A stretch of DNA of 36,955 nt from Hallerella porci (lineage in GTDB: Bacteria; Fibrobacterota; Fibrobacteria; Fibrobacterales; Fibrobacteraceae), in assembly GCF_003148885.1 (NCBI RefSeq), contig NZ_QGHD01000024.1, forward strand, positions 1-36,955, read 5' to 3'. Below the pieces are notes generated by a model. The model saw nothing but the letters and a program-made list of their open reading frames with translations. It was not told the origin of the DNA and ran no database searches. This document shows, piece by piece, positions 1 to 36,955 of the stretch (the first letter of the stretch is position 1; every line of letters starts with the position of its first letter). Made by a program: the position numbers and the translations under genes.

Positions 1-119
1 TGTCGATGTAAAGATAGCCTACGAATGGGAATCGGAATCGAGAGAATCATCTAGCAAGGCTGCCTAAATGCTACCACACATATTGATGATGCCTCAAAAA
101 AATCAGCAAAAAAATGAAT
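1..119. other. Left edge, unassigned
   Basis: No gene can be assigned. Two short forward frames run in from the left edge and stop at about position 54 and position 67. One of them could be the tail of a gene outside the window, but the 17-21 visible residues match nothing I recognise. The miaA stop lies just inside at 120. Confidence 0.3.
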
Positions 120-1037
120 TTAATTTCCTGCGCAAATTGAATTGAAAGAATCGCAAATTGTGGCGAAACAATTTTCAAATCCGGCATCTAAATTGATTTC
201 GGATGATTCGGTTTGATGACGAAACCAAGTGAGTTGACGTTTCGCATAATGCCGCGTTCCTTGTTGCACACAAGCGATGACTTCGGCTTCCGAAATTTTT
301 CCGCGAAGACATTCCACCCATTCGCGGTAACCTAAACTTTGCCACGCGGGCGCATTTTCGGGAACGGTTGCGACTAAATTTTCCACTTCATTTTTCCAGC
401 CAAGCTCAACCATTTTTTGAACGCGTTCATCGATGCGTTTGTATAAAATTTCTCGGGAACGATTCAGCCAGAATGTGGGAATTTTTCCGATGCCACCGCA
501 GCGTTCTTTGCGCACTTCCGAAAATTTTCTGCCCGTTTGCAAAGTTACTTCGTATGCGCGGAGCAATCGCTGTTTATCTTGCGGAAGAATTTTCATCGCC
601 GATTCGGAATCGATTTCTTTCACTTTTTCATAAAGCGCAAGTATTCCGTTTTCTTGCAAAAATTTTTCGGCAGTTTCACGAACCTCCGAAGAAACCTGCG
701 GAATTTCAGCGATGCCTTCGGTTAACGCCTGCAAATACATACCTGTGCCGCCCACTAAAATATACGGAGTCGTCGGATTTTTTGCGAGCAATTCTTTAAC
801 ATTGCGTATAAATTCACCAACAGAAAAATTTTCCGTCGGCGATAAAAAATCGACGAGATGATGCTTTACTTTTTTTAATTCACCCTCAGTCGGCTGCGCT
901 GTTCCAATGCAAAATCCACGGTAAATTTGCCGCGAATCCATGGAAATAATTTCTGCGTGAAATTCCTGAGCGAGAGCTAAGGAAAGATTTGTTTTTCCAA
1001 CGCCAGTGGCGCCGACTAAAGCACAGAGAATAGGCAT
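120..1037 (-). CDS. miaA: tRNA dimethylallyltransferase MiaA
   Basis: MiaA transfers a dimethylallyl group to N6 of A37 in tRNAs that read codons starting with U. The 305-aa length is normal. The N-terminus has the P-loop GATGVGKT (residues 9-16), followed by the family's DSRQIYRG segment and, near residue 95, VGGTGMYLQAL. The late GTRHYAKRQLTWFRHQ segment is the characteristic MiaA C-terminal motif. It diverges from the YibQ-like gene across only 30 bp. There is no clear Shine-Dalgarno; a TACATT hexamer lies 8 nt upstream of the ATG on this strand. Confidence 0.97.
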   Translation of the reverse strand: MPILCALVGATGVGKTNLSLALAQEFHAEIISMDSRQIYRGFCIGTAQPTEGELKKVKHHLVDFLSPTENFSVGEFIRNVKELLAKNPTTPYILVGGTGMYLQALTEGIAEIPQVSSEVRETAEKFLQENGILALYEKVKEIDSESAMKILPQDKQRLLRAYEVTLQTGRKFSEVRKERCGGIGKIPTFWLNRSREILYKRIDERVQKMVELGWKNEVENLVATVPENAPAWQSLGYREWVECLRGKISEAEVIACVQQGTRHYAKRQLTWFRHQTESSEINLDAGFENCFATICDSFNSICAGN

Positions 1038-1067
1038 TGCGCTTTAATGTAGTTATATTTTACGCGC

Positions 1068-2150
1068 ATGAAAAAAAAGAATTTCCTCATCGTTCTGCTT
1101 TGCCTGGTGATTGTGATTCTCGGAATTATTTCTGTCCTTTTAAATCGACAGGCATTTGAGAATACGTTAATCGCTACCGGATTAAAAGAAGCGACTCCAA
1201 TTCTCGCGAACGCAGATCCGTATTTGGAAAAATTACTGCACGAAATTCCCGTATTGCAAGTCATGCCGAAAAAGAAAAAAGCGAAACGCGATATTTGGAA
1301 AGTCGGGCGCGGAATTTCTTTTCCCAATTATCTTTTGCGGGCGCAAAAACATTTAGTGAAAAACGGCGGAAAAATTCTCGCGATGGAAGAATTGGAAAAT
1401 TCAAAAGGTTCTGTGGCGACGATGGATTTTATAGCACCATTCGGCGATACATTTTATGTGGAACTGCAAATGGCAGATAGTTTTCACAATAATACGTCAC
1501 GCTTAGCGGTCGCATTTTACGCCGAAAAAAATCTCGCCGGTTTTACCACGCAATTAAACCATTTAAATTATCCTTATTCGCTTTTGATTACTCCCGCAGA
1601 TCTTCCAACATTATCCTCGGGACTAAAAAGTTTGAACTCGTATGAAAGCGTTATCTGGCTTCCGATGGAAAGCAAAGGTTACTTGCCGAAAAGCGTTGCG
1701 AAAAGTTCAATTCTCATTCATTTGTCCGAGAAAGAAATTCAAAATGTCGTGAATGATGCGATTGAAAAAATTCCGAATGCGATTGGAGTTGCGACGCGAT
1801 TCAGCGACCGCGCTGTTGAACTTTCCACTCTCCTCAAAGCGGTTTTTCTTCCGTTAAAAGCTCAAAATTTATGGTTTATGGATTTGACCGCAAATCGTTA
1901 TTCGAAAACGCAAGAAGTGTGCGAAGAAATTTCTCTGAACTGCCGCATTGAATCGCCATTTAATCCCGCTCGCATGACTCACGAAATTTACACGGAAAAT
2001 GTTTTGCGTTTAGCGCGACGCTCGGGAAAAGCAATTTTAATTCTTCCACTTTCGAATGCAACTTTCAAAGCGATTGAAAATTTAGAAGCCGACGCTTTGG
2101 CGCAAGGGACAGAATTTGTTAGTTTGTCAAATATCTTTCAAAAAGAATGA
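1068..2150 (+). CDS. Divergent polysaccharide deacetylase (YibQ-like), membrane anchored
   Basis: This 360-aa protein starts with a short basic stretch and one hydrophobic segment (about residues 5-26), so it is probably anchored in the inner membrane and faces the periplasm. The second half fits the YibQ-type divergent polysaccharide deacetylase fold: an LPMESKGY segment near residue 205, then GVATRFSDRA near 245, a WFMDLTANRYS stretch near 275 and a final ILILP strand. In relatives these surround the TIM-barrel active site; the metal-binding residues look only partly kept here, and the substrate is unknown. It precedes pdxJ by 8 nt. No Shine-Dalgarno is visible; TATTTT (1056-1061) lies 6 nt before the ATG. 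Confidence 0.65.
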   Translation: MKKKNFLIVLLCLVIVILGIISVLLNRQAFENTLIATGLKEATPILANADPYLEKLLHEIPVLQVMPKKKKAKRDIWKVGRGISFPNYLLRAQKHLVKNGGKILAMEELENSKGSVATMDFIAPFGDTFYVELQMADSFHNNTSRLAVAFYAEKNLAGFTTQLNHLNYPYSLLITPADLPTLSSGLKSLNSYESVIWLPMESKGYLPKSVAKSSILIHLSEKEIQNVVNDAIEKIPNAIGVATRFSDRAVELSTLLKAVFLPLKAQNLWFMDLTANRYSKTQEVCEEISLNCRIESPFNPARMTHEIYTENVLRLARRSGKAILILPLSNATFKAIENLEADALAQGTEFVSLSNIFQKE

Positions 2151-2158
2151 GAGGTTTT

Positions 2159-2884
2159 ATGTCTGCAAAATTGAATGTTAATATCGATCATATCGCAACC
2201 ATCCGCGAAGCCCGAAAAATTCGCGAGCCGGATCCGGTCACCGGAGCAACTCTTGCAGAACTCGCCGGCTGTCACGGCATTACGGCGCATTTGCGAGAAG
2301 ATCGTCGCCACATTCAAGAACGCGATGTTAGACTTCTCCGCGGAATTGTGACGACACATTTAAATTTAGAAGTGGCTCCGACTCCCGAAATGATTCAGCT
2401 CACGATTGATGTGCAACCCGATATGGTGACTCTCGTTTCGGACGATCGCGAAGAAGTGACGACCGAAGGCGGGTTAAATGTTGCCGCTCACATCGACGAA
2501 CTTTCGAAAGCGGTTGCCGCATTTAAAAATAACGATATCGCCGTCAGCGTTTTCGTCAATCCGGATACGGATCAAGTGAAAGCAGCAAAAAAAATCGGTG
2601 CCGATATGGTCGAATTTCATTCGGGACATTTTGCGAATGCGTTTGAATTAGGCTCAGCCGCAGAAGTGGATCGCGAACTCGCTGCGATTCAAGACATGAC
2701 GATTCTCGCCCGCAAATATGGTCTGCGCGTGCGCGCCGGCCGCGGACTCAATTATCGCAATGTGGATTACATCGCAAAAATTGAAGGCATTGAAGAACTC
2801 ACCATCGGACACAGTATCATCGGGCGAGCGGTCTTTACCGGAATGGAAAAAGCGGTAAAAGAAATGCTCGATTTACTGCGATAA
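2159..2884 (+). CDS. pdxJ: Pyridoxine 5'-phosphate synthase PdxJ
   Basis: PdxJ condenses 1-deoxyxylulose 5-phosphate with aminoacetone 3-phosphate to make pyridoxine phosphate in the DXP-dependent vitamin B6 route. The N-terminal LNVNIDHIATIREAR is diagnostic, and the central HLREDRRHI, the EFHSGHFANAF region and the C-terminal IGHSIIGRAVF phosphate-binding segment are all present. I place the start at 2159 (241 aa) rather than the in-frame ATG at 2147, because GAGAGG (2149-2154) precedes it and overlaps the stop of the upstream gene, implying coupled translation. Confidence 0.97.
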   Translation: MSAKLNVNIDHIATIREARKIREPDPVTGATLAELAGCHGITAHLREDRRHIQERDVRLLRGIVTTHLNLEVAPTPEMIQLTIDVQPDMVTLVSDDREEVTTEGGLNVAAHIDELSKAVAAFKNNDIAVSVFVNPDTDQVKAAKKIGADMVEFHSGHFANAFELGSAAEVDRELAAIQDMTILARKYGLRVRAGRGLNYRNVDYIAKIEGIEELTIGHSIIGRAVFTGMEKAVKEMLDLLR

Positions 2885-2917
2885 ATTTGCAGAAAATATC
2901 TGCAGACAAAAAGTAAG

Positions 2918-2940
2918 GCGCCCGCTTTTCAAGCGGGCGC
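2918..2940. terminator. GC-rich hairpin downstream of pdxJ
   Basis: GCGCCCGC (2918-2925) pairs with GCGGGCGC (2933-2940) around a 7-nt loop. It has no T-run on the plus strand. On the minus strand it is followed by CTTACTTTTT, so it may back up the stronger terminator next to it. Confidence 0.55.
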
Positions 2941-2944
2941 GGAG

Positions 2945-2976
2945 TAAAAAAAGAGCGCGCCTTCGGCGCGCTCTTT
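2945..2976. terminator. Bidirectional terminator between pdxJ and the FKBP gene
   Basis: A perfect 11-bp stem (2950-2960 with 2966-2976) closes a CTTCG loop. Read on the minus strand it ends in seven T, ideal for the FKBP gene; read on the plus strand the stem ends in TCTTT. It lies between the convergent pdxJ and FKBP genes. Confidence 0.85.
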
Positions 2977-2998
2977 GCATAAACTGTCTGCGAGAAAA

Positions 2999-4504
2999 TT
3001 ATTTCTTTTCTGCGGGAGCAGGAGCTGCGGCAGGTGCCGGAGCAGCAGTGGCTGCAGGTGCAGCTTGTGCAGGAGCCGCTTCCGTCTTCGCCGGAGCCGG
3101 TGCCGGTTCAGCAGCCTTCGGAGCTTCCGGTTTTGCTTCTTCAGCCTTTACTTCTTTTGCTGCGGGAGCTGCTTCTGCCTTCTGAGCTTTTGCGGCTTCT
3201 GCTTTTTGAGCTTCTGCAGCTTTCTTGGCGGCTGCGATGCTATCTTGTTTTGCTTTCTTCGCAGCGGCGGCAGCTTCCTTTGCTTGCTTAATGCTATCTG
3301 CTTTTGCTTTCTTTACTGCGGCGATGCTATCTTGCTTCGCCTTCTTCGCTGCAGCTGCAGCTTCCTTTGCTTGCTTAATGCTATCTGCTTTTGCTTTCTT
3401 TACTGCGGCGATGCTATCTTGCTTCGCCTTTTTCGCAGCAGCTGCGGCTTCCTTTGCGTGCTTAACGCTATCTGCTTTTGCTTTCTTTACTGCGGCGATG
3501 CTATCTTGCTTCGCTTTCTTCGCAGCGGCAGCAGCTTCCTTCGCTTGCTTCACACTGTCTGCTTTTGCTTTCTTTACTGCAGCGATGCTATCTTGCTTCG
3601 CTTTCTTCGCAGCGGCAATGCTATCGGCTTGCGCTTGCTTTGCAGCCTTTACTGCAGCAATGCTATCCGCTTTTTGTTCTTCCGGAGTTTTGACTGCAGC
3701 CGGTGCCGCTTTTGCGGTATCAACCGGAGCCGGTTCTGCCGAGACAATATTCAAAAGTTCAACTTGGAAAACGAGAAGCGCATTAGGCGGAATCACCGGA
3801 GAAGCGCCTTCCGTTCCGTAGCCGAGAGAACTCGGAATCCAAGCGGTTACCTTTTCGCCTTCTTTCATCAAAGTGAGCAATTCTTGCCAACCTTGAATCA
3901 CTGCGTTCACCGGAAATTCTAACGGTTCGCCGCGCTTAATCGAACTATCAAATTCGGTTCCGTTGAGAAGAGCGCCCGAATAATGCACGCGCACTTTATC
4001 GGTGAGCTTCGGACTCTTTGCTGTCGAATCCGCAGACTTGGTTACATACTTATATTGCAAACCGCTCGCGGTCGTAATCACGCCTTCTGCATTTTTATTC
4101 TTTTCCAAGAAGACGACTTGCGAATCCAACGCAGCCTTTGCTGCTTCTGCAGCTTTCTTTTCTTTTTCGACTTGCATTTGCAAAACGAGTTCTTGAAGCG
4201 CTTTTTCTGCCTGCGAATCGGTCATAAGCAAAGTCTTGCCGTCCATCTGATCGCTTAACGATTTCAGGAAAAGATCCTTATCGATGTCCGCTTCCACATT
4301 CTTAATCGCACGCCCCATATCCATGCCGAGCGCATAACTGTAGCGATCTTTCGCCGTAATCAAAGTGTCTTTTTTGACCGCGACCGCAGCCGAATCTTTC
4401 GCCGGTGCAGTGACAGGGGCTGTTTCTGGCTTCGGATTTCCGGAACAAGCGACAAACATTCCCAAAACGGCGGCCGACAAAATACTAGATGTCCATAATT
4501 TCAT
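2999..4504 (-). CDS. FKBP-type prolyl isomerase lipoprotein with long repetitive tail
   Basis: The 501-aa protein begins with a lipoprotein-like signal ending FVAC (Cys about 20), then a Thr/Ala/Pro stretch, an FKBP N-terminal dimerisation-like helical region (about 50-115) and an FKBP catalytic domain (about 150-255). That domain shows VRVHYSGALLNGTEFDSS, VIQGWQELL and the closing IPPNALLVFQVELL. A catalyst of prolyl isomerisation on the periplasmic side is expected. Unusually, almost half the protein follows the enzyme domain: 29-residue units rich in Ala, Lys and DSIAA, then a Pro/Ala/Glu tail. GAGGA lies 8 nt before the ATG. It diverges from the next gene across 44 bp. Confidence 0.9.
   Translation of the reverse strand: MKLWTSSILSAAVLGMFVACSGNPKPETAPVTAPAKDSAAVAVKKDTLITAKDRYSYALGMDMGRAIKNVEADIDKDLFLKSLSDQMDGKTLLMTDSQAEKALQELVLQMQVEKEKKAAEAAKAALDSQVVFLEKNKNAEGVITTASGLQYKYVTKSADSTAKSPKLTDKVRVHYSGALLNGTEFDSSIKRGEPLEFPVNAVIQGWQELLTLMKEGEKVTAWIPSSLGYGTEGASPVIPPNALLVFQVELLNIVSAEPAPVDTAKAAPAAVKTPEEQKADSIAAVKAAKQAQADSIAAAKKAKQDSIAAVKKAKADSVKQAKEAAAAAKKAKQDSIAAVKKAKADSVKHAKEAAAAAKKAKQDSIAAVKKAKADSIKQAKEAAAAAKKAKQDSIAAVKKAKADSIKQAKEAAAAAKKAKQDSIAAAKKAAEAQKAEAAKAQKAEAAPAAKEVKAEEAKPEAPKAAEPAPAPAKTEAAPAQAAPAATAAPAPAAAPAPAEKK
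3234..3610 (-). repeat. 87-bp coding tandem repeat in the FKBP gene
   Basis: The motif beginning GCGATGCTATCTTG on the plus strand recurs at 3234, 3321, 3408, 3495 and 3582, exactly 87 bp apart. Each unit encodes 29 residues (AKQDSIAAVKKAKADS, a Val/Ile-Lys, then AKEAAAAAKK). Differences between units are mostly synonymous or conservative (SVKQ, SVKH, SIKQ). The result is a long charged alanine-rich helix, probably coiled coil or a spacer. Confidence 0.95.
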
Positions 4505-4548
4505 ATTTTAGTCCTCAGTTTTATGGATTTCAATTTAGGAACTTTAAA

Positions 4549-5235
4549 ATGAAAAAGTGGACGTTTCTTTTATTTTTCACTGCTTTCTGCGCAAGTCTTT
4601 ATGCGGCGCGCCCCGTTCAACGCGTCGAAGTTCCTTTTAATATCGGCGTCGGTCCAACGATGTTCTGGATTCCAGGAGTCGCCGGGCGAGAATTTCATCC
4701 GGGCTTTAACCTCTCGCTTTACGGTGTGATTACGCCGCAGACACTCAACGACAACAAAGAAAAAATTCCACTGAAATATCGGCGTTACTTAAATACGATG
4801 CGCGAAATTCATCTCGCTCCGATGTGGATGATGCTTATTCCGCAATATGTAATTGTAAGCCCCGCGGCACTCGGCGAAGACGATGCGCTTTACGGTGCGA
4901 TTTGGTCGCTTTTAAGCGTTGGTCCTGAATTTATTTCCAAACGAAATTACGTTCTCGAAGGAAAATTTTCGCCCACAGTGAGTTTCTTGCATGTCGATTC
5001 CGATGACAACGAAGAAACCGAAAATTTAGTCGGCCTCGGCTGCACCATTTCTCTCGTTTACACTTACGCCATTACCGATAATGTGCTTCTGTCTTTTTCT
5101 TACGCGCACTTGCTCCAACTGCCGCTGAGCATTAACTCTTACACGCCAAACGATGCGACTTCGGAGCATTGGATTCAAGGCGGTGCGCTTTCGCTCACTC
5201 TCAATATTCGCTTCGGCGTTGAGCAAAAGCTCTAA
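4549..5235 (+). CDS. Hypothetical outer membrane beta-barrel-like protein
   Basis: No named family is recognised. From the ATG at 4549 (TAGGA nine bases upstream) the product is 228 aa with a clear signal peptide (KKWTFLLFFTAFCASLYA, cut near residue 20). The mature part alternates hydrophobic and polar residues, with stretches such as FNLSLYGVI and GALSLTLNIRFG near the end, as in small outer membrane barrels. An earlier in-frame ATG at 4489 would overlap the divergent FKBP gene and hide the signal peptide, so I reject it. The 44-bp gap to FKBP must hold both translation starts, so the two promoters probably overlap coding DNA. Confidence 0.65.
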   Translation: MKKWTFLLFFTAFCASLYAARPVQRVEVPFNIGVGPTMFWIPGVAGREFHPGFNLSLYGVITPQTLNDNKEKIPLKYRRYLNTMREIHLAPMWMMLIPQYVIVSPAALGEDDALYGAIWSLLSVGPEFISKRNYVLEGKFSPTVSFLHVDSDDNEETENLVGLGCTISLVYTYAITDNVLLSFSYAHLLQLPLSINSYTPNDATSEHWIQGGALSLTLNIRFGVEQKL

Positions 5236-5350
5236 ATTCTAAATAAAATTTTTGAGAACATTTTAATTCGTTAAAATCTTTCATTTTTCAAAGAAAATTT
5301 GAATTTCGCCTTAAAAATAAGACGAAATTTCAAATATTTTCATTTTTCCA

Positions 5351-5405
5351 TTGCATTTTTGGAAATTTCACATTATATTTATGAAAAAAATTTGAGAACA
5401 TTCTC
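5351..5405 (+). promoter_or_regulatory. Promoter and operator-like dyad of the pectate lyase gene
   Basis: TTGCAT (5351-5356) and TATATT (5374-5379) are separated by 17 bp. Just downstream, where transcription would begin, lies the inverted repeat GAGAA-CA-TTCTC (5394-5405). The 12-mer TTTGAGAACATT that contains its left half occurs at 5391-5402 and again at 5251-5262, 140 bp upstream. The layout suggests repressor control. Confidence 0.55.
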
Positions 5406-5424
5406 AGAATCAAAGGATGGGTTT

Positions 5425-7212
5425 ATGAATCTTTCGCTTTTTAAAATTTTCTTTGGCGCAGCACTTTGTGTCGCTCCCTTTGCACTCGCGGCAAATTATG
5501 CGCCTGCACTTCCGCTTTCGGGTTGGGCAACGCAAAACGGCGGCACCACGGGCGGCGCAAAATACGGTTCCGTTACGGTAGATAATGTTTCGGATTTGAA
5601 AAAGTACGCCGAAGCGGGGAACAAAACGATTTACATTAAGCCCGGCACTTACGCAGGTACGATTTTAGTCGGTTCGAACGTTACACTTTACGGTTATCCA
5701 GGCGTTGTGATTACGCAGCCCGCCAAAGGAAGCGGCATTAAAATTTCGGGAGTTCAAAACGTCATCGTGCGAAATATTTCGATGCAAGGCGTCGGCGCAA
5801 TTGACGAAGACGACGAAGATTGCTTACAAATTAACCACGAAGCAAAAAATATTTGGATTGACCACGTTCACGTTTACGATGGCCACGACGGTAACATGGA
5901 TATTGTGAATCAATCGAATTATGTGACGGTTTCATGGAGCAAATTCACTTATACATCAAAATCAAAAAATCATCAATTTTCCAATTTATTCGGAAATAGC
6001 GACACGAAAACTGGAGACGCAAATGCATTAAAAATTACAGTGCATCATTCTTGGTGGGGCGAAGGCGTTAAAGAACGCATGCCGCGCGTGCGCTTTGGAC
6101 AAGTTCATGTTGTGAATAATTTATTCAATAGTTCTACCGGCAGTTATTGCGTTCGCGCTGCGATGAAAGCAAATATCCGCGTCGAAAAAAATGTGTTCAT
6201 CGGCGTTCAAGATCCGCTGAATTATAACAACCGAACAAAAGAAGATGCAAATGTCAACATGATTGGAAATTACTACGAAAAAATCAAACTCACGAAAAAT
6301 GGCGACACTCTTGGACAAGGAACCGCCTTTACGCCACCTTATTCGATGAGCATTACCGATGTTTCAACGCAAGCAAAAGCTTACGCTTTGAGAGATTCGA
6401 TTATGGCTTACGCAGGGCCAACTCTTCCGGCTCCGGGTTCAAGCGAAGTCACACCGATTTCTTCTTCCTCGATAACGAAGTCTTCTTCGTCAGCGAAATC
6501 TTCAAGTTCTGTCGCTGCGGCAGCAACTCTTACCAAGCATGGAATTGGTTCGACAAATCAAAGCGTAAAACAAGGGGAATCCATTCAAGAATTTTATTTC
6601 ACGATTGAAAACGCAACAAGCGCAACGGTCTCAGGACTTCCCGAAGGCTTAAGCGGAAAATTAAACGGCTCTGATTTTACGATTTCGGGAACGGTTTCGT
6701 CAAACGCCGAAGCGAAAGCGTATAAATTTACGGTGACGACAACGGGCGCAACTCAAAACGCATCCAAGTCGGGAACGATTACCGTTTTGCAAAAAGAAAT
6801 CGTCAGTTCCTCTTCGAAGGCAGAAATTTCAAGTTCTTCGGAAAAAGTGGAATCGAGTTCATCCGAAAAAGTTTCGTCTAGCTCCGAAGAAATTTCTTCT
6901 TCCTCGGAAGAAATTTCAAGTAGTTCTTCGAAGACGACCGCGCTTTTAAAATCAAAAGATTCGCGACAACTGAAATTGAATTCGTTGAATTTAAAATCGG
7001 GAATTTCTTTAGAGCTCAATTTATCCCAAGCAGGAATTGTCAAAATTTCCATTATGAACGCCGTAGGCTCGGTGATTTATTCGGAAAATTTATCTGCGCA
7101 CACTGGCGTGAATGCGTTTAATTTAATGCCGAAAAATTTAACAGCCGGCACTTATTACATGAATATTCGCGGCCTTGGAATGAACGAATCAAAGCGCGTT
7201 TATTTGCGATAA
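5425..7212 (+). CDS. Secreted pectate lyase, family PL1, with T9SS-like tail
   Basis: The enzyme should cleave polygalacturonate by beta-elimination outside the cell. The start at 5425 follows AAAGGATGG and gives a normal signal peptide (about 1-23). The PL1 right-handed helix spans about residues 30-330: WIDHVHVYDGHDGNMD supplies the calcium-binding acids (D146, D155, D159) and RMPRVR the catalytic arginine region (R218, R223). A Ser-rich linker, a roughly 90-residue Ig-like domain (VSGLPEGLSGKLNGSDFTISGT) and a second poly-Ser/Glu linker follow. The last 70 residues (GIVKISIMNAVG, AGTYYMNIRG) resemble type IX secretion sorting domains. Total 595 aa. It has its own promoter and terminator, so it is probably transcribed alone. 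Confidence 0.92.
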   Translation: MNLSLFKIFFGAALCVAPFALAANYAPALPLSGWATQNGGTTGGAKYGSVTVDNVSDLKKYAEAGNKTIYIKPGTYAGTILVGSNVTLYGYPGVVITQPAKGSGIKISGVQNVIVRNISMQGVGAIDEDDEDCLQINHEAKNIWIDHVHVYDGHDGNMDIVNQSNYVTVSWSKFTYTSKSKNHQFSNLFGNSDTKTGDANALKITVHHSWWGEGVKERMPRVRFGQVHVVNNLFNSSTGSYCVRAAMKANIRVEKNVFIGVQDPLNYNNRTKEDANVNMIGNYYEKIKLTKNGDTLGQGTAFTPPYSMSITDVSTQAKAYALRDSIMAYAGPTLPAPGSSEVTPISSSSITKSSSSAKSSSSVAAAATLTKHGIGSTNQSVKQGESIQEFYFTIENATSATVSGLPEGLSGKLNGSDFTISGTVSSNAEAKAYKFTVTTTGATQNASKSGTITVLQKEIVSSSSKAEISSSSEKVESSSSEKVSSSSEEISSSSEEISSSSSKTTALLKSKDSRQLKLNSLNLKSGISLELNLSQAGIVKISIMNAVGSVIYSENLSAHTGVNAFNLMPKNLTAGTYYMNIRGLGMNESKRVYLR

Positions 7213-7247
7213 ATTTCTTTCATAGTCTCTCCAACCCAAAACCAAAA

Positions 7248-7278
7248 GAAGTCTTGCCCGAGCAAGGCTTCTTTTTTT
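7248..7278 (+). terminator. Terminator of the pectate lyase gene
   Basis: GAAGTCTTGC (7248-7257) pairs with GCAAGGCTTC (7262-7271) around CCGA, with one G-U pair, followed by seven T. Confidence 0.9.
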
Positions 7279-7303
7279 CGCGAGATTTGCTAAATTGAAA
7301 ATT

Positions 7304-8119
7304 ATGAAATCCTTTTTCCTTTTTCTTTTTGGAGCGTCTGTGGCATTTGCCGCCCTCTCCGAAAATGTGCACGATAATTTCACGAGCAGCTGCATCGAAG
7401 GCGGTTCTTCGCCCGAGTTCTGCGAATGCGTTTTTTCTAAAGTCGAACGCCGCTATTCGCAAAAGCAAATCGATGCGATTGAGCTGAAAATGCGCCGCGG
7501 GAAAAGCGATTTGAGCTACACGAATTTTATCAAAAAAGCTTCGCAAGAATGCGATAACGCGACCACCGCAGGCTCTTCTCTCGGAGCGATGGCCGTCAGC
7601 GAATACGCCGAAAAGCCCGAAGAAACAGAACTCACTCCCGAAGAAATTGCGACATTACAAGCGCTCGGATTTGACGCCACCGTCGCCGCAGGATTTTTAA
7701 ACGCCCTCATGGAATCGCCCGAATACAAAGCCATTTTCACTGCGGAATGCGCTGCCGAATTGCATCCGTTTTTAAGTCCAAAAGATGCGGCTGCGAGCTG
7801 CGAATGCAGTTATCAAAATTTACTCAGCAACGGAAACTTGCAAAAAATTTTATCGGCTATCGATCAAAATGGTCAATTAAACGATTCTCTCGCCGCCGAA
7901 GTTATCCTCACTTGCTTGCCGGATCATTACACTCCCGAGATGGAGAAATTTTTGATGGATTCTTGCAAAACGGCTGCATCCGAACCGATTTGCCGCTGCA
8001 TTTTACAAGACATCAAAGCGCATCTTCCTCTGCAAGAATTGCTCCGTCACACGATTTCGGATCCAGGATTCATCCAAGGTTATACGACAGGCGCTGCGAT
8101 TAAATGCAAAGACAAATAA
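7304..8119 (+). CDS. Secreted cysteine-repeat protein of unknown function
   Basis: No family recognised. The 271-aa product has a signal peptide (MKSFFLFLFGASVAFA) and three units with the pattern C-x(8-16)-C-x-C followed by a fourth Cys some 35-45 residues later: SCIEGGSSPEFCEC, then ECAAELHPFLSPKDAAASCEC, then SCKTAASEPICRC, the last ending at IKC near the C-terminus. Each looks like a disulfide-bonded helical unit, so the protein is probably periplasmic or extracellular. A TTG in frame at 7295 is an unlikely start. There is no Shine-Dalgarno; TAAATT lies 7 nt before the ATG. Confidence 0.7.
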   Translation: MKSFFLFLFGASVAFAALSENVHDNFTSSCIEGGSSPEFCECVFSKVERRYSQKQIDAIELKMRRGKSDLSYTNFIKKASQECDNATTAGSSLGAMAVSEYAEKPEETELTPEEIATLQALGFDATVAAGFLNALMESPEYKAIFTAECAAELHPFLSPKDAAASCECSYQNLLSNGNLQKILSAIDQNGQLNDSLAAEVILTCLPDHYTPEMEKFLMDSCKTAASEPICRCILQDIKAHLPLQELLRHTISDPGFIQGYTTGAAIKCKDK

Positions 8120-8310
8120 TGCTTCTGCGTGATATTCCGCACAAAAAAAAACAGATTTCTGTAGACGTTTATCACAGTTTCTGTATTTGAATTAAAAAGT
8201 TTTATTTTTCCCTTTACAAAAATCCTTACATTTGTTAACTTTTACATACAAAGGATGCGGTTTAGGTGAAAAACATAGCGCGAGTGCGTTATGTAAAAAA
8301 GGGTTGTATT
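8120..8310. other. Intergenic leader with a hairpin before the 72-aa gene
   Basis: An AT-rich stretch includes a weak promoter candidate (TTTACA at 8213-8218). Nearer the gene, CATAGCGC (8274-8281) pairs with GCGTTATG (8286-8293) around GAGT, an 8-bp stem with one G-U pair. It ends a few bases before the presumed ribosome binding site AAGGG. A five-codon open frame (ATG at 8254) precedes it. This could be a structured leader; I recognise no known riboswitch. Confidence 0.35.
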
Positions 8311-8529
8311 ATGCGATTCAATGGATTTTCTTTACTCTCTTCGGCAAATACTGCGGATCACACCGTCCGCTCCCCTTTTGAATTTGACAAAATTCAAAAC
8401 CGCGCTCGGATGGCACTTTCGGAAACCGTTTCAATGCCGGCAGTAAAACAGCCTCAAACGAAAAATTTCAAATTTTTATCCGTCGTCGCATTATTCCTTT
8501 CGGCGGGAATTGAAAAAATTCATCGTTAA
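8311..8529 (+). CDS. Small hypothetical protein (72 aa)
   Basis: No family recognised. I favour the ATG at 8311 because AAGGG sits about 8 nt upstream; a GTG at 8266 would give 87 aa but would translate through the leader hairpin. The product is basic, with a polar N-terminus (FNGFSLLSSANTADHTV) and a hydrophobic C-terminal segment (FKFLSVVALFLSAG, about residues 53-66) ending EKIHR, so it may be membrane-associated. A strong terminator follows, so it forms its own short transcript, which supports it being real. Confidence 0.5.
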   Translation: MRFNGFSLLSSANTADHTVRSPFEFDKIQNRARMALSETVSMPAVKQPQTKNFKFLSVVALFLSAGIEKIHR

Positions 8530-8544
8530 CTTTTTCCCATTTTG

Positions 8545-8573
8545 AAAAAAGTCTGCGCACTGCAGACTTTTTG
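8545..8573 (+). terminator. Terminator after the 72-aa gene
   Basis: GTCTGC (8551-8556) pairs with GCAGAC (8562-8567), extended by the A-run upstream pairing with the T-run downstream. Confidence 0.85.
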
Positions 8574-8646
8574 TTTTTAAAATCTTTTTCGCATTCGTTC
8601 CTGCATTTTCGTGAAAATTCTATTTTTTAGAAAAACGGAGAAATTT

Positions 8647-9489
8647 ATGTCTGCTCTTATTCTCGATGGCAAAAAACTCGCCAAGGAAGCCGAAATTCAA
8701 CTGAAAGCCCGCGTGGACGCTCTGAAAGAACGCACCGGAAAAACCCCGATTCTCGCGACGATTTTGGTCGGCGACGACCCTGCGAGTGCAACATACGTCA
8801 AGATGAAAGGCAACGCTTGCGCCCGCGTCGGGATGGAAAGTTTGCCAGTTCACATGCCGAAGCAGACAACGACCGAAGAACTTCTCGCAAAAATTCAAGA
8901 ATTAAACGAAAACCCGAATGTGCACGGCATTTTGTTGCAACATCCGGTTCCGCGTCATATCGATGAACGCGCCGCTTTCGAAGCGATTGAACGCCGCAAA
9001 GATGTGGACGGAGTCACTTGCCTCGGTTTCGGTTTGATGTCGATGGGCGAAAAAGCTTACGGCAGCGCAACTCCCGCAGGAATTATGCGCATTTTGAAAG
9101 CTTATGAAATTCCGCTCGCAGGCAAGCACGCCGTTGTCGTCGGCCGCAGCGCAATTCTCGGAAAGCCGATGGCGATGATGCTTTTGAATGCAAATTGCAC
9201 GGTGACGATTTGCCACAGCAAAACGGAAAATTTGGAAAAGTATGTTGGCGAAGCAGATATTTTAGTCGGCGCAGTCGGTAAACCCGAATTTATTAAGACC
9301 GCGTGGATTAAAAAAGGCGCAGTCGTCATCGATGCCGGTTATCATCCGGGTGGAGTCGGCGATATTGAAAAAGCGGGCTTGGACGAAGTCGCTAGCGCTT
9401 ATACGCCGGTTCCCGGCGGCGTTGGCCCGATGACTATCAATACGCTGATTTATAATAGCGTAGAAAGTGGCGAAGAATTTTTGAAGTAA
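8647..9489 (+). CDS. folD: Methylenetetrahydrofolate dehydrogenase/cyclohydrolase FolD
   Basis: A bifunctional cytosolic enzyme that interconverts 5,10-methylene-, 5,10-methenyl- and 10-formyl-tetrahydrofolate using NADP. The 280-aa length is normal when started at the ATG at 8647 with GGAG six bases upstream. [16 protein letters not shown] carries the catalytic lysine; [11 protein letters not shown], the DVDG motif ([11 protein letters not shown]), the Rossmann segment [16 protein letters not shown] and the C-terminal [14 protein letters not shown] are all family signatures. It is flanked by terminators on both sides, so it is monocistronic. Confidence 0.98.
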
Positions 9490-9509
9490 AATTTTTTGAA
9501 AATTTGAAT

Positions 9510-9537
9510 ACGAGCCTCGCTTCGCGAGGCTCGTTTC
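9510..9537 (+). terminator. Terminator of folD
   Basis: An 11-bp perfect stem (9510-9520 with 9524-9534) with a TTC loop, ending in GTTT. The trailing T-run is short, so efficiency is uncertain. Confidence 0.75.
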
Positions 9538-9588
9538 ATTTTATTTTGCAAAGTGTTTCATTTTATTTGGCGAAATGATTTCATTTTA
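9534..9588 (+). repeat. Three TTTCATTTTA direct repeats
   Basis: TTTCATTTTA occurs at 9534, 9556 and 9579, that is 22 and 23 bp apart. Between copies the sequence is similar but not identical (TTTTGCAAAG, TTTGGCGAAATGA), giving roughly two helical turns between repeats, as in iteron or multi-site binding arrays. Confidence 0.7.
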
Positions 9589-9617
9589 ATTTCTGCAGAT
9601 GCGCAGCTTCGCGGCGC

Positions 9618-9743
9618 GCGTTAGCGACTGACGCCCGAAGGGTTCGGATTTTGCGGCGCAAAGCGCCGCAAAAGCTGAACGGAAATTTTCGCCGCGTGCG
9701 CGGCGAAAATTATACCGCTAAGGAGCGCCGGCGCTTGCGCCGG
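9618..9743. repeat. Array of five consecutive hairpins, non-coding
   Basis: Five adjacent inverted repeats fill this stretch: GCGTTAG/CTGACGC (9618-9634), CCGAA/TTCGG (9635-9647), an 11-bp perfect stem with AAA loop (9649-9673), a 13-bp perfect stem with a 2-nt centre (9684-9711), and CCGGCGC/GCGCCGG (9728-9743). No open reading frame is credible here. It is much more GC-rich than its surroundings and may be a repeated intergenic element or a structured RNA. Confidence 0.7.
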
Positions 9744-9894
9744 AACGCCCGAAAATCCTTGTGTTTACAAGAGAAAACAAAATTTTAAACGATACAGTTG
9801 CTATGAGCTTTTACTTATATTAAATCTTTTTTTGAACCCTTTTCATTTTTTTCCTTTAGTTTCTAAAGAGAAAAATTCAACCCTTGGAGGCTTT
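9744..9894 (+). promoter_or_regulatory. Upstream region of the GH5 gene
   Basis: TTGCTA (9798-9803) is followed 17 bp later by TAAATC (9821-9826), a possible promoter. TTGGAGG (9884-9890) is the ribosome binding site of the gene that follows. Nothing else is seen. Confidence 0.35.
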
Positions 9895-11808
9895 ATGCGT
9901 CTTCGCAAATTAGCATTCATCCCCGCAGCGGCAGCATTCGCCCTTTTTGGAGCTTGCTCTGACGACAGCTCGAGTTCACCCGATGACGAACTCAGTTCTT
10001 CGTCCGAAATTATCGATCCGATTTCGTCGACTTCTGATTCGACTCTCAGTTCTTCGAGCGTGGATGTGCCCGAAGTAAGCAGCTCGAGCGCGGCGGCTCC
10101 GGCAAACGGTCTCCTTTTGGATGATTTAGAAGACGGCGATGGCGAAACGGCTCTCGGAACCGGTTGGTACACTTACGATGATCACGGAAACGATGCGGCT
10201 TCGACGATTACAACTGCGGTCGATGAAAACGGAAATCCGATTCCTACGGCGACCGATAATGGTTCGAAGTTTGCGTTTAAAGTGGAATTTGAATTGGTGA
10301 AAGCCGATTACAAATACGATCCGTATGTCGGTTGGGGTTTTAAAATTACCGCTGACGTGGATATGAGCAAATACGCAGGCATTCGTTATTCTTATAAAGG
10401 CGCGGCGCACGAACTGCACATGGAAACGACGGATGTTACCGATTACGATGTGCATTTGTTCAAATCGCCGAAATCTGCGGTTTGGAAAACCGTGACGATT
10501 GCGTTTGACGATTTAGTGCAAGGTGGATTTGGCAAAGCAGTGCCGTTTGTTGCCGCAAATCTCGATGCGGTTAGCTTCCAAGCGAAAGGCGATGGCAAAA
10601 AAGATTCTGTGATGATTGACGACATTTACTTTGTTACCGCCGCGGAATTGCCCGCCAAAAAACCCGATATGACAATCCATGAACCGATGAAATACGACAA
10701 TGTTATCGGCGATGTGAAAATCAATACACCGCTTCAAGAAAAAGTGATGAAGACTTTAAATCGCGGCATTAACTTTACCAACTGGCTCGAAGAAGCGGAT
10801 GGAAAATTCACCGGCGAATTTGAATTTGGCGAAAGTGATGTGAAGCTCGTTTCGGAAAGCGGTTTCAAGTCTCTCCGTCTTCCGATTGACCTCGATCTTT
10901 ATGTGGCGAACCGCGATGAATTCCTCGGCGATACAACCGGAAAAGTTGAGCTCGTGATGGACGATTCACTTTTTATCGTGCTCGATGCATTTGTCGAATG
11001 GACGAAAAAGTATAATATGTCTTTCGTCATCGATTATCACGAATACGATAACAGCTACAATAAAGAATCGGCAAATGATCCGCAATATCTCAAGATGATG
11101 GCGGGTGTTTGGAAAGCGGTGGCAAAGCATTACGCCGATAGCGACCGCGACGATATTTACTTCGAATTGTTAAACGAACCGGATATGACTTATGGTAAAG
11201 TTCCGGCTGCGACTTGGACGATTGCGGCACAAGGCATGATCGATGCGATTCGCAGCGTGGATACAAAGCACACGATTATCTTTGGCGATGCGCAATGGTA
11301 TGCGATTAGTCTTCTCGTCAAACGTACGCCGTTTACCGATGACAATATCGTCTATGCAATTCACTCTTACGATCCGTTCATCTTTACGCATCAAGGTGCA
11401 AGCTGGACTGATCACGCGACGATTCACGGTGTAGAATTCCCGTATGATCCGGCAAATTGGTCGGAATACTCGGCAGACTTCGGCGTAAACGCATCAACTC
11501 CGAGCGGAAGCAAAAACTTGCTCAAGAATTACTACAAGACCGGAAGCAAAGATTACATTATGAGTGTCGTGCTCAAAGCTAAACAATGGGCCGTAGAAAA
11601 TCAAGTTCCGCTCGTTTGGAATGAATTCGGCGCTTACGGAGTGAAGTCTTCGCATCAGAGCACTCTCAATTATCTCACCGCTGTCCGCGAAATCTGCGAT
11701 ACCCTCGAAATCGCTTGGCAGCATTGGGGTTATGCTGGCGGATTCGGCCTCTTCAAAGATGGCGTTCTTCTCGATGGCGTTGCGGACGCGCTCCAACTCA
11801 ACAAATAA
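9895..11808 (+). CDS. GH5 endoglucanase-like lipoprotein with N-terminal CBM-like domain
   Basis: A 637-aa glycoside hydrolase, likely acting on cellulose or a related beta-glucan at the cell surface. The lipoprotein signal ends at a GAC lipobox (Cys about 21) and is followed by DDSSSSPDDELSSSS and further Ser-rich stretches to about residue 75. Residues about 78-250 form a beta-rich domain (LLLDDLEDGDGETALGTGW to VMIDDIYFV) like CBM11/CIA30 modules. The GH5 barrel covers about 275-637: RGINFTNWLE at the start, RLPIDLDLY, DYHEYDN, the acid/base E428 in LLNEPD and the nucleophile E577 in VWNEFG. The start at 9895 is set by TTGGAGG; upstream in-frame codons lack a signal. The subfamily cannot be fixed by eye. 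Confidence 0.92.
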   Translation: MRLRKLAFIPAAAAFALFGACSDDSSSSPDDELSSSSEIIDPISSTSDSTLSSSSVDVPEVSSSSAAAPANGLLLDDLEDGDGETALGTGWYTYDDHGNDAASTITTAVDENGNPIPTATDNGSKFAFKVEFELVKADYKYDPYVGWGFKITADVDMSKYAGIRYSYKGAAHELHMETTDVTDYDVHLFKSPKSAVWKTVTIAFDDLVQGGFGKAVPFVAANLDAVSFQAKGDGKKDSVMIDDIYFVTAAELPAKKPDMTIHEPMKYDNVIGDVKINTPLQEKVMKTLNRGINFTNWLEEADGKFTGEFEFGESDVKLVSESGFKSLRLPIDLDLYVANRDEFLGDTTGKVELVMDDSLFIVLDAFVEWTKKYNMSFVIDYHEYDNSYNKESANDPQYLKMMAGVWKAVAKHYADSDRDDIYFELLNEPDMTYGKVPAATWTIAAQGMIDAIRSVDTKHTIIFGDAQWYAISLLVKRTPFTDDNIVYAIHSYDPFIFTHQGASWTDHATIHGVEFPYDPANWSEYSADFGVNASTPSGSKNLLKNYYKTGSKDYIMSVVLKAKQWAVENQVPLVWNEFGAYGVKSSHQSTLNYLTAVREICDTLEIAWQHWGYAGGFGLFKDGVLLDGVADALQLNK

Positions 11809-11825
11809 AATTCTCAACCTGAAAC

Positions 11826-11861
11826 AAAAAGTTCTCCTTCTTCGGAAGGGGAACTTTTTTT
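11826..11861 (+). terminator. Terminator of the GH5 gene
   Basis: GTTCTCCTTC (11831-11840) pairs with GAAGGGGAAC (11845-11854) around TTCG, flanked by an A-run upstream and seven T downstream. Confidence 0.92.
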
Positions 11862-11906
11862 ATGCACGAAAATGCGAGAAATTTTAATTTATCATTTCAC
11901 ACAAAT

Positions 11907-12662
11907 TTACTTTTTATTTTTCGTCGTAAAATTTTGCAGCACAAGCCCTGCCAAAGTAAATCCGAAAATTGCAGTAATGTGCGCCATCGTTCCGTTGGTT
12001 TTAACTTTGTGAAAAGTCATGCTGCCGTCGGGAATTATCGCATTTTCTTCGCCTTGATTTTGCAATAATTCTTCGCTGTAAACGCAAAGAAATTTGCGGG
12101 CGGGCAATGTGTGATTTTTGCGAAATTTTGTGCGAAGTGCGCGAGCGAGCGGACAGCCTTGCACTTTCCAAAATTCTGCGACATGAATTTTTGTCGGATC
12201 CATTTTTAACGCTGCGCCCATCGACGAAAAAAACGCTGCCTTCGTTTTAGAAGCCATTAAAATGAGAAGCGCTTTATCTTGCAAAGAATCAATCGCATCG
12301 ATAATGCAATCGTAATTTTGAATGCAAAAAGATTCCGCTGTTTCGACGGTGAAAATTTCTTCGCGAATTTCAATTTCTGCGTGCGGGTTAATTTGTAATA
12401 AACGTTCCCGCAAAACTTTTACTTTGGGTTCCCCAATCGATGAAACCGTCGCCATCAACTGCCGATTGAGATTGGAAACGCACACTTTATCGCTATCGAC
12501 GAGTGTGAGTTTTTTAATTCCCGAGCGCACTAAACTTTCGGCACACCAAGAACCGACTCCGCCGACGCCAAAAAGGATGACGCGTTTTTCGGCAATTGAC
12601 CGCATCGATTCATCGCCGACAAGTAACCGCGTCCGCTGAAAAATTTCATTTTCTGTAAGCAC
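11907..12662 (-). CDS. tcdA: tRNA threonylcarbamoyladenosine dehydratase TcdA
   Basis: An E1-like ThiF-fold enzyme that cyclises t6A37 of tRNA to ct6A using ATP. The N-terminus FQRTRLLVGDESM aligns with the family's opening, then comes the nucleotide-binding GVGGVGSW (residues 32-39), LVDSDKVCVSNLNRQ, and a hydrophobic C-terminal segment (IFGFTLAGLVLQNF) typical of TcdA/CsdL. Length 251 aa. The start is GTG with no Shine-Dalgarno; TATCTT lies exactly 6 nt upstream and TTGCAG 17 bp before that. Confidence 0.9.
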   Translation of the reverse strand: MLTENEIFQRTRLLVGDESMRSIAEKRVILFGVGGVGSWCAESLVRSGIKKLTLVDSDKVCVSNLNRQLMATVSSIGEPKVKVLRERLLQINPHAEIEIREEIFTVETAESFCIQNYDCIIDAIDSLQDKALLILMASKTKAAFFSSMGAALKMDPTKIHVAEFWKVQGCPLARALRTKFRKNHTLPARKFLCVYSEELLQNQGEENAIIPDGSMTFHKVKTNGTMAHITAIFGFTLAGLVLQNFTTKNKK

Positions 12663-12668
12663 AAATCA

Positions 12669-12706
12669 AAGATATAAAGTGCGAACATTTTCTGCAATCG
12701 CAGAAA
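12669..12706 (-). promoter_or_regulatory. tcdA promoter with overlapping dyad
   Basis: On the minus strand TTGCAG (12697-12692) and TATCTTTG (12674-12667) are 17 bp apart, giving a start of transcription at or next to the GTG. The inverted repeat TTTCTGC-N4-GCAGAAA (12689-12706) covers the -35 region and could be a binding site. Confidence 0.5.
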
Positions 12707-12809
12707 TTTTTGCATTGCCCCAAAATTCCCTTTTCAAATGCAAAATTTTTCGAAAAATAAAAATTGCCGTTTTTCGCTGAATTTCCCCGTTTTTAAAATA
12801 TAAATAACG

Positions 12810-12936
12810 CTTCATTTATTTATAGATGAATTCTAGTTCATTTATACGTAAAAAAACGCTTGCATAACACAAAAAGCCTTTAAAATAAACGTTTATTAAC
12901 TAACTTAGGCTTTACAATTTTCAATTCAGTAAATTT
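12810..12936 (+). promoter_or_regulatory. Regulatory region of the FadL-type gene
   Basis: Two dyads lie here: TATAGATGAA-N6-TTCATTTATA (12821-12846, one mismatch between arms) and the perfect 14-mer AATAAACGTTTATT (12884-12897). The latter is nested between AAGCCT (12875) and AGGCTT (12907). TTGCAT at 12860 and TAAAAT at 12881 or TACAAT at 12913 are possible promoter parts. No Shine-Dalgarno precedes the ATG at 12937. The 12707-12809 stretch holds nothing I recognise. Confidence 0.45.
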
Positions 12937-14235
12937 ATGCGTATAAAAAATTTCCTTCCATTTTTTGCTTCTGCCGCTTTTGCGGGCGGGCTCATGCACA
13001 ACACAAATCAGTCGGCAGATTTTGTTCGCAACTTTGCGCAAGATGCTTCGACGACAAATTCTGCGGTTTATTACAACCCGGCGGGAACCGCTTTTGCGGA
13101 CGATGGACTTTACATTTCCACGCACATGCAAACCGTTTGGCAAACCCGCGAAATTGAAACGGATAAATTCGGCGATTACGAAGGAAAATCTTTTGTTCCG
13201 GTGATGCCGAGTTTACTTGTCAACTGGCATCACAAAAATTTTGCACTGTCGAGCGGATTTTTCATTATCGGCGGCGGTGGCGAAGCGAAATTCCACGATG
13301 GCCTTCCGCTGATCGATCAATTCCTTTCGGGAACAATTCAAAAACAAGCGGCTGCGAATCCGAGACTTTCGCAGATAATGTCTGCGTATAAAATAACCGA
13401 CCCGACGAAACTTTACGAAGCCGAATTTACGGGCAAACAATATGTTTACGCGTGGCAAATCGGCGCGAGCTATCGCATTCACGAAATGTTCTCCGCATTC
13501 CTCGGATTGCGCGTCAATTATGCGTATAATTCTTACGAAGGCTCAATGAAAGCGAGCGATTTAACGCTGAAATTGAACAATGAAAATTTGAATAAAATGC
13601 TCACGAAAGATTTGCTTTCGTGCGAACAAACGGGCTGGGGTTTTACTCCGATTGCAAGCATCGGATTCCATTATAAAAAATTCAGCGCCGGCATTAAATA
13701 CGAACACAATACTTCGATTGAAATGGAAAATGAAACCGATCAAATCGATGATGCCGTTGCAAAATTTTTGCCGCAGTTTGTCGATGGCGAAAAATCGGAT
13801 AATGACTTGCCCGCGATTCTTTCGATTGGCGTAAGCTACGCTTGGTTGGATTGGCTGCGCACCGGTCTCGGTTATCATCATTACTTTGATAAATTCGCCG
13901 ATTACCCGCAAGGAAAAGACAGCGACTTGGACGGCGATGAACACGAAATTGTCTTCGGTGTCGAAATGGATGTAATTCCTCAACTCACGATTTCGGCGAG
14001 TGTGCAACGCACGATGTATGGCCTTGCAGATGAATACTTGAGCGATTTAAGTTTCGTCACCAATTCTTGGTCAGTCGGCGGCGGCCTCGCTTTCCGCTTT
14101 ACCGATTACCTCCAAGCGCAAATCGGTTATATGGAAACGATTTACGAAGACTATAACAAAAACGATAACGGTGTGAAGAAAACATACGATCGCACCAGTC
14201 ATAACATCGCCTTCGGCTTAGATTTCAAAATTTAA
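12937..14235 (+). CDS. FadL/OmpP1/TodX-family outer membrane porin
   Basis: A 432-aa outer membrane transporter for hydrophobic compounds such as long-chain fatty acids. After a signal peptide (about 1-17) comes the family's N-terminal hatch sequence: SADFVRNFAQDASTTNSA followed by YYNPAGTAF. The rest has alternating strands: LLVNWHHKNFALSSGFF, FSAFLGLRVNYAY, GFHYKKFSAGIKYEH, LRTGLGYHHYFD, and it ends HNIAFGLDFKI, a terminal strand fit for BAM insertion. It converges with the NERD gene; the stop codons are separated only by a 12-bp TTTTCGCGAAAA palindrome. The exact substrate cannot be read from sequence. Confidence 0.85.
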   Translation: MRIKNFLPFFASAAFAGGLMHNTNQSADFVRNFAQDASTTNSAVYYNPAGTAFADDGLYISTHMQTVWQTREIETDKFGDYEGKSFVPVMPSLLVNWHHKNFALSSGFFIIGGGGEAKFHDGLPLIDQFLSGTIQKQAAANPRLSQIMSAYKITDPTKLYEAEFTGKQYVYAWQIGASYRIHEMFSAFLGLRVNYAYNSYEGSMKASDLTLKLNNENLNKMLTKDLLSCEQTGWGFTPIASIGFHYKKFSAGIKYEHNTSIEMENETDQIDDAVAKFLPQFVDGEKSDNDLPAILSIGVSYAWLDWLRTGLGYHHYFDKFADYPQGKDSDLDGDEHEIVFGVEMDVIPQLTISASVQRTMYGLADEYLSDLSFVTNSWSVGGGLAFRFTDYLQAQIGYMETIYEDYNKNDNGVKKTYDRTSHNIAFGLDFKI

Positions 14236-14247
14236 TTTTCGCGAAAA

Positions 14248-15090
14248 CTAAAATCGATGTTCCGAATAATTGGCGAGCTCTTTTTCGAGTTCGTCAATTT
14301 CATATTCCGAGTAAACGGGAGAAGCGAGGCGGAACATTCGCTGCAAACTTTCTCGTAATTGAGAACGCAAAATAATTTTTTGCGAAACGGCATTTTCTGG
14401 AATTTGTTTTAAAACCGCTGAATCATCAAAAACCGCATAAGAAAAAATATGCAGAGAAATGCCTTCGAAATTTTCAAATAAACGGCGCAACGCTTCGACA
14501 TTGCGGTTAATGCGCAAAATCGGATTTTCAAAATTGACGCCTTGCATCCGATCTTCGTTCATCTTCGTCGCCGACCAAAATTTTTCTTCAGCGTCGCCAA
14601 AAATCCATCCCGATTTTTCCACATTTTCAAACAGATAAATTCCCGTCGGATGTAGAAGCAAAGTCCCGACGACAGTCGTATCGTTTAAGCTATTCCGCAA
14701 CAGATAAAGTTTATTCACAATTTTAAAATACGAGCCGCGGCACGCTTCAAAAATTTCGCAATTCGTCGCCCAAATGAATTTTTTGGCATTCGGATTTTTC
14801 GCATTTTCCTGCAAAAGTTTTTCCACTTTCCACGCATTCTCGGTGATTTTATTGTGTTCTAATTCCACTTTTTTGACGAGTTTCGGTTTCCAATGAAATA
14901 AACTGCGATGCCAAATTTCAAAAGAATAAGTTCCGTAAGCGAGTCCGATTAAAGCGCCTTCGTCGGCGGTTTTTAATTTTCTTTTGTAGCTCAAAAGACG
15001 TCCCTGCGCATCGCGAAGGAGAACATCGTCAAAGCCCCAGGCCAAAAACCCGAGCACAACCAAAAGAACTGCAATCAAAAGAAACAACAT
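14248..15090 (-). CDS. Membrane-anchored NERD-domain protein
   Basis: A 280-aa protein with one N-terminal transmembrane helix (LFLLIAVLLVVLGFLAWGF) and a NERD (nuclease-related) core at about residues 140-215: VVGTLLLHPTGIYLFE, SGWIFGDAEEKFW and FENPILRINRNVEALRRLF match the family pattern of strand, Glu, Gly-W/x-I-x-G and N-P-x-x-Q/R. Where active relatives have ExK, here the stretch is ENVEK, so catalysis is doubtful. C-terminal residues form a charged helix (EIDELEKELANYSE). It is transcribed divergently from prfA. Confidence 0.65.
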   Translation of the reverse strand: MLFLLIAVLLVVLGFLAWGFDDVLLRDAQGRLLSYKRKLKTADEGALIGLAYGTYSFEIWHRSLFHWKPKLVKKVELEHNKITENAWKVEKLLQENAKNPNAKKFIWATNCEIFEACRGSYFKIVNKLYLLRNSLNDTTVVGTLLLHPTGIYLFENVEKSGWIFGDAEEKFWSATKMNEDRMQGVNFENPILRINRNVEALRRLFENFEGISLHIFSYAVFDDSAVLKQIPENAVSQKIILRSQLRESLQRMFRLASPVYSEYEIDELEKELANYSEHRF

Positions 15091-15265
15091 CTTTTAGAAA
15101 ATTACCGCAAAATTGCATTAGTAGGATATTACATAATGCTATCTTTCTTTGGCGAAGGCATATATTTTTATCACAATTTTTTATTTCTTCGCAAACTTTT
15201 CTCATTTTGCAGCATTCTTCCGCGCCGATTTTTTGGGCTGCAAAGAATTTTCTAAAATTGACGCG

Positions 15266-16330
15266 ATGTTAGACGCCGCACAAAAAGTCATTGAAAAATA
15301 CGAAGAATTGGAATCGGAACTTTCGACGCCAGAAGTCGTCGCCGACCAAAAACTTTACACGAAATTGCAAAAGCAATATAAAGGCTTGGAAAAAAGCTGC
15401 CAAAAGGCACGCGAATATATCCAACTTTCGAGCGATCTCGCCGAATGGAAAGCCGCTCTCGGAGGAAGCGATCCCGAATTTGCCGAAGCCGCCAAAGAAG
15501 AAATTCCGCCTCTTGAAAAGCGCATTGCAGAACTCGAAAACGAGCTGCAGATTTTGATGGTTCCGAAAGAACCATGGGACTTTCGCAACGCAACTCTCGA
15601 AATTCGCGCAGGAACCGGTGGCGATGAATCCGCCCTTTTTGCGGGCGATCTTTTCCGGATGTATCGCGGTTACTGCGATCGTATGGGCTGGAAGATGACG
15701 ATTCAAGATGCGTCCGAAGGAACTGTCGGCGGCTACAAAGAAATTCGCGTTTTCATCGAAGGCGATAGCGTTTACGGCACTCTCAAATTTGAAAGTGGCG
15801 TGCACCGTGTGCAGCGCGTTCCCGATACCGAAACGCAAGGCCGCGTGCATACTTCTGCGGCAACCGTTGCGATTCTCCCCGAAGCCGAAGAAGTCGATGT
15901 GGAAATTCGCGAAGCCGATATTCACATGGACACTTACCGTTCTTCGGGCGCAGGCGGTCAGTACATTAACAAGACCGATTCCGCAGTTCGCCTCACCCAT
16001 ATTCCGACGGGAGTTGTCGTAAGCTGCCAAACCGAGCGTTCGCAGTTGCAGAACCGTTTGCACGCTATGGAAATGCTCCGTTCGAAAATTCTCGATGCGG
16101 TCATTGCGAAAAAAGAACAAGCCGAAGCCGCTAGCCGTAAAGCGATGGTGGGAACCGGCGACCGTTCTGCAAAAATTCGCACCTACAATTATCCGCAAAA
16201 CCGCGTCACCGATCACCGCGTCAATTTGACTTTATACAAACTCGATAGCGTTATGACCGGCGACATTCAAGAAATTGTCGATGCGCTTCAAATGGCGCAC
16301 GCCCAAGAAGTTCTCGGAAAATTTGCATGA
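15266..16330 (+). CDS. prfA: Peptide chain release factor 1
   Basis: RF1 terminates translation at UAA and UAG. The GGQ motif (230-232) sits in [20 protein letters not shown], and the stop-codon recognition tripeptide region reads [14 protein letters not shown], so PxT is present with Asp in the middle. Length 354 aa when started at 15266; an upstream TTG (15149) would add a 39-residue hydrophobic stretch foreign to RF1. There is no Shine-Dalgarno, but TAAAAT (15253-15258) lies 7 nt before the ATG. prmC overlaps its end by 4 nt. Confidence 0.97.
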
Positions 16331-17187
16331 ACACCGTCCTCGAAATTTTAAATAAGACGACTGCGTTTTTTCAGCACAAAGGCATTCCCGACCCGCGTTT
16401 AGATGCGCAATATATTTTGGCGCACGGATTAAAAATGGATCGGATGGAATTGTACTTAAACTTTGACCGTCCGCTTTCGGAACGAGAATTAGAAGCATTG
16501 CGCCCGCTCGTCGCCCGCCGCGCAAAGCGCGAACCGCTGCAGCACATCGTCGGAAGCACGAGTTTCTGCGGCTCAGAAATTCACTGCGACCGCCGCGCAC
16601 TTATTCCGCGTCCCGAAACAGAGTCGCTAATCGAAATTCTCGAAGAACGATTAAAAGGAAAAGAATCCTGCGAAATCGCTGATATCGGAACCGGTTCTGG
16701 CGCAATCGCAGTTGCTCTCGCTGCAAACAAGAAAATTTCGAATGCAAAAATTACCGCAACGGATATTTCAAAAGATGCGTTGGATTTGGCAAAAGAAAAT
16801 GCCGCATTAAACAAAGTCGAAATCGAATTCTTTGAAGGCGATTTGTTAAACGCATTGCCCGACGGGAAAAAATTCGACGCGATTGTAAGCAATCCGCCTT
16901 ACATTCCAGACGGCGAAAAAGAAAAGCTCCAGCCCGAAGTTCGCGATTACGATCCCGCGCTTGCGTTATTCGGCGGCGAAGACGGTTTAACTCTTGTCCG
17001 CAAAATTTTAACGCAGAGTAAAGATCGTTTAAATCCGGGCGCCATTCTTTTGATGGAAATCGGTCCGGAAGCAAACGAAGACAAAATTCTCGAGCAAGAA
17101 TCCGTCAATTATCCTTGGCTCAAGTGGAAAGGCGCCCTCAAAGATTTCTATGGCGCATACCGCTTCGTCGAATGGGAAATGCTTTAA
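16327..17187 (+). CDS. prmC: Release factor glutamine methyltransferase PrmC
   Basis: PrmC methylates the Gln of the GGQ motif in release factors using S-adenosylmethionine. The N-terminal helical domain is followed by [15 protein letters not shown], the SAM-binding [16 protein letters not shown] and the catalytic NPPY (189-192). Length 286 aa. The start overlaps the prfA stop (ATGA), the usual arrangement that couples the two genes. Confidence 0.97.
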
Positions 17188-17399
17188 CACTCGTAGCCAA
17201 AAGCGGCTAAGACGAAAGTTTCATTTTCTCCGCGGCGATAAAAGCCGAGCAAAGTTTCATCATCCTCTTCGGAAAGTTCACAGCCTTGCATCGAAAGCTG
17301 ATCTGCGATACGACGACGGAAAGTGTCAAAGCCGCTACAAGAAATTTGATGCAAAGCGACAACAATTCGATTTTTAATGTTCTTTTGTGCAGTGTTCAT
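17184..17399 (-). CDS. Small hypothetical protein (71 aa)
   Basis: No family recognised. The product is soluble and compact: a basic N-terminal part (NIKNRIVVALHQISCSGFDTFRRRIADQL) and an acidic/aromatic end ([28 protein letters not shown]). Its stop overlaps the prmC stop by 4 nt in convergent orientation. TATATT (17411-17406) lies 6 nt before the ATG with no Shine-Dalgarno, the same layout as several other starts here, which supports it being a gene. Confidence 0.5.
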   Translation of the reverse strand: MNTAQKNIKNRIVVALHQISCSGFDTFRRRIADQLSMQGCELSEEDDETLLGFYRRGENETFVLAAFGYEC

Positions 17400-17457
17400 G
17401 CGTATAATATAACAATGAAAATTGACAAAAGTTGAGAATTTTTGACGCTATTAAAAT

Positions 17458-19377
17458 TTATTCGAAATCGTACATGCTGTTATACGAATTTTCCAATTCT
17501 TCGTTTTCTTCGGCTTTAATTTCGGGGCCTTTATTTTTTGCGGCTTCGGATTCGGCTAAGCCATCGTAATATTGCTTCGAAAGTTTCTCCACATACGCTT
17601 CATTTTGTTCCACGCGTTTGCGTAAACGCGCCAAGGCGTCATCGGAAATGGCCACGCGATTATGCATGCGCTGTTCCGCATCGCGGCCCCAAGGCGTATT
17701 TCTGTATTCGTTACGCAGAATTTGGAATGCAGCGACAGCGCTGTCTTTTGTGTCGGGCGACATTTCCCAAATGATGCCTTTCATGTATAACGCTTGAATT
17801 CCCGCTTGCGTTTCGGGATAAGTTTGATAAACGGTATCGTATGCGGCGAGCGCATAAGCGTAAGCGGTATCGACGGCGTCCATTTCTTCGAGCGGGACTT
17901 CTTGAGCAGCAACCCACAAACTTTCTGCAGTGAGGTAAAGTTCGTGCGCCATATCTTCGGGAGTTTTAACGGTGACTTTGACGCCTAAATTCACTTGCGC
18001 TTGTTTTGCATAATCGGTGTGCGGATATTTTGCGATGATTTCTTTGTAAAGTTCTTCGGCGGTATCGCTATCTTGCTTAAATTCGTCGTAAATAAAAGCC
18101 CGCGCATAAGTTGCCCGCATCACGATTGCGGTATCCGGCGATTCGTTGATAATGCGATCCAAGCGGACGAGAGAACTGTCTAATTCCGAAAGCTTAAAAA
18201 GGAAAAGTTCCGCAATTTGAAATTCTGTATCAAAGAAAGCTTTCTTCGCCGCATCCGTCGTATCGGCGAGAGAATCTTTCGCGCGGAGAGCGAGAAGCCT
18301 TTGCAACGCATCTCGGCGTTCGCGGGCATTTTGTCCCCAACTGCAGAAAGGTTTTGCTAAAAAGCTCGAATCGTAATAAGCGAGAGCGGGCTCGTAAGCG
18401 CGCTTTTCTACTTGATAAAAATCGCCGAGGTCAAAAAATCCGCGGGAAGAATATTCCGTTTTTTCGTATTCATCCGTCACATGATGCAACAGTTTTTCGC
18501 CTTCGGTCCAGTTGTTCGCTTTTAAAAGCAATTCTCCGCGACGCACAAGCATATCGGGCAAATGCGATTCGTATTCTTTGTTCGCAATCATCGCTTTATA
18601 TTCTTCGGCTGCTTCGGCGTAAGCCTCGGTTTGCGCTAAACATTCTGCGGCGTGCAAAGCTGCGGAATACTGATCGCGAAGAGGAAGTTCTGCGATTTCT
18701 TTCGCTTGGTAATGTTCTCGCGCCTTCGGATAATTTTCCATTTTAAAATACAGCGAAGCAAGTCGCATGTGGGCGCGCCCGCGCATATAAGGAGTTCCCG
18801 AAGTATCGGCGAGCATGCGTTCGAGTGCTGCAATCGCTTGTTCTGTAAAATCGCCTTTTTCTTCTAATAACGAAAGAAGATTCAAGCCTTCGTGATAATA
18901 AGGATGTTCATCGCCCGCGTCTAAAATCGACTGCAACGCAAAACGGCTCACATCGTATTCGCCATTTTTATAAAGGCAATAAGCGCGTTCATATTCCACT
19001 TTCGGCATGGAATCGTGATCCGAAAAATAGCGTTCAAATTCATCGTATTTGGCGACGGCCTTTCCCCATTCGCCTTTATGCCGAAAACTTTCGCCGATGA
19101 GGAAAACTGCCCGCGCCGTTTGACGATCGTTATCGGGGAATCTTTCGAGAACGCGAGAACCTTTCTCGATGACTTTGTCGTATTTCTTTGCCGCTTCACC
19201 AGTCGCGATTAAATCGGAATCGCCCGGAACCGAATCGGCACGTGCTTCTTCGAGTTTCGTCGCATCTTCATAATTTCTGTCGGCGTTAAAAATATGATTG
19301 AGATATGCGCAACAAGTACAACCCTCGAAAAGCGAGAGCGTAAGCAAAGCAAAAAGGCTAAGAAAAATCGCGCGCAT
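17458..19377 (-). CDS. Tetratricopeptide repeat lipoprotein
   Basis: A 639-aa protein made mostly of TPR-like helix pairs (for example QTARAVFLIGESFRHKGEWGKAVAKYDEF and ARAFIYDEFKQDSDTAEELYKEI). The N-terminus is a lipoprotein signal with a Cys cluster (FEGCTCC), followed by AYLNHIFNADRNYEDA, an arrangement also seen in envelope TPR lipoproteins of Bacteroidota, including gliding/T9SS components. A role in envelope assembly or secretion is possible but only inferred. The C-terminus is Glu/Asn-rich. It is last of the run sigma-TPR-TPR, 16 nt after the previous stop; a GTG two codons earlier is an alternative start. Confidence 0.75.
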   Translation of the reverse strand: MRAIFLSLFALLTLSLFEGCTCCAYLNHIFNADRNYEDATKLEEARADSVPGDSDLIATGEAAKKYDKVIEKGSRVLERFPDNDRQTARAVFLIGESFRHKGEWGKAVAKYDEFERYFSDHDSMPKVEYERAYCLYKNGEYDVSRFALQSILDAGDEHPYYHEGLNLLSLLEEKGDFTEQAIAALERMLADTSGTPYMRGRAHMRLASLYFKMENYPKAREHYQAKEIAELPLRDQYSAALHAAECLAQTEAYAEAAEEYKAMIANKEYESHLPDMLVRRGELLLKANNWTEGEKLLHHVTDEYEKTEYSSRGFFDLGDFYQVEKRAYEPALAYYDSSFLAKPFCSWGQNARERRDALQRLLALRAKDSLADTTDAAKKAFFDTEFQIAELFLFKLSELDSSLVRLDRIINESPDTAIVMRATYARAFIYDEFKQDSDTAEELYKEIIAKYPHTDYAKQAQVNLGVKVTVKTPEDMAHELYLTAESLWVAAQEVPLEEMDAVDTAYAYALAAYDTVYQTYPETQAGIQALYMKGIIWEMSPDTKDSAVAAFQILRNEYRNTPWGRDAEQRMHNRVAISDDALARLRKRVEQNEAYVEKLSKQYYDGLAESEAAKNKGPEIKAEENEELENSYNSMYDFE

Positions 19378-19393
19378 AATCACAACTTACAAA

Positions 19394-21103
19394 TCAATAC
19401 ATCGAAAGATATTTCAAATAATCACAAAGACGACTTCCTTCGGGAATTTTCGTCTTATCCAAACGAATCATGCGCACTTCGGCGGGCTTTCCTGCGATGC
19501 GGGCGAGCAATTCAAAATTATCCCGCGTTTCCCAAGTGGCGCCAGTCATCACAGTACCATCGCAATCGGTTTCACCCGTTTCGGTTCCGACTCCCGAAAG
19601 CCGAGAATTTTGCTGCAATAACGTCGTGTAAATTTCGGGAGTTTTTGCTTTTGCGCTGTTGGCTAAAACATTTGAATCCGTCACGACGATGTGCACGCCA
19701 TAAAATTTTCCGAGACTGTCAAAGAGAACAGTGTATTTGTGAAAATACGGCGCTTCAAAGAAATTTTCTTGCCATGTATTGCGATTGATTTTTTTGAAAT
19801 TCGCTGCGGAATATTTTTTGAAAAATTCTTTTTGCGAGGCACCGTACCGGACGAGGTAATGTCCGAGACTCGTTTCAAAAGAATGTTCCGAAACAGGCAA
19901 AGTCCGCATACTGTCAATGACCCGCGAAAGATCGGTTGCAAGCAAACTTTTCTGCGTTTCGTGCACCGGCGGCATCGCGGACGCTTCTTGAATTCGAAGT
20001 GCAATATCCGGATAAGAGGCGTCAAGATTTTGAATTTCGAGAAATTGCGTTTTTGCTAAATCGAAATTACGCCCTCTCATATACGCCCGACCGAGCGCTT
20101 CGCGGAGCGGTAAATTTTCGGGATATTGACGCACGAGCGGTTCCAAAATATCGTAAGCCACTTGAGCGCGTTCTTGTGGCGAAAGAGAACCGCCTTTTCC
20201 CGGTGCCATTTTTTGTCCAAGAGAAAGGAACGCTTCCGTCGTCATCTTGTGACCCGGACGAATCGCTAAAGCCCGACGATAAGTCTCTTCGGCATTTTCA
20301 AAGTGCCCCGCATATTCTTGAAGCATTCCTTGCAAGCAAAGAAAATCAACGTTCACCGGAAATTTGGAAAGCGCATAATCGACGACTAAAGAACAACTGT
20401 CCAAGTTTCCTTCGTCGTGAAAGACTTGCGCCAAACGAAAATAAGCGGCCGCCGAATTTCCTTCGAATAAACTAATCGCCACATGCGCTTCTTCAAGACT
20501 TTCAGCATAACGGCGCGCTTGAAAAAGATAATCTGCATAGAGCAAGCGCGCTTCGGCAAAGGCTGGCGCTTTCTGCGTTGCAATATGAGCGAGTTCTAGT
20601 GCGGTGCCCAAACTGTTTGCGTTTTCAGCAAGGCGCGCATCGATGTAAAATGCGACCGCAGATTCGGGATAACGATTTTTGAGCGAGCGTTCCATCGATT
20701 CTAACTGCGAACGCCAAATGGGAAGTAACGAATCCGCGTTCACCGAAAGAAGAGAATTGACAACTCCCCACTGCGCCAAAAAAACTTCGGGATATTGAAG
20801 AGCAATCGCTTCGTAAACTTCGGCAGCTTCATTAAATTTTCCGCTTTTCTGCAATTCTTCGGCGCGGCGCAATTCTTGTTCCGTCGAAATCGGCATCCGA
20901 TCTAAACCCGCCAATGTATCGGGAACATCCCCGCGTAAAATCGACGTGCCCGCAGGAAGTCCAAACGGAATACTCGAAACGACAACGCTTCGCGGACCAA
21001 TTTTCAAATAAACGGAGTAAGCGGCTAATGCGATAAAAGCGCCACCGAGAAGCGTCAAAAAAAATACTGCCGCTCGCCGCGCTTTAACTTTTGAAACTGC
21101 CAT
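19394..21103 (-). CDS. Membrane-anchored TPR protein
   Basis: A 569-aa protein with one N-terminal transmembrane helix (AAVFFLTLLGGAFIALAAYSVYL) after a basic start, so its bulk is likely periplasmic. TPR units run from about residue 80 to 360 (for example KSGKFNEAAEVYEAIALQYP and YAGHFENAEETYRRALAIRP). The C-terminal 200 residues, with LPVSEHSFETSLGHYLVRYG and a conserved-looking FEAPYFHKYTVLFDS stretch, match nothing I know. The start codon overlaps the sigma stop by one base (TAATG), so translation is coupled. Confidence 0.75.
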   Translation of the reverse strand: MAVSKVKARRAAVFFLTLLGGAFIALAAYSVYLKIGPRSVVVSSIPFGLPAGTSILRGDVPDTLAGLDRMPISTEQELRRAEELQKSGKFNEAAEVYEAIALQYPEVFLAQWGVVNSLLSVNADSLLPIWRSQLESMERSLKNRYPESAVAFYIDARLAENANSLGTALELAHIATQKAPAFAEARLLYADYLFQARRYAESLEEAHVAISLFEGNSAAAYFRLAQVFHDEGNLDSCSLVVDYALSKFPVNVDFLCLQGMLQEYAGHFENAEETYRRALAIRPGHKMTTEAFLSLGQKMAPGKGGSLSPQERAQVAYDILEPLVRQYPENLPLREALGRAYMRGRNFDLAKTQFLEIQNLDASYPDIALRIQEASAMPPVHETQKSLLATDLSRVIDSMRTLPVSEHSFETSLGHYLVRYGASQKEFFKKYSAANFKKINRNTWQENFFEAPYFHKYTVLFDSLGKFYGVHIVVTDSNVLANSAKAKTPEIYTTLLQQNSRLSGVGTETGETDCDGTVMTGATWETRDNFELLARIAGKPAEVRMIRLDKTKIPEGSRLCDYLKYLSMY

Positions 21104-21945
21104 TAGATTTCCAAGAAATCGCTCAAACGTTCGCGCTTTTCTTTGTTCTTCTGCAATTTGCGAAGAGTTTTATTTTTGATTTGACGCACGCGTTCACGGC
21201 TGAGTTTCAAATCTTCGCCGATATCTTTCAGCGTCGTATCTTCCACTGCGTCCAAACCGTAGAACATGCGAAGAATTTCTTCTTCGCGGTGCGGAAGCGA
21301 TTTGAGAGTTTCGTCGAGGAGCGCTTTGCGTTCCTTCTTTTCCATTTCGTCTTCTTGATTGCCGTCCGTGCCGAGCACATCCATCAAAGAACTCACGGAA
21401 TCGCCCGAAGCGCTGTCATCGTTAATCGGCGCATCAAGAGAAATATCGACGATTTTTTCCATTACTTCGACAATGTCCTGTTCCGAGCCTGCAAATTCCG
21501 GCATTGCCATCGTGCGTTCGTAATCGCCGCCATTCAAAACGAGAGCCCGCTTAAAGCGATTCACCATCGTCAATTTGTTAGGCGGAATGCGGACTGCACC
21601 AACCTGTTCGAACAAAGCTTTTTGAATCGACTGGCGAATCCACCAAACGGCGTAACTGATGAATTTGACATCTTTTGTGCTGTCAAATCTTTTGGCAGCT
21701 TTGAAAAGTCCGAGATTTCCTTCGTTGATTAAATCGAGCAAAGAAAGTCCGCGACCTTGATACTTGCGCGCAACACTTACCACAAAGCGAAGATTCCCGC
21801 GGATGAGATGCTGCAAAGCACGTTCACGGATTTCTTCGGATTCGCCGTTTTTGATGATGGAAATGAGCGCAGCTTCTTCTTCCGGTTTGAGTGTCGGAAA
21901 CCGGTTTAAATCTCGAAAATATAACGATTCGTTGATATCACTCAT
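21103..21945 (-). CDS. rpoD: Sigma-70 family RNA polymerase sigma factor, RpoD/SigA type
   Basis: A 280-aa sigma factor with regions 1.2 to 4.2 but no region 1.1 or long non-conserved insert. Region 2 reads RGNLRFVVSVARKYQGRGLSLLDL, then INEGNLGLFKAAKRFD and KFISYAVWWIRQSIQKAL. Region 4 has PHREEEILRMFYGL and the helix-turn-helix LKDIGEDLKLSRERVRQIK. This short form is that of the Bacteroidota primary sigma, so it may be the housekeeping sigma here; a group 2 paralogue is the alternative. It is 46 nt downstream of DUF971 and coupled to the TPR gene after it. Confidence 0.85.
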   Translation of the reverse strand: MSDINESLYFRDLNRFPTLKPEEEAALISIIKNGESEEIRERALQHLIRGNLRFVVSVARKYQGRGLSLLDLINEGNLGLFKAAKRFDSTKDVKFISYAVWWIRQSIQKALFEQVGAVRIPPNKLTMVNRFKRALVLNGGDYERTMAMPEFAGSEQDIVEVMEKIVDISLDAPINDDSASGDSVSSLMDVLGTDGNQEDEMEKKERKALLDETLKSLPHREEEILRMFYGLDAVEDTTLKDIGEDLKLSRERVRQIKNKTLRKLQKNKEKRERLSDFLEI

Positions 21946-21991
21946 TTTAGAAAAACCTGCGCTGAGAATTTTACCCTTTAAATATGGCTTT

Positions 21992-22288
21992 TTACGGCTG
22001 TTTCGTCAAACGCTTCAAGAGTTCGTACGGGTAAATTCCCGTCCGATGCCCGTCACTCCAAAGAATTCCCACGGCGTAACGCCCGATGGACTGAATACTT
22101 TCCAAGCGAATGTCTTCGGGAACAGTTTTCGGGTCTAAAAGTTTTTCGCCCGTATTTTCATCGACGCAAAGCGCACACGGACACGCTAAACGCAAATCCC
22201 GTAAGCGAAAAATGGCGCGGCTTCCGTCGTCAAAATCAAATCCGAGTTCACCTTTTTTTGTGCGGAAAATTTTCAACGGTTGCAGCAT
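21992..22288 (-). CDS. DUF971-domain protein
   Basis: A 98-aa single-domain protein of the DUF971/GBBH-like N-terminal family: LRLACPCALCVDENTGEKLL includes the Cys pair that binds metal in relatives, and IGRYAVGILWSDGHRTGIYPYELL is the family's C-terminal signature. Such proteins often neighbour Mrp/ApbC and are suspected Fe-S assembly partners. The start overlaps the mrp stop by one base (TAATG) with GGAGG just upstream. Confidence 0.9.
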   Translation of the reverse strand: MLQPLKIFRTKKGELGFDFDDGSRAIFRLRDLRLACPCALCVDENTGEKLLDPKTVPEDIRLESIQSIGRYAVGILWSDGHRTGIYPYELLKRLTKQP

Positions 22289-23406
22289 TATGCCTCCACA
22301 GGGATTTCGTCCCAGCGCAAATTGAAGTTGTGCAAAACATGAGAATTGGAATGTTCCAACTGAGCGATTGCATGAATTGTCTTCTCGGCGATTTCGATGA
22401 ATGCGCGACCGCTTTCGCTATTCGGATAACGCAGAACGGCAGGGGCTCCCAAATCACCGCAATCAGCAACGGATGGTTCTAGCGGAACTTTTCCGAGGAG
22501 AGGGACGCCAAGCGCCTTAGAAATACGTTCGCCGCCTCCGGTGCGGAAAATGTTGTGACGCTTTCCGCAGCCATCGCAGATAAAGTAACTCATGTTTTCA
22601 ATGATACCGACCGAAGGAACGCCGACGCTATCAAACATCGCAAGACCTTTTCGACAGTCAGCGAGGGCGACTTCTTGCGGCGTCGTGACGACAACAGCAC
22701 AAGTTAACGGGCATTGTTGTGTTAGCGTCAATTGAATATCTCCCGTTCCAGGAGGAAAGTCGATGAGCAAATAATCGAGTTCGCCCCAACGCACTCGATG
22801 CACAAAATTTTGAATCATCTGACTCGCCATCGGGCCGCGCCAAATTGTCGCTTTATCGGATTCCGCAAACATCGCCATCGAAATCAGCGAAACGCCGCCC
22901 TTTGTGACCACCGGCGCAATCGTGCGATCGTCAAAAATTTCGGGAGCGGTATCCACCCCGAACATAATATTCATCGAAGGACCGTAAATGTCTGCGTCCA
23001 AAACGCCGACTTTTGCGCCCGCTAAACTGAGAGCCATCGCCAAGTTTGCAGTCACCGTCGATTTGCCCACGCCACCCTTTCCGCTGGCGACGCCGACGAT
23101 GCGTTTCACATCTTTGAGAAGAGCGTTATCGCTTGCTGGCGCAGCGTTTGCATTCACAACGCGACCGTTCGCTGTCAAAGTGACTTCTGCCGTTTTCGCT
23201 CCAATGTCGCGCAAAATTTGTTCGCACTGTGTTTTAAAACGATCGCGAATCGGACACGCGGGAGTTGTGAGTTGCAAATCCAAAGTCACATCGCCGTCTG
23301 CAGAAATTTTCACATTGTGAACGAATCCGAGTTCAACGATATTTTTCTTCAAATCCGGATCGCGTACGACGGACAAAGCTTGCAAAATTTGTTCTTCTGT
23401 TAACAC
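22288..23406 (-). CDS. mrp: Mrp/ApbC-type Fe-S cluster carrier ATPase
   Basis: A 372-aa P-loop scaffold that binds and delivers Fe-S clusters in the cytosol. The N-terminal DUF59/MIP18 domain covers about residues 1-85; the deviant Walker A GKGGVGKS is at 109-116, DADIYGPS at 138-145, DFPPGTGD at 216-223, and the cluster-binding CxxC (C277, C280) lies in YFICDGCGKRH. It starts with GTG preceded by AAGG. Gene order with DUF971 is translationally coupled. Confidence 0.95.
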   Translation of the reverse strand: MLTEEQILQALSVVRDPDLKKNIVELGFVHNVKISADGDVTLDLQLTTPACPIRDRFKTQCEQILRDIGAKTAEVTLTANGRVVNANAAPASDNALLKDVKRIVGVASGKGGVGKSTVTANLAMALSLAGAKVGVLDADIYGPSMNIMFGVDTAPEIFDDRTIAPVVTKGGVSLISMAMFAESDKATIWRGPMASQMIQNFVHRVRWGELDYLLIDFPPGTGDIQLTLTQQCPLTCAVVVTTPQEVALADCRKGLAMFDSVGVPSVGIIENMSYFICDGCGKRHNIFRTGGGERISKALGVPLLGKVPLEPSVADCGDLGAPAVLRYPNSESGRAFIEIAEKTIHAIAQLEHSNSHVLHNFNLRWDEIPVEA

Positions 23407-23448
23407 GAGAAACCTTCTTGATGAATTCCAAATTTAGAAATTTGCCTT

Positions 23449-24216
23449 TTACTTCACAATTCCTAGTTCGCTGATTTTTGCGAAGCCGTTTACCTTTTCG
23501 CCGAGGCGTACGTGCACCCATCCATCTTTCACGCCGAGCACTTCGACTTCTGTCCCTTCGGAAAGCATATTGAGGGTTTGATCTTTATCGCTTGGGCCGC
23601 TCGTAATGTCGGCGGTTTCTGCGGTGACAACTCCCAAGGCAAATGTATTTTCGCGGTAAACTTTATAGCCTGCACTCAGCGCAAAAATGCCGAGGATAAT
23701 TGCCACCGGGAAAATGCTCACAGCGAGTGCGGTTTTCATTTTAGGATTTGCCGCAAGGACGCGGACAATACACAGAATAAAAATGAGCCAAACAATTCCG
23801 AGAATCGCAAAAAGTTGTTCCTTTAACGAGAAGAAATGATGCGCTTGAAAAAAGAAATTTAGAAGCGGATTTTCTTCCGTCGTCGATTCTTCGACTTTAT
23901 CTTTCGTCATGCTTTTTGCGAGTTTTAAATTGTATTGAAAATCTTCATTCGTCGGATCTAAACGCAACGCTTTTTCATAATTCAAAATGGCAAAGCCCAA
24001 ACGCTTTTCGCGGAAATAAGCGTTTCCCAAATTGTAAAATAAATCGGCATTTTGAAATTCATTATCGACGCAATTTTGCCACGCTTCAACTGCCGAAGAA
24101 AAATCTCCCGCTTGATACGCCGCAGCCCCTGTGTAAAGGGTTTTGCAATTTTCATTTGACCACGCTGCAATCGCAAAAGCAAAAATTGAAAGAAAAATTT
24201 TCATCTGAAATTTCAT
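23449..24216 (-). CDS. batE: BatE-like TPR/SH3 membrane protein
   Basis: A 255-aa protein: signal or anchor helix (about 5-19), two to three TPR units (AAAYQAGDFSSAVEAWQNCV, LFYNLGNAYFREKRLGFAI), two transmembrane helices (about 132-155 and 162-185) and a C-terminal bacterial SH3 domain (ADITSGPSDKDQTLNMLSEGTEVEVLG, then WVHVRL). This is the BatE architecture of the Bacteroidota aerotolerance (bat) operon. The start overlaps the batD stop by 4 nt. batA, B and C are not in the window. Confidence 0.8.
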   Translation of the reverse strand: MKFQMKIFLSIFAFAIAAWSNENCKTLYTGAAAYQAGDFSSAVEAWQNCVDNEFQNADLFYNLGNAYFREKRLGFAILNYEKALRLDPTNEDFQYNLKLAKSMTKDKVEESTTEENPLLNFFFQAHHFFSLKEQLFAILGIVWLIFILCIVRVLAANPKMKTALAVSIFPVAIILGIFALSAGYKVYRENTFALGVVTAETADITSGPSDKDQTLNMLSEGTEVEVLGVKDGWVHVRLGEKVNGFAKISELGIVK

Positions 24217-25988
24217 TTTAAAACCTCCAACGCATCGCAGAGCATTTCAAATTCCGAAAGCGCTTTTTTGCATTCTTCGGATGTCGCAGAAACCGGCGCA
24301 AATCGGGCGAACGCACACGCTTCTTGCCACTGCAAAACTTTTTGAATTTGCTCTTCTTTCACCCCGAGATTTGTCAAATTTTGTTTGACAGCTTCTTTGG
24401 TCATGCCGCGGAATTCCAAATTCGAAAGATCCGAAAGATAGCCGACAAGTCCATTTTCAAGAGCCGCATAGAACGCTTTGCCGTCGCCTTTTTCAAGAGC
24501 GGTTTTGGCAATAGCCGTGAACTTTTTCAAATTCTTTTTCGCAGTCGCTTTGCGGACAAGCGCTGCATTGCTCGAATGTTTCCGATGCGTGCGCACAAAT
24601 GCGCAGAACAAAAGATAAAGCGGAATCGGAAGCAAAAGTAAAATCCAAAAACCAATGGAACGATACAGCGGAATTTCTTTTGCGCTCACCGCATTCACTT
24701 GATGCACATAACGAATGTCGCGCCCGAGAGATTCAATTTCTTCTTTGGCTGCGGGCACATACGCAGCGGGCGATTCCGAATCGTAAGTCGGAGCCGTTCC
24801 CGTTCCTTTTTCCACTTTGATTTTCCACGGGCCTTCGGTTTTTGTTTCGTAAATTTTCTTCGTCGGATTAAACCAATTATAGGTAATCGCAGGAATTTCA
24901 AATTCGCCTTTTTTCTTCGGATAAAGGAAAATGCGAATATTTTTCGTCGTCAAAACTTTTCCGCCGCTCACTTTCTTTTTGATATCGGATTCGGGTGGAA
25001 CCGAGCGGAAATCCGAGAAATTCGGAAGCTCGGGATCGGTAATCGTTCCCGGTTTTCCGTCGCCAGAAATTTGCACTGAAAGAGTTAATGCATCGCCGAG
25101 AGAAAGCGAATCTTTGTCAAAGGAAGCGCTGAATTTATAATTTCCGACCATACCCGAAAAATTCTGCGGTTTGCCTTGTTGCGGAAGCGGTAACACCGTA
25201 ATATTCAGCGGAGCAGTTTGCGCTTCGGCTTCTTCAGGCTCTTGCTGCACACTTTTAAAGCTCATCGAAAATCCGCCGTGACTTTGATTCTTTTCCACAA
25301 TTTTCGGCGCGCCGACTTTCATGTACTTAAACTTAAACGGCGGAATGGAAACTTTTCCTGTTTTCACCGGAGAAATCCACGCAAATTTTGCGCTGCCTTT
25401 TGTTTCGCGCGGAGCGTCGGGAATCGGCATGAGTTTTAACTCCGAAAGATCCGAACGGTGTGCGATAAAATCATTTCCCAAATCCATATTGGTTGCGACC
25501 AAATTGCCTTGGAAATGTTCATACGTGTGAATAGAAAGCGTGACCGAAAGTTGTTCGCCTTCGTAAACCGTGCGTTTATTTGGCGAAAGCGAGACGGAAA
25601 CCGCAGCGTCATTATACGATTTTTGCACTTCGACGGCGGGACGCGAAATTTCATATTCTTGATCTTGAATTTTCCACGTTAAAATGCCCGCAATTTTTCG
25701 TCCCGTTTGCTTCGGAGCGGTCAATTTAAAATCATAACGGCGCACATTATAACCGCGGCCAAAAAAGTCTTCGACGCGGGTATCGGTCGAATCCAATCCG
25801 CGGAGGACGAAACCGTTCTGCGGCATAAAGCGCGGCACATCGCGTGGTTCAGCAAGTTCCCGAATCGGAACGATTAAACGCAAATCAAATTGCATGCCCG
25901 CTTCAATGCGATCTGTACTAAAATCGAGACTCATCCGAGCCTGCGCAAAAACCGCAAACGCAAGAATTAAAAGCAATAAGTTTCTCAT
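24213..25988 (-). CDS. batD: BatD-like protein
   Basis: A 591-aa protein with a signal peptide (RNLLLLILAFAVFAQA), several beta-sandwich domains typical of BatD (RIEAGMQFDLRLIV, SLSPNKRTVYEGEQLSVTLSI, FSASFDKDSLSLGDALTLSVQI), a transmembrane helix near residue 455 (GFWILLLLPIPLYLLFCAFV) and a cytoplasmic helical tail. Bat proteins form an inner membrane complex linked to oxidative and envelope stress. I place the start at 25988, where the signal peptide begins; a longer form from 26075 would overlap the divergent ABC gene. TATCTT lies 9 nt upstream and there is no Shine-Dalgarno. Confidence 0.82.
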   Translation of the reverse strand: MRNLLLLILAFAVFAQARMSLDFSTDRIEAGMQFDLRLIVPIRELAEPRDVPRFMPQNGFVLRGLDSTDTRVEDFFGRGYNVRRYDFKLTAPKQTGRKIAGILTWKIQDQEYEISRPAVEVQKSYNDAAVSVSLSPNKRTVYEGEQLSVTLSIHTYEHFQGNLVATNMDLGNDFIAHRSDLSELKLMPIPDAPRETKGSAKFAWISPVKTGKVSIPPFKFKYMKVGAPKIVEKNQSHGGFSMSFKSVQQEPEEAEAQTAPLNITVLPLPQQGKPQNFSGMVGNYKFSASFDKDSLSLGDALTLSVQISGDGKPGTITDPELPNFSDFRSVPPESDIKKKVSGGKVLTTKNIRIFLYPKKKGEFEIPAITYNWFNPTKKIYETKTEGPWKIKVEKGTGTAPTYDSESPAAYVPAAKEEIESLGRDIRYVHQVNAVSAKEIPLYRSIGFWILLLLPIPLYLLFCAFVRTHRKHSSNAALVRKATAKKNLKKFTAIAKTALEKGDGKAFYAALENGLVGYLSDLSNLEFRGMTKEAVKQNLTNLGVKEEQIQKVLQWQEACAFARFAPVSATSEECKKALSEFEMLCDALEVLK

Positions 25989-26024
25989 AACAATCAAAAG
26001 ATACAAAAAAGCTATCTTTGAGCT
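25989..26024. promoter_or_regulatory. Compact divergent promoter of batD and the ABC gene
   Basis: Only 36 bp separate the two start codons. Each direction has a TATCTT followed by TTG or TTTG: plus strand 26013-26018, 6 nt before its ATG; minus strand 26003-25998, 9 nt before its ATG. No convincing -35 hexamer or Shine-Dalgarno is visible for either, so initiation is at or within a few bases of the start codons if these are used. Confidence 0.45.
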
Positions 26025-27392
26025 ATGCAGTACAAAACGTTGGAATCTCTGTTTGAGAAATTTTCTAAAATCCAAATGTTAGGTCCTATCGGCAGCGGAA
26101 AATCCCGCGTCTTACGAGAATTTGCCGAGCACCACCAAAATGTTGCCCTTTCATCGACAGAACTTCAACGTAAAATTCAGCGAGCGCTTGCACCATTTTG
26201 GCAACAGCGATTCATTAGCCTCCGCGATGATGATGCGCCGCGCGTCCGCGATTTGCTTTTAAAACCAAAATTTTTTCTCAACTCCGAGCATTACGTCGAA
26301 GATGAACCGTTTGCGCAAACCGATCCCGAAAAATTAGGCGAAGCGCTGAAAATGGCGAATCTTCCCGAAACGGTTTTGCGCGTTAAACTGCTCAGCCTTT
26401 CGAATGGAGAATTGCGCCGCATTTTGCTCGCACGCCTTTGGATGGAATCGCCCGAAACCGTTCTCTTAGACGATCCTTTCGGCGGTTTAGATCCCGAATA
26501 TCGCACGCATTTAGCGCAAGCGATTTTAAAAATGGCCGAGACGAATGTAAAACTCGCCGTGAGTTTACAACGCGCCGAAGAATTGCTCCCAAAAATTCCC
26601 GCATTCGTTTACGAAAACGGAGAATTTCACGAATACGAAGGAAAACTTCCCGAAGAAATTGCCGATGCGCCGCGCACGCAAGAAATTTCCACTTATCAAA
26701 TTGAAACGTTGCACGCTCCCGAATCCACCGGCGAAATTCTTTTCGATTTAAATCATATTCACATTTGCTACGGCGCAACTCAAGTCATCAATGACCTTTC
26801 TTGGCAAGTCAAAAAAGGCGAACATTGGGTCGTGATGGGACAAAATGGCGCAGGGAAAAGTACGCTGCTCGCGCTCCTTTCTGCCGATCATCCGCAAATG
26901 TATTCCAACGATATTACGCTTTTTGGAAAGAAGCCGGGTCACGGCCTTAACATTTGGGAACACAAAGCGCAAATCGGATTTTTCTCGCCTGAACTGGCGA
27001 CACAATACCGCGAAAATTTGAATATTATGGAAGTGCTTTGCACCGGTTTTACGACGAATCTCGGGCTCTTTACTCCACCCTCGTGGGAAGAAAAAGCGAA
27101 AGCAAAAAATTGGTTAAAAGAACTCGGCTTTGAAAATCCCGAACGCCGATTTGATGAACTTTCTGCAACCGAACGCCGCTTGATTTTAATCGCGCGCGCT
27201 GCAATTCGTCCGCCGAAAGCGCTAATTCTCGACGAACCCACTCAAGGAATGGGCGCTGAATTTCGCGAACGACTCTTCTCGCTTTTGCAATTCCTTTCCA
27301 AAGAAACGACTCTCATTTTGGTCACGCATTATCACGAAGAATGGCCAGAATGCATGACGCATGTGCTGCACATGCCGAAATTCAGCTTCTAA
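26025..27392 (+). CDS. Double-ATPase ABC protein, ModF-like
   Basis: A 455-aa protein with two fused ABC domains and no membrane part, as in ModF/PhrA. Domain 1: Walker A GPIGSGKS (20-27), signature LSNGE (125-129), Walker B VLLDD (146-150), with Asp where the catalytic Glu normally is and no H-loop histidine, so it may hydrolyse ATP poorly. Domain 2: Walker A GQNGAGKST (272-280), degenerate signature LSATE, Walker B ALILDEP and H-loop VTHYHEE. ModF is linked to molybdate systems in E. coli, but no mod genes are here, so the role is unproven. It ends 6 bp from the convergent adaptor gene with no terminator seen. Confidence 0.8.
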   Translation: MQYKTLESLFEKFSKIQMLGPIGSGKSRVLREFAEHHQNVALSSTELQRKIQRALAPFWQQRFISLRDDDAPRVRDLLLKPKFFLNSEHYVEDEPFAQTDPEKLGEALKMANLPETVLRVKLLSLSNGELRRILLARLWMESPETVLLDDPFGGLDPEYRTHLAQAILKMAETNVKLAVSLQRAEELLPKIPAFVYENGEFHEYEGKLPEEIADAPRTQEISTYQIETLHAPESTGEILFDLNHIHICYGATQVINDLSWQVKKGEHWVVMGQNGAGKSTLLALLSADHPQMYSNDITLFGKKPGHGLNIWEHKAQIGFFSPELATQYRENLNIMEVLCTGFTTNLGLFTPPSWEEKAKAKNWLKELGFENPERRFDELSATERRLILIARAAIRPPKALILDEPTQGMGAEFRERLFSLLQFLSKETTLILVTHYHEEWPECMTHVLHMPKFSF

Positions 27393-27398
27393 ATTTCG

Positions 27399-28682
27399 CT
27401 ACTTTTTCCGCTTTCTCGGTCCCGGCATAAAGGGGCTTCTTTCTTCGCTTTCTTGAGCGATTTCTGCAGCAGATTCTTGCTTGACGACGACAGAATCGCC
27501 ATCGTTTAATCCGAAGAGAATTTGCACATTCACGCCATCGGTAATGCCTGTTTTCACCGGACGGAATGCCGCTTTCCCGTTCACATTGATCCACACATTT
27601 TTGCCTTTGAGTTTCGGCGGGCTCGATGATTTTTTCTTTCCCGCACTGCCCCCACCAAACGACATTCCCGGAGGCGGTGGCGGGCCAAAATCGTCGTCGG
27701 ATTTTTTATGCATCGGCTTCGGAGGTTTTGGCGCATCGCGCGGGTCGAGCATCGGAGTGCCTTCTGCCGGAGAAAATTTAATGGCTGCGACCGGAACGCT
27801 CAACGCATTTTCCACTTCTTCCGTAACGATTGTGCACGTTGCCGTCATTCCCGGGAGCAATTTTAAATCGGGATTTTCTGCGGTGATGACGACAGAATAC
27901 GTCACCACATTCGAAGTCACCGTCGGATTTAATCGAATCGATTCCACGACGCCGTGAAATTTATCGTCTTGAAAAGCGTCCACGGTAAAAGTCACTTTTT
28001 GTCCGGCTTTCACGCTTCCAATATCCGCTTCGTCAACGCTTGCCATGACACGCATTTTCGAAAGGTCTTTAGCTAAGATGAAAAGCGTCGGCGTATTCAT
28101 CGATGCCGCAACCGTTTGCCCAACGTCAACCGATCTCTGCAAAACAACGCCGTCGATCGGACTTTTAATAATGCAATAACTCACATTGAGTTTCGCCTGC
28201 GCCACTTCACTTTCCCGTGTTTTCCACGCGAGCTTTGCCGAGTTCATTTCGTATTCGGCGGTTTCTAAATCCACGGCGCTTGCGCTCCCGCTTTCGGCGA
28301 GTTTTTTCGTGCGATTGAAAACAGAAAGTTTGTGCTCGTAATCGATTTTTGCGCTGGACGCTGCGATTTCTGCTTGATACAATGCCGATTGCAATTTACT
28401 GCGGTCGAGTTCTGCAATCACTTGCCCTTTTTTCACTTTCGAATTAAAGTCCACATTGATTTTGCTAATGTCACCCGAAACCTGCGTGCCCACATTCACC
28501 GTGTCCATCGGCGAAAGAGTTCCCGTCGAAGAAATCGTCGTCTGAATCGTTGCACGCTTCACTTTTTCGCTCACCATCACGCCTGCATTTTGCGCATCCG
28601 ACGGTTTCAAAAAACGAAACGCTGCAAATCCTAAGATTCCCAAAACCACTAAAATCACAAAAATTTTTAGAAACTTTTTCAT
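27399..28682 (-). CDS. HlyD/MacA-type periplasmic adaptor (membrane fusion protein)
   Basis: A 427-aa adaptor linking an inner membrane transporter to TolC. Anchor helix (about 4-22), then the barrel-sandwich half GTQVSGDISKINVDFNSKVKKGQVIAELD, an alpha hairpin (about 95-165), the second lipoyl half IIKSPIDGVVLQRSVDVGQTV and beta-barrel and membrane-proximal parts. A Pro/Gly/Lys-rich insert (about 310-355, including GPPPPPGMSFGGG) is unusual. The start at 28682 overlaps the TolC stop by 4 nt. It is MacA-like, but no MacB permease follows. Confidence 0.9.
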   Translation of the reverse strand: MKKFLKIFVILVVLGILGFAAFRFLKPSDAQNAGVMVSEKVKRATIQTTISSTGTLSPMDTVNVGTQVSGDISKINVDFNSKVKKGQVIAELDRSKLQSALYQAEIAASSAKIDYEHKLSVFNRTKKLAESGSASAVDLETAEYEMNSAKLAWKTRESEVAQAKLNVSYCIIKSPIDGVVLQRSVDVGQTVAASMNTPTLFILAKDLSKMRVMASVDEADIGSVKAGQKVTFTVDAFQDDKFHGVVESIRLNPTVTSNVVTYSVVITAENPDLKLLPGMTATCTIVTEEVENALSVPVAAIKFSPAEGTPMLDPRDAPKPPKPMHKKSDDDFGPPPPPGMSFGGGSAGKKKSSSPPKLKGKNVWINVNGKAAFRPVKTGITDGVNVQILFGLNDGDSVVVKQESAAEIAQESEERSPFMPGPRKRKK

Positions 28683-30004
28683 TGAAATTTCCCCATATAA
28701 AGTTCCAGCAAATGGCGTGCGAGAATGCTTGTATATTTCGCTTGGATAAGAGTACTTTGTGCGCTTTGCCAATTATTTTTCTGCTCTAAAAAATCGGTAA
28801 AAGTAATCGTTCCCGCTTCTCTCTGTTCTTTGGCGACGAGGTAAGCTTCTTCGGCGCTTTCTTCGCCCGCGATTGCCGCTTCCCAAGCTGCATCCGCATT
28901 TTCCACTTGAATATAAAGCTGCTCCAAATTATTTTCCAATTCCTTCTCGGTTTCGCGTTTTGAAACTTGCGCACGCTCGCTTTCGACTTGTGCCGAAAGC
29001 ACTTTTGCCGTTGTCGTTCCGCCATCGATAATCGGAATGTTAATGCCGAGAGAAATGCTATGCGTATAACCATTTTTCATTTGCCGCGCGTACCTATCCG
29101 ATTTCCACGCTTGAAATCCCGAAGTCGCTTCGGCGCCGAGAGTCACCGAAATCGAATTATTGCGATGCGCTTCTTCGACATTTTTCTCCGCCGCTTGAAT
29201 ATTCAAACTATCCGAAATGAGTCCGGGATAATGCGATTTTGTCTGCGTTAAAACTTCTTCGAAAGTGGGAATTTTTCCCAAGTCTTCGGGCTTTTCAAAC
29301 GCCGTTTCTGGGGCGACGATTTGCACCGAATCCGTCCGCGAAATTTCCAAAAGTTGCCTAAGCGTCGTGAGCGAAGAACGTTCCGATTGCAAAGCCGAAA
29401 TTTGCTTTACCTTTGCCTGCGCCGCATCGCTTTTGACGAGCGCTAAATCGCTCCGCGTAATGGTTCCCGCTTCAAAAAATCTTCCGTTTAATGCGACTAA
29501 CGAATCCGAAAGAACGAGCGCCGAATCGGCGAGTTTTCGATTTTCTCCTGCGGCGAGTAAATTGACAAACGCATTCATCACATTTTCTTGCACTTTTAAA
29601 ACGGCAAGTTCTGTGCTGAATTGACTCGCTTTTAACGCAATTTGTTTACTTTCAACGCTTAGTCCATTTGCGCCGCCGTCCCAAATTTTATACGAGCCAG
29701 AAAGTCCGAGATTTAAACGGTAATGATCTTGCGATTGTCCATCAAAAGGCGTATCGTAAAGAGATTGATTTACATAAGCCGAAAGAGTCGGGCGATTAGA
29801 AGCCTTTGACGATAAAAGCGAAGCCTCGGAAGCGCGTTCCGAAAGTTTTGCATTTTCTACATCCAAGCTGCGTTCGCCCGCTAATTTGACGCAATCTTCG
29901 AGAGTGAGCGTCTGCGCAAAAGCACAAGAGCCCGCAGCCAAAAGCGCGAGCATCTTGAAATATAAAAAGCGTATTCTCAGCGATTTCACAAAATTTAGAT
30001 GCAT
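28679..30004 (-). CDS. TolC-family outer membrane efflux protein
   Basis: A 441-aa outer membrane channel. After a signal sequence (MLALLAAGSCAFA, about 19-31) come the long alternating helices and strands of the OEP fold: TLEDCVKLAGERSLDVENAKL, then a second half repeating the pattern from about FEEVLTQTKSHYPGL, with the periplasmic ITRSDLALVKSDAAQAK and ITFTDFLEQKNNWQSAQ segments. GGGGA precedes the chosen ATG closely. It follows the LRAT gene by 22 nt and is coupled to the adaptor. Confidence 0.9.
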   Translation of the reverse strand: MHLNFVKSLRIRFLYFKMLALLAAGSCAFAQTLTLEDCVKLAGERSLDVENAKLSERASEASLLSSKASNRPTLSAYVNQSLYDTPFDGQSQDHYRLNLGLSGSYKIWDGGANGLSVESKQIALKASQFSTELAVLKVQENVMNAFVNLLAAGENRKLADSALVLSDSLVALNGRFFEAGTITRSDLALVKSDAAQAKVKQISALQSERSSLTTLRQLLEISRTDSVQIVAPETAFEKPEDLGKIPTFEEVLTQTKSHYPGLISDSLNIQAAEKNVEEAHRNNSISVTLGAEATSGFQAWKSDRYARQMKNGYTHSISLGINIPIIDGGTTTAKVLSAQVESERAQVSKRETEKELENNLEQLYIQVENADAAWEAAIAGEESAEEAYLVAKEQREAGTITFTDFLEQKNNWQSAQSTLIQAKYTSILARHLLELYMGKFQ

Positions 30005-30026
30005 TTCCCCATGGAAAAGTTGCAGC

Positions 30027-30893
30027 TCATTGTGAAATTTTTTCGGAGGATGATTCGTCTGCGGAAACAGTTTCTGCGGCTTCTGCCTTTTCCGCTTTTT
30101 TCGCACGTTCCTTGCGGAGTTTATCGCGGTCAAGAGTATCTTTTAAGCGGAAAGTCGCATACGTTCCAAGCCCGCCGACAACAGGAAGGAAAAATGGGAA
30201 TAAACTTTCTGCCAAAGTCGAACGTTTTCGAATTCCGATGATAGCGACAAGCGGCGAAAGCGCAAAACCGCACCAAGTGCCGAGCCGTCCAAAATAACGA
30301 TTTCTGCGTTCGCGTCCACGGATGCCTTCGGCCGGTTGCATCGCATCCAAAGTAAAATGAGCGACCAAGAAAGAACCGATTGCAGCCGAAATGCCGCTGA
30401 GCAATAATTGCGCAACCGCGGGCAATTTCCGCGAAAGCCGCGAAATACCAAGCGCATGCACCAAAAATCCAAGGAGCGCAAATCCGATAAGAATTTTCGT
30501 CACCGTCGGACTTTTAAATGTATCGTCGATGCACCAATTCACAAAATGTTCGCAGTTGTTGCTGTATAAATAATACGAACGTTCGTAAAGGCGCTTTTTC
30601 GCCCGTTCCACGGCCGCAGCGCCCGTAAATTTCGCCTGAGGATGTTCTACCACACGAAATCCGTGTCCATCGCAAAATTTTTTAATCGAAGTTTTGACGA
30701 CGCAACCGTAGCGAATCAGCCCGGGCAACCGCAAAATATCCTTCCGAGTTAATGTCCGCGCCATCCCCGAATAATGAATCACGCGGCCGTTTCCGATATA
30801 CAAGCCGTGATGATTAAACCCCGCACGCGGAGAAAGCAAATGAGAACCGAGAGGCGGCTCCGGAATTTTAGATTCATCTACAATTTCACTCAT
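30027..30893 (-). CDS. LRAT-domain (NlpC/P60-superfamily) membrane protein
   Basis: A 288-aa protein. The N-terminal half is a LRAT-like domain: HHGLYIGNGRVIHYSG gives His29 and His40, and NNCEHFVNW gives the nucleophile Cys114, the order seen in lecithin:retinol acyltransferase relatives that transfer or remove acyl groups. Two to three transmembrane helices follow (about 133-152, 160-182, 208-225) and then a Lys/Glu/Ala-rich tail. It heads a run with TolC and an adaptor. Function unknown; an acyltransferase or amidase acting on lipids or peptides is plausible. TATATT (30905-30900) lies 6 nt before the ATG with no Shine-Dalgarno. Confidence 0.75.
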   Translation of the reverse strand: MSEIVDESKIPEPPLGSHLLSPRAGFNHHGLYIGNGRVIHYSGMARTLTRKDILRLPGLIRYGCVVKTSIKKFCDGHGFRVVEHPQAKFTGAAAVERAKKRLYERSYYLYSNNCEHFVNWCIDDTFKSPTVTKILIGFALLGFLVHALGISRLSRKLPAVAQLLLSGISAAIGSFLVAHFTLDAMQPAEGIRGRERRNRYFGRLGTWCGFALSPLVAIIGIRKRSTLAESLFPFFLPVVGGLGTYATFRLKDTLDRDKLRKERAKKAEKAEAAETVSADESSSEKISQ

Positions 30894-30939
30894 ACCGATA
30901 ATATATCACAAAATCGTAAAAATTGACGCTTTCCCGCAC

Positions 30940-30971
30940 AAAAAAAAAGACCCGAGAAATTCTCGAGTCTT
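30940..30971 (-). terminator. Terminator of the tRNA-Val gene
   Basis: On the minus strand AAGACTCGAGA pairs with TCTCGGGTCTT (11 bp, one G-U) around ATT, followed by a run of T. Confidence 0.92.
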
Positions 30972-30976
30972 GATCG

Positions 30977-31051
30977 TGGACGATACTGGATTTGAACCAG
31001 TGACCTCTGCCGTGTGAAAGCAGCGCTCTAAACCAACTGAGCTAATCGTCC
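30977..31051 (-). tRNA. tRNA-Val (anticodon CAC)
   Basis: Read on the minus strand, GGACGAT (1-7) pairs fully with ATCGTCC at the 3' end, then discriminator A. The D arm is GCTC/GAGC, the anticodon stem CTGCT/GGCAG with loop TTCACAC, so the anticodon is CAC (Val, codon GUG). The T arm is ACTGG-TTCAAAT-CCAGT. CCA is not encoded and must be added. Its own promoter and terminator flank it. Confidence 0.95.
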
Positions 31052-31061
31052 AAGCGCCCCA

Positions 31062-31090
31062 AAGATACAAAAGGAATCAAAAATCGTCAA
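31062..31090 (-). promoter_or_regulatory. tRNA-Val promoter
   Basis: On the minus strand TTGACG (31090-31085) and TATCTTTG (31067-31060) are separated by 17 bp; the tRNA begins 10 nt after the TATCTT hexamer. The downstream element fits the TAnnTTTG -7 box known from Bacteroidota. Confidence 0.75.
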
Positions 31091-31098
31091 GATGTCTG

Positions 31099-31128
31099 TA
31101 AAAAAAATCGGCAGAGCCGATTTTTTTA
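31099..31128 (-). terminator. Terminator of the PTS IIA gene
   Basis: On the minus strand a stem of ATCGGC/GCCGAT with a 3-nt loop, extended by seven A-T pairs and followed by T. The upstream arm overlaps the stop codon of the gene. Confidence 0.85.
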
Positions 31129-31590
31129 CAAGTATTTATCTTCAGCGTGGCCGAAAATTTCGACGAAATCAGCTTGCGTTTTCGCATCGATTAAATCTTT
31201 GCGGACTTCGGCGTTCGAAAGGACGCGGCTCACCGACGAAAGAGCTTTCAAATGCGGACCAACCGTATTGCCCGGGCTCACGATTAAAATCAAAAGATGC
31301 ACCGGTTCATTATCCATCGCGTCAAAGTCAATGCCTTTTTCAACGGTTGCAGCGACCATGCACATCCGATCGACGTAATCGATTTTTGCATGCGGAACCG
31401 CAAGACCATAACCAATTCCCGTTGAACGAGTTTGTTCCCGCTTCCAAACGGCATCGAAAATCTCATCCCGATGATCCAGCTTATAAGAAGCGCAAAGCGT
31501 ATCGACCAACTCGTTTAAGATTTGTTCCTTCGTGGAACTTTGCGAGTTGATGATCACACTGTTATCGGCAAATCGTTCAGAAAGACGCAT
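31126..31590 (-). CDS. PTS EIIA domain protein (fructose/Ntr type)
   Basis: A 154-aa stand-alone EIIA domain of the fructose/mannitol/PtsN class. The phosphorylated histidine is H67 in YGLAVPHAKI, and TRSTGIGYG and HLLILIVSPGN are typical of the fold. With no sugar-specific IIB/IIC gene nearby, a regulatory PtsN-like role is more likely than transport. Start supported by AAGGA eight bases upstream. Confidence 0.88.
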   Translation of the reverse strand: MRLSERFADNSVIINSQSSTKEQILNELVDTLCASYKLDHRDEIFDAVWKREQTRSTGIGYGLAVPHAKIDYVDRMCMVAATVEKGIDFDAMDNEPVHLLILIVSPGNTVGPHLKALSSVSRVLSNAEVRKDLIDAKTQADFVEIFGHAEDKYL

Positions 31591-31729
31591 ATTGGTTTCC
31601 TTGTTTCTTCAAATTTTAGTAAAAAAATGCAAAAAGTGCATACTTGTGAGCGAAAAAGCACTTTTCCATTTAGAATATGCCATTTTTGAATGGAAATCTT
31701 CGAAAAAAACGACAAATTTAGCGATTTTT
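31591..31729 (-). promoter_or_regulatory. Spacer upstream of the PTS IIA gene with inverted repeat
   Basis: AAAAGTGC (31632-31639) and GCACTTTT (31658-31665) form an 8-bp inverted repeat with an 18-nt spacer upstream of the PTS gene. The rest is AT-rich without a clear promoter. Confidence 0.3.
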
Positions 31730-32479
31730 TCAATAATTTTTGCAATTTTCCTTGGCAATTTTCACCGGAATTTGCCCGGGAGCGACCGCATTTCCGAGTG
31801 AGCAATATGTAAGGTTTGCTCCAAACGCTAAACTTTTTAAGCGGGATTCTTCCCCCGTTTTCCCCATCGCGAAAAGGGAAAACAATTCAAAATCGGGCGC
31901 ATTTTGGGCGATAAACGGATAAAGTCCCTCGAAATCGCCCCAAGTCGAGCTCATACAAGCGGTTTTAAATCCGTTCGCACGGACCGCTTTCGCCTTTTGG
32001 ATTAAATTTTCAAGTTCCATCGTCGATGAAATTTTCTGAAAATCGTGATGCGAAACTAAAAAGCGAACGCCGCTTTGCGAAAAATCCTTCGCCAATTTCG
32101 GGAAAAGTTCGTCCAAATCTTCGGCTTCAATATCGATAAAATCCGGTTTTACTGCAGCCGAAAGAATATCGCGCCAAAGCGCTTCGCGCCCTAAAGATTT
32201 TTCCGTCGGAAATTTTCCACCGTCGCGTTCGAGGCGAATCGTCCCCACGAGAAGTGCCCGCGGAAAACGCCCGCGGATATTTTCTGCGACATGAGACCAT
32301 TTCACGCCCGCCGGGAGCAAGTCGTAGCGAATTTCCAAAGCGTCGCAGAGTTTTGCAGCTTCTGCGATTTCTCCCGTGGGATTTTCTTCGATTTCTTGAA
32401 ATGTTTTTGCATCGATTACGCCCGCAAGCATCGGCAATAACCGCGAAAAATTTTGATTCAATTTTTGTTCCGAATTCAT
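31730..32479 (-). CDS. aroD: 3-Dehydroquinate dehydratase, type I (AroD)
   Basis: The third step of the shikimate pathway, by a Schiff-base mechanism. LEIRYDLL holds the substrate-binding E49 and R51; H145 in SHHDF is the general base and K172 in GFKTACMS the Schiff-base lysine. MGKTGEESRL and the C-terminal NAVAPGQIP are also diagnostic. Length 249 aa. No other aro gene is adjacent, and 139 bp separate it from the PTS gene. Confidence 0.92.
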   Translation of the reverse strand: MNSEQKLNQNFSRLLPMLAGVIDAKTFQEIEENPTGEIAEAAKLCDALEIRYDLLPAGVKWSHVAENIRGRFPRALLVGTIRLERDGGKFPTEKSLGREALWRDILSAAVKPDFIDIEAEDLDELFPKLAKDFSQSGVRFLVSHHDFQKISSTMELENLIQKAKAVRANGFKTACMSSTWGDFEGLYPFIAQNAPDFELFSLFAMGKTGEESRLKSLAFGANLTYCSLGNAVAPGQIPVKIAKENCKNY

Positions 32480-32723
32480 CGGAAAAAATTTAACTAATCC
32501 GCGAAGAAAAACCAGGCGAAATTATCCTGCGGGGGCAGAAATTTGCCCGCGCTAATTTAATGAAAATTCAAAAATCAATTTCCGCGAAAAAATTCCCCGC
32601 CAATGTTTACAAATGAACTTTTTCTGCGCCGATTCTATTTCAAACTTTCGTCAATTTTTGTATTTTTTCTTTTTAAAAACAACATTTTCGTCGTCTTTTA
32701 ATTTTTTGTTTTAAAGGCTATTT
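32480..32723. other. Intergenic region between aroD and gltD-like gene
   Basis: AT-rich divergent spacer. AAAGG (from about 32712) is the likely ribosome binding site of the next gene. Several T-runs and a TATTTT (32661) occur but I see no convincing full promoter and no known RNA motif. Confidence 0.3.
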
Positions 32724-34130
32724 ATGGAAACTATCGCCGAACTGGATCAGGCTGCGAAAGCGGAACTGGCGCAACTCGCCCAGCTCCCCGCTATCACCAT
32801 GAAAGAAAAGCGCACGATTACGCCGCAAACCGCTGCGGAACTTGCTCCGCTTTCTCGACGCACTACGATGGACGAAACCAATTTAGGTTTTACCGAAGCG
32901 CAAGCCCGCTTAGAAGCGAATCGTTGCCTCAAATGCAAAAAGCCTTCGTGCACTCCCGCTTGCCCAATCGGCATGCCGATTCCCGAATATTTGGAACGCG
33001 TCGCCGCCGGAGATTTTCAAGGTGCAATCGACATTATCCGCAGCACTTCGCTTATTCCTTCGATTTGTAGCCGCGTTTGTCCGCACGAACGTCAATGCGA
33101 ATCGAGCTGCACTTTGGGAAAACTTTTGAAAGACCCGAAAAAAGGCGTTCACTTGGGAAATATGGAACGCTTTTGCGCAGATTATGAACGCGAACATTTG
33201 GGCGGAAAAAAGCCGCTTCCCGTCGGCGCAAACACCGGAAAGAAAATCGCGATCATCGGCTCGGGCCCCGCAAGCATCGGCGCTGCAATCGATTTTCGCG
33301 CTTTCGGTCATCAAGTTGAAATTTTTGAAGAATACGATCAACTCGGCGGCGTTCTCCGCTACGGCATTCCCGAATTCCGTTTGCCGAAGAAAATTTTGGA
33401 TTACGAAATTGCAACGCTAAAACAAATGGGCGTCATCTGCCACACGAAAGTCCACGTCGGAAAAGATGTTTCTATCGATGAACTTTTGCTGCAAGGTTTT
33501 GACGCAGTTTTCGTCGGGAACGGTGCAAGCCTTCCGTCGGTTCCGAAAATTCCGGGAATCGATTTGAAAGGAGTCTTTAACGCGAAAGATTATTTGGAAA
33601 GAGCGAACCGCGGCGCCGCTTTGGAATCGGGGAAAAATGTCATCGTCGTCGGCGGTGGAAATGTCGCGATGGACGCAGCCCGCATGGCTTTCCGTTTGGG
33701 CGCAGAAAAAGTGCGATTCGTTTACCGCAGAACCCGCGAACAAATGCCCGCTTGCTCCGAAGAAATTCACGATGCAACTTCGGAAGGCGCAGAAATTGTC
33801 GAACTTAGAAATCCGTGCGAACTCATCGGTGACGAAAACGGCCGCGTGAAACAAGCAAAGCTCGATGTTTTCACTCTCGGCGAACCCGACGAAAAAGGTC
33901 GCCCCGCTCCGGTCAAAGTCGAAGGCGAATCAGAAATGATCGATTGCGACACCGTCGTCCTCGCCATCGGAAGCAAAACGGCAACCGACGTTCTCGATTC
34001 TGCAAGCGAAGACTCGAAGAAAAAAGTCTACGTCGCAGGCGATGCGCTCTACGGCCCAAAAACCGTTGTCTTAGCCATTCGCACCGGCCGCGAAACCGCC
34101 GCCCAAATCCACAAAGATTTAATGGGCTAA
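32724..34130 (+). CDS. Glutamate synthase small subunit-like flavoprotein (GltD/NfnB type)
   Basis: A 468-aa NADPH- and FAD-binding oxidoreductase. The N-terminal Cys clusters CLKCKKPSCTPACPIGMPI and ICSRVCPHERQCESSC bind two 4Fe-4S clusters; GSGPASIGAA (about residues 177-186) binds FAD and VGGGNVAMDAARMA (about 311-324) binds NADPH. This is the GltD/GltA/NfnB architecture. No glutamate synthase large subunit or NfnA is next to it, so whether it makes glutamate or serves another partner is open. Confidence 0.88.
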   Translation: METIAELDQAAKAELAQLAQLPAITMKEKRTITPQTAAELAPLSRRTTMDETNLGFTEAQARLEANRCLKCKKPSCTPACPIGMPIPEYLERVAAGDFQGAIDIIRSTSLIPSICSRVCPHERQCESSCTLGKLLKDPKKGVHLGNMERFCADYEREHLGGKKPLPVGANTGKKIAIIGSGPASIGAAIDFRAFGHQVEIFEEYDQLGGVLRYGIPEFRLPKKILDYEIATLKQMGVICHTKVHVGKDVSIDELLLQGFDAVFVGNGASLPSVPKIPGIDLKGVFNAKDYLERANRGAALESGKNVIVVGGGNVAMDAARMAFRLGAEKVRFVYRRTREQMPACSEEIHDATSEGAEIVELRNPCELIGDENGRVKQAKLDVFTLGEPDEKGRPAPVKVEGESEMIDCDTVVLAIGSKTATDVLDSASEDSKKKVYVAGDALYGPKTVVLAIRTGRETAAQIHKDLMG

Positions 34131-34146
34131 GAATTCACTTCAAAAA

Positions 34147-34178
34147 AGAAAAGCGTCTCCAAAGAGGCGCCTTTTTTT
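34147..34178 (+). terminator. Terminator of the GltD-like gene
   Basis: GCGTCTC (34153-34159) pairs with GAGGCGC (34164-34170) around CAAA, followed by C and seven T. Confidence 0.9.
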
Positions 34179-34192
34179 GATGGGAAATTAAA

Positions 34193-34394
34193 TTACTTTT
34201 TTAAAAGATTAAGCACTTCTTGAATTGAATCACAAGCACTTTCAAATGAAATTTCTTTTATACTTTGATTTTGAAATCCTCTCCAAAAATCTTTCTTGCA
34301 TGTAATTTTGTAAAACAAGTTGACTCGTAATTCGCTTTTCTTGTGCAATTTTCTTTACCCGAGCTTTGAGTTGCATTGAATTTTTTACTGTCAT
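34193..34394 (-). pseudogene. AbiEii toxin gene remnant, internally deleted
   Basis: The start ATG (34394-34392) overlaps the antitoxin stop by 4 nt, as in AbiE operons. The first 50 codons read MTVKNSMQLKARVKKIA, then LQNYMQERFLERISKSKYKRNFI, the usual opening of AbiEii nucleotidyltransferases, then a TGA (34244-34242). The catalytic core that normally follows (KGG...) is absent. Another frame continues KEISFESACDSIQEVLNLLKK to a TAA at 34193, which looks like an AbiEii C-terminus. So head and tail survive and the roughly 200 residues between are gone, with a frameshift at the join. Confidence 0.72.
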
Positions 34395-34984
34395 AAAAGC
34401 ACCTCTAGATAGTTCAAAATTTTAGGTTTTACTCGAAGTTTTTCTGCATATCCAATCAATTTTTGAAAATTCTTTTCTTTAGATTGCACATATTTTTTCA
34501 TCGCTTTTCCAATCAGCTGAATATTTCCATCATTTCCACGCATTATATCGCAAAGAGTTCTTTCAATATCATAAACTTTAATTTTATTTCCACTCGGAGA
34601 ATTCACCTCTGTAATTCCTAAAGAGTAATTTTTCAAAACAACTCTCTTTATAAAAATTTTTTCTTCTTTTAGAGAAGGAGTATTATAACCTTGAGGAAAT
34701 GTCATCGCGTAAACCGATGGCGTTTGATCCGAATAGCCAAATAAATAAAGCGCAGTTTCTCCCGAAAAAATGCCTCGGCTATATTTCTGTTGCAAAAGAA
34801 ACATTTCATCTTCCCACGCATTCGCTTGAACATAAATTCCTCGGGAATACGAATAAATTTCGCCCAAATCAACTAATTGCTTTAATTGTGCACGCGGTAA
34901 CCCTGCAGCCGACACTTCTGCAGTCATAAGCGTCCCATTTGTTGAACGCTTGAGCATTCGATGAATTTTATCTAAATATCCCAT
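34391..34984 (-). CDS. AbiEi-type antitoxin/transcriptional regulator
   Basis: A 197-aa type IV toxin-antitoxin antitoxin. The N-terminal winged helix (TLMTAEVSAAGLPRAQLKQLVDLGEIYSYSRGIYV) should bind DNA, and the C-terminal domain begins GIFSGETALYLFGYSDQTP, the AbiEi signature. Two ATG codons stand in tandem (34987, 34984); GAGAGG is only 2 nt from the first and 5 nt from the second, so I prefer the second. It appears intact although its toxin partner is deleted. Confidence 0.85.
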   Translation of the reverse strand: MGYLDKIHRMLKRSTNGTLMTAEVSAAGLPRAQLKQLVDLGEIYSYSRGIYVQANAWEDEMFLLQQKYSRGIFSGETALYLFGYSDQTPSVYAMTFPQGYNTPSLKEEKIFIKRVVLKNYSLGITEVNSPSGNKIKVYDIERTLCDIMRGNDGNIQLIGKAMKKYVQSKEKNFQKLIGYAEKLRVKPKILNYLEVLL

Positions 34985-34997
34985 CATTTCCTCTCAT

Positions 34998-35040
34998 TAC
35001 AATCACACATTAAATTATACAAAAATAATGTGTGGTTGTA
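34998..35040 (-). promoter_or_regulatory. abiE promoter with flanking inverted-repeat operator
   Basis: TACAATCACACATTA (34998-35012) and TAATGTGTGGTTGTA (35026-35040) are complementary at 14 of 15 positions and flank a 13-bp spacer with TATAAT on the minus strand (35019-35014). ATTACA (35042-35037) is a possible -35 at 17 bp. AbiEi proteins repress their own operon by binding such repeats. Confidence 0.8.
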
Positions 35041-35041
35041 A

Positions 35042-36355
35042 TTATTCGTTCCACGGAGGATTGATTTCTTCGGGCTTTGTTTTTAAAATGCGGTAAACGA
35101 AATAGGCGACGATGGAAGCGGTACAGCCGACTTGCAAAAACGGGAAAAATGTTTTGATACAAAACAGATAAACGAGATTGTAAAGTTGATACGCCGAATC
35201 GTAATCGAAGAGAATCGTTGCGATAAAAAGTTGTAAAGGCGAATAAGTCGCAAGGAAATGCGGCAAAAGCTGCGCTAAAAATAAAGCCATCAAAATCAAC
35301 TTCGCTTTTTGCGAAGCTAAAAAATAACCGCGGTCAAATAATGTGAGAGAAAAGAGAACGACTAAAGGACAGAGCAAAACAAAATCGTGATCCGAGCAAT
35401 AAGTGATAATCGGATAAAAGACGAGAACCGGCGCAATTTGAATCCACGGCGAAGGCGATTTGCGGAATAGATAACAAAGAGTTCCGCAAGCACTTGCGCA
35501 AAGAATCATCCAAACGATACGTCCCGTCGGTCCAAACCACAAAACCAATTTTCGCACGAGTATAAAGTTTAAATTGCTCGCTTCTAAATAAGGCGCGCCC
35601 ATTTTCGGAATAAGCAAAATCAAATCGATCGGCGATTCATGTAAAACGTATGCCGGCCAAAGAGTCGCTAAAATACAAATTCCCAAAGCGATTCCGATGC
35701 TTTTCCATTTCTGCGAAAAGAGGAGCGGGAAAATAAAAAGTCCACCCACTTGCGGTTTGATAAGTAAAATCGCCCAAGCAATTCCTAGTAAAATTTGCTT
35801 GTCCCGTTTTAATGCATAGCAAAAAGCAAACATCGCAACGAGCAAAAGCGGACTATAATTCATCACGCAAATGACTCGCAGATAAGGATATAAAATAACC
35901 ACAACGAGCATTTCCCAAAATAAAACGCGATCTAAAATCGCAGAGGGTTCCCACCGCGACAAATACCGCAACAAGAAAAAGAGAATCGCTAAATAGACGA
36001 AAAGTAAAATTCCTGCGCAAACGACAGTCGGCAAATAGGCATACCACCAAAAAAGCGTAAAATGCCAAGGCGGATAAAAATGCACATATTCTTGTTTGCC
36101 GTTACAATTCGAAGGCATATCAGGACGGCTCAGCCCGCAATATTTTTCATGCTCCATTTCATGATTCCAAACATAAAACGGATTGATTCCCTCGCGCACT
36201 AAACTAATTTCATTATGTCGAAATCCAATATCACAATAATCAAACGGCAACGCTGCAATTTTCGGCAAAGCTGTATTATAAAAAATCACCCCGAGCAACA
36301 CGGCAAAGATGATTTTAACAATCGAATTTCTGTTTCTTTTTATAAAATTTGCCAC
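35042..36355 (-). CDS. GT87-like integral membrane glycosyltransferase
   Basis: A 437-aa polytopic membrane protein with about ten hydrophobic helices. The loop after the first helix contains DIGFRHNEISLVREGINPFYVW (acidic residue in the GT-C position) and YPPWHFTLFWWYAYLP; ILLIKPQVGGLFIFPLLF is the KPQ signature of the GT87/DUF2029 family, which use polyprenyl-phosphate sugars as donors. GTG start with GGAG about 10 nt upstream. Its last 275 bp of plus-strand DNA (35058-35332) recur at the window end. Confidence 0.75.
   Translation of the reverse strand: MANFIKRNRNSIVKIIFAVLLGVIFYNTALPKIAALPFDYCDIGFRHNEISLVREGINPFYVWNHEMEHEKYCGLSRPDMPSNCNGKQEYVHFYPPWHFTLFWWYAYLPTVVCAGILLFVYLAILFFLLRYLSRWEPSAILDRVLFWEMLVVVILYPYLRVICVMNYSPLLLVAMFAFCYALKRDKQILLGIAWAILLIKPQVGGLFIFPLLFSQKWKSIGIALGICILATLWPAYVLHESPIDLILLIPKMGAPYLEASNLNFILVRKLVLWFGPTGRIVWMILCASACGTLCYLFRKSPSPWIQIAPVLVFYPIITYCSDHDFVLLCPLVVLFSLTLFDRGYFLASQKAKLILMALFLAQLLPHFLATYSPLQLFIATILFDYDSAYQLYNLVYLFCIKTFFPFLQVGCTASIVAYFVYRILKTKPEEINPPWNE
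35058..35332 (-). repeat. 275-bp direct repeat, copy 1
   Basis: Identical over its whole length to 36681-36955 (offset 1623 bp). It encodes the C-terminal end of the GT87 protein except the last few residues. Confidence 0.97.
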
Positions 36356-36661
36356 CGCAAAATTTCTCCAATTTTTCAGGAAAATTTAATTTTTCTAAAT
36401 AAACTACGGCAAAATTTTTCCAAAACCGAATGAATTTTTACATTCCCGCGCGGAGCGCCAATTTCAATTAACAATTAACAATTGAGAATTAGGTGCACCT
36501 TTGACGCGCGGGTTATAAACTGCAGCGAAGCTGCCTAACTTTATAATTGTTAATTGTTAATTGTTAATTATCAATTATGCATTATTAGCCAATGCACAAT
36601 TGGAAATAATGGCGGCAAAGCCGCGCGAGGGGATGCGCAAAAGTTTGAAGCAAAATGCGAC
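36356..36661. other. AT-rich spacer between the GT87 genes
   Basis: No gene seen. It contains the 19-bp inverted repeat described separately, the palindrome AGGTGCACCT (36491-36500), the hairpin GCAGC-GAA-GCTGC (36522-36534) and a GCGGC-AAA-GCCGC hairpin (36612-36624). GC-rich patches (CCCGCGCGGAGCGCC) sit among AT-rich runs. It looks like a small repetitive or MITE-like element. Confidence 0.5.
36465..36563. repeat. 19-bp inverted repeat built of TTAACAA heptads
   Basis: CAATTAACAATTAACAATT (36465-36483) and its exact complement (36545-36563) flank 61 bp that hold two smaller palindromes. Each arm is itself a tandem of the 7-mer AATTAAC. Confidence 0.88.
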
Positions 36662-36955
36662 TTAAAATTTTTTCCACAACGGATTGATTTCTTCGGGCTT
36701 TGTTTTTAAAATGCGGTAAACGAAATAGGCGACGATGGAAGCGGTACAGCCGACTTGCAAAAACGGGAAAAATGTTTTGATACAAAACAGATAAACGAGA
36801 TTGTAAAGTTGATACGCCGAATCGTAATCGAAGAGAATCGTTGCGATAAAAAGTTGTAAAGGCGAATAAGTCGCAAGGAAATGCGGCAAAAGCTGCGCTA
36901 AAAATAAAGCCATCAAAATCAACTTCGCTTTTTGCGAAGCTAAAAAATAACCGCG
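36662..36955 (-). CDS. Second GT87-like gene, 3' part only
   Basis: The last 97 codons of a second membrane glycosyltransferase, open at the window edge. From RGYFLASQKAKL to EEINP it is identical to the neighbouring GT87 protein; only the tail differs (LWKKF against PWNE). Either a tandem duplicate with a conserved 3' end, a truncated copy, or an assembly repeat at the sequence end. Confidence 0.7.
   Translation of the reverse strand, partial: RGYFLASQKAKLILMALFLAQLLPHFLATYSPLQLFIATILFDYDSAYQLYNLVYLFCIKTFFPFLQVGCTASIVAYFVYRILKTKPEEINPLWKKF
36681..36955 (-). repeat. 275-bp direct repeat, copy 2 (cut by the window end)
   Basis: Identical to 35058-35332. The repeat reaches the last base of the window, so its true length is unknown. 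Confidence 0.97.

Follow-up and report, generated by a model that had tools for sequence, protein, structure and literature searches.

An orphan AbiEi antitoxin gene in Hallerella porci, beside a toxin gene apparently lost through a repeat-bounded deletion

The AbiE locus near one end of a Hallerella porci contig (NZ_QGHD01000024.1) raises the question of how an antitoxin gene and its operator came to stand beside a toxin gene that is no longer whole, and of whether the antitoxin is now kept for some use or is simply left over. The window, i.e. the whole stretch of DNA that was analysed, is 36,955 nt long and is one entire contig of a 78-contig draft. Its relevant features are:

34391..34987, minus strand: abiEi, the antitoxin/autorepressor gene, intact, 198 aa, encoding a winged-helix N-terminal domain and a C-terminal antitoxicity domain
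34193..34394, minus strand: remnant of the abiEii toxin gene, 202 nt left from an inferred 846-nt gene
34242..34394, minus strand: toxin head, 50 codons, the last three encoding NFI, followed by TGA
34196..34252, minus strand: toxin tail, ISFESACDSIQEVLNLLKK, in a shifted frame, with its TAA at 34195-34193
34245..34252, minus strand: deletion join, the 8-bp ATTTCATT common to head and tail
35026..35042, minus strand: putative operator arm 1, ATTACAACCACACATTA, overlapping a -35-like ATTACA
34996..35012, minus strand: putative operator arm 2, TAATGTGTGATTGTAAT, pairing with arm 1 at 16 of 17 positions across a 13-nt spacer
35014..35019, minus strand: -10-like TATAAT, between the operator arms

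The antitoxin gene is intact, as an earlier note on this DNA had proposed. Its 198-residue product matches the PADLOC AbiEi model PDLC02225 (E=2e-63), a PDB profile search leads to S. agalactiae AbiEi (6y8q, E=3e-37), and an AlphaFold model (mean pLDDT 82) has the same entry as its top PDB match (Foldseek E=4e-15); the winged-helix N terminus and antitoxicity C terminus of COG5340/AbiEi are recognised both by profile and by fold. The order is bicistronic, antitoxin first, and the toxin ATG at 34394 does overlap the AbiEi TGA, in an ATGA at 34391-34394, as had also been described. With AbiEi intact and the adjacent cognate toxin non-functional, the gene is an orphan, or solitary, antitoxin. It is altered at 4 of 68 near-invariant positions, slight damage that is compatible with either retention or a young deletion.

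The putative operator, which lies upstream of abiEi at 34996-35042 and has the form ATTACAACCACACATTA-N13-TAATGTGTGATTGTAAT with the TATAAT within the spacer, is homologous to that of relatives with an intact toxin, e.g. TTGACAATCACACATTAT-N11-ATAATGTGTGATTGTCAA on Vescimonas fastidiosa pMM35_01 (L100); a locus with a truncated toxin (L120) has the same arms as L100. The core is the same as in intact relatives, and the outer bases differ from theirs in both arms with the palindrome preserved. An inverted repeat so placed at the promoter would suit autoregulation. The earlier statement that the operator is intact thus stands, but its location does not, the repeats lying just outside the interval 34193-34987 in which it had been placed.

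It is in the toxin gene that the damage lies. Head codons 1-50 align with positions 6-54 of the AbiEii model PDLC02288 (E=3e-15), in agreement with the roughly 50 N-terminal codons reported at the outset. The tail scores 23.4 bits against a C-terminal profile built from 51 intact toxins, a score that was equalled in none of 100,000 shuffles, and the runner-up in a six-frame search of the 37-kb window reaches 1.8 bits (more than 21 bits lower); similarity to AbiEii C termini, the lack of which would have told against the earlier reading, is therefore present. The tail is frameshifted, as had been claimed, but consists of 19 codons plus the stop and not of about 21.

The toxins of Subdoligranulum variabile (L099) and of L100, each of 281 codons, align gap-free with both head and tail of the remnant, and the length bookkeeping leaves 846 - 202 = 644 bp missing, so that the frame is shifted. 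In both intact genes the join sites read AAT TTC ATT CTC and GAT ATT TCC TTT, i.e. ATTTCATT and ATTTCCTT, which in the window are merged into a single ATTTCATT (34252-34245); these are the approximately eight shared bases that had been noticed before, and at a random join a shared run of 8 bases would be expected with a probability of ~5e-4 (about 5 per 10,000). The lengths fit exactly and the intact relatives carry an almost perfect version of the repeat, which supports the earlier suggestion of a deletion between short direct repeats; the toxin was lost through a 644-bp, out-of-frame deletion, most likely between the two copies of the 8-bp repeat. The deletion took away codons 51 to 262 (about 212 codons) of the 281-codon reference, among them KGG, DxD and, farther on, conserved D and K residues, and every catalytic motif among AbiEii nucleotidyltransferase motifs I-IV is gone; such motifs are required for GTP binding and toxicity of S. 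agalactiae AbiEii (PMC3985639). Farther upstream in the second frame of the remnant, DFWRGFQNQSIKE resembles the AbiEii C-terminal motif DFWRRF and would imply an earlier join; this reading was rejected because its spacing to the tail is two residues off and the head profile clearly reaches NFI over the same bases.

The head is 67% identical to intact toxins, compared with 81-89% for intact loci whose AbiEi has diverged to a similar extent, and of 40 conserved positions it differs at 8, a number that almost no intact toxin reaches; this greater divergence fits relaxed constraint, or drift, on a remnant. It also counts against the head being a functional short protein or a regulatory leader, a role for which its open frame in register with AbiEi might be cited and which is very improbable, given that every intact relative reads through the head into the full toxin. 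A conserved 50-codon gene in relatives, which was to have overturned the earlier interpretation, was not found among the loci examined, the relatives having a 281-codon toxin. Hardly any credence can be given, likewise, to the deletion being an artefact of draft assembly with the toxin really intact: the draft is in 78 contigs and the window is one entire contig, but the homology at the join is exact over 8 bp, the length is as expected, the join lies 2.7 kb from the contig end, the head has drifted, and no second AbiE or other AbiEii piece was found elsewhere in the genome.

The operon as a whole is likely to have been imported horizontally, as its nearest relatives in Bacillota, its low GC content, the different gene after gltD in congeners and the mobile context in Vescimonas all suggest. 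A phylum-wide search found no AbiEi more than 44% identical to that of the window, and plasmid and genome searches found AbiEi 55-62% identical in gut Bacillota (Hornefia, Subdoligranulum, Vescimonas), the figure being 57-62% for the intact relatives; it was alignment-based search that recovered these relatives, single-protein peptide-pattern searches genome-wide giving no match. The L099 and L100 operons resemble that of the window in their homologous operator, in the same 281-codon toxin frame and in an AbiEi 57-59% identical to that of the window, but differ in that their toxin is intact, that they belong to another phylum and that one stands beside mobilisation genes. That one, the Vescimonas copy, adjoins MobC, relaxase and transposon-transfer genes, and conjugative plasmids make up 377 of the 548 plasmid records with a match. 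GC content is 0.347 for AbiEi and 0.288 for the remnant, whereas the window as a whole has 0.45 and the neighbouring gltD 52%. Two congeners (G098 and G102) have a different gene 3' of gltD, by eye a putative metallophosphoesterase; an exact empty site was not found among the congeners, the other three of which have no gltD match. At the contig end, the last 284 bases (36672-36955) are 98.9% identical to 35049-35332, the 3' end of a membrane-protein (probable glycosyltransferase) gene at 35042-36355, and may represent either a partial duplication in tandem or a repeat at which the contig broke off.

The locus is thus very probably an imported AbiE operon, the toxin of which was killed by a single repeat-bounded 644-bp deletion, with AbiEi left over. 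A type IV AbiE operon, kin to those of gut Bacillota, would have been acquired horizontally; slippage during replication, or end-joining, at the 8-bp direct repeats would have deleted 644 bp in a single event and so destroyed the toxin, stripping every nucleotidyltransferase motif and shifting the frame; and AbiEi would have survived because antitoxin-first loss is harmful and toxin-first loss is not. Production of AbiEi presumably continues at a low level, held down by its own repression, and the protein might neutralise a related AbiEii arriving from outside, provided that its C-terminal domain functions like that of S. agalactiae AbiEi.

Toxin-antitoxin biology predicts that the toxin is lost first, as the reverse order is harmful, and toxin-first loss is the default in the AbiE gene family. 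In Fibrobacteraceae, the host's family, 22 of 62 distinct AbiEi loci, the window included, no longer have a whole toxin, the gene being internally deleted, truncated or missing altogether. Conversely, a toxin profile search in the same family finds AbiEi directly upstream of 38 of 39 strong near-full-length toxins (toxin and AbiEi lists being matched by eye), and the remaining one begins 188 bp from a contig end; antitoxin loss with the toxin kept was not seen among these 39 intact toxins. A mostly-Bacillota sample of 85 loci has the toxin intact in 51 and not intact in 34, the latter including nine with a frameshift or nonsense codon only, which may be sequencing errors, one cut by a contig end (L111) and one that is a distant second AbiEi (L164b). 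A second Bacillota sample covers 348 genomes of one family, that of Fusicatenibacter; among the 100 AbiEi loci listed for it, a full-length toxin is next in 63, a partial one in 6, a contig edge in 1 and none (E 1e-30) in 30, a class that is possibly inflated by divergent toxins or contig ends, such that 36 of the 100 listed are without a full toxin. Since roughly one in three related loci has suffered loss of this kind, the window is a clear but ordinary example of the death of a toxin-antitoxin pair. The counts also suggest that about a third of the AbiEi genes of these gut bacteria lack an adjacent full-length toxin, and AbiE calls made from AbiEi alone therefore overstate the number of working systems.

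The broken loci show several further patterns. By inspection, the 3' break points of the toxins appear to cluster within the last 40 codons. The join of the toxin deletion is identical within each of two pairs, L005/L008 and L041/L042, though the AbiEi of L008, L041 and L042 (L005 being the exception) is closer to that of an intact-toxin locus than to that of the pair partner, a pattern that suggests either that the deleted allele has moved by recombination or that the same spot has been deleted more than once. In L017 and L034, by comparison with L018, the entire toxin is precisely excised, from the antitoxin stop to a terminator-like hairpin, and joined at an A run. In L176 and L178 the toxin has a frameshift in the poly-G tract of the KGG codons, where slippage or phase variation is possible. 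Doubled operons also occur: L033 (G035:C73:107500-114500) has tandem AbiE operons, one toxin being intact and the other carrying a nonsense codon, and a Hornefia butyriciproducens isolate has two near-identical AbiE operons (L103 and L104) ~6.4 kb apart on one contig, one intact and the other frameshifted in the toxin.

Evidence of selection on an orphan AbiEi comes from a separate toxin-less lineage of four metagenome-assembled genomes with different names (L161, L163, L165 and L166), in which the toxin is reduced to an MQLKK stub in the same flank; the common stub and flank make the toxin loss look shared. The most distant AbiEi pair of this lineage has 3 nonsynonymous to 16 synonymous changes (omega ~0.05; P ~5e-8 under neutrality), and its orphan AbiEi is under purifying selection. 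Other pairs of broken loci have omega near 0.1, though a large share of this divergence may have arisen before the toxin was lost. For the AbiEi of the window pairwise dN/dS is unusable, because synonymous sites are saturated in its nearest homologues.

The AbiEi of the window is now probably a neutral or nearly neutral leftover heading to loss; its active retention, for anti-addiction or regulation, is the main alternative and has a lesser, if appreciable, chance of being correct. Anti-addiction and decay were also the two possibilities named in the earlier note. Tentatively, it may be kept as an anti-addiction gene that neutralises the AbiEii of incoming plasmids or conjugative transposons and so lets them be lost harmlessly, a role that has been proposed for Klebsiella orphan antitoxins (PMC7192599). 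The presence of related AbiE operons on mobile elements, the undamaged state of AbiEi and its operator, and the purifying selection in the L161 lineage are all consistent with such a role, but a recent deletion would give the same picture, and in the L161 lineage other genes follow AbiEi, which could have another role there. That AbiEi has turned into a transcription regulator of other genes is improbable: AbiEi is a DNA-binding autorepressor (PMC3985639), and a Mesorhizobium AbiEi mutant alters the expression of many genes (PMC8436566), but the genes neighbouring the window AbiEi give no hint of such a role. It is doubtful, too, whether solitary AbiEi proteins in general make up a common line of defence, maintained by selection, against AbiE-armed mobile elements. 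On that view toxin deletion would have been adaptive again and again, making immunity genes out of addiction modules, and the imported operon of the window would be a case in point. Beyond the leftover reading preferred for the window, the L161 lineage makes the purpose of an orphan AbiEi directly testable.

Orphan antitoxins, including type IV groups, and the suggestion of anti-addiction have already been published (PMC7192599, PMC10790755), and orphans of an AbiE-like antitoxin have been noted in Mycoplasma mycoides (PMC8562856). A literature search of partial coverage found no paper that counts AbiE toxin loss or resolves such a lesion. Toxin loss with the antitoxin kept is thus a known phenomenon, of which the window is a new and well-resolved case; it gives a clean molecular view of the disarming of an addiction module, in which one repeat-bounded deletion spared the antitoxin.

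Among known systems, S. agalactiae AbiE (PMC3985639) is like that of the window in gene order, stop/start overlap, AbiEi fold, promoter inverted repeats, and AbiEii head and tail. By contrast, the window toxin is without the catalytic motifs and some 212 codons, and the repeats differ in layout, S. agalactiae AbiE having two 23-bp repeats 3 bp apart and the window 17-bp arms with a 13-nt spacer; in this regard the window resembles the M. tuberculosis Rv2827c promoter, where the gap is 13 bp, and not that of S. agalactiae, where it is 3 bp (PMC7319586). The orphans of Klebsiella pneumoniae, E. coli and Mycoplasma mycoides (PMC7192599, PMC10790755, PMC8562856) share with the window an antitoxin without a working toxin. 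Unlike in those cases, the lesion in the window can be resolved to a 644-bp, repeat-bounded deletion, and is set within a wider count of AbiEi loci.
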